In this document: in pieces, positions 1-64,000 of the stretch | How positions within the stretch are numbered: position 1 is the first letter of the stretch | Layout of the letters: each line of letters opens with the position of its first letter | Origin: Aeromicrobium terrae | Lineage (GTDB): Bacteria > Actinomycetota > Actinomycetes > Propionibacteriales > Nocardioidaceae | Direction of reading: 5' to 3' | Length of the DNA stretch: 64,000 nucleotides | NCBI RefSeq assembly: GCF_008039565.1 | Contig: NZ_VDUX01000002.1 | Coordinates: 434,001-498,000 of the forward strand | Notes under the pieces: generated by a model | Databases searched by the model: none | What the model saw: the letters and a program-made list of their open reading frames with translations, nothing else | Told to the model about the DNA's origin: nothing | Program-made: the position numbers and the translations under genes

Positions 1-610
1 GGCGGCTGACGAGCCGGAACAGGCCGATGAAGATGACCGACGTCAGCACGAAACCGGCCACGCGGGCGACCCAGCCGTACGCCGGCTCGACGGTGTCGCC
101 CAGGGCGTCCGGATTGGCCAGCAGCGACGTGGCGACGGCCAGCGCCAGGATCCCGAGACCCGCGATCGCCAGGAACACCAGGCTCTTGACCCGCTGGAGC
201 ACGGCGTTGGTGCGGCTGTTCCGCGGGACCGCCCAGGTGATGTTGGCCGCGTTCTGCGCCGCCTGACCCAGGCCGAGCGCGCCGTAGACGGCCGCGATCG
301 CACCGACGACGATCGCCGTCGTGCTGCCGCGCAGCCCGCCCGGCCGGCCGAGCTGGTCGCCGACGATCGGGAACTGGCTCAGCGCGGAGTCGAGCAGCCG
401 GTCGCGCAGGTCGGGGTCGTCCTGCAGGAAGAAGCCGAGGATCGACGTGGAGATGAGCAGCAGCGGGAAGATCGCGATGAATGCGTAGAACGTGATGATC
501 GCCGCGAGGTACGGTCCCTGGTCGTCGAAGTACTTGTAGATCACGGCGAGCGGAAAACCGACCACCGGGTGCCGCCGTTGAAAGGCGTCGGCGCGCTCGA
601 CGACGTTCAC
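1..610 (-). CDS. YihY/BrkB-family membrane protein (partial, C-terminus outside window)
   Basis: Integral membrane protein of the YihY/BrkB family (once misnamed RNase BN); its molecular function is not established. About 203 N-terminal residues are present before the window edge. A hydrophobic segment at residues 35-60 carries the family-like stretch TFYAFIAIFPLLL, and further hydrophobic segments follow near residues 100-120, 145-165 and 185-200. The GTG at 610 is chosen because it lies 7 bases after the stop of the methyltransferase gene, so the two are probably co-transcribed. Family members normally have about 300 residues with six membrane segments. Confidence 0.85.
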   Translation of the reverse strand, partial: MNVVERADAFQRRHPVVGFPLAVIYKYFDDQGPYLAAIITFYAFIAIFPLLLISTSILGFFLQDDPDLRDRLLDSALSQFPIVGDQLGRPGGLRGSTTAIVVGAIAAVYGALGLGQAAQNAANITWAVPRNSRTNAVLQRVKSLVFLAIAGLGILALAVATSLLANPDALGDTVEPAYGWVARVAGFVLTSVIFIGLFRLVSR

Positions 611-617
611 GGACGGG

Positions 618-1619
618 TCAGGCCGGCTTCTCGAGGACGCAGAGGAAGAAGTCTCGCTCCAGGTCCGTGCGCGGGATGCGGCCCAGGATGTCGTGGAAGC
701 GCTGGTAGAACTCCTCGTCCCACTCGCACGTCTGGAACTGGACCTTGCGGAGCCGGAACCCGACGTCGTGGATGTAGCGCTCGTAGTGGTTCCAGGTCAG
801 CTTGTTGACCCACCACGACCCTTCCGGCTCCCGCCCGTTCTTGCGGTCCCACTCGTTGATCACGTCGTCGCTGAAGAGGTGGTGGGGCCACGGGAAGTAG
901 ATGTCGCGGTAGCGGTGAGAGGCGCGCGGCCCGGCCCACAGGTTGGCGCGCAGCCACTGCAGGCCACCCGGCTTGAGGATCTTGTAGGTCTCCTCCAGCA
1001 GCTTGTGCGGATGGACCACGTGCTCCCAGACGGTGTACGAGATGATCCGGTCGAACGTGTTCTCCTCGTAGATGTTCTTCTCCGTCAGGTCCGCCTCGGC
1101 GAAGTGGACCCGCTCCCCCTCCAGCTGGGACCAGGACTCCTGCGCGGTGATGTCGACGCCGTACGCGTCGGACCCCAGGTTGTGGGCGATGGACCAGGTC
1201 TCGTAGCCGCCACCACACCCCACCTCGAGCACGGTCTGGTTGCTCAGGTCGACCATGTTGTGGGCCCAGCGAACCCGCCGCTGCGCGTCGGCCGCCAGCG
1301 CCTCCTCGGAGAACTCTCGCGGCGCGGCCACCAGGGGCTTGTCGCGGTACTCCTCGTTGAGCTGCTCCAGCAGCTCCAGGTCGTAGCTGCGCGGCCGGAC
1401 CCGGTCGGTCAGGTCGACGTGGCCCGGCGTGGGTGCCACGGGCGGGTGGATCCACGGGTCGTCGGGAGAGAGCGTGTTCTCCACCGGCGGGAGCGGCGGG
1501 CCAGGGACGGTGCCGTAGGGCTTGCGACGGGGAGCGGGACGCGGCGGCTCGGGCGCGAGTCGACGGCCTCGAACGAGCCGGCGAGCGATCCTCCTGATGA
1601 GCTGACCTCCTCTGTCCAT
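618..1619 (-). CDS. class I SAM-dependent methyltransferase
   Basis: A 333-residue cytoplasmic methyltransferase. Residues 131-138 are the SAM-binding motif I (LEVGCGGG), followed by the acidic motif II region (YGVDITA) and the 'LKPGG' motif typical of Methyltransf_11-type proteins. The first 45 residues are arginine- and proline-rich and look disordered. The substrate cannot be read from the sequence; small molecule, lipid or glycan are all possible. The ATG is preceded at 6 bases by TAGGAT, suggesting a leaderless transcript. The YihY-family gene follows after 7 bases. Confidence 0.85.
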   Translation of the reverse strand: MDRGGQLIRRIARRLVRGRRLAPEPPRPAPRRKPYGTVPGPPLPPVENTLSPDDPWIHPPVAPTPGHVDLTDRVRPRSYDLELLEQLNEEYRDKPLVAAPREFSEEALAADAQRRVRWAHNMVDLSNQTVLEVGCGGGYETWSIAHNLGSDAYGVDITAQESWSQLEGERVHFAEADLTEKNIYEENTFDRIISYTVWEHVVHPHKLLEETYKILKPGGLQWLRANLWAGPRASHRYRDIYFPWPHHLFSDDVINEWDRKNGREPEGSWWVNKLTWNHYERYIHDVGFRLRKVQFQTCEWDEEFYQRFHDILGRIPRTDLERDFFLCVLEKPA

Positions 1620-1625
1620 CCGGCG

Positions 1626-1631
1626 ATCCTA
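1626..1631 (-). promoter_or_regulatory. -10 element of leaderless methyltransferase promoter
   Basis: TAGGAT lies exactly 6 bases upstream of the ATG at 1619, the spacing expected when transcription starts at the start codon. Confidence 0.45.
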
Positions 1632-1632
1632 G

Positions 1633-3228
1633 CTAGTCGAAGTCGGGGAGCTCGCGCTTCATGACCTTTCCCGTGGGATTGCGGGGCAGCTCGTCGAGGA
1701 ACTTCGTCTTGCGCGGCACGGCGAACCGGGCGACGTGCTCCTTGGCGTACGCGACGATGTCGTCGTGCTCGAGCGAGGCACCGTTCTTGACGACCACGTA
1801 CGCCGCGAGCGCCTGGCCCCAGTCCTTGTCGTCGATGCCGGTGACGACGACGTCGGCGATGTCCTCGTGCTTGATGAGGGCGTCCTCGAGCTCGCGCGGG
1901 AAGACGTTCTCGCCGCCGGAGACGATCATGTCGTCGTCGCGGCCGGAGACGAACAGGCGGCCGTCCTCGTCGAAGTGCCCGAGGTCGCCGGTGCTCATCA
2001 GGTCCTCGGCGAACTCCTTGGTGTTGCCGTCGGTGTACCCGCCGAACGGCATGTCGTTGGCGACGTAGATGGTGCCGGTCTCGCCCTGCGGCACCTCCTT
2101 GCCGTCCTTGAGGATGCGCACGGTGGTGTGCCACGGCGGGCGGCCGGCGGTGCCGGGCGCCTCGCGCAGGTCCTTCGGCGACGCGACGGTGACCCAGCCG
2201 GTCTCCGTGGCCCCGTAGAAGTTGTAGACCGAGTCGGTGAACGTGTCCATGTACTGCGTGGCGAGCTCGCCGGCGAGGGCCGAGCCGCTGACCGCCGTGA
2301 TGCGCAGGCTGGAGACGTCGGTCTTCTTCACCAGCTCGGGGTCGGCGTCGACGAGGCGCTGCATCATCAGCGGCACGACGACGAGGGCCTCGGCCTGGTG
2401 CTCCTCGATGTCCTGCAGCACCTGCTCGGGCTTGAAGCGCCGGCGCAGGACGTACGTGGGCGCCGTGGAGAGACCGAAGCCGAAGTTGATGAGGCCCCAG
2501 GAGTGGAACAGCGGCGCCGCGAGCACCATCGTGCGGTTGCCGCGGTACGGGATGGCGCCGAAGAACGCGACGAGTGGATCGAGGCCCTCGGGCTCCTCGC
2601 GCTTCGCGCCCTTGGGCAGGCCGGTGGTGCCGGAGGTGAAGATGACGACCGATCCGCGCCGCGACGGCTTGGGCGGCTGCTTCGTGGACTGGCCCTTCGA
2701 GATCTCGGCCAGGGTGGGGACGTCCTGGTCGCCGTCGGACCAGGCGAGCAGCAGCTGGTCGCGGTCGACCTTCTCGGCGACCTTGAGGAACTCCTCGTCG
2801 AGGATGATGAACTTCGCGCCCTCGCGGGTGGCGAGCTCGGTCAGCTGGGACCCGCTCGCCATCGTGTTGAGCAGCAGGACGCGGGCGCCGACCTGCATGA
2901 TCGCGACCATCGCCGTCACGATGTAGCGGTGGTTGCGCGCGAGCAGCGCGATCGAGTCGCCCGGCTCGACGCCGCGCTCCTTGAGCGCGTGCGACAGCTG
3001 GTTGACCTCGTCGCGGAGCTCGGCCCAGGTGAGCTCACCGAGGTCGTCGACGATGGCCTTCTGCTTCGGGAAGCGCGCCGCAGCCGCGGCGACGGCCGCC
3101 GGGAACCCGGGGCCCCACTTGACCAGCTGGTAGCCGGCGTACGCGATCCGGTGCGGGAGCTGGGGAGCGATCAGGCCGATGCGGCGGAAGACCTTGAGGC
3201 GGTAGGCGGCGTCCAACACGCCCGTCAC
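1633..3228 (-). CDS. AMP-binding acyl-CoA synthetase (FadD-like)
   Basis: A 531-residue member of the ANL adenylating superfamily, which activates a carboxylic acid with ATP and transfers it to CoA. The phosphate-binding motif TSGTTGLPKG is at about residues 198-207, the adenine-binding YGATETG at about 338, the hinge motif near GRDDDMIVSGGEN, and the catalytic lysine motif PTGKVMKREL close to the C-terminus. The N-terminal extension (residues 1-45) resembles FadD2/FadD12-type synthetases of actinobacteria, so a fatty acid is the likely substrate, though chain length is unknown. Start is GTG. The methyltransferase start lies 13 bases beyond its stop. Confidence 0.9.
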   Translation of the reverse strand: MTGVLDAAYRLKVFRRIGLIAPQLPHRIAYAGYQLVKWGPGFPAAVAAAAARFPKQKAIVDDLGELTWAELRDEVNQLSHALKERGVEPGDSIALLARNHRYIVTAMVAIMQVGARVLLLNTMASGSQLTELATREGAKFIILDEEFLKVAEKVDRDQLLLAWSDGDQDVPTLAEISKGQSTKQPPKPSRRGSVVIFTSGTTGLPKGAKREEPEGLDPLVAFFGAIPYRGNRTMVLAAPLFHSWGLINFGFGLSTAPTYVLRRRFKPEQVLQDIEEHQAEALVVVPLMMQRLVDADPELVKKTDVSSLRITAVSGSALAGELATQYMDTFTDSVYNFYGATETGWVTVASPKDLREAPGTAGRPPWHTTVRILKDGKEVPQGETGTIYVANDMPFGGYTDGNTKEFAEDLMSTGDLGHFDEDGRLFVSGRDDDMIVSGGENVFPRELEDALIKHEDIADVVVTGIDDKDWGQALAAYVVVKNGASLEHDDIVAYAKEHVARFAVPRKTKFLDELPRNPTGKVMKRELPDFD

Positions 3229-3264
3229 TGTAACAGCGGGTGACGGGACGTTCTCGTCGAGATT

Positions 3265-4074
3265 TCAGGCGTCCCGGCGCAGGAACAAATAGCTCCCGAC
3301 AGCCAGCAGCAGGGCGACGAAGGTGCCCATCACGAGACCGCCGCCGACCGGGCCGAACGGCACGACGCCGAAGATCTCGAGCAGGTCCTCCAGTGACCGG
3401 CGCGTGTACATCTGGCCGCCGGAGTCGTACGGCAGGTACTTGATCAGCCAGACGCCGCCGCCCTTGCCGGTGGGGTCGTCGGAGGCGGCGTGGATGGCGA
3501 GGATGACGGACTTGATGATGCCCTCGAGGATCGTCGGCACCAGGAGCAGCAGCGCGACGGCGGCGGTCTGGTTGCGGGTGATCGTGGCGTAGGCGAGGCC
3601 GGACAGCGAGAACAGGACCGCGAAGATCGTCGTGCCGGAGGAGATGGCGAGGACCTCGCCCCAGCCCGGCAGCTCGATGGAGAAGATCGTGGCGCTGAGC
3701 AGCGCGATCAGCACGCAGGCCAGGGCACAGGCCGCCGAGACGGCCACGATGAGCAGCACCTTCGCCGCGAGGACGGCCCACCGCTGCGGCACGGCGGTCA
3801 ACGTCGCGCGGATCATCCCGTGCCGGTACTCGTGGCCCATCGAGAAGACGCCCATCAGGCCGATCACGTAGGCGATGAACAGCGGCGCGAAACCGGTGGA
3901 CGCACCGATGGTGACCAGGATGGCGAAGCTGTCGGTGCCGCCGGCGTCGTCGCCCGCGAGCGCGCCGATGAGGAAGGACATCGCCAGCTGGAAGCCGAGC
4001 GCGATGCCGATGATCCAGTACGTGGAGCGGATGGTGCGCAGGCGGACCCACTCGTAGCGCAGGGCGTCCATCAT
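3265..4074 (-). CDS. ABC transporter permease (ABC-2 type)
   Basis: A 269-residue membrane subunit with about six hydrophobic segments (for example residues 18-40, 52-75, 105-130, 145-170, 180-200 and 245-262). It overlaps the stop of the upstream ATPase gene by 4 bases (ATGA), so the two are translationally coupled and form one exporter. The fold and the GHEYRHGMIRATL motif near residue 80 are typical of the ABC-2 permeases of bacitracin-type or unknown-substrate exporters in actinobacteria. The substrate is unknown. Confidence 0.88.
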   Translation of the reverse strand: MMDALRYEWVRLRTIRSTYWIIGIALGFQLAMSFLIGALAGDDAGGTDSFAILVTIGASTGFAPLFIAYVIGLMGVFSMGHEYRHGMIRATLTAVPQRWAVLAAKVLLIVAVSAACALACVLIALLSATIFSIELPGWGEVLAISSGTTIFAVLFSLSGLAYATITRNQTAAVALLLLVPTILEGIIKSVILAIHAASDDPTGKGGGVWLIKYLPYDSGGQMYTRRSLEDLLEIFGVVPFGPVGGGLVMGTFVALLLAVGSYLFLRRDA

Positions 4075-4985
4075 GACTGGTCACCCCCGCGGAACTCCTC
4101 GTCCAGCCCGGTGGCAGCGAGGAACGCCTCCTCCAGCGACGCCTGGCGGGTGGTGAGCTGGTGCAGGCGCGCGCCGGACTCGTGCGCCGCGTCGCCGATC
4201 GCCGCGGCGTCGAGCCCCGAGACCGTGGTGGCGTCACCGGGACCGGCGACGAGCGTCGCGCCACGGGACTCGAGCTCCGGCCCGAGCGTGGCCATGTCGG
4301 GCGACACGACCTCGACGGTGCCCAACCCGCTGGAGGTGACGAAGTCGGCGACGGCGCCGTTGGCGAGCAGCTTGCCGCGGCCGATGACGACGAGCTCGTC
4401 GGCCAGGACGGCCATCTCCTGCAGCAGGTGGCTGGAGACGAAGACCGAGCGGCCTTCACCGGCGAGGTGCTTGAGGAGCTGCCGCAGCCAGGTGATGCCC
4501 TGCGGGTCGAGACCGTTGCTGGGCTCGTCGAGCAGCAGGGTGTGCGGGTCACCCAGCAGCGCCGCGGCGATGCCGAGGCGCTGTCCCATCCCGAGGCTGA
4601 ACTTGCGCGGTCTGCCGCGCGCGACGGACTCCAGGCCGACGAGGCGGATGACCTCGTCGACCCGCTGCGTCGAGACGTCGTTGGCGGCGGCCAGCATCCG
4701 GAGGTGGTCGCGTGCCCGGCGCGTGGGGTGGAACGGCTTGGCCTCCAGGAGCGCGCCCACGTGCCGCATCGGGTGACGCAGCTCGCCGAACGTCCTGCCG
4801 TCGAACGTCGTGGTGCCCTGGCCGGCGTCGAGGCTGAGCATCAGCCGCATGGTCGTGGACTTGCCCGACCCGTTGGGCCCCAGGAACCCCGTGACGCTGC
4901 CCGGCTTGACCGTGAAGGAGAGGTCGTCGACCGCGCGCTTGGAGCCATAGGACTTGCCGAGCCCCCGCGCCTCGATCAGTGCCAT
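4071..4985 (-). CDS. ABC transporter ATP-binding protein (exporter type)
   Basis: A 304-residue ATPase. Walker A GPNGSGKST is at about residues 36-44, the Q-loop at the end of the first third, the signature in the degenerate form SLGMGQR, Walker B LLLDEPSNGLDP at about residues 150-161, and the H-loop histidine in SSHLL. The region after residue 220 is the short C-terminal extension usual for ABC-2 drug/peptide exporters. It pairs with the permease that overlaps its 3' end. No regulator or peptide precursor lies next to the pair. Confidence 0.9.
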   Translation of the reverse strand: MALIEARGLGKSYGSKRAVDDLSFTVKPGSVTGFLGPNGSGKSTTMRLMLSLDAGQGTTTFDGRTFGELRHPMRHVGALLEAKPFHPTRRARDHLRMLAAANDVSTQRVDEVIRLVGLESVARGRPRKFSLGMGQRLGIAAALLGDPHTLLLDEPSNGLDPQGITWLRQLLKHLAGEGRSVFVSSHLLQEMAVLADELVVIGRGKLLANGAVADFVTSSGLGTVEVVSPDMATLGPELESRGATLVAGPGDATTVSGLDAAAIGDAAHESGARLHQLTTRQASLEEAFLAATGLDEEFRGGDQS

Positions 4986-5004
4986 GCCGGCAAGCCTGCC
5001 ATGC

Positions 5005-6189
5005 TCAGGCCAGCACCCCGACGGGGTCCGCGAGCAGGGCCTCGAACGCGAGCTCGGCCGCGCCGAGCAGGACCGAGTTCTGGCCCAGTCCGGGCGTGCA
5101 GATCTTCACCATCCGGCCGGGGGCCTGCATCGCCGCGTCGTGCATCTCGCGCACGATGTCGGCGCCCACCAGCCTGTGCAGCGAGGCCAGGAAGCCGCCG
5201 AGCACGACGACCTGGGGGTTCAGCATGTTGACGATCGTCGCGAGCCCGCGGCCGACGTCGGCCGCGATGGCGTCCAGGGCGCCCGCGTCGTCGACGTAGG
5301 CGTCGAGCACCGCCCCCAAGGTGGCCACGCTGTCGGCCGGCGCGCCGATCGCGCGCGCGATCGCGTCGGCGCCGATCTTCGTCTCCCAACACCCGCGGTT
5401 GCCGCAGTGGCAGGTCAGGCCCTCGGGGTCGACGGCCATGTGGCCGACCTCCCCGGCGAACCCGCCGGCGCCGCCCAAGGGTGCGCCGCCGCTGATCACG
5501 CCGGCGCCGATGCCGACGTCACCGGAGATGTAGACGAGGTGGTCGACCCCGAGCCCCGCGCCGCGGAAGTGCTCCGCCCGGGCACCGAGGTCGGCGTCGT
5601 TGCCGAGGGCGATCGGGACGTCGCGGCCGATCCGGTCGGCGACGACCTGGGCGAACCCGACGTCGTGCCATCCCAGGTTGGGCGCGAACTGCACGATGCC
5701 CTCGGTGCGCCGGACGACGCCCGGGACGCTGACGCCGATGCCGACCAGCGGACCCCCGGGCCGCTGGTGCGTCTCCTCGACCAGCTCGGCGATCACGTCG
5801 CCGACGTCGCGCGGGTCGGGCGAGACCGGCAGCTGGCGTTGCGCCCGCTCGAGCACGCGGCCGCCGAGACCCACCCGGCCGACGACGACGCGGTCGACGC
5901 CGACGTCGATCGCGATCACGTCGGGGCCGCCCTCCACGACCTCGATCCCCGCCGACGGCCGCCCGGCCCGGGGCGCGGTCGCGACCGGGTCGGCGTGCCG
6001 GAGGACTCCCAAGGCCTCCAGCTCCGACGCGAGGTCGGCGATCGTGCTCCGGTTGAGCGCCATCGTCGTGGTCAGGTGCGCCCGGGACGTGCGCCCGACC
6101 TGGTGCACGGAGCGCAGCATCGTGGCCAGGTTGTGCCGCCGCACGGCCTCCTGGTTCGTGCCGGTGCCCGCGCGGGTGGAGACCGGCAT
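5005..6189 (-). CDS. ROK-family transcriptional regulator, last gene of the xyl transport operon
   Basis: A 394-residue XylR/NagC-type repressor: winged helix-turn-helix at about residues 20-75 (SRAHLTTTMALNRSTIADL), then a ROK sugar-binding domain with GIGVSVPG, the EVGHM motif and the zinc motif CHCGNRGC near residue 260. It starts 2 bases after the xylH stop, so it is the promoter-distal gene of xylF-xylG-xylH-ROK. ROK repressors bind a sugar that relieves repression; xylose is inferred from the neighbours. A second ROK gene lies at 9516-10694, so which of the two controls which promoter is open. Confidence 0.9.
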   Translation of the reverse strand: MPVSTRAGTGTNQEAVRRHNLATMLRSVHQVGRTSRAHLTTTMALNRSTIADLASELEALGVLRHADPVATAPRAGRPSAGIEVVEGGPDVIAIDVGVDRVVVGRVGLGGRVLERAQRQLPVSPDPRDVGDVIAELVEETHQRPGGPLVGIGVSVPGVVRRTEGIVQFAPNLGWHDVGFAQVVADRIGRDVPIALGNDADLGARAEHFRGAGLGVDHLVYISGDVGIGAGVISGGAPLGGAGGFAGEVGHMAVDPEGLTCHCGNRGCWETKIGADAIARAIGAPADSVATLGAVLDAYVDDAGALDAIAADVGRGLATIVNMLNPQVVVLGGFLASLHRLVGADIVREMHDAAMQAPGRMVKICTPGLGQNSVLLGAAELAFEALLADPVGVLA

Positions 6190-6191
6190 GA

Positions 6192-7466
6192 TCAGCCCAC
6201 GCCGGCCGCGGACCGACGACGCCGCGACACCGCGTCGACGCCGGCGGCGAGGAGCAGCACCCCTCCAGTCACCACGAAGTTGATCCAGCTGGCCTGGTTC
6301 AGCAGGCCGAGGCCGTTGGCGATGGTCGCGATGACGACGCCGCCGATGACGGCGTCGCTCGGCTTGCCCTTGCCGCCGAAGAGGCTGGTGCCGCCGATGA
6401 CGGCCGCCCCGACGGCGTACAGCAGGGTGTTGCCGCCGCCGGAGGAGGCCGAGACCTTGCCGGCGTAGGACGACGCGATGATGCCGCTGACGGCCGCCAT
6501 CGAGGTGCAGATCACGAACACCGACACCCGGATCCGGTCGACGTTGATGCCGGCGCGTCGGGCCGCCTCGCGGTTGCCACCGACGGCGTAGACGTGACGG
6601 CCGTAGCGGGTGCGGTTGAAGACGAAGGTCCAGAACACGAGCAGCACCGCCACGAGCGGCAGCACGTAGGGAATGCCCTCGATCGGGAAGTTGGGGTTGC
6701 GGCTGCGGTTCACGTTGAGCACTGCCGTGACGGTGATCGCGATCGCCGCGATGCCCGCGATCTTGATGAGCACGACGCTCAGCGGCGCGTGCTGGAGTCC
6801 GCGGCTGACCTGGATCCGGTGACGGCGCAGCGAGACCGCGGCGTACCCGATCGACAGCACGACGGCCAGGATCCAGCCGGCCGCGACCGACATGTTGTCG
6901 ATCGTGATGCCGCGGATCACGTCGTCGGCCACGCGGACGGAGCCGCCCTCACCGATCATCTTGAGGATGACGCCCTGCAGCCCGAGGAAGAACGCGAGCG
7001 TCACGACGAACGAGGGGATGCCCAGCTTCGCCACGAACAGGCCGATGACGAAGCCCATGACGGCGCCGGCGAGCACACCGGCCGCGACCGCGACGGCCCA
7101 GTTGAGGTCGTGGTCCACGATCGCGAGGGCGGTGATCGCCGCCGACAGACCGCCCGCGACGCCCGCGGAGAGGTCGATGTCGCCCAGCAGCAGGACGGGC
7201 ACGAGACCCATCGCGAGCACGCAGATGGCGCCCGCCTGCGTGATCAGGTTGGCGAGGTTCAGGGCGATGAGGAATCGGTCGCTGGCGATGCTGAACACCA
7301 CGAACAGGACCGCGAGGCCGAGGACGGCGGGCAGCGAGCCCATGTCGCCGCCGCGGATGCGGTTGCGGTACGCCTGGACGGCCTCACCCAGGCCGGCGGC
7401 CTGGTGCGCGTCGATGGCGAAGTCGGAGTCCGCGAGCTCGGGCTCGGGAGCGGATGTCTGCGTCAT
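6192..7466 (-). CDS. xylH: xylose-type sugar ABC transporter permease
   Basis: A 424-residue BPD_transp_2 family permease with about ten membrane segments, including the family motifs GDIDLSAG near residue 93 and GGTSLFGGKG near residue 365. It forms the channel for a sugar delivered by XylF, energised by XylG. The ATG at 7466 overlaps the xylG stop by 4 bases (ATGA), implying translational coupling. The length fits XylH, which is longer than RbsC-type permeases. Confidence 0.92.
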   Translation of the reverse strand: MTQTSAPEPELADSDFAIDAHQAAGLGEAVQAYRNRIRGGDMGSLPAVLGLAVLFVVFSIASDRFLIALNLANLITQAGAICVLAMGLVPVLLLGDIDLSAGVAGGLSAAITALAIVDHDLNWAVAVAAGVLAGAVMGFVIGLFVAKLGIPSFVVTLAFFLGLQGVILKMIGEGGSVRVADDVIRGITIDNMSVAAGWILAVVLSIGYAAVSLRRHRIQVSRGLQHAPLSVVLIKIAGIAAIAITVTAVLNVNRSRNPNFPIEGIPYVLPLVAVLLVFWTFVFNRTRYGRHVYAVGGNREAARRAGINVDRIRVSVFVICTSMAAVSGIIASSYAGKVSASSGGGNTLLYAVGAAVIGGTSLFGGKGKPSDAVIGGVVIATIANGLGLLNQASWINFVVTGGVLLLAAGVDAVSRRRRSAAGVG

Positions 7467-8236
7467 GCGATGGCCCCTGAGGAGGTGATGCCGAGGTCCC
7501 CGGAGCGTCCGGCGGTGATGAGCTCGACGACCTGGCTGTGGGTGACGTCCTTCGCGGCGACGTCGGCCGCGACGCGTCCGAGGTACAGCGCGGTGATGCG
7601 GTCGGCGACCTCGAGGACGTCGTTCATGTTGTGCGAGATGAGGACGACGCCGAGACCTTGGTCGGCCAGGCGTCGGACCAGGTCGAGGACCTGGCGGGTC
7701 TGGGCGACGCCGAGCGCCGCCGTGGGCTCGTCCAGCAGGACGACCTTGGAGTTCCAGAGGACCGACTTGGCGATCGCGACCGTCTGGCGCTGACCGCCGG
7801 ACAGGCTGGCGACGCTCTGCCGGACCGACTTCACGGTGCGCACGGACAGCGACGCGAGCGTCTCGCGGGCCCGCGCCTCCATCGACGCCTCGTCGAGGAT
7901 GAAGCCGTTGCGCTTCTCGCGGCCCAGGAACATGTTCTGGACGATGTCGAGGTTGTCGCAGAGGGCGAGGTCCTGGTAGACGACCTCGATGCCCAGGTCG
8001 GACGCGTCCTTCGGGTTGGACACGTGGACCGGGCGGCCCTCGAAGAAGCTCTCGCCGGAGTCGGCGCCGTAGATGCCGGCGACGACCTTCACCAGCGTCG
8101 ACTTGCCGGCACCGTTGTCGCCGACCAGTGCGGTGACCTGGCCCGGCCACACCGCGAAGTCGACGTCGTGCAGCACGTGCACCGCGCCGAAGCTCTTGTT
8201 GATGCCGCGCAGCTCGAGCAGCGGGGTCTCGCTCAT
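7463..8236 (-). CDS. xylG: sugar ABC transporter ATP-binding protein (single NBD)
   Basis: A 257-residue ATPase with Walker A GDNGAGKST (about residues 37-45), signature LSGGQRQ, Walker B VVLLDEPTAALG and the H-loop in LISHNM. E. coli XylG contains two fused ATPase domains; this one has a single domain, as is common in actinobacterial and FrcA-type systems, so it should work as a homodimer. The ATG at 8236 is preceded by a good ribosome-binding site (GAAGGGA). A perfect 16-bp hairpin separates it from xylF upstream. Confidence 0.9.
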   Translation of the reverse strand: MSETPLLELRGINKSFGAVHVLHDVDFAVWPGQVTALVGDNGAGKSTLVKVVAGIYGADSGESFFEGRPVHVSNPKDASDLGIEVVYQDLALCDNLDIVQNMFLGREKRNGFILDEASMEARARETLASLSVRTVKSVRQSVASLSGGQRQTVAIAKSVLWNSKVVLLDEPTAALGVAQTRQVLDLVRRLADQGLGVVLISHNMNDVLEVADRITALYLGRVAADVAAKDVTHSQVVELITAGRSGDLGITSSGAIA

Positions 8237-8264
8237 GCTCGTCCCTTCATGTCGGACGACCAGG

Positions 8265-8300
8265 GCTCGGTGGCGGTCCCCCGAGGGACCGCCACCGAGC
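8265..8300 (-). terminator. intercistronic hairpin between xylF and xylG
   Basis: Two perfectly complementary 16-base arms (8265-8280 and 8285-8300) with a CCGA loop start 6 bases after the xylF stop. No U-tract follows on the minus strand, so it is more likely a transcript-stabilising or partial-termination element that gives more binding protein than ATPase/permease. Full termination here would silence xylG and xylH. Confidence 0.75.
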
Positions 8301-8306
8301 ATCCGG

Positions 8307-9389
8307 TCAGGAGATGCCGGCGTCTGCGCAGAGCTTCTCGAACGAGCCCGTGCAGATGTCCGACGCCTTGGCGCCGCCGTCGTCGACCACGTCCTTGACG
8401 TTGTCCTTGGTGATCGACTTCGGGGTCAGGAGGATGGACGGAACCTGACGGTTGCCGGTCTTGTCCTCGGTGGTGCCGTTGGTGTCGGCCTTCTCACCCT
8501 TCGCGAGGGCGATCGCGGCGTCGGCGAGCGCGCCCGCCTCTTCCTTGGCGGACTTGTAGACCGACATGCACTGCGTGCCGGCGAGGATGTTCTGCAGACC
8601 CTCGACCGTCGCGTCCTGGCCCGTCACCGGGACCTTCCCGTCCTGCCCGTTCTTCTGCAGGATCGAGATGACCGAGCCGGCCAGTCCGTCGTTGGCGGCG
8701 TAGACGCCCTGCACGTCACCGTCGACCTTCGTGTACAGCTGCTCGAAGATCGTCACGGCCTTCTCGTTGTCCCAGTCCGGCACGGCCTGCTCGCCGACCT
8801 TCTTGTAGGCGCTGACCTTGTCGAGGACGGAGTGCGCACCCTGGCTGAACAGCGTCGCGTTGTTGTCCGTCGGCGAGCCGTTCAGGTAGATGATGTTGGC
8901 GTCCTTGCCGGCGAGGCACTTGTCGAGCCCCTGGCCCTGCAGCTCGCCGACCTTGGTGTTGTCGAACGAGACGTAGTAGTCGGCCGAGCCGCCGAGCGTG
9001 AGGCGGTCGTAGTCGATGGTCTTGACGCCCTGCTTGCCGGCCTTCTCCTCGATGGAGGCGCCGGAGTCGGAGTCGAGGTTGACGATGGCGAGGACGGTGA
9101 CGCCGTCCGCGATCATGCTGTCCGCGATCGTCGCCATCTTGTCGGCGTCGCCCTCGGCGTTCTGGATGTCGTAGTCGACACCGGCGGCCTTGAAGGCTGC
9201 CTCGAGTGCCGGCCGGTCTGCGCTCTCCCAACGGACGGACGACTTGGTGTCCGGGAGGATGACGCCGATCTTGCCCTCGGCCTTCTTGCCGGAGTCCCCG
9301 CTGCCTCCGTCGGAGTCGCTGCCACAGCCTGCGAGCGTCAGAGAGAGCCCCAGGACTGCCGCCGTGATCATGCCTAGCGTTCGCTTCAC
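8307..9389 (-). CDS. xylF: xylose-type sugar ABC transporter substrate-binding lipoprotein
   Basis: A 360-residue periplasmic-binding-protein type 1 lipoprotein. It has a signal sequence with lipobox LAGC (modified Cys22), then a Ser/Gly/Asp-rich linker, then a domain with the XylF-like stretches KIGVILPDTKSS-type (around residue 42), VNLDSDSG and GQDATVEG. It captures the sugar outside the membrane for XylH/XylG. The GTG at 9389 sits 8 bases after AGGAGG, an unusually strong ribosome-binding site. It is the first gene of the operon; an operator-like palindrome overlaps its promoter. Confidence 0.92.
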   Translation of the reverse strand: MKRTLGMITAAVLGLSLTLAGCGSDSDGGSGDSGKKAEGKIGVILPDTKSSVRWESADRPALEAAFKAAGVDYDIQNAEGDADKMATIADSMIADGVTVLAIVNLDSDSGASIEEKAGKQGVKTIDYDRLTLGGSADYYVSFDNTKVGELQGQGLDKCLAGKDANIIYLNGSPTDNNATLFSQGAHSVLDKVSAYKKVGEQAVPDWDNEKAVTIFEQLYTKVDGDVQGVYAANDGLAGSVISILQKNGQDGKVPVTGQDATVEGLQNILAGTQCMSVYKSAKEEAGALADAAIALAKGEKADTNGTTEDKTGNRQVPSILLTPKSITKDNVKDVVDDGGAKASDICTGSFEKLCADAGIS

Positions 9390-9442
9390 GCGAATCGCCT
9401 CCTGTTCCGGTTTCTGCGACCAGGCCCCCTGACCGCCGCGTT

Positions 9443-9459
9443 TGTTGTTCGGGACAACA
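9443..9459 (-). promoter_or_regulatory. xylF operon operator-like palindrome and promoter
   Basis: TGTTGT (9443-9448) and ACAACA (9454-9459) form a palindrome with a 5-base centre, close in form to Bacillus XylR sites that contain TTTGTT...AACAAA halves. On the minus strand a plausible promoter overlaps it: TGGACG at 9480-9485, 18-base spacer, TATGTT at 9456-9461. Binding here would block transcription of xylF-xylG-xylH. Assignment to a ROK protein is inference. Confidence 0.6.
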
Positions 9460-9515
9460 TATGGGGGTGACAGGGGTCACGTCCAGTGTTTCGCGCAGAT
9501 TTCCCAGAAGATCAT

Positions 9516-10694
9516 TCAGAGCCAGGCGGACGGCTGCCGGATGACGTTCTCGAGAACGCGGTAGGCCGCGCCGTCGGCGGGCGAGGCCGGGGTGTCCCCG
9601 GCCGCCCGCAGCTGGACCGGGGCCCATCGCGCCCCCAGCACGCGGGCGCCGAGCTGCTCGCCGAGGGTGTGGCTGAGGGCCGGCTCGAGGCGTCCGAGGT
9701 GACCGCCGAGCACCACCGAGGAGATGCCCACGACGTTCACGACGCTTCCGAGCGCGACGCTCAGGGCCCGCGTCAGGTCCCGGACGGCGGCGGCGCACCG
9801 GTGGTCGCCGGCGAGTGCCCGGTCGCCGATCGTGTCGACGTCGGACGGCGCGACCCCGGCCGCGCGCGCCAGGGCCTCGCGGCCCGCGTAGCGCTCCAGG
9901 CAGCCCCGCGACCCGCATCGGCAGGCCGGCCCGTCCGGGTCGACGCAGACGTGGCCGATCTCGCCGGCGCCGCCGTGCTCCCCCACCACGACGCGGCCGC
10001 GCGACACGATGGCGCCGCCGACGCCGACCGTGCCGGAGACGAACAGGAAGTCGGGCCAGGTGCCCATCCGTCCGGGGGCGTCGTGGAGGACGGTCAGCGC
10101 GGAGAGGTCGGCCTCGTTGCCGGCCTCGGCCAGGTGCCCGGCGGACCCGAGCGGTCCGATGGCGTCGACGAGGTCGAGGTTCGACCAGCCGAGGTTCGGG
10201 GCGCGGACCAGCGTGCGTCCGTCCGCGACGACGCCGGGGATGGCGAGCGCGGCACCGACCACGCGGACCGACACCTGCTCGAGGGCCTGCTCGGCCGTCT
10301 CGCGGACCAGCGCGAGCCCGCCCTCCTGGTCGAGGGCTCCGAGGTCGACGTCCTGCCGCACCTCGGCGACGACCTCGCCGCGCAGGGTCAGGACGCGAGC
10401 GACGACGCGGTCGATGTCGGCCACCAGGCCGAGGGCGCACAGCCCGGCGCCCGGGAGGAGCAGCTTGGCGGGACGTCCGCGGCGCGGCTCGACCGGGTCG
10501 ATCTCGTCGACGAGACCACCGTCGACGAGCTCGTCGACGAGGCGGGTGGCGGTCGCCCGCGTCACCATGAGCTGCGTGGCGAGGTCCGCCCGCGACGGCG
10601 GGGCGTCCGCGGCACAGACGGCCTGGAGCACGGTCGCGAGATTGGTCTCGCGCAGGGTGTGCTGCCCGACCGCAGAACCCGTGGTCACCGCCAT
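9516..10694 (-). CDS. ROK-family transcriptional regulator divergent from xylA
   Basis: A 392-residue XylR-like repressor: winged HTH at about residues 15-70 (SRADLATQLMVTRATATRL), ROK domain with the EIGHV motif and the zinc motif CRCGSRGC. It is transcribed away from xylA; the shared intergenic region holds a 23-bp palindrome. I chose the ATG at 10694 because TACTGT lies 8 bases upstream of it; an in-frame ATG at 10736 would place the start inside the operator. It most likely represses xylA-xylB and itself, with a pentose as inducer (inference). Confidence 0.88.
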   Translation of the reverse strand: MAVTTGSAVGQHTLRETNLATVLQAVCAADAPPSRADLATQLMVTRATATRLVDELVDGGLVDEIDPVEPRRGRPAKLLLPGAGLCALGLVADIDRVVARVLTLRGEVVAEVRQDVDLGALDQEGGLALVRETAEQALEQVSVRVVGAALAIPGVVADGRTLVRAPNLGWSNLDLVDAIGPLGSAGHLAEAGNEADLSALTVLHDAPGRMGTWPDFLFVSGTVGVGGAIVSRGRVVVGEHGGAGEIGHVCVDPDGPACRCGSRGCLERYAGREALARAAGVAPSDVDTIGDRALAGDHRCAAAVRDLTRALSVALGSVVNVVGISSVVLGGHLGRLEPALSHTLGEQLGARVLGARWAPVQLRAAGDTPASPADGAAYRVLENVIRQPSAWL

Positions 10695-10699
10695 GGCCG

Positions 10700-10728
10700 T
10701 TGACAGTACTGCAGGAAGGCTCTTATGT
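10700..10728 (+). promoter_or_regulatory. xylA promoter
   Basis: TTGACA (10700-10705), 17-base spacer and TTATGT (10723-10728) match a housekeeping promoter well. The -35 overlaps the TACTGT proposed as the -10 of the opposing ROK gene (10703-10708, minus strand), so the two promoters face each other. Confidence 0.65.
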
Positions 10729-10745
10729 TCTACCATCAAACATAA
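10723..10745. promoter_or_regulatory. xylA operator-like palindrome
   Basis: TTATGTT (10723-10729) and AACATAA (10739-10745) are a perfect inverted repeat with a 9-base centre. It covers the -10 and start region of xylA, the classic position for a repressor. The half-site TATGTT also occurs in the xylF promoter (minus strand 9456-9461). Confidence 0.65.
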
Positions 10746-10762
10746 TTTTCTAGGAGCCCCGC

Positions 10763-11944
10763 ATGACCGTCCGTCCGCCCCGTCCCGACGACAAGTTCTC
10801 CTTCGGCCTCTGGACGGTCGGCTGGATCGGCGTCGACCCGTTCGGCACCGCGACCCGGTCCCCGCTCACGCCGCGTGAGTACACCGAGAAGCTGGCCGAG
10901 CTCGGCGCCTGGGGCATCACGTTCCACGACGACGACGTCGTCCCGTTCGGCGCCGACGACGCCACCCGGGAGAAGGCGCTGCGCGACGTCAAGGACGCCG
11001 CCGACGGTGCCGGACTCGTCATCGAGATGGTCACCACCAACACGTTCACGCACCCGGTCTTCAAGGACGGCGGGCTGACCGCGAACGACCGTTCCGTCCG
11101 CCGGTTCGGCCTCCGCAAGATCCTGCGCAACGTCGACGTCGCCGCCGAGATGGGCGCGACCACGTTCGTCATGTGGGGCGGTCGCGAGGGCAGCGAGTAC
11201 GACGGCTCGAAGGACGTCTACGCCGCGCACGAGCGCTACAAGGAGGGTCTCGACACGATCGCGGGCTACATCAAGGAGAAGGGCTACGACCTGCGCATCG
11301 GCCTGGAGCCCAAGCCGAACGAGCCCCGCGGCGACATCTTCCTGCCGACGGTCGGCCACGCCCTGGCCCTGATCTCCGAGCTCGAGCACGGCGACATCGT
11401 CGGCCTGAACCCCGAGACCGGCCACGAGCAGATGGCGAACCTCAACTACACGCACACGCTCGGCCAGGCGCTGTGGCACGGCAAGCTCTTCCACATCGAC
11501 CTGAACGGCCAGCGCGGCCTGAAGTACGACCAGGACCTGGTGTTCGGCCACGGCGACCTGATGTCCGCGTTCTTCACCGTCGACCTGCTCGAGAACGGCT
11601 TCCCGGGCTACCCGGACGGCCCGCGCTACGAAGGACCGCGCCACTTCGACTACAAGCCGTCGCGCACCGAGGGCATGGAGGGCGTGTGGGCGTCCGCGGC
11701 CGCGAACATGGCCACCTACATCGCGCTCGCCGAGAAGGCCAAGGCGTTCCGTGCGGACCCGCGCGTCCAGGAGGCGATGACGGCGGCCGGCGTCCTCGAG
11801 CTCGCCCAGCCGACGCTCGCCGAGGGCGAGACCGCGGCCAGCATCCTGGCCGACGACGAGGGCTTCGACCCGGACGTCGCCGCGCAGCGGAACGGCGGCT
11901 TCGTGGCGCTGCAGCAGCTCGCCGTCGAGCACCTCATCGGCTGA
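10763..11944 (+). CDS. xylA: xylose isomerase
   Basis: A 393-residue cytoplasmic enzyme converting D-xylose to D-xylulose with two divalent metal ions. The length and alignment match the short (class I, Streptomyces-type) enzymes. His55 and Asp58 in FHDDD correspond to the ring-opening His/Asp pair. [10 protein letters not shown] supplies metal-1 Glu and Lys, and [12 protein letters not shown] and HIDLNGQRG carry further metal ligands. A ribosome-binding site (AGGAG) precedes the ATG. The stop overlaps the xylB start (TGATG). Confidence 0.97.
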
Positions 11945-13356
11945 TGCTCGTCGCCGGCGTCGACTCCTCGACGCAGTCCTGCAAGGTGCTCGTCGTCGAC
12001 GCGGACGACGGGACGGTCGTGCGGTCCGGGTCGGCGAAGCACCCCGCCGGCACCGAGGTCGATCCCGAGGCGTGGTGGACGGCCCTGCAAGAAGCCATCG
12101 AGGCCGCCGGCGGACTCGACGACGTCGAGGCCGTGTCGGTGGGCGGGCAGCAGCACGGGATGGTCGCCCTCGACGCCGACGGCCAGGTCGTCCGGCCGGC
12201 CCTGCTCTGGAACGACACCAGGTCGGCCCGGGCGGCGTCCGACCTCGTCGACGAGCTCGGTCCCGAGGAGTGGGCGCAGGCGACCGGCAGCGTCCTGGTG
12301 GCGTCGTTCACCGTCACGAAGCTGCGGTGGCTCGCCGACCACGAGCCGGACAACGCCGCGCGCGTCGCAGCCGTCGCCCTCCCCCACGACTGGCTGACCT
12401 GGCGGCTGCGCGGCACGGGCCGCCTCGCCGACCTGGTGACCGACCGGTCGGACGCGTCCGGCACGGGCTACTTCGACGCCGTCGCCGGTGAGTACCGTCG
12501 CGACCTGCTCGCCCGAGCGCTGCGACGCGACGCCGACGACGTCGTGCTGCCGACCGTCCTGGACCCGTCAGCCTCGGTCGACGGGCCGGGCCTCGCCCTC
12601 GGCCCTGGCTGCGGCGACAACGCGGGCGCGGCGCTCGGCCTCGGGCTGCGACCCGGCGAGACCTCGTTCTCGATCGGCACCTCGGGAGTCGTCGCCGCCG
12701 TGTCCACGACGCCCACCCACGACGCCTCCGGCCTCATCGCCGGTTTCGCGGACGCCACCGGCCACTACCTCCCGCTGGCCGCCACGCTGAACGGCGCGCG
12801 TGTGCTCGACATGATGGCCGCGCTGCTGCAGGTCGACCACGCCGGACTCGACGCGCTGGCCCTCGCCGCCGAGCCCGGCGCCGCCGGCATCGTCCACGTC
12901 CCGTACCTGGAGGGTGAGCGGACGCCCAACCGCCCGGACGCCACCGGCAGTCTCGCCGGTCTGACCCTGGCCGGCACGACGCGGGAGAACCTCGCGCGGG
13001 CCGCCGTCGAGGGGCTCTGGTGCCTGCTGGCCGACGCCCTCGACGCGATGCGGGACCAGGGCGTGGAGGTCACCAGCGCCCAGCTGGTCGGCGGCGGCGC
13101 CAGGTCGCGGGCCGTCCGCGAGATCGGCCCGACGGTGCTCGGCATCGACGTCGTCGTGCCGGAGCCGGCCGAGTACGTCGCGCTAGGGGCCGCCCGCCAG
13201 GCGGCGTGGGTCGCCGTCGGGACCGACGACGCACCGCAGTGGCCGGCCGCATCCGCGGTGACGATGACCGGCGAGCACCACCCCGAGGTGCTCGAGCGCT
13301 ACCGCGCCGCGACCGCCGGCGTGCTCGACCAGCGCCAGACCACCCGCGAGGAATAG
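11944..13356 (+). CDS. xylB: xylulokinase
   Basis: A 470-residue FGGY-family kinase that phosphorylates D-xylulose to xylulose 5-phosphate, feeding the pentose phosphate pathway. It shows the N-terminal phosphate-binding motif [25 protein letters not shown], the family signature region around [12 protein letters not shown], and the C-terminal GGGARS nucleotide-binding turn. It starts at the ATG overlapping the xylA stop, so both are translated from one mRNA. Its last 58 bases overlap the 3' end of the convergent mutarotase gene. Confidence 0.95.
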
Positions 13357-14237
13357 ACCTCGCCCGGCCACAGCACCGCGGCCGCGCCCGGCCGGTTCGG
13401 CCCGTCCGGCTCGCGCTGCACCTCCAGCGCGACGCCGCCGAGCGCCCCGTCGGTGAACACCTGCAGCGCCGGCTGGTCGCCCTCGACGACGACGGTCCCG
13501 TCCGCGCCCTCGAGCCGAGCCATCGGCCGCAGTCCGTCGCCGTCGACCAGGTACGCGAGGTCCAGACCCGCACCCGGCGGGACCGGCAGGCCGTCGCGGG
13601 CGTCGACCCCTGAGCCGTCGACCGGCTCCGAGCCTGGCAACGCGACGGAGTCCTCGTCGGGCCGGATCCAGCGCTGGGCCGCGACGGTGAGCACGGGGCC
13701 GGCGCCGACGTCGAAGTACGGGTGGCTGCCGAGACCCACCACGGTCGGCGCGTCGGTCTCGGCGCTCAGCTCGACGGTGACGACCTCGGGCGCCAGCCGG
13801 TACGTGACCGAGGCACGCAGGGTGCCGGGAAATCCCTGGTCGCCGTCCGGGCTGACCAGGCTCAGCCGGACCCTGTCCTCGGCGACGTCGTCGACCTGCC
13901 AGGTCCGCGCGTCGAACCCGTCCGGCCCGCCGTGCAGGGTGTGCGGTCCGTCGTTGGTGACGAGTCGGTGCTCGGTCCCGTCGAGCTCGAACCGGCCGTC
14001 GCGGATCCGGCTCAGGTAGCGGCCACCGACGACGCCCGCGTAGACGCGCCGCTGTCGCCACCGCTCCGCGACGTCGCCGTCGAGCCCGACGACCACGCTG
14101 CGTCCGGAGCCGGACGGGACCCAGGCGTCGACCGTGGCCCCGAGGTCGAGGACGTCGAGACGCGCGTCGCCGCTGCGGAGGCGGACCCGGCGCACCGCCC
14201 GTCCGTCCGGCAGCCGGCCGGCGTCCTCGATGTCCAC
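13299..14237 (-). CDS. galM: aldose 1-epimerase (mutarotase)
   Basis: A 312-residue aldose 1-epimerase that interconverts alpha and beta anomers of free sugars. Conserved features include [12 protein letters not shown]-type text near residue 72, the catalytic His in GLGSHPYF (residue about 173), the upstream substrate-binding His in LHGGPDGF, and the [13 protein letters not shown] end close to the family's terminal PGE motif. It is convergent with xylB and tail-overlaps it by 58 bases. Next to xylA-xylB it would speed supply of the xylose anomer used by the isomerase (inference). Confidence 0.9.
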
Positions 14238-14256
14238 GCGCGCAGGCTACGCCAGA

Positions 14257-14262
14257 TACGTT
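14257..14262 (+). promoter_or_regulatory. -10 element of leaderless kynA promoter
   Basis: TACGTT is followed by 7 bases and the ATG at 14270. It argues for that ATG over the in-frame TTG at 14261, which would overlap the -10. Confidence 0.45.
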
Positions 14263-14269
14263 GACGAGC

Positions 14270-15103
14270 ATGACGTCCTACCGACCGATCGAGGAGGGTG
14301 TCGCCACCGACCTGCGGGGCGAGCTCACCTACGCGAGCTACCTGCGGCTGGACGAGCTGCTGTCGGCGCAGCAACCGGTGTCGGACCACCACGACGAGAT
14401 GTTGTTCATCGTCCAGCACCAGGTCACCGAGCTGTGGCTCAAGCAGCTGATCCACGAGCTCCGCTCGGCCATCGCGCTGCTCGGCGCGGACGACGGCGCA
14501 CCCGCGCTCAAGCGGCTGGCACGGGTCAAGGCCATCCAGAAGCAGATGTTCGAGCAGTGGTCGGTGCTCGAGACCCTCACGCCGGTCGAGTACCTGCAGT
14601 TCCGCGACCAGCTCGGCCGGGCGTCCGGGTTCCAGTCGCCCCAGTACCGGACCGTGGAGTTCCTGCTCGGCAACAAGAACCCGGCGATGATCGAGGTCTT
14701 CGCCCACGACGACGCGCTGCACGACCAGCTGGCCGCCGACCTCGCCGGCCCGAGCCTCTACGACGCCTTCCTGGCGCACCTGGCGCGGCAGGGTCACGAC
14801 GTCCCGGCCGACGTCCTCGAACGCGACTTCTCCCAGCCGTACGAGGCGCACCCCGGCGTGGTCGAGGTCTTCCGCCGCGTCTACGCCGCCCCCGACGAGT
14901 TCTGGGAGGCGTACGAGACGTGCGAGGAGCTCGTCGACGTCGAGGAGGGGTTCCAGCTCTGGCGGTTCCGCCACCTCAAGACCGTCGAACGGATCATCGG
15001 CCACAAGCGCGGCACCGGCGGGTCGAGCGGCGTCGGGTTCCTCCGACGCGCGCTCGACCTCACCTTCTTCCCCGAGCTCCTCGAGGTGCGGACCGAGCTC
15101 TGA
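14270..15103 (+). CDS. kynA: tryptophan 2,3-dioxygenase
   Basis: A 277-residue heme enzyme opening the indole ring of L-tryptophan to N-formylkynurenine, the first step of the kynurenine route. His50 in VQHQ is the distal active-site histidine; the RHL histidine near residue 234 is the expected heme ligand, 14 residues before the threonine of the substrate loop GTGGSSGV. The usual partners (kynurenine formamidase, kynureninase) are not in this window. Its TGA abuts the TCA stop complement of the next, convergent gene with no base between. Confidence 0.95.
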
Positions 15104-16081
15104 TCAGCAGGAGGACTGGTAGACGGCGTCCTTGGCGTCGCCGTCCACGTTGTCCTTCGTGATGATCGTCGACCCGGTCTGGATCGTCTTCTTCGTCGAC
15201 TTCCCGTCCAGCGCCGCGATGGCCTGCTGGACGCCGTCGGAGCCGATCACGTCGGGCTGCTGGGCGATCAGCGCCTGCACGGTGCCGTCCCGCAGCTGCT
15301 TGACCTGGGCCGGGCCCGCGTCGAACCCGACCACGTTGACCTTGCCCTGCTTGCCGGCCTGACGGATGCCGGTCGCGCTCCCCTCCGCGGAGAACACGTT
15401 CGTGGCGAAGATGCCGACGATGTCCGGGTCCTTCTGCAGCGCGGCGGTGACGATCTTGGCCGCCTGCGTCGGCTCGTTGTGGCTGTACTGCACGCCGAGG
15501 AACTGGAACGACGAGTCCTTCGCGGCCGCGTCCTTGAAGCCCTTCGCGCGCGCGTCCACGGTCGAGACGCCCGGGTCGGTGGAGACCACGAGCACCTTGC
15601 CGCCGTCCGGCGCCAGCTCCTTGATCGCCTCGAAGGCCGCCGCGCCGCCGCCCTCGTTGTCCGACGAGATCTGCGAGACCGCGAACGACGGGTCGTTCAC
15701 GGTGGTGTCGACGAGCACGACCTTGATGCCGGCGTCGGACGCCGCCTTCAGCGGGGCCTGCATGGCCGAGACGTCGGTCGGGGCGACCAGGATCGCGTCC
15801 GGCCGGCTCGCGACGACCGAGTCGACGATCGGCTTCTGCTGCGTCGGGTCGAACTTCTCCGGTCCCTGGGTGGTGACCTTGGCGCCGAGCTTCTTCGCCT
15901 CGGCCTCGATCCCGCACTGCATGGTGATGTAGAACTCGTCGCCCGAGACGCCCTGGATGAAGGCGATCTTCTTGGAGTCCGAGCCGCCGCCCCCACCGTC
16001 CGAGCTGCCGCACGCGGCGAGCGACCCGACGGCGAGCGCCACGGCCGCAGCGGCGGCGAGGCCTCGTGATGTGCGCTTCAT
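15104..16081 (-). CDS. monosaccharide ABC transporter substrate-binding lipoprotein
   Basis: A 325-residue type 1 periplasmic binding protein of the ribose/fructose/galactose group. Signal peptide with lipobox LAAC (Cys24) and a glycine/serine linker precede the domain. VAPTDVSAMQAPL, VLVDTTVND and GFDAGPAQVKQL align with RbsB/FrcB-like folds. The ATG at 16081 follows a GAAGGAG ribosome-binding site. Unlike the xyl operon, the binding protein is the last gene here. The sugar is not evident; mannose or fructose is suggested only by the phosphomannose-isomerase-like gene in the operon. Confidence 0.9.
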   Translation of the reverse strand: MKRTSRGLAAAAAVALAVGSLAACGSSDGGGGGSDSKKIAFIQGVSGDEFYITMQCGIEAEAKKLGAKVTTQGPEKFDPTQQKPIVDSVVASRPDAILVAPTDVSAMQAPLKAASDAGIKVVLVDTTVNDPSFAVSQISSDNEGGGAAAFEAIKELAPDGGKVLVVSTDPGVSTVDARAKGFKDAAAKDSSFQFLGVQYSHNEPTQAAKIVTAALQKDPDIVGIFATNVFSAEGSATGIRQAGKQGKVNVVGFDAGPAQVKQLRDGTVQALIAQQPDVIGSDGVQQAIAALDGKSTKKTIQTGSTIITKDNVDGDAKDAVYQSSC

Positions 16082-16094
16082 GCGTCCTTCTCCT

Positions 16095-17143
<1,049 letters not shown>

Positions 17144-17147
<4 letters not shown>

Positions 17148-17905
17148 GCTGCTTCCCCGTTCACGCCGGTCATGGCGCCGACCAGCTCCTCCATCGACGT
17201 CTGCGCGGTCTCGAACGTCGCGACCCGGCGTCCCATGCGGAGCACCTGCACGCGGTCGGAGACCTCGATGACGTGCGGCATCGAGTGGCTGATGAACACC
17301 ACCGCGACGCCGTGGTCGCGGACGCGCCGGATGGTGTCCAGCACGTTGGCCGTCTGCCGCACCCCTAGGGCGGCCGTCGGCTCGTCGAGGAACACCACGC
17401 GGTTGGCCCAGTGCACGGCGCGCGCGATCGCGATCGCCTGCCGCTGCCCGCCGGACATCGAGCCGACGGGCACGTTCAGGTCCGTGACGGTGGCGCCGAG
17501 CAGGTCGAAGGCCTCCTGCGCGCCGACGCGCATCTGCTTGGCGTCCATGAAGCCGAGGGCGCCGAGGACGCCCGGCCGCATCACCTCGCGGCCGAGGAAC
17601 ATGTTCGCCACCGGGTCGAGATGCGGCGCCAGCGCGAGGTCCTGGTAGACGGTCTCGATGCCGAGGCCGCTGGCCACCGTCGGGGTCTCGATCGCGACCG
17701 GCTTCCCGTCGAAGCGGATCTCCCCGCTGTCCACGGCGAGGTTGCCGGACAGCGCCTTCACCAGCGTCGACTTGCCGGCGCCGTTGTCGCCGATCAGCGC
17801 GACGACCTCGCCCGGGCGCACGTCGAAGTCGGCGCCGTCCAGCGCCGTGACGTGCCCGAACCGGCGCGACAGGCCGCGCGCCTCGAGGATGGGCTGCTCA
17901 GACAT
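17144..17905 (-). CDS. monosaccharide ABC transporter ATP-binding protein
   Basis: A 253-residue single-domain ATPase (FrcA-like): Walker A GDNGAGKST at about residues 37-45, signature MSGGQRQ, Walker B VVFLDEPTAALG, H-loop in FISHSM. It overlaps the isomerase-like gene upstream by 8 bases and the permease downstream by 4, so the whole operon is translationally coupled. It is a close paralogue of XylG at 7463-8236. Confidence 0.92.
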
Positions 17906-18893
17906 GCATCTCCTTCCAGCTCGCCGCCGGCCGGGCGACGAGCGCGCGGACGTCTCCGCGCAACGACCAGTCGCCGGCCGCTGCGGGAACGACCAGCACT
18001 CCCCCGCGGCCCAGCGCGGTGGTGCCGTCGGCCGTGACGACCTCCCCGTCCCCGTCGAGCGCGACCACCGCGGCGAACCCGGCGTCGACCGAGCCCCGTT
18101 CCAGGAGGTCGAGGCGGAAGAAGTCGTCCGCCGCCTCGGGGAGGACCGACGAACCGCGCCGGTCGCCCTCGTGGAGCACCAGCCGGTCGAGCGCGTCCGG
18201 CGTCGTGCCGCGGGTGTCCAGCGCCTCGAGGGCGAGGTCCATGCCCAGGCCGAGGTGCGAGTCCTCGGGACCGGACGTCGTGATCGACCACTCCAGGACG
18301 ATCGAGAAGTCGGTCGGCTCCTGGACCTCCACCACGAAGACGCCGGCGCCGATCGAGTGGGCCAACCCGGCGGGCACGAGCACGCCGTCGCCGGGGCGGA
18401 CCTCGACCCGGTTGAGGTGGTCCAGCATCCAGTCGCCGTCCTGCGCGTCGCGACGGCGGGCGACCTCGACGGGGTCGACGTCCTCGCGCCACCCCAGGTG
18501 CACCGCGGCGCCCTCGTCGACGTCCAGGACGTACCAGGCCTCGGTCTTGCCGTAGGGGCAGTCCAGGTGGTCCGACGCGAACCGGCGGTCCGGGTGCAGG
18601 TGCACCGGGAGCCGCTGGCCGGCGTCGAGCAGCTTCACGAGGATGCCGGTGTCGCTGCCGCGATCGACACCGGTCCAGGCGACCGGGTCCGCCGCGATCA
18701 CGTCGCGCAGGACGTCGCCGTCGACGGTGCGGGCGAGGCCCAGTCCGCTGCCGTCGGCACGGGTCACCGTCGCGGCGATCCACTCCTCCGGCTGATGGTC
18801 CGACGTCGCCTCGATGCCGCGCAGGTCGGCGATCCGCGCACCGCCGGCGTAGTAGTGCTCGACCAGGTTGGGAGCGAGGGTGACGGGCTTCAT
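17898..18893 (-). CDS. manA: class I mannose-6-phosphate isomerase-like protein
   Basis: A 331-residue cupin-type enzyme of the phosphomannose isomerase group, which interconverts mannose 6-phosphate and fructose 6-phosphate using zinc. Likely zinc ligands are in LPVHLHPD (two His) and the Glu of KTEAWY; VPAGLAHSIG carries the second-half histidine. It is shorter than E. coli ManA (about 390 residues), as in many sugar-operon paralogues, so the natural substrate may be a different sugar phosphate. It overlaps the regulator gene by 4 bases. Confidence 0.82.
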   Translation of the reverse strand: MKPVTLAPNLVEHYYAGGARIADLRGIEATSDHQPEEWIAATVTRADGSGLGLARTVDGDVLRDVIAADPVAWTGVDRGSDTGILVKLLDAGQRLPVHLHPDRRFASDHLDCPYGKTEAWYVLDVDEGAAVHLGWREDVDPVEVARRRDAQDGDWMLDHLNRVEVRPGDGVLVPAGLAHSIGAGVFVVEVQEPTDFSIVLEWSITTSGPEDSHLGLGMDLALEALDTRGTTPDALDRLVLHEGDRRGSSVLPEAADDFFRLDLLERGSVDAGFAAVVALDGDGEVVTADGTTALGRGGVLVVPAAAGDWSLRGDVRALVARPAASWKEMHV

Positions 18894-19906
18894 GCGGGCT
18901 CCAGCTCCCCCGAGCCGCGCGCGACGAGCTCGGTGTCGACGATGATCTCGAGCGGGTGCTCGTCCGGGCGGTCGTGCTCGCGGGCGTCGAGGTGGGCGAT
19001 GACCCGCTCCGTGGCCGCGACCCCGATGCCGTGCGGGTCCTGGTTCACGCAGGTGATGGCCGGCGTGAGCGTCGTGGCCATCGGGAAGTCGCCGAAGCTG
19101 ATCATCGCGACGTCGGTGCGGCCGGCGACGTGGAGCGCGTGGACCGCGCCCATCGCGGCGCGCGGGTTCGCCGCGAACACGGCCGTCGGCGGCTCCGGTG
19201 CGGCCAGCAGGCGGGTGACGACGTCGAACGCCTCGTCCTCGTCGCCGCTACCTTCGGGGAACCAGGACGGGTCGGGCTCGACGTCGACCGCGGCGAGCGC
19301 GTCGCGGTAGCCGAGCAGACGATGGGCCGTGGTCGGGAAGTGCACGTCGTTGCCGACGAACGCGATGCGCCGGTGGCCGCGCTCGGTGAGGTGGTCCACC
19401 GCCTGCCGGGTCAGCCCGCGGTCGTCGACGGCGACGATGTCGTAGCCGCCGATCTCGACCTGCCGGTCGACCATGACGATCGGCAACGTCGCGCGGAAGC
19501 GCTCGAGGTAGGAGTGGTCGCCGGTGACGGGCGCGAGGATCAGGGCGCGGACGCGCTGCATCGCCATCCGCTCGACCTGCTGGCGCTCACGCTCCGGGTC
19601 GGAGCCGGTGCTGCCGAAGATCACCGTCATGCCGGCGTCGAGCGCCCGAGCCTCGACAGCGCTCATCAGCTCGGCGAAGAACGGGTCGGCGATGGAGTCC
19701 ATCACCACGCCGATCGTGTCGCCGCCGCCGGACTTCAGGGACCGCGCGAACGAGTTCGGCACGTAGTGCAGCTCGGCGATCGAGGCCGCGACCCGGGTGC
19801 GCACCTCCTCGCTCACGGACGCCTCATGGTTGACCACCCGGGAGACCGTCTTGATGCTCACGCCGGCGTGCGAGGCGACGTCGTGCAGCGTGGGTCGGCG
19901 AGCCAT
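18890..19906 (-). CDS. LacI-family transcriptional regulator
   Basis: A 338-residue repressor: N-terminal LacI HTH with the canonical TLHDVASHAGVS and SIKTVSRVV helices, hinge helix ending near residue 60, then a type 1 periplasmic-binding-like ligand domain. It is the first gene of the operon and probably represses it through two identical operators just upstream. I prefer the ATG at 19906: CACGAT is 7 bases before it and TTGACA a further 18 bases upstream; the in-frame ATG at 19915 would overlap that -10. The inducer is presumably the transported sugar or its phosphate. Confidence 0.9.
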   Translation of the reverse strand: MARRPTLHDVASHAGVSIKTVSRVVNHEASVSEEVRTRVAASIAELHYVPNSFARSLKSGGGDTIGVVMDSIADPFFAELMSAVEARALDAGMTVIFGSTGSDPERERQQVERMAMQRVRALILAPVTGDHSYLERFRATLPIVMVDRQVEIGGYDIVAVDDRGLTRQAVDHLTERGHRRIAFVGNDVHFPTTAHRLLGYRDALAAVDVEPDPSWFPEGSGDEDEAFDVVTRLLAAPEPPTAVFAANPRAAMGAVHALHVAGRTDVAMISFGDFPMATTLTPAITCVNQDPHGIGVAATERVIAHLDAREHDRPDEHPLEIIVDTELVARGSGELEPA

Positions 19907-19928
19907 GCGGGCCATCGTGCGCAGCCGC

Positions 19929-19942
19929 TGACAACGTTGTCA
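19929..19942. promoter_or_regulatory. LacI operator O1
   Basis: TGACAACGTTGTCA is a perfect 14-bp palindrome with the CG centre typical of LacI-family sites. It covers the proposed -35 (TTGACA, minus strand 19938-19943) of the lacI-manA-transport operon. Confidence 0.85.
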
Positions 19943-19951
19943 AGGACTTTC

Positions 19952-19965
19952 TGACAACGTTGTCA
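19952..19965. promoter_or_regulatory. LacI operator O2
   Basis: A second identical copy of TGACAACGTTGTCA, 23 bp centre-to-centre from the first, about two helical turns apart. Two dimers could therefore bind on nearly the same face of the DNA. Confidence 0.85.
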
Positions 19966-19991
19966 CCACCTGCGGTTTTGTGGTGGACGCA

Positions 19992-20021
19992 CGAAGGCCC
20001 CGGCCGGAGCCGGGGCCTTCG
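19992..20021 (-). terminator. hairpin terminator of groL
   Basis: CGAAGGCCCCGGC (19992-20004) pairs perfectly with GCCGGGGCCTTCG (20009-20021) around a CGGA loop, 15 bases after the groL stop. There is no U-tract, which is common for actinobacterial terminators. It also insulates groL from the operator region beyond. Confidence 0.75.
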
Positions 20022-20036
20022 CGATGTACCTGTGGG

Positions 20037-21732
<1,696 letters not shown>

Positions 21733-21755
21733 CCAAGGTCGTTCAACGGGGTCTC

Positions 21756-22934
21756 CTACACCGAGAAGAGCAGGAAGAGCCCGGTGAAGGTGTAGCCGAC
21801 CATCAGCACGAGCATCGCGAGCTGGCCGGTGAGCCGGTGCGCGCGCGGCAGCACGATCAGCGCCCGGTCGTGCGCGGCGACGACGGCCAGGACGTGGCCG
21901 GCGACGACGAAGCCGACCTTGAGCGCGGCGAGTGTCGAGGTGTGCGTGGACAGCACGTAGGTGACGTCGGGCTCGGAGCCAACGAGCGCGTGGGCGACGC
22001 CCTGACCCTTCTCGACCAGGTAGGTCAGGTAGTGCGCGAAGACGTAGCCGATGACGATCGGCACGAGCGAGTGCGCGAGCCGGCCCGGCAGGCGGGAACG
22101 CTCCTCGGCGGTCACGCCGCCGGTGGCTCGCGACGCCGCCTGGAACAGCAGGGCCACGACGGCGCAGAAGCCGATGAGGGTCAGCGTGTGCTGGACGCTG
22201 GACAGCGACTTCTGCTGCCAGAACGACGACGCCGAGAAGCTGTCGTACGCGGTGGAGCCCAGCAGCGTCCCGAGGAGTGCGACGAGCCCGGGGTGGACGG
22301 GAACACGTGGCAGGGTGCGGAGCGGGTTGTGCAGCGTCCAACGACCGTCGGCCACGAACGGCGACAGGTGCGCCACGATGCCGGAGTAGACGTCGAGCGG
22401 GTCGCCGCGGTCGTACCAGCGCGGGCCGAGCACGATGCCGGCGACGACCGTGACCACCGCGTAGACCGCCACCCAGGTGCGGACGGCGCCGACCGAGCCG
22501 GGGTCCGGCGAGGCCAGCTCCAGCCACACGAACGCGAAGACCCCCGCCACCGCCGGCCAGTAGCCGAGCCACGCCGGGTACTCGACGAATCCGTCCGGGC
22601 GACCGGTCAGCCGGCCCACGACGGCCTGGATGGTCCGCCACGGCGACAGGTCGCGCCACACGTGTCCGGCCAGGATGGCGAGCGGCACGAGGCCGACCCA
22701 CACGTAGATGTAGAAGGCGCCGAGACCGCCGTTGGCCGCGTCGTCCGGGCCCAGGTAGAGCACCCCGAGCCACCAGGCGGCGACGACGAGGCCGATCGAC
22801 GAGAGCCAAGCCCGCCGTCGCGGAAGGGGTTCCGGGCCCTGGGCGGAATCGGACACTGCCTCGAAGCGCGGCTCCTTCCACGCCAGCGCGAGGACCCCGA
22901 ACGAGATCGTCAGGGCCCAGGAGGCACCGACCAT
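21756..22934 (-). CDS. uncharacterised polytopic membrane protein, last gene of a four-gene cluster
   Basis: Function unknown. 392 residues from the ATG used here, with about nine hydrophobic segments and histidines inside or beside them (LAHSLVPIVIGYVFAHYL, VVAGHVLAVVAAHDRAL, TSTLAALKVGF region). The frame stays open upstream of this ATG and encodes a plausible extra N-terminus with HGLGGSTDLPIP, right up to the stop of the preceding gene, but contains no ATG or GTG. The true start may be a rare codon (CTG at 23003 or ATC at 23000). The intact membrane protein probably works with the three upstream genes. Confidence 0.7.
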   Translation of the reverse strand: MVGASWALTISFGVLALAWKEPRFEAVSDSAQGPEPLPRRRAWLSSIGLVVAAWWLGVLYLGPDDAANGGLGAFYIYVWVGLVPLAILAGHVWRDLSPWRTIQAVVGRLTGRPDGFVEYPAWLGYWPAVAGVFAFVWLELASPDPGSVGAVRTWVAVYAVVTVVAGIVLGPRWYDRGDPLDVYSGIVAHLSPFVADGRWTLHNPLRTLPRVPVHPGLVALLGTLLGSTAYDSFSASSFWQQKSLSSVQHTLTLIGFCAVVALLFQAASRATGGVTAEERSRLPGRLAHSLVPIVIGYVFAHYLTYLVEKGQGVAHALVGSEPDVTYVLSTHTSTLAALKVGFVVAGHVLAVVAAHDRALIVLPRAHRLTGQLAMLVLMVGYTFTGLFLLFSV

Positions 22935-22999
22935 GGCGTACAGGAACGGGATCGGCAGGTCGGTCGACCCGCCGAGCCCGTGGGTCTGGAGCCCGCTGA

Positions 23000-23356
23000 T
23001 CAGGGCTTCACCACGAGCTGGACGATCGTGGCCTCGAGGTGGTGCGCCTCGACGGCGACCTGGCCGGGCGTCTCGATCGTGAACGACTCCTCGACGTCGT
23101 CACCCGGCTTCACCTCGTACTCGTGCTCAGGCTCGGAGTGGACGTGGATCTCCTCGTCGGTGTCCGACGTGATGTGCAGCGTGACCTTCTGACCGACCTT
23201 CACGTCGACGCGGTCGCCCTGCGGCGTGACCTTGCCGTCCTTGATCGCGATGTCGACGGTCACCGGTCCGTCCGACGAGCCCGACGACCCTCCGTCGGAG
23301 CTGCCACACCCGGTCAGCACCAGCGCTGCCGCGCAGGCGGCGATCAACGTCCTCAT
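23000..23356 (-). CDS. cupredoxin-like secreted lipoprotein
   Basis: 118 residues. A signal sequence with lipobox LTGC (Cys17) and a Gly/Ser linker is followed by a beta-rich domain of the size and pattern of a cupredoxin (VKVGQKVTLHITSDTDEEIHVH, then a C-terminal strand pair). A complete type 1 copper set is not seen: there is no Cys in the domain, although histidines occur in EIHVHSEPEH and EAHHLE. It could bind copper with non-standard ligands or only share the fold. It overlaps the preceding small gene by 4 bases. Confidence 0.7.
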   Translation of the reverse strand: MRTLIAACAAALVLTGCGSSDGGSSGSSDGPVTVDIAIKDGKVTPQGDRVDVKVGQKVTLHITSDTDEEIHVHSEPEHEYEVKPGDDVEESFTIETPGQVAVEAHHLEATIVQLVVKP

Positions 23357-23544
23357 GCGTCGTCCTCTCCGTCGTCGTCCTTCTCGAAGGCTCGCTCGAT
23401 CAGGTCGCGCTCCTCCGCCTCGTCGCGCCGGTCCTTGCGCGCGATGTACAGCACGACGCCCACGACCACCACGGCCGGCACCAGGGCGGGGATCGCCAGG
23501 AGGGCCGCGTGGTGAGCGAGCAGCTGCTCTCCGGCCGGGGTCAT
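23353..23544 (-). CDS. small single-pass membrane protein
   Basis: 63 residues: a hydrophobic segment at about residues 10-34 (rich in Ala/Val/Ile), then a highly charged cytoplasmic-type tail (RKDRRDEAEERD...DDDGEDD). It looks like a small subunit of a membrane complex. Start and stop overlap its neighbours by 4 bases each (ATGA), so it is translated together with the large membrane protein upstream and the lipoprotein downstream. No known function. Confidence 0.7.
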   Translation of the reverse strand: MTPAGEQLLAHHAALLAIPALVPAVVVVGVVLYIARKDRRDEAEERDLIERAFEKDDDGEDDA

Positions 23545-25385
23545 GAGGTCAGCGTAGGTGCGTCCCCGCTGCTCCTCTCGCGGGCATGATGCTCGCCGAT
23601 GCTGCGCGAGACGCGTGCGACGGCTACCGAGATGCCGGCGAGGATCGCCAGGCTGCACAGCAGCACGATGATGTTGGCCAGGGTCCACAGCCACGCCGGG
23701 GCGTCGTCGGTGCGCTCGCGCTGGAGGATGTCGATCTCCGGCACGAAGTCGCGCGTCATCTCGGCCTGGACCGGGACCTCCTTGGCGCCGAGCTCCGGGT
23801 CCTTCGGCAGGAAGATCGGCGCGGCGGTGAGCATCCGGCCGTCCTGGACGCGCACGAGCGTCTTCCAGTTGTTCCCGACCGGGACCGGGCGCGTGGTCTC
23901 CCACGTGTTGTCACCGGTGCGCTTCAGCTCCTGGGTGACGACGCCGGAGACGTCCCGGCGACCGCCCTGCCACGCGGTCAGCTGCACCCACGTCGGGTGG
24001 TCGTCGACCAGGTCGGCGGGGCTGACGCTGATCTTCGCCATGATCTGCGGGTCGCGCTCGGTGCCGACCTGCGTGGTGGTGATCGTGGCCTTCGCGTCGT
24101 CGGGGACGGTGGCGTAAAGGCCGTTGCCGACGGCGGCGGCCGTCACCAGGATCGTGCCGGTGACGATGATCCGTCCCGCGGTGCGCGTCGGGGCGCGCCC
24201 CTCGAGGCCGAGGTAGAACAGTGCGCCGCAGAGGCCGGTGCCGACGGCGACCGGGATGGTCATCGCGAGCGACTCGAGCCAGACGTCCTGGTGCCACGGG
24301 AACGGGAAGACGAGGTCGGTCCAGAACAGCTCGATGACGCTGCCGACGGTGGCGATCAGCAGGCCGCCGACCGCACCGAACGCGAGCGGCTTGTCCTTCA
24401 GCCTCGTGAACGCCAGCAGCTCGATCAGGACCGCGCTGCCGATGTAGAGCGGGAACACGTGGTGCGACTGCCCGAAGACGTCGCTCACGACGAACGAGAC
24501 GATGCCGCGCACGATGACGAAGAACCCGGCGGCGAAGACGGCCGCGCCCGGACCCGCGTACAGACGGGCCGCCACGAGGGCGAGGGCCGCGGCGCCGGCG
24601 ATCATCATCGGCTCGAGCACCATGCGGAACTGGGCCACGCCGAAGTCGAACTCGGCCTGGAACACCGACAGACCGATCAGCAGGCCGCCGAACGCCATGG
24701 ACAGCGACAGCTTGTGGAAGAAGTGCGACCCCATCGAGTGCTCCGCGGTGGTCCACTCCTTCGAGAACTCCGCCTCGCGGTGCAGCAGGATGATGCCAGC
24801 GGTGGAGAGGCCTGCACCGCCGATCAGCATCAGGTGCGTGGGACCCCACAGCGTGACGTCCTGGCCGAACAGCCGGTGCCAGACGTCGTCGAGCGGGAAG
24901 CCGATCAGGGCGTAGAGGCCGCAGGCGGCGATGAAGATGCCGCTGACCGGCGCGTACCACTGACGGGTGATGCGGACCGAGGCGATGCCCGGCTTCTCGC
25001 CGTCGCGCGGGTACACGATGGCGGACATGCCGGCGACGAACAGCGCGAAGAGTCCGTAGAGGATCAGGTAGTGCGCTGGGTTCGCCAGCGGGCCGGCGTC
25101 GCGGCCGCGGCCGGCGTGGTAGCTGACGTCCCACATGAAGCCGAGCAGCGCGACGATCAGCGAGCTCGCGACGAACAGCTCGGGGATGGACGCCCAGCCG
25201 GGCTCGTTGGTGCGCCCGCGGAGTCGCTCGCCGGCGCGCTGGAACCACTCGATGCGGTGGGTGCGGTGCGCCCAGGCGATGTACAGGAGGATCGCGGTCA
25301 CGACGGCTGCGCCGACCGTCAGGCCGATGACCTGGTCGAGCGCCGCTCCGCCGGCGGGCGCTGAGCCCGTAGCCGTGATGAACAT
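23541..25385 (-). CDS. large membrane protein with C-terminal YtkA/FixH-like extracellular domain
   Basis: About 614 residues, function unknown. The first ~410 residues hold roughly eleven hydrophobic segments with conserved-looking histidines (DVSYHAGRG, NPAHYLI, WGPTHLMLIGG, SHFFHKLSL, GQSHHVFPL, PFPWHQDVW). Residues ~430-560 form a beta-rich soluble domain resembling YtkA/FixH domains, followed by a final membrane segment and a charged tail. I use the ATG at 25385: CATGCT lies 6 bases upstream and TTGCGA 17 bases further; an in-frame ATG at 25415 would overlap that -35. First gene of a tightly overlapping four-gene operon. Confidence 0.7.
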   Translation of the reverse strand: MFITATGSAPAGGAALDQVIGLTVGAAVVTAILLYIAWAHRTHRIEWFQRAGERLRGRTNEPGWASIPELFVASSLIVALLGFMWDVSYHAGRGRDAGPLANPAHYLILYGLFALFVAGMSAIVYPRDGEKPGIASVRITRQWYAPVSGIFIAACGLYALIGFPLDDVWHRLFGQDVTLWGPTHLMLIGGAGLSTAGIILLHREAEFSKEWTTAEHSMGSHFFHKLSLSMAFGGLLIGLSVFQAEFDFGVAQFRMVLEPMMIAGAAALALVAARLYAGPGAAVFAAGFFVIVRGIVSFVVSDVFGQSHHVFPLYIGSAVLIELLAFTRLKDKPLAFGAVGGLLIATVGSVIELFWTDLVFPFPWHQDVWLESLAMTIPVAVGTGLCGALFYLGLEGRAPTRTAGRIIVTGTILVTAAAVGNGLYATVPDDAKATITTTQVGTERDPQIMAKISVSPADLVDDHPTWVQLTAWQGGRRDVSGVVTQELKRTGDNTWETTRPVPVGNNWKTLVRVQDGRMLTAAPIFLPKDPELGAKEVPVQAEMTRDFVPEIDILQRERTDDAPAWLWTLANIIVLLCSLAILAGISVAVARVSRSIGEHHARERSSGDAPTLTS

Positions 25386-25434
25386 ACTGACAGCATGTCG
25401 TCGGCTATGTGCCATCGCAAGTGATGGATGGCGT

Positions 25435-25459
25435 GTGCTGTAACACAGTGTTACAGCAC
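25435..25459. promoter_or_regulatory. perfect 25-bp palindrome upstream of the four-gene cluster
   Basis: GTGCTGTAACAC and GTGTTACAGCAC are perfect inverted repeats around one central base. Its length and form suit a TetR-family dimer (or dimer-pair) operator. It sits about 15 bp upstream of the proposed -35 of the membrane-protein operon and 16 bp beyond the cspA stop, so a role as cspA terminator is possible, but no U-tract follows on either strand. Confidence 0.6.
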
Positions 25460-25475
25460 GTCACGACGGGCGGAC

Positions 25476-25676
25476 CTACTGGCCGAGAACCTCGTGCGCC
25501 TCGCGACCCTTGGGACCGTCGACGACCTCGAACTCCACGGCCTGGCCGTCCTCGAGGGTCTTGTAGCCCTCGGACTTGATCTTCGACCAGTGCACGAACA
25601 CGTCGTCCTGGCCCTCGACCTCGATGAACCCGTAGCCCTTGTCGGCGTTGAACCACTTGACGGTGCCTTGCACCAT
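25476..25676 (-). CDS. cspA: cold-shock protein (CspA family)
   Basis: A 66-residue single cold-shock domain that binds single-stranded RNA/DNA. RNP1 is KGYGFIEV (residues 13-20) and RNP2 DVFVHW (25-30); the aromatic residues needed for nucleic acid stacking are present. A possible -10 (TAGTCT, minus strand 25730-25735) would give a leader of about 48 bases. It follows the sulfur-carrier gene on the same strand, an arrangement like Streptomyces. Confidence 0.97.
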
Positions 25677-25742
25677 GCCGTTACTCCACTCGTTGCTGCA
25701 GAAGACCCGCGCGGCCTCTTCCTGGGGTGAGACTACCCGCCC

Positions 25743-26018
25743 TCAGCCACCTGCCACTGCGGGGATGATGCTCACCTGGGTCCCCTCCGGGGTGGGGGTG
25801 TCCAGACCGGACGCGAAGCGCACGTCCTCCTCCGCGACGTAGATGTTCACGAAGCGGCGCAGCGCCCCCTGCTCGTCGACGACGCGGGCCTTGATGCCGG
25901 GGTGGTTCGACTCCAGGGAGTCGAGGACCTCCGACAGCGTGGAGCCCTCGGCGCTCACCTGGGACTGGTCTCCGGTGTAGGTGCGGAGGATGGTCGGGAT
26001 GCGGACCGAGACGGCCAT
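25743..26018 (-). CDS. MoaD/ThiS-like sulfur carrier protein
   Basis: 91 residues with the ubiquitin-like beta-grasp pattern and a C-terminal Gly-Gly (ending IPAVAGG), the site where an E1-like enzyme adenylates and converts the tail to a thiocarboxylate. It therefore donates sulfur in a biosynthetic step. It is 15 bases downstream of the threonine-synthase-like gene and shares its SAM-riboswitch-controlled transcript, so the acceptor is probably a methionine-pathway intermediate, comparable to CysO with CysM in Mycobacterium. No desampylase-type protease (Mec) or E1 enzyme is adjacent. Confidence 0.88.
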   Translation of the reverse strand: MAVSVRIPTILRTYTGDQSQVSAEGSTLSEVLDSLESNHPGIKARVVDEQGALRRFVNIYVAEEDVRFASGLDTPTPEGTQVSIIPAVAGG

Positions 26019-26033
26019 GAGTGTCCTTCTCTC

Positions 26034-27302
26034 CTAGATCAGGTTCGCAGCGACGAACGCGTCGTACGTGGGGGCGATGGTGGCGGCCGGGCCGACGCGG
26101 TCGCTGACCGCGTCGAGGGTCTTGAGGCCGTGGCCGGTGTTGATCACGACGGTCTCGAGGTCGGGGTCGAGCTGGCCGGTCTCGGTGAGCTTCTTCAGCA
26201 CACCGACCGTGGTGCCGCCGGCGGTCTCGGTGAAGATGCCCTCGGTGCGGGCGAGCAGCACGATCGCGTCACGGACCTCGTCGTCGCTGATGTCCTCGAC
26301 CGTGCCGCCGGTGGCCCGGCAGATGTCGAGCACGTAGATGCCGTCGGCGGGGTTGCCGATGGCCAGCGACTTGGCGATCGTGTCGGGCTTGACCGGGCGG
26401 ATGGCGTCGACGCCGTCCTTGTAGGCGGTGGCGACCGGTGAGCAGCCGGTGGCCTGGGCGCCGAAGACCTTGTACGGCTTGGCCTCGACGAGGCCGAGCG
26501 CGACGAGCTCCTGGAACGCCTTGTGCACCTTGGTGAGCTGCGAGCCCGACGCCACCGGGATGACGATCTGGTCCGGCAGGCGCCAGCCGAGCTGCTCGGC
26601 GATCTCGTAGCCGAGCGTCTTGGAGCCCTCGGCGTAGAACGGGCGGACGTTGACGTTGACGAACGCCCAGCCCTCCTCCTCGCCGGCGATCTCGCTGGCC
26701 AGCTTGTTGACGTCGTCGTAGGTGCCGTCGACGGCCACGAGGTTCTCGGTGTAGATCGCGGAGTTGACCTGCTTCGGCGTCTCCAGGTCGCTCGGGATGA
26801 AGACGACGGTCTTGATGCCCGCGCGAGCACCGGCCGCGGCGACGGCGTTGGCGAGGTTGCCGGTGGACGGGCACGCGAACACCCGGGCGTTCAGCTCGCG
26901 GGCGGCGCTCAGGGCGCACGCGACGACGCGGTCCTTGAAGGAGTTCGTGGGGTTGGTGCTGTCGTCCTTGACCCACAGCTTGGCGATGCCCAGCTCGGCG
27001 CCGAGGTTCTTCGCCTCCAGCAGGCGGGTGAAGCCGGGCTCGAGGTTCGGGCTCTGCTCGATGTCGTCGGGCACGGGCAGCAGCGCCTTGTAACGCCAGA
27101 TGTTGCGGGGGCCCGCCTCGATCTGCTCGCGGGTGACGGTGCCGAAGTCGTAGCCGATCTCGAGCGGGCCGAAGCACTCGTGGCAGACGTAGTGGGGGCC
27201 GAGCTCGCGCTCCGTGCCGCACTCGCGACAGACGAGCGAACGCGCGGGGCCGAAGGCGCCGTCGCGGAGGGTGCCGACCGAATCTGGGGCCGTGATGGTC
27301 AC
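26034..27302 (-). CDS. threonine synthase homologue under SAM-riboswitch control (probable O-phosphohomoserine sulfhydrylase, MetM-like)
   Basis: 422 residues, fold-type II PLP enzyme. An N-terminal zinc-ribbon-like module has Cys25, Cys28, Cys40 and Cys43; the PLP lysine is in NSFKDR near residue 121; a phosphate-binding SGS-type loop follows (PVASGSQL). By homology it would act on O-phosphohomoserine. Classical ThrC makes threonine, but the SAM-I riboswitch and the co-transcribed sulfur carrier indicate that it makes homocysteine from O-phosphohomoserine using protein-bound sulfur, as I recall being described for a Streptomyces pair (MetM/MetO). Start is GTG at 27302, preceded by AGGAGG. 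A plain threonine synthase remains possible. Confidence 0.85.
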   Translation of the reverse strand: MTITAPDSVGTLRDGAFGPARSLVCRECGTERELGPHYVCHECFGPLEIGYDFGTVTREQIEAGPRNIWRYKALLPVPDDIEQSPNLEPGFTRLLEAKNLGAELGIAKLWVKDDSTNPTNSFKDRVVACALSAARELNARVFACPSTGNLANAVAAAGARAGIKTVVFIPSDLETPKQVNSAIYTENLVAVDGTYDDVNKLASEIAGEEEGWAFVNVNVRPFYAEGSKTLGYEIAEQLGWRLPDQIVIPVASGSQLTKVHKAFQELVALGLVEAKPYKVFGAQATGCSPVATAYKDGVDAIRPVKPDTIAKSLAIGNPADGIYVLDICRATGGTVEDISDDEVRDAIVLLARTEGIFTETAGGTTVGVLKKLTETGQLDPDLETVVINTGHGLKTLDAVSDRVGPAATIAPTYDAFVAANLI

Positions 27303-27315
27303 GGGACCTCCTGGG

Positions 27316-27421
27316 TCATCTTTCCCGGGTCGACTCTCGCCCGGGACGGAAGGAGCACCTGGCTCAGTCGAGCTGGTTGCTGGGGTTTCGTCGGGCCGTG
27401 TCCCTCTACCCCTCGTGATGA
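27316..27421 (-). promoter_or_regulatory. SAM-I (S-box) riboswitch
   Basis: Read on the minus strand, the leader has every S-box landmark in order: P1 5' strand TCATC (27417-27421), GAGGGGTAGAGGGA, GGCCCGACGAAACC, AGCAACC, AGGTGCTCCTTCC, a P4 stem of CCCGGG repeats, and GAAAGATGA whose GATGA (27316-27320) closes P1. The SD AGGAGG (27307-27312) begins 3 bases after P1, so control of translation is likely. A -10 (TAGGCT, minus strand 27430-27435) with TGGACG 18 bases upstream would start the RNA right at P1. High SAM should lower expression of the downstream enzyme and sulfur carrier. Confidence 0.93.
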
Positions 27422-27469
27422 GTGGGTCCAGCCTACGGGGGCGTCTCACGATGCGTCCACTTTGTCCGC

Positions 27470-27907
27470 TCAGTGAGACGGTCGTGACCACCTCGTGGAC
27501 GGCGGCCGGTAACCCCCGTCGGACAGGCTGGCCAGCCGCTCGAACGGGTTGTACGACGAGTGGTCGCCCGCGACGGCGTACGAGAACAGCACGGCGAGGA
27601 AGTACAGCGGGAGCATGGGCGTCCCGACGAGGAACGCGTACTGCGTGCAGTGCCGGTCCTCGTGCTGCAGGAGCAGGGGGCGCTCGCCCAGCCAGTCGAC
27701 GTCGTGCCGGCTGAGGATGACCGAGCCGATGGTGAACGCGCCCGCCTTGGGGAATCGCCAGCGGTAGCCGCTCGCGAGGTAGGTGCCCCGCCCACGCCGC
27801 TGGACGGTGGCGCCGCCGATCCAGGCGATCAACAGCCCGAGCGGCGTGCTCAGGTTGAGCCAGTTGAGGACGGTCCGCACCCGCGTCCAGGGCGTGCTCG
27901 GCAGCAT
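27470..27907 (-). CDS. membrane protein with an HExxH-like motif, unknown function
   Basis: 145 residues. Hydrophobic segments lie at about residues 20-35 and 100-120. Residues near 79-86 read HEDRHCTQ, an H-E-x-x-H pattern followed by Gln, found in small actinobacterial proteins of unknown role (some databases call them Fe-S oxidoreductases, which this sequence does not support). Whether it is a metalloprotease cannot be decided. The ATG at 27907 is 2 bases after the otsB stop, so it belongs to that transcript. An 8-bp inverted repeat (27442-27449 / 27473-27480) at its 3' end could be a weak terminator. Confidence 0.7.
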   Translation of the reverse strand: MLPSTPWTRVRTVLNWLNLSTPLGLLIAWIGGATVQRRGRGTYLASGYRWRFPKAGAFTIGSVILSRHDVDWLGERPLLLQHEDRHCTQYAFLVGTPMLPLYFLAVLFSYAVAGDHSSYNPFERLASLSDGGYRPPSTRWSRPSH

Positions 27908-27909
27908 GG

Positions 27910-28716
27910 TCAGGCGCCGAGGTCGTCGGCGAGGCTGCCGAGCCACGCAGCCACGGCGTCGGGGCCGTCGAGCACGAGGTCGGCACGCGCGACGAGCGCG
28001 TCCTGCTCGGCCGAGGCCGACGCGATCAGCAGACCGCCCCGTCCGTCGGCACGCATGCGGTCGACGGCGTCGAAGGCCGGGAGGTCGCCGAGGTCGTCGC
28101 CGGCGAAGATCACGTAGCGCGCGGACATCGCGTCCGCCACCTCCTGCAGCACCTGGCCCTTGTCGTGACCGGGCGCGCGCAGCTCGAGCACCTGGCGGCC
28201 GGGCTCGACCGTCAGCCCGTGCTCGCCGGCCAATGCCGTCAGCGGCTCGGTGAGCTCGTCGATCAGCCCGGGCTCGAGCCCACGGGTGTGGAGGACGACC
28301 GCGAGGCCCTTGTCCTCGAGCCGCACCTCGCCGGCGCCGCGCTCGGCCAGCCAGCCGGGCAGCAGGGCGACCACCTCGCGCACCGCAGGCGGCGGGTCGG
28401 GCACCTCCACCTCACCGGTCTCGGCTTCCCAGCGCTCCGCGCCGTACTGCCCGCACACGAGCATCCGCTCGAGTCCGGGCCGGCCGGCGAACCCGCCGAG
28501 CTCGATCGCCTGCCGGACCGGTCGACCGGTGATGACGGCGATGCGGCCGAGCGTGCTGCCCAGCCGGGCCAGGGCGTCGACCGCGTGGGTGTGCGCGAAC
28601 GCGAGCTCCGGGTCGTCCACGACGTGGGCCAGGGTGCCGTCGAAGTCGAGAGCGAGGAGCGTGCCGGACGGATCGGCGACCACGGCGGACCGGGCTGCCG
28701 CGGGGCTCCCTGACAT
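27910..28716 (-). CDS. otsB: trehalose-6-phosphate phosphatase
   Basis: A 268-residue HAD-superfamily phosphatase releasing trehalose from trehalose 6-phosphate. Motif I is LDFDGTLA (residues about 23-30), motif II VITGRP, the lysine of motif III in GHDKGQVL, and motif IV FAGDDLGD. The cap-region text CGQYGAE and EDKGLAVVLH matches OtsB. Its partner otsA is at 30665-32095 on the opposite strand, so the pathway genes are nearby but not in one operon. Confidence 0.93.
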   Translation of the reverse strand: MSGSPAAARSAVVADPSGTLLALDFDGTLAHVVDDPELAFAHTHAVDALARLGSTLGRIAVITGRPVRQAIELGGFAGRPGLERMLVCGQYGAERWEAETGEVEVPDPPPAVREVVALLPGWLAERGAGEVRLEDKGLAVVLHTRGLEPGLIDELTEPLTALAGEHGLTVEPGRQVLELRAPGHDKGQVLQEVADAMSARYVIFAGDDLGDLPAFDAVDRMRADGRGGLLIASASAEQDALVARADLVLDGPDAVAAWLGSLADDLGA

Positions 28717-28723
28717 GGTCAGA

Positions 28724-29266
28724 TCATGGCAGGCGGTGCAGGACGACCGTCAGCCGCACCGTGCTCATGCCGTTGGTGCTCGGCAGCACCGCGTCGATGC
28801 CGAGGTCCTTCGCCAGGAGCCGCGCCTCGGCCTCGTGGCCCGCCGGGAAGTGGACGGTGTTGGCCGTGGACCCGGTGGTCCAGTTGCCGACGGCTCCGAC
28901 GGTCCAGCCGGCCTGCTCGACGCGCTCGGCGACCTGCCGGGCCAGGCCGGTGGTGCCCGACGCGTTCAGCACCGACACCGCGATGCCCGAGCGGTCGGCC
29001 TCGGGGGTCGGCGTCGGCGTGGGTGTCTCCGACGGCGTGGGAGTGGGAGTGGGGGTCGGCGTCGGCGTGGGACTGGCGGACGGCGACGCCGTGCTGTCGG
29101 TGGGACCGCCGTAGCTGGCCGGCATCCCGTCGTCGTCGCCACCGCCAGAGAGCGCGACCCAGGCCAGACCGATCACGCCCAGCACGCAGGCCGCCGCCAC
29201 GACGGAGAGGACCCATCCCGGCAGGACGTACGCCCTGCGGCTCGGCGTCCTGCGGTGATCGACCAC
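28724..29266 (-). CDS. membrane-anchored LytR C-terminal-domain protein
   Basis: 180 residues: cytoplasmic N-terminus (1-15), one membrane segment at about 17-40, a Thr-Pro repeat linker at about 62-90, and a LytR_C domain from residue ~95 (ISVLNASGTTGLA, where members show VLNGSG). Stand-alone LytR_C proteins sit at the outer face of the membrane and accompany cell-wall glycopolymer ligases; their exact role is unknown. It lies 11 bases after the DUF3263 gene and 7 bases before otsB. Confidence 0.88.
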   Translation of the reverse strand: MVDHRRTPSRRAYVLPGWVLSVVAAACVLGVIGLAWVALSGGGDDDGMPASYGGPTDSTASPSASPTPTPTPTPTPTPSETPTPTPTPEADRSGIAVSVLNASGTTGLARQVAERVEQAGWTVGAVGNWTTGSTANTVHFPAGHEAEARLLAKDLGIDAVLPSTNGMSTVRLTVVLHRLP

Positions 29267-29277
29267 CGGGTGCCTCG

Positions 29278-29574
29278 TCAGAGATCGATGCCCAGGCGCC
29301 GGGCGGACCGGTTGCGCTGCCGCTGCGCCCTCAGCCGACGCAGTCGCTTGACGAGCAGGGGATCGAAGGCCAGCGCGTCGTCACGGTCGATGAGGGCGTT
29401 GAGCACCTGGTAGTACCGCGTGGACGACATGTCGAACTTGTCGCGGATGGCCTGCTCCTTGGCGCCGGCGTACTGCCACCACAGGCGCTCGAGCGCGAGG
29501 ATCTCGCGGTCGCGCTCGCTGAGGGACGAGGCGGCGGCCGACGGGCCGTGGCTCGGCTGCTCCGCTGCGCTCAT
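29278..29574 (-). CDS. DUF3263 protein
   Basis: 98 residues. Residues 18-75 match the DUF3263 pattern (RDREILALERLWW, KEQAIRDKFDMSSTRYYQVLNALID), a small helix-turn-helix-like family confined to actinobacteria and often next to LytR_C genes, as here. The basic C-terminus (RLRRLRAQRQRNRSARRL) suggests nucleic acid binding. Function unproven. Confidence 0.9.
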   Translation of the reverse strand: MSAAEQPSHGPSAAASSLSERDREILALERLWWQYAGAKEQAIRDKFDMSSTRYYQVLNALIDRDDALAFDPLLVKRLRRLRAQRQRNRSARRLGIDL

Positions 29575-29581
29575 GTCGTTG

Positions 29582-29587
29582 ATCCTA
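29582..29587 (-). promoter_or_regulatory. -10 element of leaderless DUF3263 promoter
   Basis: TAGGAT with 7 bases to the ATG at 29574; a -35-like TGACAT (minus strand 29605-29610) is 17 bases upstream and lies inside the palindrome described next. Confidence 0.5.
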
Positions 29588-29594
29588 CGGTACG

Positions 29595-29612
29595 AATGAC
29601 ACCGATGTCATT
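29595..29612. promoter_or_regulatory. palindrome in the divergent DUF3263/oxidoreductase promoter region
   Basis: AATGACA (29595-29601) and TGTCATT (29606-29612) form a perfect inverted repeat with a CCGA centre between two divergent genes. It overlaps the DUF3263 -35, so it may be an operator for a shared regulator. Confidence 0.5.
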
Positions 29613-29627
29613 TGGTTGGATGGGTCC

Positions 29628-30623
29628 ATGTCGCCCGTGTCCTCCCCCACCATTCGCTGGGGAATCCTCGCCACCGGCCGGATCGCTCACTCCTTCGCGT
29701 CCGACCTCGCCCTCGTGGAGGGCAACGAGCTGGTGGCCGTCGGGTCGCGCAGCACGGACTCCGCGCGCCAGTTCTCGGAGCAGTATTTCACCCCTGAACG
29801 GGCGGTCCACGCGCACGGTGACTACGCGGACCTCGCCGCCGACCCGGACGTCGACGTCGTCTACGTCGCGTCGCCGCACGGACGCCACGAGGCCGACGCG
29901 ATGCTGTGCCTCGAGGCCGGCAAGGCCGTGCTCTGCGAGAAGCCGCTGACGCTGGACACGTCGAGCAGCGGGCACCTGATCGAGGAGGCGCACCGGCGCG
30001 GCCTGTTCTTCGCCGAGGCCATGTGGATGCGCGCCAACCCGAACATCCGTGCGGCCGTCGCGATGGCGCACGACGGCGCCTGCGGCCGCATCGCCCAGGT
30101 GCGGGCCGAGCTCGGGATGGTCGCCGACCCCGACGTCGACCGGATGTGGGAGCCCGCCCTCGGCGCCAGCGCCCTGCTCGACGTCGGCATCTATCCGCTG
30201 ACGTTCGCGCACCTCGTGCTCGGCGAGCCCGACGCGGTGGTCGCGGCGGGCACGATGCACGAGCGCGGCTTCGACGTGAGCGGCGGCGCCGTCCTGACGT
30301 ATCCGGGCGGCGCGGTGGCCGACGTCGCGTGGACCCAGGTGGCGCACTCGGACAACCGCGCGTCCATCGCCGGCGACGTCGGGCGCATCGAGATCGCTCC
30401 GCGCTTCCACGAGGGACGGTCGTTCACCCTCGCGTCGGGCGGCAGCGTGCACGAGTTCGCCGACCCGGTGACCGGCCGGGGCTACGCGCACGAGATCGCG
30501 GAGGTCGCGGCGTGCCTGCGGGCCGGCAGCACGACGTCCGACGTGCTGCCTCCGGACGGGACGCTCGCGGTGATGCGGGTGATGGACGAGATCCGGTCCC
30601 AGCTCGGCGTCTCGTACACGTAG
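29628..30623 (+). CDS. Gfo/Idh/MocA-family oxidoreductase
   Basis: 331 residues. N-terminal Rossmann fold with the NAD(P) motif GILATGRIA (residues about 10-18), followed by the family motif EKPLT near residue 105 and the second domain beginning FFAEAMWMR. Members oxidise or reduce hydroxyl groups of sugars, inositols or dihydrodiols; the text is closest to trans-1,2-dihydrobenzene-1,2-diol dehydrogenase-like members, but the substrate cannot be assigned. The ATG at 29628 fits better than the in-frame TTG at 29616. Divergent from the DUF3263 gene. Confidence 0.88.
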   Translation: MSPVSSPTIRWGILATGRIAHSFASDLALVEGNELVAVGSRSTDSARQFSEQYFTPERAVHAHGDYADLAADPDVDVVYVASPHGRHEADAMLCLEAGKAVLCEKPLTLDTSSSGHLIEEAHRRGLFFAEAMWMRANPNIRAAVAMAHDGACGRIAQVRAELGMVADPDVDRMWEPALGASALLDVGIYPLTFAHLVLGEPDAVVAAGTMHERGFDVSGGAVLTYPGGAVADVAWTQVAHSDNRASIAGDVGRIEIAPRFHEGRSFTLASGGSVHEFADPVTGRGYAHEIAEVAACLRAGSTTSDVLPPDGTLAVMRVMDEIRSQLGVSYT

Positions 30624-30651
30624 ACAACCTGCTCGGTCACGGAGGCGCTAC

Positions 30652-30657
30652 TACCCT
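30652..30657 (+). promoter_or_regulatory. -10 element of leaderless otsA promoter
   Basis: TACCCT followed by 7 bases and the ATG at 30665. Confidence 0.45.
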
Positions 30658-30664
30658 GGGACCC

Positions 30665-32095
<1,431 letters not shown>

Positions 32096-32135
32096 AACGT
32101 GTACACGTGTCGGCGCGTCGGCGCAGGATGCAGGT

Positions 32136-32765
32136 ATGACTGAGCACCGGACACTGAACACCGTCATCCACGCGGCGTTCCGGCGAGACCTGAAGCGGCT
32201 CGACGACGCCCTGGGATCGTTCGACGGCTCCCGCCCGCGCGCGGACGCCCTCGGCCGCGCCTGGGACAACTACGCCACGCAGCTGCACCAGCACCACCAG
32301 GACGAGGAGACGATCTTCTGGCCGGCCTTCGTGTCCCTCGGCGTCGACCGGGAGCTCATGGCGTCGCTCGAGGGTGAGCACGACGCCATGACCCGCGCGC
32401 TCGAGGAGGCCGAGTCGGCGATGGCCGCCTTCCACGCGGACCCCACGGAGGTGCAGGCCGCCACGGCGCGCGGGAGGATCCAGACACTGCACGACGTCCT
32501 CGACGCGCACCTCGAGCACGAGGAGCGCGACCTCGAGCCGTGGGCCGCCCAGCAGATGGAGACCTCGGAGGTCAAGGCGGCGGCCAAGGCGGTGCGCAAG
32601 GCGCACCAGGGCGGCGCCGGCACGTTCATGGCGTGGCTCCAGGACGGGGCCGACGCGGACGCCATCGCGTTCATGCGCAAGGAGATCCCGCCGCCCGTGC
32701 TGTTCATGATCACCAGGCTCGGCGGCCGCCAGTACCGGCGCGACGTCGCGTCGGTCTGGTCCTAG
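32136..32765 (+). CDS. hemerythrin-like domain protein
   Basis: 209 residues, mainly helical. Histidine/glutamate pairs expected for a hemerythrin-like di-iron site occur in order: a His in the first helix (TVIHAAFRRD), QLHQHHQDEETIFWP, EGEHDAM, and LEHEERDLEP. Bacterial members bind or sense oxygen, NO or iron; the actinobacterial cytoplasmic type has no assigned role. Its TAG shares the bases CTAG with the stop of the convergent MFS gene. Confidence 0.88.
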   Translation: MTEHRTLNTVIHAAFRRDLKRLDDALGSFDGSRPRADALGRAWDNYATQLHQHHQDEETIFWPAFVSLGVDRELMASLEGEHDAMTRALEEAESAMAAFHADPTEVQAATARGRIQTLHDVLDAHLEHEERDLEPWAAQQMETSEVKAAAKAVRKAHQGGAGTFMAWLQDGADADAIAFMRKEIPPPVLFMITRLGGRQYRRDVASVWS

Positions 32766-33973
32766 GCCGCGGGACGGGCGTCCCGCAGGAGCCGCTGGGA
32801 GGCGGCGCCCATCGCGACGGCGAGCCCGGCGGCGGTCACCGTGACGGCGAAGGCCGGCGTGTGCGAGTCGGCGACGTCCGCGAGCCGTCCGGCGATCGAC
32901 GAGCCGAGCGCGTAGCCGACGCCCGTCGCGCCCGCGAGCATCGTCATGGCCGTGCCCACGCGGTCGGTCGGCACGAGGAACGCGGCCAGGGCGAAGTTGC
33001 TGATCATGTAGGGCGCGACCGCGAAGCCGAGCAGGGCGATGACGCCGATGAGCGGACCGATCGAGTCGACCAGGAGCAGCGGCGCCGACAGCACGAGCAG
33101 CCCGACGGCCGAGACGAGCATCCGTGTCGCGTACAGGACGCGCTCGGGCAGGGCGGTGACGGCGAGGCCGGCCATGACGCTGCCGACGCCGAGCGTCGCG
33201 TGGATGACGCCGGCGAGACCCGGCTGGCCCTCGGACGTCGCGAGGACGGTCGACCCCGTCTGCGTGCCGCCGAACACCATGCCGACCCACACCTGAGCGA
33301 GCACCAGCACGACGAACGCCCCGCTGAGCAGACGTCCGGGCACCTGGCCCGGGATGCGCTCACTGCCGGTGAGCGCGGCGGTCGGGTGGACCGCGAAGCC
33401 GGTGCCGGCCACGGCCAGCACCACGGCCGCACAGATCAGCGCCCCCGAGGGATTCGCGATCACGGCGAGCACCCCGACGAGGGCCGGGCCGAGCACGAAC
33501 GACGCCTCGTCGGCCGCGCCCTCGTAGGAGAACGCGGCGTCGAGCAGGCGGGGGCGGTCGTCGGCGTCGCGGACGATCGGGCCCCAGCGCACCCGGGCCA
33601 GCGGGCCGATCTGCGGGATGGCGAGGCCGGCCAGCGCGGAGACGGCGATGATGACCGGCGCGGCGAGGTCGGCGTGCGTGACCTCGACGACCGCGAGGAG
33701 CCCGGCCGCACCGGCGATGGACTGCACGATCACGACCGGCCGCTGACCGATCCGGTCCGCCAGGCCGCCCGCGAAGGGCGCGCCCAGTGCGTTGGCCACC
33801 GCGAGCGCACCGGCCGCCGCGCCACCGAGGGCGTAGCGATCCGTCTGCGTGCTCACCAGGATCAGCGTGCCGAGCTGGCTCATCGCCAGCGGGATGCGCC
33901 CGAGGAAGGCCACCACGATGTAGGCGGGGCCGACGGTGCGCAACAGGGTGCGGTAGGAGGTGAGGGCGGACAC
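32762..33973 (-). CDS. MFS transporter
   Basis: 403 residues with twelve predicted membrane segments and the MFS loop motif [11 protein letters not shown] between segments 2 and 3. No fused domain is seen. The substrate is unknown; actinobacterial relatives are annotated as putative exporters. Start is GTG. Convergent with the hemerythrin gene (shared CTAG) and divergent from ung. Confidence 0.88.
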
Positions 33974-33993
33974 GACTGAGGCAGTCTAGGGCC

Positions 33994-34668
33994 ATGGTTG
34001 AGCTCTCGACGCTGATGGCGCCGGACTGGGCGGAGGCCCTCGAGCCGGTGCGGGACGACATCGAGAGGGCCGGGCAGTTCCTGCGTGCCGAGATCGCGGC
34101 CGGCCGGTCGTACCTGCCGGCGGGTGACCGCATCCTCCGGGCGTTCGCCGAGCCGATGGCGGACGTGCGCGTGCTCATCACCGGTCAGGACCCGTACCCC
34201 ACGCCCGGGCACTCGGTGGGGCTGTCGTTCTCGGTGGCGCCCGACGTGCGCCCGCTGCCCCGCAGCCTGGTGAACATCTACACCGAGCTGACCGCCGACC
34301 TCGGCATCGAGCCGTGCCCGCACGGCGACCTCACCGCGTGGTCGCAGCAGGGCGTGCTGCTGCTCAACCGCGTCCTCACCGTGCGTGCCGGCGCCCCCGC
34401 GAGCCACCGCGGCCAGGGCTGGGAGGCGGTCACGGAGCAGGCCATCCGCGCGCTCGTCGCCCGGCAGCAGCCGCTGGTCGCGATCCTGTGGGGCCGCGAC
34501 GCGCAGAGCCTCAAGCCGATGCTCGGCGACGCGCCGACCATCGAGAGCGCGCACCCGAGCCCGCTGTCCGCCTCACGCGGGTTCTTCGGGTCGCGGCCGT
34601 TCAGCCGGGCCAACGCTCTGCTGGAGCAGCAAGGGGCGGACCCGATCGACTGGTCCCTGCCGCGCTAG
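33994..34668 (+). CDS. ung: uracil-DNA glycosylase (family 1)
   Basis: A 224-residue DNA repair enzyme that removes uracil arising from cytosine deamination. The catalytic water-activating motif [13 protein letters not shown] is at about residues 66-78 and the DNA-intercalation/His motif [12 protein letters not shown] near residue 185. Both residues of the Asp/His catalytic pair are present, and the length is that of E. coli Ung. The TAG shares CTAG with the stop of the convergent lipoprotein gene. Confidence 0.97.
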
Positions 34669-35183
34669 TCGGCGCAGGCCCGCTCGGCCAGCTTCCGGAA
34701 CTCCGCGTCGGAGTGCCGGGTCAGCGACCCGTCCTCCTCGTAGCCGGCGTAGAAGCCGCCCGGCGTCATGGTGGAGAGCGCGTCGCCGCTGACGTAGACC
34801 GGGGCGGCCTCCTTGCCGTCCTTGCCGGAGCCCGACGCGGTGACGATGTAGCCGGTGCCGCGCTCCAGCCGGGTCGGGGTGCCCGGGCGCCAGCCGGGTC
34901 CGGGCTCGTCGAGGCTCAGCGTGACGCGACCGGTCTGCGGGTCCGCCGACCGGTAGCGGGCGACGAGCGGGTTGTCCTCGGTCTCGCTCAGTCCTTCGCG
35001 ATCCCGGACGATCTCGATGGTGTCGACCTCGTCGCGGCAGACCTCCGTCACGACGGACAGGTGCCCGGCGTCATCCACCACGAGTGCGGTGGCCCCCGCG
35101 CCCGGGCCGACGTCGACGGCGTTGCCGCAGCCTGCGACCGCCGCGACGAGCAGCAGAGCTGCCACACCACGCCACGAGGTCAC
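34665..35183 (-). CDS. putative lipoprotein, unknown function
   Basis: 172 residues from a GTG start. A signal peptide with lipobox VAGC (Cys19) is followed by a beta-rich domain and a C-terminal Cys (ERACAD); an internal Cys lies in TEVCRDEVD, so a disulfide is possible. No recognisable family. It is transcribed away from the AI-2E-family gene. Confidence 0.75.
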
Positions 35184-35205
35184 CCGGCTCAGCCTAGGGC
35201 GCCAC

Positions 35206-35211
35206 TAGGCT
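35206..35211 (+). promoter_or_regulatory. -10 element of leaderless AI-2E-family gene promoter
   Basis: TAGGCT with 6 bases to the GTG at 35218, which supports that GTG as the start. Confidence 0.45.
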
Positions 35212-35217
35212 GCCACC

Positions 35218-36342
35218 GTGAGTGAACCCCTCGACCGCGACCGCGCCACCGTCATCGACGACGGCCTGGCCGGGCTGCAGCGCTGGGCGTGGCGCCTGAT
35301 CGTGATCGCCGCGGGCTGCGTCGTGCTGGGGTGGGTCGTCGGGAAGCTCTGGATGGTGCTTCTGCCGGTCACCCTGGCGCTGATCGTGTCCACGGTGCTC
35401 GGGCCGCCCGCCGCGTGGCTGCGCAGCAAGGGCTGGCCGGACGCCCTGGCCGCCGCCACGGTGCTGCTCGGGTTCATCGCCCTCGTCGTCGGACTCATCG
35501 CGGTCCTGACGCCCCAGGTCGCCGGTCAGGCGTCCGAGCTGGCCGACAGCGCGTCCGACGGCCTGCAGAAGGTGCGCGACTGGCTCACGGACGGGCCGCT
35601 CGACCTCTCGAACGGACAGATCGACCGCGGGATCGAGGCGGTGCAGGACCGGCTCAAGCACAGTGCGTCGACCATCAGCTCCGGCGTCGCCACGACGATC
35701 GGCGCGGCCATGTCGGCCGTCATCAACTTGGTGCTGGTGCTGATGCTGACGTTCTTCTTCGTCAAGGACGGGCACAAGTTCCTGCCGTGGGTCCAGACCC
35801 TCGGCGGCCGCCGCGCCGGTGAGCACACGGTCGAGGTCCTCAGCCGGGCCTGGAGCACGCTGGGCGGGTTCATCCGGACGCAGACGCTCGTCGCCCTCAT
35901 CGATGCCGTCATCATCGGCGCCGGACTGGCGATCCTCGGCGTCCCGCTGGCCGTGCCGCTGGCCGTCCTGACGTTCTTCGGCGGCTACATCCCGATCATC
36001 GGTGCGTTCGTCAGCGGCGCCCTGGCGGTGCTCGTGACGCTGGTGACCAACAGCCCGCGCGACGCCCTGATCGCGATGCTCATCGTCATCGGCGTCCAGC
36101 AGCTCGAGGGCAACGTCCTGTCGCCGTACCTGCAGGGCAAGAACCTCAACCTGCACGCGGCCGTGGTGCTGCTGTCGGTGACCGCCGGCGGCACCCTGTT
36201 CGGCGTGACCGGCGCGTTCCTCGCGGTGCCCGTCGCCGCCACCACCGCGGAGGTCCTCCGCTACGTCAACGAGCGCATCGACGAGGCGGTCGGCCCGTTG
36301 GCCCCGCCCGAGGACGACGACGGGGCCGAGGCCACCGCCTAG
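35218..36342 (+). CDS. AI-2E family transporter (YhhQ/TqsA/PerM-like permease)
   Basis: 374 residues with about eight membrane segments and a long amphipathic region between residues ~105 and 170, the layout of the AI-2E_transport (UPF0118) family. The conserved GGYIPIIGAFVSG motif is at about residue 258 and LEGNVLSPYLQGK near 298. Members export varied small solutes; a role in quorum-sensing signal transport is not implied here. The acidic C-terminal tail is cytoplasmic. The TAG shares CTAG with the convergent gene. Confidence 0.9.
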   Translation: MSEPLDRDRATVIDDGLAGLQRWAWRLIVIAAGCVVLGWVVGKLWMVLLPVTLALIVSTVLGPPAAWLRSKGWPDALAAATVLLGFIALVVGLIAVLTPQVAGQASELADSASDGLQKVRDWLTDGPLDLSNGQIDRGIEAVQDRLKHSASTISSGVATTIGAAMSAVINLVLVLMLTFFFVKDGHKFLPWVQTLGGRRAGEHTVEVLSRAWSTLGGFIRTQTLVALIDAVIIGAGLAILGVPLAVPLAVLTFFGGYIPIIGAFVSGALAVLVTLVTNSPRDALIAMLIVIGVQQLEGNVLSPYLQGKNLNLHAAVVLLSVTAGGTLFGVTGAFLAVPVAATTAEVLRYVNERIDEAVGPLAPPEDDDGAEATA

Positions 36343-36908
36343 GCGCTCCAGTTCGCGTCGCGCCCGAACGCGGCGAGCAGGTCGGCCTGTGGGTCGCCGC
36401 CGGAGTCCGGACGCGGGGCGATGGCTCCGCCCGCGCGCCACATCTCCTCCTGCGGGGCGAACCACGGCCCGACCGCGGCCACCAGGTCCGGGTCCATCGT
36501 GCGGTCGGCACCGATCGCCGCGGCGAGGTCCCAGCCGTGGACCAGCTGGTCCGCCGTCACCTGCATGGCGTACTCCTCCAACGGCGTCGGGCCGAAGGAC
36601 AGGTGGACGGTCGGGGCCTCCGGCGCGCGCTCGTCGACGGCGTCGGCCGCCTCGGCGGCCGCGGACCGTGCCGCGCCCTTCGGGTCGTCGCCGAGCAGGT
36701 CGCCGTCGAGCGACGTGCCGACCTCCTCGATCGTCGCGCCGTCAGCGAGCGGGCGCACCCAGCGCTGCTCGTTCACGACGTGCTGGACCAGGGCTCGGAC
36801 GTCCCAGTCCTCGCACGGCGTGGGCAGGCCCCACTGGTCGTCCCCGATCTGTTGCACGGTCGCCGCGAACTTCTCGGCGGCCCGTCGATGCAGCGCTTGG
36901 ACGTCCAT
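36339..36908 (-). CDS. TIGR03086-type DinB-fold metal-binding protein
   Basis: 189 residues of the actinobacterial DinB/mycothiol maleylpyruvate isomerase N-terminal group. The metal site is suggested by HRRAAEKF (first helix), the conserved LPTPCEDWDVRALVQHVV segment near residues 28-45, and QLVHGWDLA near residue 140. Many members transfer or use mycothiol, and an mshA gene is present in this window, but the substrate is unknown. A GGAAGG site precedes the ATG. It lies 20 bases after the cyclase gene. Confidence 0.85.
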   Translation of the reverse strand: MDVQALHRRAAEKFAATVQQIGDDQWGLPTPCEDWDVRALVQHVVNEQRWVRPLADGATIEEVGTSLDGDLLGDDPKGAARSAAAEAADAVDERAPEAPTVHLSFGPTPLEEYAMQVTADQLVHGWDLAAAIGADRTMDPDLVAAVGPWFAPQEEMWRAGGAIAPRPDSGGDPQADLLAAFGRDANWSA

Positions 36909-36928
36909 GGCGCCACCTTCCTCTCGGT

Positions 36929-37735
36929 TCAGCCGGTTCCGGCCGCGCTCAGGTCGAGGACGCGGGCGGGCTCCGGCTCCTGCTTGCCCTTCAGCTCGAA
37001 GACGGCCGGCGTGGCGCCGGCCGGTGGGTGAGCGAGCCGCCCGAACAGCCGCTCCGACATCACGACCTGGCCGCCCTCCGCCTTCGCCAGGAGCCGTGAC
37101 GCGGTGTTGACGACGTCGCCGAGGGCGGTGAAGTCCTTCACGTCGCCGGACCCGACGTTGCCCACGTAGGCGCGGCCGACGTCGATCCCGACGGCGAGGT
37201 TGAGCCACTGGTCGGACGTGCCGTAGCCGACGGCCGTCAGGAGGGCCGCCGCGTCGCGCGTGAGGTGGTCGGCCCAGTGCTCACCGAGGGTGAACGGGAC
37301 GTACAGCGCCATGACCTCGTCGCCGACCAGCTTGTCGATGATCGCCGACTGCATCAGCACGTCGGTGGCGGCCGCGTAGAAGCGGTTCATCAGCTGCGCG
37401 ACGTCCTCGGGTGCCATCTTCTCGGTCATGGCCGTGTAGCCGCGGACGTCGGCGAAGAGCACCCCGATCTCGAGCTCGACGCCGCCCATCGGCGCCTTCT
37501 CGAAGCACGTGTTGCAGATCGTCGGGTTCTTGCGGGACGGCCCGAACCCGAACCGGCGCATGATGGCCCCGCCGCCCCCGCCGAACGGCGCCCTGCACAT
37601 CCGGCAGCGCGGCTCCGACGGCAGCATGCGCATCGTCCGCGCGAAGATCTGGTTCCGGTGCGACGCCATCTGCTCGGTGAAGAACGCGACGTCGGCCGGG
37701 TCGCCGACGAGGTCCGGGAGCGGACGCCGCTTCAT
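36929..37735 (-). CDS. class III adenylate/guanylate cyclase with N-terminal four-cysteine module
   Basis: 268 residues. The cyclase domain (about 88-230) has the metal-binding Asp in VLFADVRGYT, the second Asp in LVGDEVMALY, and the transition-state segment DFTALGDVVNTASRL with Asn. Upstream, residues ~43-80 hold CRMC and CNTC separated by a Gly-rich loop, a zinc- or Fe-S-binding arrangement. No membrane segment is present, so this is a cytosolic cyclase possibly gated by metal or redox state. TACGCT sits 6 bases before the ATG. The nucleotide substrate (ATP or GTP) is not certain. Confidence 0.88.
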   Translation of the reverse strand: MKRRPLPDLVGDPADVAFFTEQMASHRNQIFARTMRMLPSEPRCRMCRAPFGGGGGAIMRRFGFGPSRKNPTICNTCFEKAPMGGVELEIGVLFADVRGYTAMTEKMAPEDVAQLMNRFYAAATDVLMQSAIIDKLVGDEVMALYVPFTLGEHWADHLTRDAAALLTAVGYGTSDQWLNLAVGIDVGRAYVGNVGSGDVKDFTALGDVVNTASRLLAKAEGGQVVMSERLFGRLAHPPAGATPAVFELKGKQEPEPARVLDLSAAGTG

Positions 37736-37741
37736 GGCCGA

Positions 37742-37747
37742 AGCGTA
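37742..37747 (-). promoter_or_regulatory. -10 element of leaderless cyclase promoter
   Basis: TACGCT with 6 bases to the ATG at 37735. Confidence 0.45.
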
Positions 37748-37817
37748 CTGCCGTCACGACGGTGCGAAGACGGTCCGAAAGATGTCGGATCCGTGACGTC
37801 CAGCAAGTCGACACCTG

Positions 37818-37888
37818 AGCCGGAGGCGGGAATCGAACCCGCGACGGCAGATTACAAGGCTGCTGCGTTACCACTACGCCACTCCGGC
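37818..37888 (-). tRNA. tRNA-Thr (anticodon TGT)
   Basis: On the minus strand the acceptor GCCGGAG pairs with CTCCGGC; the D-stem is GCGT/ACGC, the anticodon loop CTTGTAA (anticodon TGT, Thr), and the T-arm GCGGG-TTCGATT-CCCGC. The anticodon stem has one mismatch at its loop end (C with T, positions 31/39). The discriminator base is T and no CCA is encoded. Confidence 0.9.
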
Positions 37889-37960
37889 CTGCTCCGCAGA
37901 GCAGCGACGCCATCGTACGCGGCAGGCTCGGCACGCCCTTGGCTGCGCCATACTGTCCGG

Positions 37961-39124
37961 ATGCCAGAGCCGTTCGACCGTCTTCTCGACGCGACCGCGG
38001 AGTGCGAGGCGCCGCTGGCGATCGTCGACGAGACGGCGCTGTGGGCGAACGCCGACGACATCGTGCGACGGGCGGGCGGCAAGCCGGTGCGGGTGGCGTC
38101 GAAGTCGGTGCGGGTGCGCTCGATCATCGAGCGGACGCTGCAGCGGCCGGGGTTCGCCGGCGTGATGTCGTACTCGCTGCTGGAGTCCATCTGGCTCGCC
38201 GACCTCGGCGTCGACGACATCCTGCTGGCGTACCCGACGGCGTCGGCGCGCGGTCTCCGCAACCTGGTCAAGGACGACCGGCGCCTCGCCACCATCACCC
38301 TGATGATCGACTCGGTCGAGTCGCTCGACCTCGTCGACCGGCTGATCGGCAACGACCACCCGACGATCGGCGTCTGCCTCGACGTCGACGCGTCGCTGCG
38401 GATCGGCCCCGTGCACCTCGGCGTCCGCCGCTCCCCCGTGCACACGCCGGACGAGGCCGCCGCCATCGCCCGCGCGGTGGCCGACCGTCCCGGGTTCGAG
38501 CTGCGCGGCGTGATGTTCTACGACGCCCAGATCGCCGGGCTGCCCGACTCGTCCCCGGCGGTGCGGCTGGTGAAGCGCCGCTCCGCCGCCGAGCTCAACG
38601 GCCGTCGCTCCGCCGTGCTCGACGCCGTCCGCCAGCACGCCGACCTCCGCCTGGTGAACGGCGGCGGCACCGGCAGCCTCGAGGTCACCGGCGCCGACCC
38701 GGCCGTCACCGAGCTCACCGCCGGCTCCGGCCTGTTCACCCCGACCCTCTTCGACGGCTACGACGCCTTCGAGGCGCGCCCCGCCGCGTACTTCGCCCTC
38801 GACGTCGTGCGCCGCCCGGCCGACGACATCGCGACGTTGTTCAGCGGCGGCTACATCGCGTCCGGCCCCACCAACAAGAACCGCCAGCCCACGCCGACCT
38901 ACCCGGACGGCCTCTCCCTGATCGGCACCGAGGGCGGCGGCGAGGTGCAGACCCCGGTCCAGGGCGCGGCGGCCCGCGACCTGCGGCTCGGCGACCGCGT
39001 CCTGCTGCGCTACGCGAAGGCCGGTGAGATGTGCGAGCGCTTCGACGACGTCACGCTCGTGCGCGACGACGGAAGCATCGAGACCGTCCCCACGTACCGA
39101 GGCGAAGGGAAGAACTTCGGATGA
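37961..39124 (+). CDS. amino acid deaminase/aldolase (alanine-racemase-fold PLP enzyme)
   Basis: 387 residues, fold-type III PLP enzyme of the D-threonine aldolase/D-serine dehydratase (DSD1) group. The PLP lysine is in VRVASKSVRVRS near residue 48, and VNGGGTGS near residue 227 is the phosphate-binding loop; the C-terminal beta domain carries GGGEVQTPV. Metal-dependent cleavage or dehydration of a D-beta-hydroxy amino acid is expected, with the exact substrate open. Its stop overlaps the next start by 4 bases (ATGA), so it is coupled to a sugar-lactone oxidase. Confidence 0.85.
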   Translation: MPEPFDRLLDATAECEAPLAIVDETALWANADDIVRRAGGKPVRVASKSVRVRSIIERTLQRPGFAGVMSYSLLESIWLADLGVDDILLAYPTASARGLRNLVKDDRRLATITLMIDSVESLDLVDRLIGNDHPTIGVCLDVDASLRIGPVHLGVRRSPVHTPDEAAAIARAVADRPGFELRGVMFYDAQIAGLPDSSPAVRLVKRRSAAELNGRRSAVLDAVRQHADLRLVNGGGTGSLEVTGADPAVTELTAGSGLFTPTLFDGYDAFEARPAAYFALDVVRRPADDIATLFSGGYIASGPTNKNRQPTPTYPDGLSLIGTEGGGEVQTPVQGAAARDLRLGDRVLLRYAKAGEMCERFDDVTLVRDDGSIETVPTYRGEGKNFG

Positions 39125-40416
39125 CCGAACGGTGGAGCACCTGGTCGGGCAGCGCGACGTCCCATCCCGTGCGGCTGCTGCACCCGGCGTCGACGGCCGA
39201 GGTGGTCGAGGCGGTCCGTGCGGCGCGGGCCGAGGGCCTGCCGGTGAAGGCCTACGGCGCCGGGCACTCGTTCACGCCCATCGCGGCCACCGACGGCGTC
39301 ATGCTGCGGCTCGACCGGATGAACCACCTCCTCGCCCACGACACGGCGTCCGGGCAGGTGCGGGTCCAGGCAGGCATGTCGCTGCACGAGCTCAACCCGC
39401 AGCTCGACGCCATCGGCCTGGCGCTGCCGAACCTGGGTGACGTCGACCCGCAGTCGGTGGCCGGCGCGGTCTCCACCGGCACCCACGGCACGGGCGCGAC
39501 GCTGCACGGCATCGCCGCCACGGTGATCGGCGTGCAGCTCGTCACCGCTGAGGGCGACGTCGTGGAGATCGACGAGTCGCACCCGTGGTTCGGCGCCGCG
39601 CGGATCTCGCTCGGCGCGCTCGGCATCGTCACCGAGCTGACGCTGCAGTGCGTCCCGGCGTTCCTGCTGCACGCGCGCGAGGAGCCGATGCCGCTGCCGG
39701 AGGTGCTCGAGCGCCTGCCCGAGCTGCTCCAGAACCACGACCACATGGAGTTCTACTGGTTCCCGCACACCGAGAAGGCGCTGCTCAAGCGGAACGACCG
39801 CGTCCCGCCCGGCACCGAGCGCGAGCCGGTCGGCCGGATCCGCCACCTCGTCGACGACGAGCTGCTCAGCAACGGCGCGTTCGAGCTCGTCAACCGCGTC
39901 GCCGCCCGTCGCCCTTCGTGGATCCCTCGGATCAACCAGTGGTCCGGCTCGGCGCTGTCGGCCCGTGAGTACATCGACCGCTCCTACGAGGTGTTCGTCT
40001 CGCCGCGCCGCGTCCGCTTCCGGGAGTCCGAGTTCGCGATGCCCCGCGCGGCGCTGCCAGACGTGATCCGCGAGCTCCAGGCCTGGTTCGACGCCGGGCA
40101 CGAGGCGATCTCGTTCCCGATCGAGGTCCGGTTCACCGCGGCCGACGACGTCTGGATGTCCACGGGTCACGAGCGCGACAACTGCTACGTCGCCGTGCAC
40201 CAGTACCACCGCACCGACCCGACGGCGTACTTCGCCGCCGCGCAGGACGTCTTCACCGCGCACGAGGGCCGTCCGCACTGGGGCAAGATGCACACGCTCG
40301 GCGCCGACTACCTCTCCCAGCGGTACGCGCGGTTCGACGACTTCGTGGCCGTCCGCGACGAGGCCGACCCGCGCCGCACGTTCAGCAACGCCTACCTGGA
40401 CCGCGTGCTGGGCTGA
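39121..40416 (+). CDS. FAD-linked D-arabinono-1,4-lactone oxidase
   Basis: 431 residues. The FAD_binding_4 domain occupies residues ~10-170, with GAGHSFTPIA near 43-52 and GAVSTGTHGTG near 117-127. The C-terminal ALO domain ends with HWGKMHTL and RYARFDDF, the family signature that includes the HWxK flavin-site motif. It oxidises an aldonolactone such as L-gulono- or D-arabinono-1,4-lactone with oxygen. Pairing with the upstream aldolase-like gene recurs in actinobacteria as far as I recall, but a joint pathway is not known to me. Confidence 0.92.
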   Translation: MTERWSTWSGSATSHPVRLLHPASTAEVVEAVRAARAEGLPVKAYGAGHSFTPIAATDGVMLRLDRMNHLLAHDTASGQVRVQAGMSLHELNPQLDAIGLALPNLGDVDPQSVAGAVSTGTHGTGATLHGIAATVIGVQLVTAEGDVVEIDESHPWFGAARISLGALGIVTELTLQCVPAFLLHAREEPMPLPEVLERLPELLQNHDHMEFYWFPHTEKALLKRNDRVPPGTEREPVGRIRHLVDDELLSNGAFELVNRVAARRPSWIPRINQWSGSALSAREYIDRSYEVFVSPRRVRFRESEFAMPRAALPDVIRELQAWFDAGHEAISFPIEVRFTAADDVWMSTGHERDNCYVAVHQYHRTDPTAYFAAAQDVFTAHEGRPHWGKMHTLGADYLSQRYARFDDFVAVRDEADPRRTFSNAYLDRVLG

Positions 40417-40422
40417 GGGCTC

Positions 40423-40428
40423 TAGGTT
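40423..40428 (+). promoter_or_regulatory. -10 element of leaderless galE promoter
   Basis: TAGGTT with 7 bases to the ATG at 40436; an in-frame TTG at 40427 lies within the -10 and is unlikely to be the start. Confidence 0.45.
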
Positions 40429-40435
40429 GGGTGCC

Positions 40436-41455
40436 ATGCGCGTACTCGTGACCGGCGGGGCCGGCTACATCGGCTCGCACACCGTCATCCCCCTGCAGGC
40501 GGCCGGGCACGACGTCGTCGTCGCGGACAGCTTCGTCAACAGCAAGCCGCTCGTCGTCGACCGGATCGAGCGGATCACCGGCACGCGTCCGGAGCTCCAC
40601 GAGCTCGACGTCCGCGACGAGCAGGCTCTGGACGCCCTGTTCGACGCCCAGCCGATCGACGCCGTCATCCACTTCGCCGCGCTGAAGGCCGTCGGCGAGA
40701 GCACCCAGAAGCCGCTGGAGTACTACGAGAACAACGTCAACGGCACGTTCGCGCTGCTCGCGTCGATGCGCCGGCACGACGTGACCACGCTGGTCTTCTC
40801 CTCCTCCGCCACGGTCTACGGGCGGAACGCGCCGGTGCCGTACCAGGAGGACTACGAGTTCCTGTCGGCCGCGAGCCCCTACGGGCAGACCAAGGTCATG
40901 ACCGAGCGGGTGCTCAGCGACGTCGCCGCGGCCGACCCGCGCTGGCGCATCGCGATGCTCCGCTACTTCAACCCGGTCGGCGCCCACCCGTCCGGGACGA
41001 TCGGCGAGGACCCGCAGGGCGTCCCGCACAACCTGATGCCGTTCCTCGCCCAGGTCGCCGTCGGCCGGCGCGAGAAGCTGTCGATCTACGGCGGCGACTA
41101 CCCCACCGACGACGGCACCTGCGAGCGCGACTACCTGCACGTCGACGACCTCGCCGAGGGGCACGTCGCCGCGCTCGACGCCCTGGCCTCCCGCGAGCCC
41201 GGAGCCCGCGCCTGGAACCTCGGCACCGGCAGGGCGACGTCGGTGCTGGAGATGCTGCACGCGTTCGAGCGCGCCGTCGGCCACGACCTCCCGCACGAGA
41301 TCGTCGACCGTCGTGCTGGCGACCTGCCCGCGTTCTGGGCCGACCCGAGCCGCGCCGAGGCCGAGCTCGGCTGGAAGGCCACCCGCACCGTCGACGACAT
41401 GTGCGCCGACACCTGGCGCTGGCAGTCGCAGAACCCCGAGGGCTACGGCGCCTAG
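40436..41455 (+). CDS. galE: UDP-glucose 4-epimerase
   Basis: A 339-residue short-chain dehydrogenase/reductase epimerising UDP-glucose and UDP-galactose. NAD motif GGAGYIGSH (residues 7-15), SSSATVYG with catalytic Ser/Thr near residue 124, and the YGQTK Tyr/Lys pair near residue 149; the RYFNPVGAHPSG segment is specific to GalE. It supplies galactose units for cell-wall glycans and allows galactose use. The TAG shares CTAG with the convergent rlmB stop. Confidence 0.95.
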   Translation: MRVLVTGGAGYIGSHTVIPLQAAGHDVVVADSFVNSKPLVVDRIERITGTRPELHELDVRDEQALDALFDAQPIDAVIHFAALKAVGESTQKPLEYYENNVNGTFALLASMRRHDVTTLVFSSSATVYGRNAPVPYQEDYEFLSAASPYGQTKVMTERVLSDVAAADPRWRIAMLRYFNPVGAHPSGTIGEDPQGVPHNLMPFLAQVAVGRREKLSIYGGDYPTDDGTCERDYLHVDDLAEGHVAALDALASREPGARAWNLGTGRATSVLEMLHAFERAVGHDLPHEIVDRRAGDLPAFWADPSRAEAELGWKATRTVDDMCADTWRWQSQNPEGYGA

Positions 41456-42396
41456 CGGGCCTGGCTCACGGCGTACAGGGCGATGCCGGCCGCGACGCCG
41501 GCGTTCAAGGACTCCAGGTCGGACGACATCGGGATGCTGACGAGCTGGTCGCAGGTCTCGGTCACCAGCCGCGAGATGCCCTTGCCCTCGCTGCCGATGA
41601 CGACCACGAGCGGGCCGTCGACGAGCTCGCAGTCCGGCAGCGCGACGTCGCCGTCGGCGGCCAGGCCGATCACCATCAGCCCGGCCTCCTGGTACGCCTT
41701 CAGCTGACGGGTGAGGTTCGTGGCCCGGGCGACCTTGACCCGGGCGGCAGCCCCGGCCGACGTCTTCCACGCGGCCGCGGTCATCTGCGCCGACCGGCGC
41801 TCGGCGATGACGACGCCGTGGGCGCCGAAGCCCGACGCCGACCGCACCACCGCGCCGAGGTTCCGGGGGTCGGTGACGCCGTCGAGCATCACGACCAGAG
41901 GCGGCTCACCGCGCTCGGCGGCGACGGCGAGCAGGTCGTCCGGGTGCGCGTAGTCGTAGGCGTGCAGCTTGGCCGCGATGCCCTGGTGCACGGCACCGCC
42001 GGTCAGCTTGTCGAGCTCGGGCCGGCCGACCTCCATCAGCGAGACGTGCTGCTCGGCGGCCAGGCGGAAGATCTCCCGGATGCGGTCGTCGCGCTCGATG
42101 CCGTCGGCCACGTGCAGCGCGGCCACCGGGACGTTCGCGCGCAGCAGCTCGATCACCGAGTTGCGGCCGGCCACCCACTCCGGGCCACCGTCGGTGGACT
42201 TCCGGCGCGGGCGCGCGGCGTCGCGACGCTCGGCGGCCTGCGCCTTCTTGTAGGCCTTGTGGTTGGGGCGCTCCTCGGCGCGCGGCGTGGCGCCCTTGCC
42301 CTCCAGGCCCTTGCGGCGGCGGCCGCCAGACCCGGCGGTGGGGTTGCCCTTGCCGGTCTTCTTGATCGCGCCCTTGCGCTTGCTGTTGCCGGCCAT
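41452..42396 (-). CDS. rlmB: 23S rRNA 2'-O-ribose methyltransferase (RlmB/TrmH family)
   Basis: 314 residues. A basic low-complexity N-terminus (1-55, Lys/Arg/Gly-rich) precedes the substrate-binding domain (GRNSVIELLRA) and the SpoU knot domain with motif 1 LDGVTDPRNLGAVVRSA, motif 2 VIGSEGKGISRL and motif 3 IPMSSDLESLNAGVA. In E. coli RlmB methylates G2251 of 23S rRNA. The ATG overlaps the cysS stop (TGATG), the usual actinobacterial cysS-rlmB pair. Confidence 0.93.
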   Translation of the reverse strand: MAGNSKRKGAIKKTGKGNPTAGSGGRRRKGLEGKGATPRAEERPNHKAYKKAQAAERRDAARPRRKSTDGGPEWVAGRNSVIELLRANVPVAALHVADGIERDDRIREIFRLAAEQHVSLMEVGRPELDKLTGGAVHQGIAAKLHAYDYAHPDDLLAVAAERGEPPLVVMLDGVTDPRNLGAVVRSASGFGAHGVVIAERRSAQMTAAAWKTSAGAAARVKVARATNLTRQLKAYQEAGLMVIGLAADGDVALPDCELVDGPLVVVIGSEGKGISRLVTETCDQLVSIPMSSDLESLNAGVAAGIALYAVSQAR

Positions 42397-43799
42397 CAGC
42401 CCTTCACCTGCCATCGGGCGCCCTGCGCCGTGTCCTCGACCTCGACGCCGGCGGCCGCGAGCTGGTCGCGCACCCGGTCGGCAGTCGCGAAGTCCTTGTC
42501 GGCACGAGCCTGCGCCCGCTGTTCGATGAGCGCCTCGACGAGCGACGCGAGCGCGGCGTCGCCACCGCTCCCGGACGACCCGGTCCAGGGCGCCGCGAGC
42601 GGGTCGAGCCCGAGCACGTCGAGCATCGCCCGCACGGAGGCGAGGTTGCCGCGCAGGGCCTCGCCGTCGGCGTCCGCGAGCAGCTTGTTGCCCTCGCCGA
42701 TGACGGCCTGCAACTCCGCGAGCGCGGCCGGCGTCGACAGGTCGTCGTCCATGGCGGCTGCGAAGCCCGGAGTCACGTCGCCAGGTTCCACCCCTCCGGT
42801 CACCTCGGTGGCCCGGGTCACGTAGCCCTCGATCCGGTCGAACGCGGTGGCGGCCTCGGCGAGCGCCTCCTCGCTGAACTCGACGATCGAGCGGTAGTGC
42901 GACGCGGCGAGGTAGTAGCGCAGCGCGATCGGGCGCACCCGCTTCACGACCTCGCTGACCATCAGCGTGTTGCCGACGGACTTGGCCATCTTCGAGCCGC
43001 CGAGGTTGAGCATCGCGTTGTGCATCCAGATGCGCGCGAACTGCTGGCCGGCCGCGCGGGACTGGGCCAGCTCGTTCTCGTGGTGCGGGAAGCGGAGGTC
43101 GAGTCCGCCGCCGTGGATGTCGAACTCGTGGCCGAGGTACTTGGCCGCCATCGCCGAGCACTCCAGGTGCCAGCCGGGCCGGCCGCGCCCCCACGGCGTG
43201 GGCCAGGACGCCGACTCCGGCTCACCGGCCTTGTGGCCCTTCCAGAGGGCGAAGTCACGCGGGTCGCGCTTGCCCTCGGGCGGGGCGTCCTCGGCCGGCT
43301 GCATGTCGTCGATCCGCTGGTTGGACAGCTCGCCGTAGGCGGGCCAGGACCGGACGTCGAAGTAGACGTCGCCCGAGCCGTCGTCGGCCGGGTACGCGTG
43401 CCCGCGCTCGATCAGCTCGCCGATCATCTCGATCATCTCCGGCACGTGGCCGGTGGCGCGGGGCTCGTAGGTGGGCGGCAGGCAGCCGAGGACCTCGTAC
43501 GCCGCGTGCAGCGCGCGCTCGTTCTCGTAGGCGACCGCGTACCAGGGGCGGCCCTGCTCCTCGCCCTTGGCGAGCACCTTGTCGTCGATGTCGGTGACGT
43601 TGGCGATGATCGTGACGTCGTAGCCGGACCGCAGCAGCCAGCGGCGCAGCACGTCGAAGACCACCTCCTTGCGGATGTGGCCGATGTGCGGCGGCCCCTG
43701 CACGGTCAGGCCGCAGTGGTAGATGCCGACGTGCCCGCGGACCACCGGGTCGAGGTCGCGCAGCTCACGCGTCGCGGAGTCGTGGAGGCGGATCGGCAC
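42396..43799 (-). CDS. cysS: cysteine--tRNA ligase
   Basis: 467 residues, class I aminoacyl-tRNA synthetase. HIGH motif in GPPHIGHIR (about residues 37-45), zinc ligand Cys29 in CGLTV with Cys and His ligands in LECSAM and FPHHENE, KMSKS motif in the form KMAKS near residue 265, and the C-terminal tRNA-binding helices. Start is GTG with TAGGGT 6 bases upstream. It is full-length. It should not be confused with MshC, which is shorter and lacks the tRNA-binding end. Confidence 0.96.
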
Positions 43800-43805
43800 G
43801 CGCCA

Positions 43806-43811
43806 ACCCTA
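43806..43811 (-). promoter_or_regulatory. -10 element of leaderless cysS promoter
   Basis: TAGGGT with 6 bases to the GTG at 43799. Confidence 0.45.
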
Positions 43812-43882
43812 TCGGCTGAAACTGCAGGTCCCGACCGCGGCGGCGGCCGGTCACATCAGCCCCGTCTGACTCATCCGTCACT

Positions 43883-43888
43883 TACCAT
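43883..43888 (+). promoter_or_regulatory. -10 element of leaderless C39-protease gene promoter
   Basis: TACCAT with 6 bases to the ATG at 43895. Confidence 0.45.
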
Positions 43889-43894
43889 GACCCG

Positions 43895-45130
43895 ATGAGG
43901 TCCCGCCTGTTCCTGCTCTCCGCCGCCGCGGCGTGCGTCGCGTCGCTCCTGGCGTCGCCTGCCGACGCCGCCGGCAGCACGGCCCGCGTCATGCGCTGGA
44001 GCAGCACGGCCGAGCTCTCGACCGGATACGCGTCCCGACTGGTCGTCGCCGACGGGTCGATGCGCGTCGGGGCGAACCCGAAGACCACCACCTACGTCGA
44101 CCCGTACGGCTCGAAGACCCGCCGCACGTTCGAGTACGGCTACTGGGACTCGCCGTGGGTCGACCCCGGCTTCGACCTGACCCGCCTCGTGCCGTCGTGG
44201 AACGTCGACGCCCCGAGCGGCACGTGGATCCGCGTGCAGATCCGGGCCAAGAAGGGCTCCACCACGGGCAGCTGGGACACCGTCGCCAACTGGGGCTACG
44301 GCACCGCGGGGGTGCACCGGACCTCCTCGTCGTCGCAGACCGACGACCTCACGTCCGTGGACGTCGACACCGTGAAGGCGCGGTCCGGCACGCTCGACGC
44401 GTGGCAGATGCGCGTCCTCCTGCTCCGGCCCGTCGGCTCCACCTCGACGCCGGTCGTGCACTCGCTCAGCGGCATCGCGTCGGCGTACGCGACCCGCACG
44501 CGCAGCACCAGTCCGACCACGATGACCGCGACGCGCGTGCTGGGCGTCCCGCGGTACTCCCAGATGACCCACCGCGGCGAGTACCCGCAGTGGGGCGGGG
44601 GCGGCGAGGCCTGGTGCTCCCCCACGTCGACGTCGATGGTGCTGCGGTACTTCGGCAGCGGGCCGAAGAGCGCCGACTACGCCTGGTCGCCCTACTCGGC
44701 CTCGTGGGTCGACCACGCGGCCCGCTACACGTTCGACCACCGCTACGACGGCACCGGCAACTGGCCGTTCAACACCGCGTACGCCGGGCGCTACGGGCTC
44801 GACGCCTTCGTCACCCGCTTCTACGACCTGCGCGACGCCGAGGCGTTCATCAAGGCCGGCATCCCGGTGGTCGCGTCGATCGCGTTCAGGAAGGGCGAGC
44901 TCGACGGGGCGCCGATCTCGTCGACGCCCGGGCACCTGCTGGTGATCGTCGGGTTCACGTCGAGCGGGCGGGTCGTGGTGAACGACCCCGCCGGGAAGAG
45001 CACGACGGCGGTGCGCCGCGAGTACTCCCGCGGCCAGTTCGAGCGGGCGTGGCTCGGCGGCAGCGGCGGCATCGTCTACGTGATGCGTCCGACGTCCAAG
45101 GCCCTGCCGCCGGACACGTCCCGCTGGTGA
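43895..45130 (+). CDS. secreted C39-like peptidase
   Basis: 411 residues. Signal peptide 1-26 (cleavage near ADAA/G). Residues ~30-205 form a beta-rich region found in front of many actinobacterial C39-like domains. The papain-fold peptidase_C39_2 domain begins at VLGVPRYSQ; the catalytic Cys is in AWCSPTS (near residue 246), the His in PGHLLVIVG (near 348) and the Asp/Asn position in VNDPAGK. It acts outside the cell, perhaps in peptide or wall turnover; the substrate is unknown. Confidence 0.9.
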   Translation: MRSRLFLLSAAAACVASLLASPADAAGSTARVMRWSSTAELSTGYASRLVVADGSMRVGANPKTTTYVDPYGSKTRRTFEYGYWDSPWVDPGFDLTRLVPSWNVDAPSGTWIRVQIRAKKGSTTGSWDTVANWGYGTAGVHRTSSSSQTDDLTSVDVDTVKARSGTLDAWQMRVLLLRPVGSTSTPVVHSLSGIASAYATRTRSTSPTTMTATRVLGVPRYSQMTHRGEYPQWGGGGEAWCSPTSTSMVLRYFGSGPKSADYAWSPYSASWVDHAARYTFDHRYDGTGNWPFNTAYAGRYGLDAFVTRFYDLRDAEAFIKAGIPVVASIAFRKGELDGAPISSTPGHLLVIVGFTSSGRVVVNDPAGKSTTAVRREYSRGQFERAWLGGSGGIVYVMRPTSKALPPDTSRW

Positions 45131-45133
45131 CCG

Positions 45134-46630
45134 TCAGCTGACGGAGACCGCGACGCGGTCGTGGCCGGTGGCGCCGTCCGGCAGCACGTCTGAGCGCTCG
45201 GCGGTCTGGGTGTAGCCGGACTTGTCCGTGGCCCGCACCTCGATGACGTGGTCGCCGGGCAGGGCGTCCCACTCGAGCTTCCACTGCACCCAGGTGTCGT
45301 CGTTCGGCACGGCCGCCAGGTCGGCCTGCTCCCACTCCCCGTCGTCGACGCGGACCTCGACCTTCGCGATGCCGGTGTGCTGCGCCCAGGCCACGCCCGC
45401 GATCGGGACGGTGCCGGCGGCGACGTCGCGCAGCGGCAGGTCGATGCGCGACTGCGTCTTGACCGGCCCCTTCGCGCCCCAGCCGCGCTGGGTCCAGTAC
45501 GCCTCGAAGTCGGCGAACCGGGTGACCTCCCACTCGCGGACCCACTTGGTGGCCGAGACGTAGCCGTACAGGCCCGGCACGACCTGGCGCACCGGGAAGC
45601 CGTGCTCGACCGGCAGCGCCTCGCCGTTCATCGCGACGGCGAGCAGAGCGTCCCGGCCGTCGGTGAGCGCCGAGAGCGGGGTGCCGCAGGTCCAGCCGTC
45701 GTCCGACGTCGACAGCAGGGCGTCAGCGCCGGGCTTCACGCCCACCTCGTCGAGGAGCGTCTTCATCGGGACGCCGCTGAACAGCGTCGTCGAGATCAGG
45801 TCTCCGCCCACCTGGTTGGAGACGCAGCACAGCGTGATCCAGGCGTCCTTCAGGCCGCGGTCGAGCAGGTCCTGGTAGGTGATGGTCAGCTCGCGCTCGA
45901 CCATGCCGTGGATGCGCAGCGACCAGTCCTCCGGCTCGATCAGCGGCGGCGTGAGGGCGGTGTCGATGCGGTAGAAGTCGCGATTCGGCGTCAGCCACGG
46001 CGGCTGACCTTGGAGGCGGAGGTCGGTGCCGGCCGGTGCGGCGACACGTCGCGTCGGCAGCTTGAGCGCCGCCCGCACCTTCTCCAGCGCGCGACGCCGG
46101 CGGTGCCGTGCGGCAAGGACCTCCCCGCCGGTGCCGGCCAGGGCGGTGCCGACCGCGACGGCACCCGCCATCCGCAGCACCGTGCGACGCGAGACCCCTG
46201 CCGAGGCCTCGGCCTCCGGCTCCTCGCGGACCAGCAGGTGGAGCACGGCGACCAGCGTCGCGCCGCCGAGGAGCGACGCCACGACGCCGCCGGTGGAGCC
46301 GTACGGCCGCGACAGGACCGCCGCGACCACGAGCCCGGTCGCGACCACCGCTCCCGCGAGCGCGAGCGGGCGTCGCTGGAGCCACCAGCGCCCGAGCACT
46401 GCCCCGAGCAGCACCATGCCGGCGAGCACCGAGATCACGGCCAGCGGCTTGTCGTTCTTGCCCACGACCGAGATGACGGACTCCGCCGTCGAGCCCGGCG
46501 TCAGCTTGATGACCGTCTGCGCCAGGGCGAGCACCGGGCTCTCCCGCAGGTTCAGCAGCGCGGCCGCGAGCTGGCTCGCGGCGATCGCCGCCGCGGCAGC
46601 CAGGGCCCCGAACAGGGCGCGTGTCCTCAC
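45134..46630 (-). CDS. membrane-anchored molybdopterin-dependent oxidoreductase (sulfite oxidase family)
   Basis: 498 residues. The N-terminal ~150 residues contain about four membrane segments. A second basic/hydrophobic stretch (RRTVLRMAG, residues ~155-175) looks like an internal Tat-type signal or further membrane pass. The catalytic domain (about 215-400) has the molybdenum-ligand cysteine in ITLCCVSN and HGFPVRQVVPGLYG typical of sulfite oxidase/MsrP-like enzymes; a Mo-co dimerisation domain follows (VEVRVDDGEW). The substrate is unknown (sulfite, sulfoxides or nitrate-like compounds). Start is GTG. No YedZ-type heme partner is adjacent; the N-terminal helices may replace it. Confidence 0.88.
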   Translation of the reverse strand: MRTRALFGALAAAAAIAASQLAAALLNLRESPVLALAQTVIKLTPGSTAESVISVVGKNDKPLAVISVLAGMVLLGAVLGRWWLQRRPLALAGAVVATGLVVAAVLSRPYGSTGGVVASLLGGATLVAVLHLLVREEPEAEASAGVSRRTVLRMAGAVAVGTALAGTGGEVLAARHRRRRALEKVRAALKLPTRRVAAPAGTDLRLQGQPPWLTPNRDFYRIDTALTPPLIEPEDWSLRIHGMVERELTITYQDLLDRGLKDAWITLCCVSNQVGGDLISTTLFSGVPMKTLLDEVGVKPGADALLSTSDDGWTCGTPLSALTDGRDALLAVAMNGEALPVEHGFPVRQVVPGLYGYVSATKWVREWEVTRFADFEAYWTQRGWGAKGPVKTQSRIDLPLRDVAAGTVPIAGVAWAQHTGIAKVEVRVDDGEWEQADLAAVPNDDTWVQWKLEWDALPGDHVIEVRATDKSGYTQTAERSDVLPDGATGHDRVAVSVS

Positions 46631-46687
46631 CGCTCCATTCTGGTCTCCGCACCCTGAGTCCACCGAGCAGTGCGGCATGATGAACCT

Positions 46688-47161
46688 GTGACATCTCGCG
46701 TGGGCATCGGCACGGACGTGCATCGGCTCGAACCTGGCCGGACCCTCTGGCTCGCCGGTCTCGAGTGGCCCGACGAGGACGTCGGTCTGGCCGGTCACTC
46801 CGACGGCGACTGCGTCGCGCACGCGATGGTCGACGCGCTGCTGAGCGCCGCCGGCCTCGGCGACATCGGCTCACGCTTCGGCACCGCCGACCCCGCGTGG
46901 GCGTCGGCGTCCGGCGTCGCGTTCCTGACCGAGACCGCCCGGCTCGTCCGCGAGGCCGGCTACGAGATCGGCAACGTCGCCGTGCAGGCGATCGGCAACC
47001 GCCCGCGCCTATCGTCCCGGCGCGACGAGGCCCAGCAGGTGCTGAGCGACGCCGTCGGGGCGCCCGTCAGCGTCTCGGCCACCACGACGGACGGCCTGGG
47101 CCTCACCGGGCGCGGCGAGGGGATCGCCGCCATCGCGACGGCGTCGATCAGCGCGAGCTGA
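46688..47161 (+). CDS. ispF: 2-C-methyl-D-erythritol 2,4-cyclodiphosphate synthase
   Basis: 157 residues, MEP pathway enzyme forming the cyclic diphosphate intermediate of isoprenoid synthesis. [12 protein letters not shown] supplies the zinc ligands Asp/His, [13 protein letters not shown] is the family signature, and the C-terminus [17 protein letters not shown] matches TTEKLGFTGRxEGIAA. Start GTG at 46688. In most actinobacteria ispD and ispF follow carD on the same strand; here ispD is missing from the window and ispF is convergent with carD (stops abut as TGATCA). Confidence 0.95.
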
Positions 47162-47647
47162 TCAGGAGGCGAGGACCTCGTCGAGGCGGATCTCGGCCTT
47201 GTCCTCGTTGGTCTTCTCGGCGAGCGCGAGCTCGGAGACGAGGATCTGGCGAGCCTTGGCGAGCATGCGCTTCTCACCGGCGGACAGACCACGCTCGTGA
47301 TCGCGACGCCACAGGTCGCGCACGACCTCGGCGACCTTCAGGACGTCGCCGGAGTGCAGCTTCTCGAGGTTGGCCTTGTAGCGGCGCGACCAGTTGGTCG
47401 GCTCCTCGACGTGCTCGGCCCGCAGGACGGTGAACACCCGCTCCAGACCCTCTTCGTCGACGACGTCACGAACCCCTACGAGATCGACGTTGCACGCAGG
47501 CACACGGACGACCAGATCGTTCTGGGCGATGATGCGCAGGACGAGGTAGTCGCGGTCCTCACCTTTGATCTGCCTGGTCTCGATGTCCTCGATGACTGCT
47601 GCGCCGTGATTGGGGTAGACAACGGTTTCGCCGACCGTAAAAGTCAT
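47162..47647 (-). CDS. carD: CarD-family RNA polymerase-binding regulator
   Basis: 161 residues. The N-terminal RNA polymerase interaction domain (residues 1-55, starting [16 protein letters not shown]) is followed by a helical DNA-binding domain with the conserved tryptophan in LWRRD (near residue 108). CarD stabilises the open promoter complex at rRNA and housekeeping promoters and is essential in mycobacteria. GGAAAGG precedes the ATG. A possible -10 (TATCCT, minus strand 47674-47679) gives a leader of about 20 bases. Confidence 0.95.
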
Positions 47648-47780
47648 GTGGTGAGCACCTTTCCTAGGTGACCAGGATAACACGCGTCGCCGACTCGGAT
47701 TTCGGCAGATCGGCCGCACCGATGGTGTAGGAGCGGGTCTCCGGGGCCTGTCACGAGAGGGCTCCGATAACATCGCGGCC

Positions 47781-48311
47781 GTGACTTCTCGCCTTGCTCG
47801 CCGCCTCGCAGCCCCCGCCGTCCTCGTCGTCGCGACCGTCGCCCTGTCGGGCTGCGGCGCCGGTAACGAGGTGCAGACCAACCAGCAGTACCAGGCCGCC
47901 GTCGGGGCCAATCTGCGCACCGGTCAGGTGCAGCTGTTCAACGCCCTGGCGGTCGACAACGGCGACGGCACGGCCACGGTCTCGACGGTCATCGTCAACA
48001 AGACCGACCAGGACCAGAAGCTCGGATCGGCCAAGGCCACCACGCTGAAGGGCACCACCGTCCCGGTGGAGTCGGCGACCGCCACCGTCCCGGCGAACGG
48101 CACCTTCAACACCGGCACCGAGGCCACCGTCGTGCTGCGGAGCAAGGACGTGAAGGCCGGCGGCTACGTCGAGCTGACCCTGTCCTTCGACGGCGCCGGC
48201 GACGTCCGGATCGAGGCTCCGGTCGTGGCCCGCACCGACATGTACGCGAACGTCGCCCAGAAGCCGCCGGCCACCGAGGACTCGGAAGACTCCGAGGACG
48301 CCGACTCCTGA
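47781..48311 (+). CDS. putative lipoprotein with copper-chaperone-like beta domain
   Basis: 176 residues from a GTG start. Signal peptide with lipobox LSGC (Cys25), then a beta-sandwich pattern ([22 protein letters not shown]) similar in layout to PCuAC/DUF461 proteins, but the Met/His copper ligands of that family are not evident. The acidic C-terminus ([10 protein letters not shown]) is low-complexity. Function unknown. GATAAC at 47766-47771 is a candidate -10. Confidence 0.78.
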
Positions 48312-48312
48312 G

Positions 48313-48954
48313 TCAGGCGAGCTCGCCGGTCACCAGGTAGACGACGCGGCGGGCCATCGACACGGCGTGGTCGCCGATGCGCTCGTAGTAGCGCCCGAGC
48401 AGGGCCAGGTCGATCGCCGGCTCGACGCCGTGCTCCCAGCGGTCGCTGAGGATCGTGCGGAACAGGTCCTTGCGGAGCCGGTCCATCTCGTCGTCCTCGT
48501 CCTCCAGGCGGGCCGCCGCCACGACGTCGCGGTTCGCGACGATGCGGGCGGCCGCGTCGATCATCGAGTCGGCGACCATGGCCATCGAGCGGATCGTCGG
48601 GTGCAGCGGCGACGGGACGGCGGGGTCGGGCACGCGCATGCGCGCGATCTTCGCCACGTGCGCCGAGAGGTCGCCCATGCGCTCCAGGTCGCCGACCATG
48701 CGCAGCGTGGCCACGAGCTGGCGCAGGTCGCCGGCCACCGGCTGCTGGGTGGCGAGGAGCAGGAGGGCCCGCTCCTCGATGCCGTCGGTGACCTCGTCGA
48801 TCGCGGCGTCGCCGGCGATGACCGCCTCGGCCAGCCGGGCGTCGGCGTCGAGGAGGGCGGTGGTCGACTCCGCGACCGCCCCGCGCACGGTGCCGGCGAG
48901 GGCGACGAGGTCGTCGACGATCGTGTCGAGCTGGTCGTAGTACGAGTCACGCAT
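48313..48954 (-). CDS. phoU: phosphate signalling protein PhoU
   Basis: 213 residues, two repeats of the PhoU helical bundle, each with the metal-binding E/DxxxD pattern (DLERMGDLSAHV and RYYERIGDHAVSMA). It links phosphate uptake by Pst to the SenX3-like kinase. It is divergent from senX3-regX3, the standard actinobacterial arrangement; no pst genes are in the window. Its stop is one base from the convergent lipoprotein stop (TGAGTCA). Confidence 0.95.
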   Translation of the reverse strand: MRDSYYDQLDTIVDDLVALAGTVRGAVAESTTALLDADARLAEAVIAGDAAIDEVTDGIEERALLLLATQQPVAGDLRQLVATLRMVGDLERMGDLSAHVAKIARMRVPDPAVPSPLHPTIRSMAMVADSMIDAAARIVANRDVVAAARLEDEDDEMDRLRKDLFRTILSDRWEHGVEPAIDLALLGRYYERIGDHAVSMARRVVYLVTGELA

Positions 48955-49075
48955 GGGACCGACCGTAGGGACGCCCGGTGAACGCACGACGACCTCCGGT
49001 GAACGCCGCGTGAACGGTGGCGGAAAGGCGCACGTCAACCGCTCCTGGGATGCGTGGTCGGCGGGTTCCGCGCCC

Positions 49076-49081
49076 TACGAT
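49076..49081 (+). promoter_or_regulatory. -10 element of leaderless senX3 promoter
   Basis: TACGAT with 7 bases to the GTG at 49089, supporting that GTG as the start over the in-frame GTG at 49017. Confidence 0.45.
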
Positions 49082-49088
49082 CGATGCT

Positions 49089-50225
49089 GTGGACACCAGC
49101 GCGGGGCTCCTGATCGCGGGCGTGATCGGCGCCGCCGTCGGCGCGCTGGTCACGTTCCTGTGGCGCTTCAGCGAGACGCGCCAGGGTGCCACCGTCGAGC
49201 CCGCGCCGGCTGTCCCGGCCGGCGCCGAGGCCGTGCTCTCCGTGCTGTCGTCGTCGGCCGTGATCGTCGACCCGTCCGACACCGTGCTGCAGGCGTCCGC
49301 CCCGGCCGTGGCGATGGGCATCGTGAGGGACGACCGGCTGGTGCCCGACGAGCTGATGGACCTCGTGCGCCAGGTGCGCCGCGACGGCCAGGTCCGCGAG
49401 GCGGAGGTGAGCCTGCAGCCGCGGCGCGGCAGCGTCGCCCACGTGCACGCGCGGGTCGCACCGCTGACGTCGCGGCTCGTGGTGGTGCTCGCCGAGGACC
49501 GCACGCAGGCACACCGCGTCGAGGCGATCCGGCGCGACTTCGTCGCGAACGTGAGCCACGAGCTGAAGACCCCGATCGGCGCGCTCAACCTGCTCGCCGA
49601 GGCGGTGGCCGAGGCCAAGGACGACCCGGAGGCCGTCGTGCGGTTCTCCGGGCGGATGCAGACCGAGAGCGAGCGGCTGACCCGGCTCGTGCAGCAGATC
49701 ATCGACCTCTCGCGCCTGCAGAACGACACCGCCAGCGAGGAGGCCGGCGTGGTGAAGGTCGACGAGCTCGTCGCCGAGGCGTGCGAGCACTCGGCCACCG
49801 AGGCGGAGCGCAAGCACATCGAGGTGGCGACGTCGGTGCAGCCGGAGCTGCTCGTGCACGGCGACCGCGCCCAGCTGCACGCGGCGGTGAGCAACCTGGT
49901 CGAGAACGCGGTGACGTACAGCCCGGAGTCGTCGCGGGTCGCGGTGACCGCGTCGCTCGAGGGCGACGACGTGCACATCACCGTGGCCGACCACGGCATC
50001 GGCATCCCGGGCGAGGACCTCGACCGGATCTTCGAGCGCTTCTACCGCGTGGACCCGGCACGGGCCCGGAGCACCGGCGGCACCGGGCTCGGGCTCTCGA
50101 TCGTGAAGCACGTGGCCGCGAGCAGCGGCGGCAGCGTCGAGGTGTGGAGCGAGCCCGGCGAGGGCTCGACGTTCACGCTGGTGCTGCCGTCGTGGACCCA
50201 TGACCTGGACGAGGAGACGTCGTGA
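49089..50225 (+). CDS. senX3: phosphate-sensing histidine kinase SenX3
   Basis: 378 residues. One membrane segment at about residues 5-24, a PAS-like region (about 40-140), HisKA domain with the phosphorylated His in NVSHELKTP (near residue 157), and an HATPase_c domain with N box LVENAVTYSP, G1 DHGIGIPGEDL and G2 GGTGLGLSI. A single N-terminal membrane anchor plus PAS domain fits SenX3. Its stop overlaps the regX3 GTG by 4 bases. Confidence 0.93.
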   Translation: MDTSAGLLIAGVIGAAVGALVTFLWRFSETRQGATVEPAPAVPAGAEAVLSVLSSSAVIVDPSDTVLQASAPAVAMGIVRDDRLVPDELMDLVRQVRRDGQVREAEVSLQPRRGSVAHVHARVAPLTSRLVVVLAEDRTQAHRVEAIRRDFVANVSHELKTPIGALNLLAEAVAEAKDDPEAVVRFSGRMQTESERLTRLVQQIIDLSRLQNDTASEEAGVVKVDELVAEACEHSATEAERKHIEVATSVQPELLVHGDRAQLHAAVSNLVENAVTYSPESSRVAVTASLEGDDVHITVADHGIGIPGEDLDRIFERFYRVDPARARSTGGTGLGLSIVKHVAASSGGSVEVWSEPGEGSTFTLVLPSWTHDLDEETS

Positions 50226-50902
50226 CGAAGGTGCTGGTCGTCGAGGACGAGACGAGCTACAGCGAGGCGCTGTCGTACGTGCTGCGCAAGGAGGGCTTCG
50301 ACGTCGCGATCGCCGAGACCGGCCCCGACGCGCTCACCGAGTTCGAGCGGGGCGGCGCCGACATCGTGCTGCTCGACCTGATGCTGCCCGGGCTGCCCGG
50401 CACGGAGGTCTGCCGGCAGATTCGGCAGACGTCGTCGGTCCCGATCATCATGGTCAGCGCGAAGGACTCCGAGGTCGACAAGGTGGTCGGGCTGGAGCTC
50501 GGCGCCGACGACTACGTCACCAAGCCGTACTCGCCGCGCGAGCTCGTGGCCCGCATCCGAGCCGTGCTCCGGCGCGGCGTCCCGGTCGACGCCGACGACG
50601 ACGCGGCGCTCGAGGCGGGCCGCATCCGCATGGACGTCGACCGCCACCTGGTCAGCGTCGACGGCGAGACCGTCCGCCTGCCGCTGAAGGAGTTCGAGCT
50701 GCTCGAGCTCTTCCTCCGCAACCCCGGCCGCGTGCTCACCCGCGGCCAGCTCATCGACCGGGTGTGGGGTGCCGACTACGTCGGGGACACCAAGACGCTC
50801 GACGTCCACGTCAAGCGCCTGCGCGCCAAGATCGAGCCCGACCCCGCGAACCCGGTGGTCCTCACCACCGTCCGCGGCCTCGGCTACAAGCTTGACGCGT
50901 GA
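50222..50902 (+). CDS. regX3: response regulator RegX3
   Basis: 226 residues. The receiver domain has acidic pocket VVEDE, phosphorylated Asp in LLDLMLPG (residue about 51), Ser in MVSAKD and Lys in YVTKPYSP; the OmpR/PhoB winged-helix domain occupies about 125-225 with RVWGADYVGDTKTLDVHV. With SenX3 it activates phosphate-starvation genes. Translation is coupled to senX3 through GTGA. Confidence 0.95.
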   Translation: MTKVLVVEDETSYSEALSYVLRKEGFDVAIAETGPDALTEFERGGADIVLLDLMLPGLPGTEVCRQIRQTSSVPIIMVSAKDSEVDKVVGLELGADDYVTKPYSPRELVARIRAVLRRGVPVDADDDAALEAGRIRMDVDRHLVSVDGETVRLPLKEFELLELFLRNPGRVLTRGQLIDRVWGADYVGDTKTLDVHVKRLRAKIEPDPANPVVLTTVRGLGYKLDA

Positions 50903-50912
50903 CCCGGGTCTT

Positions 50913-50975
50913 CGCGGTTTGTGACGCCCAGGGCGTCATCCGGGTCGTATGACGCCTTGGGCGTCACATTTCGCG
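50913..50975. terminator. nested inverted repeat between convergent regX3 and hydrolase genes
   Basis: Arms 50913-50939 and 50949-50975 match at 23 of 27 positions. Each arm is itself a small palindrome: TGACGCCC-A-GGGCGTCA (50922-50938) and TGACGCC-TTG-GGCGTCA (50950-50966). The second covers the hydrolase stop codon (50964-50966). Its position at two converging 3' ends suggests a bidirectional terminator without a U-tract. Confidence 0.65.
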
Positions 50976-51731
50976 GTCGACGGACGCGAGGGCGAGGACC
51001 CAGTCGGCGAGGAGGTCGGCGACGCGCTCCCAGCCGGCGTCGAGCATGACGTCGTGGGCGGTGTCGACCATGACCGGCTCAGTGCCCCAGGCGCGGGCGG
51101 TGGCGGCGACCTCCTTCGGCGTGAAGATCTCGTCGCGCTCGGCGCCCACGATGAGCACGGGCTCGTCGATGGGACGAGGACGCGGACGGTCGAGCAGCAG
51201 CATGTCGAGGAACGCGAGGTACGACTCCGAGTGCACGCGGCTTGCGGTGGACTCGGCGAGGGCGTCGGGGGCGTCAGCGGACAGGAACAGCTCGCGAGCC
51301 CGGTCCGGCGTCGTGGCGAGGCGGCCGAGGTCCAGCGTGGCGTTGGCCGCGAGGAAGCGCAGCGGGTGCTGCCGGGCGATCTTCAGCGTGATCCGCCAGA
51401 CACCGGCCGGAGGCATCGACGCGAGGAGCGCCGCGCCGCCCAGGGCCGGACGGTCCCGACGCGCCAGGACCTGCTGCACGACACCGCCGCCCATCGAGTG
51501 GCCGACGAGGACGGTCGGCCCGTCCGTCTCACGCAGCGCGGTCACGACGTCGTCGGCGTAGTGGCGCATCCGGTGGCGGTTCAGCCGGCGGCCGTCGTTC
51601 TGCTCACCGTGCCCGCGCAGGTCGATGGCCTTCGCGGGGATGCCGCGGTCCTCGAGGCGCTGGGCGAACCCGTCGTTCCAGCACCACGCGCCGTGCCAGG
51701 CCCCGTGCACCAGCAGCACACCGGGCGCCAC
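50964..51731 (-). CDS. alpha/beta hydrolase
   Basis: 255 residues. Oxyanion-hole region LLVHGAWHGAWCW at the N-terminus, nucleophile elbow GHSMGG (Ser near residue 96), acid residue in GAERDEIF (near 205) and His in TAHDVMLD (near 230). The HGAWHG pattern resembles plant methylesterase/hydroxynitrile lyase-like hydrolases. Substrate unknown. The GTG start is one base after the gpmA stop, so it shares the gpmA transcript. Confidence 0.88.
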   Translation of the reverse strand: MAPGVLLVHGAWHGAWCWNDGFAQRLEDRGIPAKAIDLRGHGEQNDGRRLNRHRMRHYADDVVTALRETDGPTVLVGHSMGGGVVQQVLARRDRPALGGAALLASMPPAGVWRITLKIARQHPLRFLAANATLDLGRLATTPDRARELFLSADAPDALAESTASRVHSESYLAFLDMLLLDRPRPRPIDEPVLIVGAERDEIFTPKEVAATARAWGTEPVMVDTAHDVMLDAGWERVADLLADWVLALASVDREM

Positions 51732-51732
51732 G

Positions 51733-52479
51733 TCAACGCCCCTGGTTCGCCACCGCGGCGATCGCGTCCGCGGCCGCCTCGGGATCGAGGTAGCGGCCGC
51801 CCTTCTCGACGGGACGGAGGTCGTCGTCGAGCTCGTAGACCAGCGGGATGCCGGTCGGGATGTTCAGGCCGACGATCTCCTCCTCGCCGATGCCGTCGAG
51901 GTGCTTGACCAGGGCGCGCAGCGAGTTGCCGTGGGCCGTGACGAGCACCGTCCTGCCGGACAGCAGGTCCGGGACGATCGCGTCGTACCAGTACGGCAAC
52001 ATCCGGTCGAGGACGTCGGCGAGGCACTCGGTGCGCGGCATCAGCTCGTCGGGCAGCCCGGCGTAGCGCGGGTCGCCGGCCTGGCTGAACTCGCTGTCGT
52101 CCGGCAGCGGCGGCGGCGGGACGCTGTACGACCGACGCCACTCCATGAACTGCTCCTCGCCGAACTCCTCCAGCGTGGCCTTCTTGTCCTTGCCCTGGAG
52201 CGCGCCGTAGTGGCGCTCGTTGAGGCGCCACGACCGCTGCACCGGGATCCAGTGCCGGTCGATGCCGTCGAGCACGATCTGCGCGGTGCGGATGGCGCGG
52301 CGCAGCAGCGACGTGTGCAGCACGTCCGGCGCTATCCCGGCGTCGCGCAGCAGGTCGGCGCCGCGCTCGGCCTCGGTGACGCCCTGCTCGTTCAGGTCGA
52401 CGTCGACCCAGCCGGTGAACAGGTTCTTGGCGTTCCACTCGCTGTGCCCGTGGCGCAGCAGGACGAGGGTGCTGGTCAT
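51733..52479 (-). CDS. gpmA: 2,3-bisphosphoglycerate-dependent phosphoglycerate mutase
   Basis: 248 residues, glycolytic interconversion of 3- and 2-phosphoglycerate. Catalytic His in [10 protein letters not shown] (residue about 11), substrate Arg/Glu in [14 protein letters not shown], and the second His in [11 protein letters not shown] (near 185). It belongs to the mshA-YbjN-gpm-senX3 block conserved in actinobacteria, read here from mshA downwards. Confidence 0.96.
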
Positions 52480-52489
52480 GCGCAGGAGC

Positions 52490-53077
52490 CTAGCCAGCCT
52501 GCTCGGTGCGGATCTGCTGGAGGGCCTGGACGTAGTCGTTCTGCGACTGGACGCCGGCGAGCGTCCACTGCGTGTCGATCACGACGTAGGGCAGCAGCGT
52601 CACGCCGAGCGACGCCGCGGTCTCGTCCTGCTGACGCACGGCGTCGGCGTACTCGTCGCTGGCCAGCAGGGCGTCGGCGGTCTCCAGGTCGAGCCCGACG
52701 AGCGCGGCGCGCGAGGACAGCACCAGCGGGTCGGCGACGTCGGCCCCCTCCAGGAAGTGCGCCCGCCACAGCTGGTGCGCGAGGTCGCGCTGCACGCCAG
52801 GCCCGGCCTCGTCGGCCCAGGTGAGCACGCGCCAGGCGTCGAACGAGTCGGCCGGCACCCGCTCGGCGAAGTTGAGGTCGATGCCGGTGATGCGCGCGGC
52901 GGCGGACGCGAGGTCCTGCTCGCCCTCGGTCAGCTCAGCGGACGCGAGCCGGGCCCGCAGCACCATCTCGACCGGCTCGCCCGTGACGATCGTGAACGTC
53001 GCCGCAGCGCGCTCGAACCGGGTGACGCCGATGTACGCCCACGGATCCGTGACGTCGGCGAAGACCTGCGCTCTCAC
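52490..53077 (-). CDS. DsbA/FrnE-fold thioredoxin-like protein lacking the CxxC pair
   Basis: 195 residues. The fold pattern matches the FrnE/DsbA-like family: an N-terminal strand, then the position where the active site CPWCYIG normally stands, here DPWAYIG (residues about 11-17), and the cis-proline loop LLPYVVID near residue 160. Both catalytic cysteines are replaced (Asp and Ala), so it cannot act as a dithiol oxidoreductase; binding of mycothiol or an isomerase-like role is possible. It overlaps YbjN by 4 bases (GTGA). Confidence 0.82.
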
Positions 53078-53553
53078 GGCTTCAGGTGCTTGAACGCCTC
53101 GAGGTTGCGCGTGGACTCACCACGCGACTCCCGCCACGCCCACTCCTTGCGGATGGACGTCGCGAAGCCCAGCTCGAGGATCGAGTTGAAGGAGTCGTCG
53201 GCGTAGCTGAGCACCGCACCGAGGAGGCGGTCGACCTCCTCCGGGGTGACCGCGTGCAGCGGCAGCCGGCCGTCGAGGTAGATGTCGCCGACCGCGTCGA
53301 CGGCGAAGGCGACGCCGAACATCTTGAGGTTCCGCTCCAGCATCCAGCGGTAGACGGCCTCGTGGTTCTCGTCGGGCCGGCGAGCGACGAACGCGTGCAC
53401 GCCCAGGGCGTGCTGGCCGACCTCGAGCCGGCAGGTGGTCTTGAGCTTGCGCTCCCCCGGCAGCTCGATCTCGAAGACACCCGGGCGGTGCTCGACGTAC
53501 TCCAGCTCGGAGTCCTCCAGGACCGCCAGGATGGTGTCGCGGGCGTCGCTCAC
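53074..53553 (-). CDS. YbjN-domain protein
   Basis: 159 residues of the YbjN/type III secretion chaperone-like fold, found directly after mshA in most actinobacteria. Function is not established; it has no catalytic motif. It overlaps mshA and the DsbA-fold gene by 4 bases on each side (GTGA), so mshA-YbjN-DsbA-fold are translated as a coupled set. Confidence 0.88.
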
Positions 53554-54806
53554 TGATGCGCCTCGAACGATCGGAAGGCCTGCTCGTAGACGGCGATCGT
53601 CCGGTCGGCGGTGACGTCCCAGCTGAACAGCTCCGCGTGCTTGACGGCCTTGACGCTCATCGCCTCGCGCAGCTCAGGGTCGACGAGCAGCGGGCGCAGC
53701 GCATGGGCGTAGTCGGCCGGGTCGTGGCCGTCGACGAGCACGCCGCTGACGCCGTCGGACACCGCGGTGGCCAGCCCGCCGACGCGCGCGGCGACGACCG
53801 GGGTGCCGCAGGCCTGCGCCTCGATGGCGACCAGGCCGAAGGACTCGTTGTACGAGGGCACGCACACGGCGGACGCCGCGGCGTACCAGTCGGACAGCTG
53901 CGACTGGGTGACGGTGGGGACGAACGTGACGACGTCGTCGAGCCCGAGCTCGGAGCTGAGGTCGCTGAGGGCCGTGGGGTGCTCCAGGCCGGTGCCGGAC
54001 GCGCCGCCGACGATGCCCACACGGAGCCGGCCGCGCAGGTCCGGGTCGGTGTGCAGCAGGTGGGCGGCCGCGCGCAGCACGACGTCCGGGGCCTTGAGCG
54101 GCTGGATGCGACCCGCGAACAGCACGAGCGCCGCGTCGTCGGGCACGCCGAGGCTGGCGCGGGCCTCGGCCTGACGGCCGCTGCGGAAGACGGTCTGGTC
54201 GACGCCGGGATGGACGACCGCGACGCGCGACGGGTCGGCGCCGTACAGCTCGACCAGCTCGCGCCGTTCCTCGTCGGTGTTGGCGATGAGGCGGTCGGCG
54301 AGACGCACGATCTCCTCCTCGCCGGCGATCCGGCCGACGGGCTCGGCCACGTCGCCCTCGGCCAGCAGGGCGTTCTTCACCTTGGCCATCGTGTGCATGG
54401 TGTGCACCAGCGGGACGTTCCAGCGCTCGCGGGTGACGGTGCCGATCTGGCCGGACAACCAGTAGTGGCTGTGCACCAGGTCGAAGTGGCCGGGCGCGCT
54501 CTCCACCTCGACGCGGAGCACGTCGCGCACGAAGCCGCACAGCTGCGACGGCAGGTCGTTCTTCTGCAGTCCCTCGAACGGGCCGGCGGCGACGTGGTGC
54601 ACGACGATGCCGGGCTCGACCTCGTGCTGGGGCGGCTGGTGCCGCGACGTCGCGCGGGTGAAGATCTCGACCTCGATGCCGCGGGCGGCGAGCTGCCGGG
54701 ACAGCTCCAGGACGTAGACGTTCATGCCTCCCGCGTCGCCGGTGCCGGGCTGCTCCAGCGGCGACGTGTGCGCCGACAGCATGGCGACGCGGTTGAGAGG
54801 CCTCAC
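53550..54806 (-). CDS. mshA: D-inositol-3-phosphate glycosyltransferase (mycothiol synthesis)
   Basis: 418 residues, GT4 family. It joins N-acetylglucosamine to 1-D-myo-inositol 3-phosphate, the first step of mycothiol synthesis. The N-terminal nucleotide-sugar region [12 protein letters not shown] is characteristic of MshA; further marks are [31 protein letters not shown] and the retaining-GT E-x7-E segment [15 protein letters not shown]. Its presence is good evidence that the host makes mycothiol. Start is GTG. Confidence 0.95.
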
Positions 54807-54843
54807 GCCTCCATGGTCCCAGCCTTCGACAAGACCGCATGGG

Positions 54844-54849
54844 TAGGGT
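54844..54849 (+). promoter_or_regulatory. -10 element of leaderless acyltransferase promoter
   Basis: TAGGGT with 7 bases to the ATG at 54857; the in-frame ATG at 54839 lies upstream of the -10 and would not be transcribed from it. Confidence 0.45.
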
Positions 54850-54856
54850 CAGCGGC

Positions 54857-55579
54857 ATGGCCCGCAGCCACGAGGAGTCGCACGAGATCGCCCGGCGTGG
54901 CGCCAGCAAGCCGCTGTACTACCTGACGATGTTCCTGCTGGTCCCGATCTTCCGGCTGGTGTTCGCGATGCGGGTCAGCGGCACCGAGAACGTCCCGCGC
55001 AAGGGCGCGGCGGTGATCGTGCCCAACCACAAGAGCTTCTGGGACGCGTTCTTCGTCGCCGTGTGCCTGCGCCGCCGCGTGCACTTCATGGGGAAGGCCG
55101 AGCTCTTCCAGGGCCGCAAGGGCCGCCTGCTGCTCGCGCTCGGCGGGTTCCCGGTCAAGCGCGGCGAGTCCGACGCCGAGGCCATCGAGACCGCCCGGGC
55201 CGTCCTGCGGCGCGGCGACATCCTCGCCCTGTTCCCGGAGGGCACGCGGGTTCCCGACCCGAACGCGCTCGGCACGCCTCGGCGCGGTGCGGCCCGCTTG
55301 GCCATCGAGACCGGCGCCCCACTCATCCCGACCGTCATCACCGGCACCGAGAAGCGCCGCCTCCCGCTGCCGCGTCGCGTGCAGGTCGCGTTCGGCGAGC
55401 CCGTGCCGGTCGACGAGCTCACGGCGACGCCGGAGGACGCCTCGCGCGTCATCAACGAGCAGGTGTGGCCGGCGATCGACCAGGAGTACCAGCGCCTGCA
55501 CGCCCGGCCGGGCCTCATCGCCGCCGGCATCGCCGCAGCCGGCATCGGGTACGCCATCCGCCGAAGGAGGAAGAAGTGA
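54857..55579 (+). CDS. plsC: 1-acyl-sn-glycerol-3-phosphate acyltransferase (PlsC family)
   Basis: 240 residues. The acyltransferase motif I HX4D is NHKSFWD (near residue 56), motif II region GGFPVKRGE, motif III FPEGTR (near residue 131) and motif IV near LIPTVITGTE. One hydrophobic segment near the N-terminus and one near the C-terminus suggest membrane association. It makes phosphatidic acid or acylates a related lipid. Its stop overlaps the SDR start (GTGA). Confidence 0.9.
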   Translation: MARSHEESHEIARRGASKPLYYLTMFLLVPIFRLVFAMRVSGTENVPRKGAAVIVPNHKSFWDAFFVAVCLRRRVHFMGKAELFQGRKGRLLLALGGFPVKRGESDAEAIETARAVLRRGDILALFPEGTRVPDPNALGTPRRGAARLAIETGAPLIPTVITGTEKRRLPLPRRVQVAFGEPVPVDELTATPEDASRVINEQVWPAIDQEYQRLHARPGLIAAGIAAAGIGYAIRRRRKK

Positions 55580-56322
55580 CGCAGTCACGCACGGCCGTCG
55601 TGACCGGAGCCAGCAGTGGCATCGGGGCCGCCACCGCCCGAGCCCTCGCCGGCGCCGGGTTCCACGTGTTCTGCGCGGCCCGGCGCACGGACCGGATCGC
55701 AGCGCTCGCCGAGGAGATCAACGGCACCGCCGTCCCGTGTGACGTCACCGACGAGGCCCAGGTGGACGCCCTCGCCGAGACCGTCGGCGACCGGCTCGAC
55801 GTGCTCGTGAACAACGCAGGCGGCGCGTACGGGATGGAGAAGGTCACCGAGGCCGACGCCGACGTCTGGCGCTCGATGTACGAGGTGAACGTCATCGGCA
55901 CGCTCCTCGTCACGAAGGCCCTCACCCCGGCGCTCGTCGCGAGCGGCGGCGGCACCCTGGTGAACATCGCGTCCACGGCGGGCCACGCGGCGTACGAGGG
56001 CGGCGGCGGGTACGTGGCGGCGAAGCACGCGGTGGTCGCCGTCACCCAGACGCTCCGCCTCGAGCTCAACGGCCTGCCCGTCCGAGTCTCGGAGATCTCA
56101 CCGGGCATGGTGCACACCGAGGAGTTCTCGCTCAACCGGTTCGGCGGCGACCAGGAGAAGGCGGACGCCGTCTACGCCGGCGTCGACCAACCGCTCGTGG
56201 CCGACGACATCGCCGACGCCGTCCTCTGGGTCGTCACCCGCCCGGCCCACGTCAACATCGACCAGATGATCGTCCGACCGATCGCCCAGGCCGCGAACCA
56301 CAAAGTCCACCGAACGCGCTGA
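55576..56322 (+). CDS. short-chain dehydrogenase/reductase (YdfG-like)
   Basis: 248 residues, classical SDR. Cofactor motif TGASSGIG (residues 11-18), NNAG near residue 79, catalytic Ser in NIASTAG and YVAAK (Tyr/Lys near 148-152). The text SPGMVHTEEFSLNRFGGD resembles YdfG-type enzymes that oxidise L-allo-threonine, serine or 3-hydroxypropionate using NADP. Coupled to the acyltransferase gene. Its stop codon lies inside the first arm of a long hairpin. Confidence 0.88.
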   Translation: MTQSRTAVVTGASSGIGAATARALAGAGFHVFCAARRTDRIAALAEEINGTAVPCDVTDEAQVDALAETVGDRLDVLVNNAGGAYGMEKVTEADADVWRSMYEVNVIGTLLVTKALTPALVASGGGTLVNIASTAGHAAYEGGGGYVAAKHAVVAVTQTLRLELNGLPVRVSEISPGMVHTEEFSLNRFGGDQEKADAVYAGVDQPLVADDIADAVLWVVTRPAHVNIDQMIVRPIAQAANHKVHRTR

Positions 56323-56378
56323 GAGTGACATTTTCGCCCGGAATTTTGTGAAAACTGGGCGAAAACGTCACTCTCAGC
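56318..56378. terminator. long hairpin between convergent SDR and MFS genes
   Basis: Arms 56318-56339 and 56357-56378 are complementary at 21 of 22 positions, with a 17-base loop containing its own TTTT/AAAA pairing. It begins within the SDR stop codon and ends 7 bases before the MFS stop, so it can terminate both transcripts. Confidence 0.75.
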
Positions 56379-56385
56379 GGGTGAG

Positions 56386-57990
56386 TCAGTGCACGACGAC
56401 CGGAGGAACGTCCTCGTCGTCGAGCAGGTGAGCAGCCTCCTGCTTGCGCGGCATCATCGCGACCGGGATCAGCGTCACGACGAGCACGGCGATGGCGACC
56501 CAGTAGGACGCCTGGAAGGCGTTCGCCAGGTTGTCGAAGCCCTCGTTGAGCAGGCTCGCCGGGACCTTGAGCTTCTCGACCAGCTCGGCGCCCTGCCCGC
56601 TGTGCGAGCTGGAGGCCAGCTGTGCGGCCGTGACGCCGCCGTCGAGACCCGGCACCTTGTCCGAGCCGGGCACGATCGCGCCGTCCTTGATGTGGTTCGT
56701 CAGGACGACGGAGATGACCGCGATGCCCGTGGCGCTGGCCACCTGCTGGAACACGTTGAGCAACGTGGACCCGCGGGCGACGTCGGCCTCCTTCAGCGTC
56801 TTCAGCGCTGACGTGAAGGTCGGCATCATCGTGGCGCCCATGCCGAGCCCCATGACGAACAGCCAGCCCATGATGTGCCAGTATGGCGTGCTCGGGTCGG
56901 TGCTCATGACGAGTCCGCCCATGCCGATCAGGATGCCGAGGAAGCCGAACGGGACGATCCGTCCGACCGGCATCCGGTCGACGAGCGTGCCGGCGATCGG
57001 CATCGTCAGCATCGCGCCGATGCCCTGCGGGGCCACCAGCAGGCCGGCCATCTTCACCGACTCGCCGCGCACCTGCTGGAAGTACGTGGGCACCAGCAGC
57101 AGCGCGCCGAAGAACGCACCGGCGAACAGGAACATCACGACGATCGACACCGCCAGGTTCCGGTTGGTCAGCAGCCGCAGGTCGAGCAGCGGGTGCTGGG
57201 GCCGGAACGAGTGGAACACGAAGCTCGCGATGAGCAGGACGCCGATGGCGGCCGGGATCAGGACCTTGGCGGCCGTGACCGTGCCCTCACCCGGGATGGA
57301 CGAGATGCCGTAGAGCAGCAGCGCCAGGCCGGGCGACATGAGGAGCATGCCGCGGACGTCGAGACGCTCGCTCGGCTCCGGTGAGTCCGAGGGCAGCACG
57401 CGCAGCGCGTAGACGAACGCGAAGATGCCGATCGGCAGGTTGATCAGGAACACCCAGTGCCACGACGCGGCGTCGATCAGGACACCACCGAGGATCGGGC
57501 CCATGATCGGGCCGAGCAGCATCGGGATGCCGAGGATCGCCATGAGGCGGCCCATGCGGTGCGGGCCGGCGGCACGGGTCATGATCGTCATGCCCAGCGG
57601 CATCAGCATGCCGCCGCCGAGTCCCTGCAGGACGCGGAAGCCGATCAGGGCCTCGATGTTCCAGGCCGTGGCGCACAGCACGGATCCGGCGGTGAACAGC
57701 GCCACCGCGATCATGTACAGGCGCTTGGTGCCGAAGCGGTCGGCCGCCCATCCCGTCAACGGGATGACGGCGGCGAGCGCCAGCATGTAGGCCGTGGCCG
57801 TCCAGGCCACGGTGGAGTACGCGATCGGCTCGCCGTTGCTGGACAGCTCGGTCTGGAACGTCGGCAGAGCGACGTTGACGACCGTGACGTCGAGGATCGA
57901 CATGATGGCACCCAGGACGACGACGCCGGCGACCTTGAGGATCTCCGGTGTGATGCGGTCGTCGTCGGGGGTGGTGTCAACTGTGGTCAT
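56386..57990 (-). CDS. DHA2-family (EmrB/QacA) multidrug MFS exporter
   Basis: 534 residues with fourteen predicted membrane segments, the DHA2 layout. Motif TVVNVALPTFQ (segment 1), loop motif GWAADRFGTKRLY, and the antiporter motif C region GPIMGPILGGVL in segment 5. It exports toxic hydrophobic compounds with the proton gradient. It is downstream of, and overlaps by 14 bases, a MarR repressor gene, forming a standard drug-inducible unit. Confidence 0.93.
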   Translation of the reverse strand: MTTVDTTPDDDRITPEILKVAGVVVLGAIMSILDVTVVNVALPTFQTELSSNGEPIAYSTVAWTATAYMLALAAVIPLTGWAADRFGTKRLYMIAVALFTAGSVLCATAWNIEALIGFRVLQGLGGGMLMPLGMTIMTRAAGPHRMGRLMAILGIPMLLGPIMGPILGGVLIDAASWHWVFLINLPIGIFAFVYALRVLPSDSPEPSERLDVRGMLLMSPGLALLLYGISSIPGEGTVTAAKVLIPAAIGVLLIASFVFHSFRPQHPLLDLRLLTNRNLAVSIVVMFLFAGAFFGALLLVPTYFQQVRGESVKMAGLLVAPQGIGAMLTMPIAGTLVDRMPVGRIVPFGFLGILIGMGGLVMSTDPSTPYWHIMGWLFVMGLGMGATMMPTFTSALKTLKEADVARGSTLLNVFQQVASATGIAVISVVLTNHIKDGAIVPGSDKVPGLDGGVTAAQLASSSHSGQGAELVEKLKVPASLLNEGFDNLANAFQASYWVAIAVLVVTLIPVAMMPRKQEAAHLLDDEDVPPVVVH

Positions 57991-58456
57991 GTGGTGCCTT
58001 CGTGCTCGTTCGCAGGGATTCGCCTGCGAGGATCGGGCGGAGCGCCTTGGTGAGGTTCTCCGCTTCTTCGGGGCTGAGCCGGTCGGCGAAGACGCGTAAC
58101 GCCTTGCGCTTCTGCTCGAACTGCTGGTCGACGATCTCGAAGCCCCGCTTGCTCAGGGCGACGAGCTTGACCCGACGGTCGTCGGCGCTCTCGGTGCGCT
58201 CGACCACGCCGAGCCGCACGAGCTGATCGACGTTGCGGCCGGCGGCCGCGACCGACAGGCCCAGGCGGGACGCGATCTCGTTGATGGGCATCGGCTGCCC
58301 CATGTGCGAGAGCACGAACAGCGTGCGGGCCTGCGAGAACGACACGTCGAGGTCGACCAAGGCGTCCATGGCGTCGGTCTGGCAGAACGCGAAGATCCGT
58401 TGGATGAACTCTTCGAGGTCCGCGTAGAGCGACTGGGGGGTGGTTGCTGTGGTCAC
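57977..58456 (-). CDS. MarR-family transcriptional regulator
   Basis: 159 residues from a GTG start. Winged HTH at about residues 50-110 (INEIASRLGLSVAAAGRNVDQL, wing ERTESADDRRVKLVALS). It should repress itself and the overlapping exporter gene, released by a small-molecule ligand. TAGCAT lies 6 bases before the GTG, and two similar TTGCAT-boxes stand immediately upstream. Confidence 0.92.
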   Translation of the reverse strand: MTTATTPQSLYADLEEFIQRIFAFCQTDAMDALVDLDVSFSQARTLFVLSHMGQPMPINEIASRLGLSVAAAGRNVDQLVRLGVVERTESADDRRVKLVALSKRGFEIVDQQFEQKRKALRVFADRLSPEEAENLTKALRPILAGESLRTSTKAPHDHS

Positions 58457-58462
58457 CGGAAA

Positions 58463-58468
58463 ATGCTA
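58463..58468 (-). promoter_or_regulatory. -10 element of leaderless marR-exporter promoter
   Basis: TAGCAT with 6 bases to the GTG at 58456. Confidence 0.5.
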
Positions 58469-58469
58469 A

Positions 58470-58514
58470 CGCAAATGCAACCTTCGCACAAACGCAGTTG
58501 TTGTGCATATGCAA
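58470..58514 (-). promoter_or_regulatory. probable MarR operator boxes
   Basis: On the minus strand TTGCATTTGCG (58470-58480) and TTGCATATGCA (58504-58514) are near-identical 11-base boxes. The first occupies the spacer just upstream of the -10, and the second contains the perfect palindrome TGCATATGCA (58504-58513). The region is AT-rich compared with its surroundings. Confidence 0.55.
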
Positions 58515-58571
58515 GAATGAGACGGAAGTCACACCCGGCCGCCGGATTGGGTCCCCGGGACGACGCCCTCG

Positions 58572-58601
58572 TAGAATGGCAAGGCTCCGACGTCTCGGAG
58601 C
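58572..58601 (+). promoter_or_regulatory. typA promoter -10 and 5'-terminal hairpin
   Basis: TAGAAT (58572-58577) is a good -10. About 7 bases later a perfect hairpin begins: GCTCCGA (58584-58590), loop CGTC, TCGGAGC (58595-58601). The mRNA would start with this stem-loop, a position that often stabilises transcripts. A weaker TTGGGT (58547-58552) is a possible -35. Confidence 0.5.
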
Positions 58602-58628
58602 ATTCCCTCTTCCTAGGACAGTTTTCGC

Positions 58629-60509
<1,881 letters not shown>

Positions 60510-60510
60510 C

Positions 60511-61293
60511 TCAGGACACCGCCGCCAGGGCGTCGGCGACGACCGCGGCGACCTGCTGCGGGACCTCGTCGGGCAGCAGGAAGACCGAGCCGGGGACGGT
60601 CACGACGGTCACCTGGGGCGCGGCCTCGAGCGTGGCCCGCTCGGCGTCGGTCAGGTCGCCGTCACCCTTCTCGGCGTGCATCACCCATGCCGGGTTCCCG
60701 GCGGCGACGAGCTCGGCGGCGTAGTCGCGGTCCGCGGCGATGTAGTCGAGGTAGGCGGCACACGCCCGCACCGTGTCGGCGGTCCGGTTCCGCTTGAGGT
60801 CCTCGGTCAGCTCCTTCTTGTGCTGCGGGTCCGTCTTCGCGCTCCTGGCCATGAGCGGGAGGAGCGCGAGCATCGCCGCCATCGGCCAGCGGCCGACCTT
60901 CTGCGAGGCGCGGACCACGTACCGGAAGAACGCCGCCTCGTCCTCCGTCGTGAGGCTGATGCCCAGCAGCACGACCGGCCCGTCGAACGCACCGGACAGC
61001 GCCATCTCCAGCGCCACCGTCGCGCCGTGGGAGAAGCCCACGACCACGTCGCAGCCGTGCGCCTTCGCCAGCTCGCTCGCGCCGCGAGCCATGCCCTGGA
61101 TCGACGGGTCGTCACCCAGCGGCGCTCCGGCCATGCCTGGCATCGTCGTGGCGACGAGGCGGACGCCGGCCAGCGCCGGGTCGGCCATCACCAGGTCGTA
61201 GGACCGCGCGGCGTTGGCGCCGCCCGGCAGGAGCAGGACCGTGCGGTCCGCATCCGGTGGCCCCGACGTCAGCACGTCCCACGCCTCGGTCAT
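60511..61293 (-). CDS. alpha/beta hydrolase
   Basis: 260 residues. Nucleophile elbow GFSHGA (Ser near residue 89); HAEKGDGD near residue 210 could supply the acid; the usual catalytic His is not obvious near the C-terminus, where the final strand ends TVPGSVFLLPDEV. The function is unassigned and catalytic competence is uncertain. TACCGT lies 7 bases upstream of the ATG. Confidence 0.82.
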   Translation of the reverse strand: MTEAWDVLTSGPPDADRTVLLLPGGANAARSYDLVMADPALAGVRLVATTMPGMAGAPLGDDPSIQGMARGASELAKAHGCDVVVGFSHGATVALEMALSGAFDGPVVLLGISLTTEDEAAFFRYVVRASQKVGRWPMAAMLALLPLMARSAKTDPQHKKELTEDLKRNRTADTVRACAAYLDYIAADRDYAAELVAAGNPAWVMHAEKGDGDLTDAERATLEAAPQVTVVTVPGSVFLLPDEVPQQVAAVVADALAAVS

Positions 61294-61300
61294 GAGGCTC

Positions 61301-61306
61301 ACGGTA
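61301..61306 (-). promoter_or_regulatory. -10 element of leaderless hydrolase promoter
   Basis: TACCGT with 7 bases to the ATG at 61293. Confidence 0.4.
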
Positions 61307-61433
61307 GGGCGCGCCGGATCGCTCGGGGAGACCTCGGGCGGTGACCGACCGGTGACGTCGTCCAGCCCGTTGCGGTTGCGGAGGCGCCCCGGCCGCGTTT
61401 CGGTGGAGGTGTCCCACAACCCGAGGAGTTCGG

Positions 61434-61718
61434 ATGAGCCACCGAGACCACGAGCCGATCCAGGTCGACGTCGACAGCCGCGTCGACCAGGGCTTCTCCA
61501 CCGACGACATGGACGTCACGGAGGAGGAGGCCGAGCAGCTCCGGAAGGAGCGCGAGGAGCGCCTCGACCCGGAGAACCGGCCCACGAACGCGATCGTGGA
61601 CAACACCAACCGCGACTTCGACGCGACCACCGGGGAGTTCGGCGTGCCGGCGGACCAGGTCGAGAACGGCCCGGTCATCGGCGCCGACCGTCCGAAGGGC
61701 GTCGAGGTCGACGACTGA
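61434..61718 (+). CDS. small acidic protein, probably disordered, unknown function
   Basis: 94 residues, very rich in Asp/Glu and Asn with few hydrophobics and no Cys. A charged helix is likely at about residues 29-43 (TEEEAEQLRKEREER). A GAGGAG ribosome-binding site stands before the ATG. No family recognised. It ends abutting the stop of the catalase-like gene (TGATCA). Confidence 0.72.
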   Translation: MSHRDHEPIQVDVDSRVDQGFSTDDMDVTEEEAEQLRKEREERLDPENRPTNAIVDNTNRDFDATTGEFGVPADQVENGPVIGADRPKGVEVDD

Positions 61719-62621
61719 TCAGCCCTGCGTCCGGCGGGCGTAGGACAACGAGTACACGTCGGGGCGGTAGCGCAGCACGAGGTCGTCGGTCGCCTCGATC
61801 CCGTCGGTGAGGCGCATCGGGTCGAAGATGATGCCGTCGTCGGCGTCGTCGTCGATCGCGGTGACCTCCAGGGTGCCCAGCTCGACGCGACGTTCGGGGT
61901 CGTGCGGCCACGCCGCCGACGGGTCGTCCGGGTCGTCGCCTTCTCCGGCGAGCTGGACCGCCAGCAGCATCCGCACCGGACCCTGCTCGAGGCGGTCGCG
62001 CAGGTCGTCGAACAGGTAGTCGCGGCCGAGCGCCTTGACGTGGGCCTTCGACGGCTCGGGCTCGTCGACGAGCGGGAGCCAGGCGTAGCGGACGAAGCGC
62101 GACCCGCCGTCGGCATCGAGGAACCGGAACGCGTGGAACGGGAAGTAGCGGCGGGCCGCGAACCCGACCCGGCTGTTCAGCGCCTTGTTGGTCTCGGGGA
62201 AGCGGCGGACGGCCGTCGGGTACTTCGCGACGAAGCTGGGCAGGCGCAGGGCGGCGCCCAGTCCGGGCTTGGAGATCGCGAGGGCGGCGAAGAACCCGTC
62301 GACGTCGCGCGACGGGAAGTACGGCAGGGTCTGGGCGAGCAGGTCGGTGCGCGAGCCGTCCGGCAGGACCCAGCTCACGGCCAGGCCGCGGACGTCGGGC
62401 GCGTAGTCGGGCACGGTCGGGTCGCCGCCGCCGTTGGAGAAGCGCACCTTGGCCTCGACGGTCTCGCCACTGAGGTGAGCGGCGCGGCAGATCGACGCCG
62501 CTTCCGGGGTCGCGGTGAACGTCGCGGTGCAGTGCACGCCCTTGGCGTGGAGGACACGGTGCCCGGCATGGGCACCGAAGCGGGCGTGGATCTTCTCCAG
62601 CGCCTCCTCGGGGGTGGTCAT
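61719..62621 (-). CDS. catalase-related heme protein
   Basis: 300 residues, shorter than true catalases (about 480). The distal His is in HAKGVHC (near residue 25), the Asn position in RFSNGGGDP (near 62), and the proximal heme-ligand Tyr region RYRPDVYSLSYARR is at the extreme C-terminus. This matches the minimal SrpA/catalase-like family, some of which are peroxidases. Start ATG. It is 16 bases downstream of the AlkB-like gene. Confidence 0.85.
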   Translation of the reverse strand: MTTPEEALEKIHARFGAHAGHRVLHAKGVHCTATFTATPEAASICRAAHLSGETVEAKVRFSNGGGDPTVPDYAPDVRGLAVSWVLPDGSRTDLLAQTLPYFPSRDVDGFFAALAISKPGLGAALRLPSFVAKYPTAVRRFPETNKALNSRVGFAARRYFPFHAFRFLDADGGSRFVRYAWLPLVDEPEPSKAHVKALGRDYLFDDLRDRLEQGPVRMLLAVQLAGEGDDPDDPSAAWPHDPERRVELGTLEVTAIDDDADDGIIFDPMRLTDGIEATDDLVLRYRPDVYSLSYARRTQG

Positions 62622-62637
62622 GCGCTGAGACTAGGGC

Positions 62638-63261
62638 TCAGCGCACGCCGGCGGGACGGAACTGCACGCTGATGCGCGGGCCCACCGGCTTGGCGGTCTT
62701 CAGCACCGCGTGCTCCCACGTGCGCTGGCAGGAGCCGCCCATGACGACGAGGTCGCCGTGCCCCAACGTGAAACCACGCTGGGGACCGCCTCCACTGGGG
62801 CGGAGCGACAGCCGGCGGTGCTCGCCGAGCGAGAGGATCGCGACCATGGTGTCCTCCAGCCGCCCCCGGCCGATGCGGTCGCCGTGCCACGCGACGCTGT
62901 CGCGGCCGTCGCGGTAGTAGCAGAGGCCGGCGGTGCGGAACGGCTCACCGAGCTCGGGACCGTAGTGTGCCGAGAGCGCCTCGCGCGCCTCGACGAGCAC
63001 CGGGTCGGGCAGCTCGGTCTGCTCGTCGTAGAAGCACAGCAGGCGGGGCACGTCGACGACGTTGTCGTACATCTCGCGCCGCTCCGCCCGCCACGGCACC
63101 TCGGACTGCAGCCGGAGGAATAGCTCGTCCGCCCCGGTCATCCAGCCTGGCCGGACGTCGACCCACGCGCCGCGCGACAGCTCGTGCCGTTCGACCCTGG
63201 CGCCCAGGGCACCGAGCGACGGCGCGGTGTCGCCGTCGAGGAGCGAGCCCTGGAAGAACAT
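62638..63261 (-). CDS. AlkB-like 2-oxoglutarate/Fe(II) dioxygenase
   Basis: 207 residues. The iron-binding HxD is in AWHGDRIG (near residue 125), the distal His in TWEHAVLK (near 189), and the 2-oxoglutarate arginines in RISVQFRP (near 198). CYYRDGRDSVAWHGD matches the nucleic-acid AlkB group, which removes alkyl groups from DNA or RNA. With the catalase-like gene downstream it may belong to a damage-response unit (inference). Confidence 0.9.
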   Translation of the reverse strand: MFFQGSLLDGDTAPSLGALGARVERHELSRGAWVDVRPGWMTGADELFLRLQSEVPWRAERREMYDNVVDVPRLLCFYDEQTELPDPVLVEAREALSAHYGPELGEPFRTAGLCYYRDGRDSVAWHGDRIGRGRLEDTMVAILSLGEHRRLSLRPSGGGPQRGFTLGHGDLVVMGGSCQRTWEHAVLKTAKPVGPRISVQFRPAGVR

Positions 63262-63293
63262 GACCCGATCCTAGGTCTTTTCGAACGGATGTT

Positions 63294-64000
63294 CTAGGTC
63301 GTGATCACGTCGCGCCGCCGGAAGCCCAGCTGCCCGGCCACGCTCAGGGCCAGCGCGACGGCGGCGACGACGAGCACCGGCGTCCACGCCAGGGGCTCGG
63401 ACGGGGTGAGTGCGAGCTCGTCGAACGGGGAGAGCCCGCGCAGCCAGCCGGGGAAGCGCAGGATCTCGGCGAAGAACATCACGACGGCGCAGAACGCCAG
63501 GGCGATCCAGGCCAGGAAGGTGCGGCCGGGCAGCAGCCCGTGCAGGGCCCGGGCCAGACCGCCGAGCAGCAGCGTCGGCGCGAGGTACGGGAGCGTCGCG
63601 AGGAGGTAGTCGTCGATGGCGCCCGCGTCGCCGGTCACCATCGCGAACCCGAGGCCCAGGCCGAGGCCGCCGGCGATGAGCACGGCCGCCGTGCCGAGCA
63701 CCGTCACCGCGACGTGGCCGAGCAGCCAGGTCCGTCGCGGCAGCGCGGTGGCGAGCAGCGTCTCCAGCCGTCCACCGTCCTCCTCGCCGTGCGGGCGCAG
63801 CGCCGAGGAGATGGTGAAGCCGGACCCGATCACCGCGAGGGTGACGATGGTGAACGCGTAGAAGGCGTCGACGACGTCGGTGCCGCCCTGGAGCAGGTCC
63901 TGGGAGAACTCGGAGTCGCCGAGCAGGTCCTTCACGTCGCGGCCGATCGAGCCGTAGCTGAGGCCGAGCAGGAAGATGCCCGCGGTCCAGCCGACGACCG
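63294..64000 (-). CDS. ABC exporter permease (partial, N-terminus outside window)
   Basis: The C-terminal ~235 residues of a multi-pass permease. The frame is open to the window edge and reads as membrane protein throughout, so the GTG at 63935 is internal, not the start. About six hydrophobic segments remain. RPHGEEDGGRLETLLATALPRRTW is the cytoplasmic coupling region seen in TipB/TnrB3-like permeases once called polyketide antibiotic exporters. The ATPase is presumably upstream, beyond the window. Confidence 0.82.
   Translation of the reverse strand, partial: VVGWTAGIFLLGLSYGSIGRDVKDLLGDSEFSQDLLQGGTDVVDAFYAFTIVTLAVIGSGFTISSALRPHGEEDGGRLETLLATALPRRTWLLGHVAVTVLGTAAVLIAGGLGLGLGFAMVTGDAGAIDDYLLATLPYLAPTLLLGGLARALHGLLPGRTFLAWIALAFCAVVMFFAEILRFPGWLRGLSPFDELALTPSEPLAWTPVLVVAAVALALSVAGQLGFRRRDVITT

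Follow-up and report, generated by a model that had tools for sequence, protein, structure and literature searches.

In mycobacteria, the CysM-CysO-Mec system produces cysteine from O-phosphoserine, using a fold-type-II PLP enzyme together with a ThiS/MoaD-type sulfur carrier that is charged by MoeZ. For homocysteine, Wolinella succinogenes reportedly employs a MetY-type enzyme acting on O-acetylhomoserine, and not a ThrC-like enzyme acting on O-phosphohomoserine, and MetM of Streptomyces albulus is said to convert O-phosphohomoserine to homocysteine with thiocarboxylated MetO. In the Wolinella protein-thiocarboxylate methionine route (Krishnamoorthy and Begley, 2011, as cited in PMC5764234), the carrier thiocarboxylate is the sulfur source for homocysteine, as it would be in the system considered here. 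The MetM/MetO system is known from Streptomyces (Hasebe et al., 2024, Appl Environ Microbiol 90:e01247-24, as summarised in PMC12172450), and according to that summary S. albulus has a SAM riboswitch upstream of metM, a metO gene and a MetM that is a homocysteine synthase. SAM-I also lies upstream of a two-gene unit, SLIV_16930-SLIV_16925, in S. lividans, which the relevant part of PMC8079986 assigns to threonine biosynthesis only, giving no carrier-dependent methionine role.

The locus studied here lies on the minus strand of a 64,000-nucleotide stretch of Aeromicrobium terrae DNA (the window). It shares with S. albulus, as outlined in that summary, a threonine-synthase-like PLP enzyme, a sulfur carrier gene and an upstream SAM riboswitch, and with CysM-CysO-Mec a fold-type-II PLP enzyme paired with a carrier of the MoeZ-charged ThiS/MoaD type; it differs from S. 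albulus in that A. terrae keeps MetX/MetY and cystathionine gamma-synthase and has tandem candidate NdgR-like sites. With a probability of roughly 0.9, the operon would be a metM-metO pair for SAM-controlled, carrier-dependent homocysteine formation from O-phosphohomoserine. A sequence-only reading of the window had proposed a SAM-I leader (27316-27421) in front of a threonine synthase homologue, a ThiS/MoaD protein with a Gly-Gly end as the next gene and a cspA/groEL neighbourhood, and each of these elements was recovered. The leader is the same element as the SAM-I (S-box) aptamer found by cmscan in the window at 27313..27424 (minus), a significant match to RF00162 that covers the full model (1-108) and scores 67.9 bits, above the gathering score of 44.4 (E=1.1e-13). 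The metM homologue (26034..27302, minus; assigned by family models, tree and alignment) has a GTG start and codes for a PLP enzyme of 422 aa with an N-terminal Cys4 module. The metO homologue (25743..26018, minus) begins 15 nt after metM and codes for a ThiS/MoaD-type carrier of 91 aa (ThiS family, 61 bits) that ends in AVAGG. Downstream lies the cold-shock protein gene cspA (25476..25676, minus; PF00313), a conserved neighbour outside the enzyme system that is also found downstream in 11 loci of family f3 and in a congeneric locus (L103), and a GroEL signature begins further downstream at 21668 (minus).

Family models agree that the enzyme is a threonine synthase homologue: it scores 228 bits with Pfam PALP, 259.9 bits with the NCBIfam thrC model TIGR00260 (cut-off 167.1) and 291.5, under the cut-off of 303, with the threonine synthase model NF006050. 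Because TIGR00260 covers MetM-type proteins above its cut-off, automated annotation names MetM threonine synthase. Such scores would fit a second threonine synthase, an isozyme for which SAM control is incidental, and mainly threonine synthase and deaminase activity is reported for a cyanobacterial homologue that shares 51.6% identity with S. albulus MetM (PMC12172450). We regard the isozyme as very improbable, since the sulfur carrier and SAM-I are conserved with MetM, since a canonical ThrC is encoded separately in 107 of the 110 genomes with a MetM-like protein and since SAM repression of threonine synthesis would send flux in the wrong direction. In plants, threonine synthase is activated by SAM. 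The question whether the window protein is the only ThrC of its genome is answered in the negative by a second, canonical one at C3:189886-190947 (TIGR00260, 280.6 bits).

The active site also argues against an isozyme. In a tree of 59 proteins, which includes no authenticated MetM sequence, the window protein falls in the MetM clade (support 96/97), on the side opposite the ThrC clade (97/97), and 34 alignment columns split the two groups almost perfectly. The PLP lysine of the window protein is K123, within SFKDR. The conserved active-site columns T89, S156, N158, R161, Q165 and N189 of ThrC (in its own numbering) are occupied in MetM by L150, N218, R220, Y223, S227 and S252, each in 99-100% of the sequences. 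Thr88, Ser155, Arg160 and Asn188 of Thermus ThrC, which we take to be the substrate-phosphate site and whose letters and numbers agree with the aligned sequence, fall in columns that MetM does not keep, being replaced by L150, a shifted Asn, Y223 and S252; relative to ThrC, MetM gains Arg220 and Lys258, two positively charged residues whose conservation is confined to MetM. Cys25, Cys28, Cys40 and Cys43, together with Cys287, are invariant among MetM and absent from ThrC. The presence of the Cys4 module at residues 25-43 is thus as previously noticed, whereas its suggested role in docking the carrier finds no specific evidence in it, because the curated PRK08197 'threonine synthase' profile aligns there too. 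The nearest relatives, an actinobacterium and Aeromicrobium, show 88-89% identity, and the only named relative in the plasmid collection, from Nonomuraea gerenzanensis, is 65% identical.

The absence of the classical homocysteine route, a common though not a defining trait of genomes with MetM, did not hold when the genome was searched for it, in contrast to the separate ThrC. MetX (NF047917, 514.8 against 475), MetY (NF005872, 768.7 against 703; metY is followed by metX) and cystathionine gamma-synthase (NF005871, 694 against 513; its gene adjoins CBS) are all encoded, each above its curated cut-off, and the genome therefore would not need a second route to homocysteine; a scan around its metYX genes detected no Rfam riboswitch. 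As the classical genes are kept, MetM appears from gene content to be an additional route here, not a plain replacement. That MetM makes some other sulfur compound, uses another acceptor or is largely idle while MetX/MetY supply homocysteine would agree with these intact MetX/MetY and transsulfuration genes and with the frequency of MetX, which 30 of the 31 genomes in the genus sample encode (61 of 121 in the family sample). It is most unlikely, however, given that the protein shares 62-67% identity and the discriminating columns with the MetM of family f3 (large genomes of 6-10 Mb, probably Streptomyces), that the Aeromicrobium loci examined retain the metM-metO pair and that the SAM-I is intact and the single copy in the 3.14-Mb genome.

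The assignment to metM-metO can be followed across the phylum, where the tree, carrier adjacency and SAM-I linkage in Actinomycetota all uphold the identification first proposed for the window. Among 296 Actinomycetota genomes with completeness of at least 90%, 110 encode a MetM-like protein (E<=1e-70), and at least 66 of these carry a same-strand SAM-I located -26 to 267 nt upstream. Direct cmscan detected a gathering-level SAM-I in all 15 Nocardioidaceae loci and in 16 of 19 wider loci. metO adjoins metM in 100 of 110 loci (73/80 close, 27/30 wider). The ten loci with no adjoining metO are L071, L072, L073, L078 (whose flank is short), L079, L084, L089, L117, L123 and L130; L123 and L130 lack a gathering-level SAM-I as well. 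MetM is enriched where MetX and MetA are missing: neither is found in 75 of the 110 genomes with MetM, against 63 of the 186 without it (odds ratio 0.24, Fisher p=1e-8, in a test that ignores kinship), and 35 of the 110 have MetX or MetA. MetX was counted here at E<=1e-50, since no genome, controls included, reached the curated cut-off of TIGR01392. In a separate family (f18; at least 23 genomes, G011 among them), SAM-I lies about 148-244 nt before metX, and none of these genomes has MetM.

The arrangement of the leader bears on how the control could operate. The Shine-Dalgarno sequence AGGAGG (27307..27312, minus) is flush with the 3' strand of P1, and the start codon of the metM homologue follows 10 nt past the end of the aptamer. 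Likewise, the Shine-Dalgarno sequence in Nocardioidaceae adjoins or overlaps the 3' strand of P1 and the start codon mostly lies 8-12 nt further on, an arrangement suggestive of control exerted directly on translation. In several distant relatives (L115, L121 and L124), the aptamer is separated from metM by a hairpin that resembles a terminator and has a T run. Judged from these leaders, the pairing of SAM-I with metM is the same, yet the expression platform appears to differ among lineages; no mention of differing platforms behind one metM aptamer was found in the literature searched. The three outermost P1 pairs of the window aptamer are non-standard, and the energy of the leader folded as a single sequence is unremarkable (z -0.94). 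An extended P1, in which an upstream GGACC would pair with a downstream GGUCC and mask the Shine-Dalgarno sequence, is attractive in the window, though it was rejected because, in a comparison over the relatives, native pairs barely beat swapped ones, of which 15 in 300 did equally well, and the likely transcription start is downstream of GGACC.

A putative -10 box of the TAnnnT type, TAGGCT (27430..27435, minus), precedes the aptamer and would place the start of transcription at about the aptamer's first base; most of 62 relatives have TAnnnT in the same position. TAnnnT is given as the S. lividans -10 in PMC8079986; a generic sigma-70 scan returned no promoter. Also upstream of the aptamer, Nocardioidaceae have two to three inverted repeats of about 15 bp, at about -81, -60 and -40 and spaced by 20-21 nt. 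The window holds three candidate operators on the minus strand. Copy 1, GTCCACGAGGTGGTC (27486..27500), lies inside the upstream ORF, at its 3' end, and matches the published S. coelicolor NdgR motif (PMC4340878) at 14 of 15 positions on the opposite strand, a match that is weak alone. Copy 2, GTCTCACTGAGCGGAC (27464..27479), a 16-bp variant of the NdgR-like site at its canonical position, is in register, at about -60, with the conserved site of the Nocardioidaceae relatives. Copy 3, GTGGACGCATCGTGAGAC (27443..27460), overlaps the promoter and is in register, at about -40, with the relatives' GTGCACATCGTGAGAC element. At a threshold of at least 13 of 15 positions, 65% of 63 Nocardioidaceae promoters contain the NdgR motif, taken from S. 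coelicolor, compared with 3% of shuffled sequences and 6% of randomly chosen stretches from the same loci. A degenerate operator pattern has six matches genome-wide against three with the reversed control, one of the six being an exact site some 48 nt upstream of leuB; these matches, the leuB site included, are suggestive only. The S. coelicolor metM is presumably SCO4293. Targets bound by NdgR include metF, cysM and genes for branched-chain amino acids, and an ndgR mutant requires methionine, with no mention of SCO4293 in the same paper (PMC4340878); tandem NdgR-like operators upstream of Nocardioidaceae metM were not found mentioned in the literature searched.

From these arrangements we tentatively suggest, at somewhat less than even odds, that Aeromicrobium and Nocardioidaceae possess a carrier-dependent route from O-phosphohomoserine next to a complete one from O-acetylhomoserine, that the former and not the classical route is the one that senses SAM, and that it may be under double control by tandem NdgR-type operators and by a SAM-I whose platform has been exchanged (P1 adjoins the Shine-Dalgarno sequence here, where distant relatives have a terminator).

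The genes that could supply sulfur to MetO are present. The only full ThiF protein of the genome (274.6 bits) has a C-terminal rhodanese-type loop, LYCKTGVRSAE, and so provides a MoeZ-like charging enzyme. A CysM-CysO-Mec-type cluster is also encoded: cysO lies in a cysO-cysM cluster (L003/L016) adjoined by a gene for a JAMM-type peptidase (desampylase model, 67 bits, under cut-off). MetO is identical to the genome's CysO at 50 of 94 positions (53%), against 24 of 91 for its MoaD, and CysM falls in the tree in a PLP subfamily other than that of MetM. We infer the reaction, the charging of the carrier, the release step and the direction and level of control as follows. MoeZ, by its adenylyltransferase and rhodanese activities, would turn the C-terminal Gly-Gly of MetO into a thiocarboxylate, and the PLP of MetM would bind O-phosphohomoserine, which homoserine kinase produces for threonine synthesis. 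After elimination of phosphate by MetM, attack of the MetO thiocarboxylate on the gamma carbon would yield an adduct of MetO and homocysteine. From this adduct, homocysteine may be released through hydrolysis or by the JAMM/Mec-type peptidase that works with CysO. MetM would in this way divert O-phosphohomoserine from ThrC towards methionine. High SAM would stabilise the P1 helix, and because this helix ends at the Shine-Dalgarno sequence, translation of MetM/MetO would drop when SAM is plentiful.

As the MetM/MetO system has already been published for Streptomyces, this is not a new route, and the present analysis contributes modest new regulatory and phyletic detail. The survey gives independent support of both kinds, well beyond Streptomyces, to the 2024 assignment of MetM/MetO, and it points out genomes with two coexisting homocysteine routes, in which gene deletions can serve to compare the two. 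MetM-like proteins occur in roughly one third of the Actinomycetota species sampled; since MetM is this common and is named threonine synthase by family models, predictions of methionine auxotrophy and of threonine pathways are probably wrong for many of these species.
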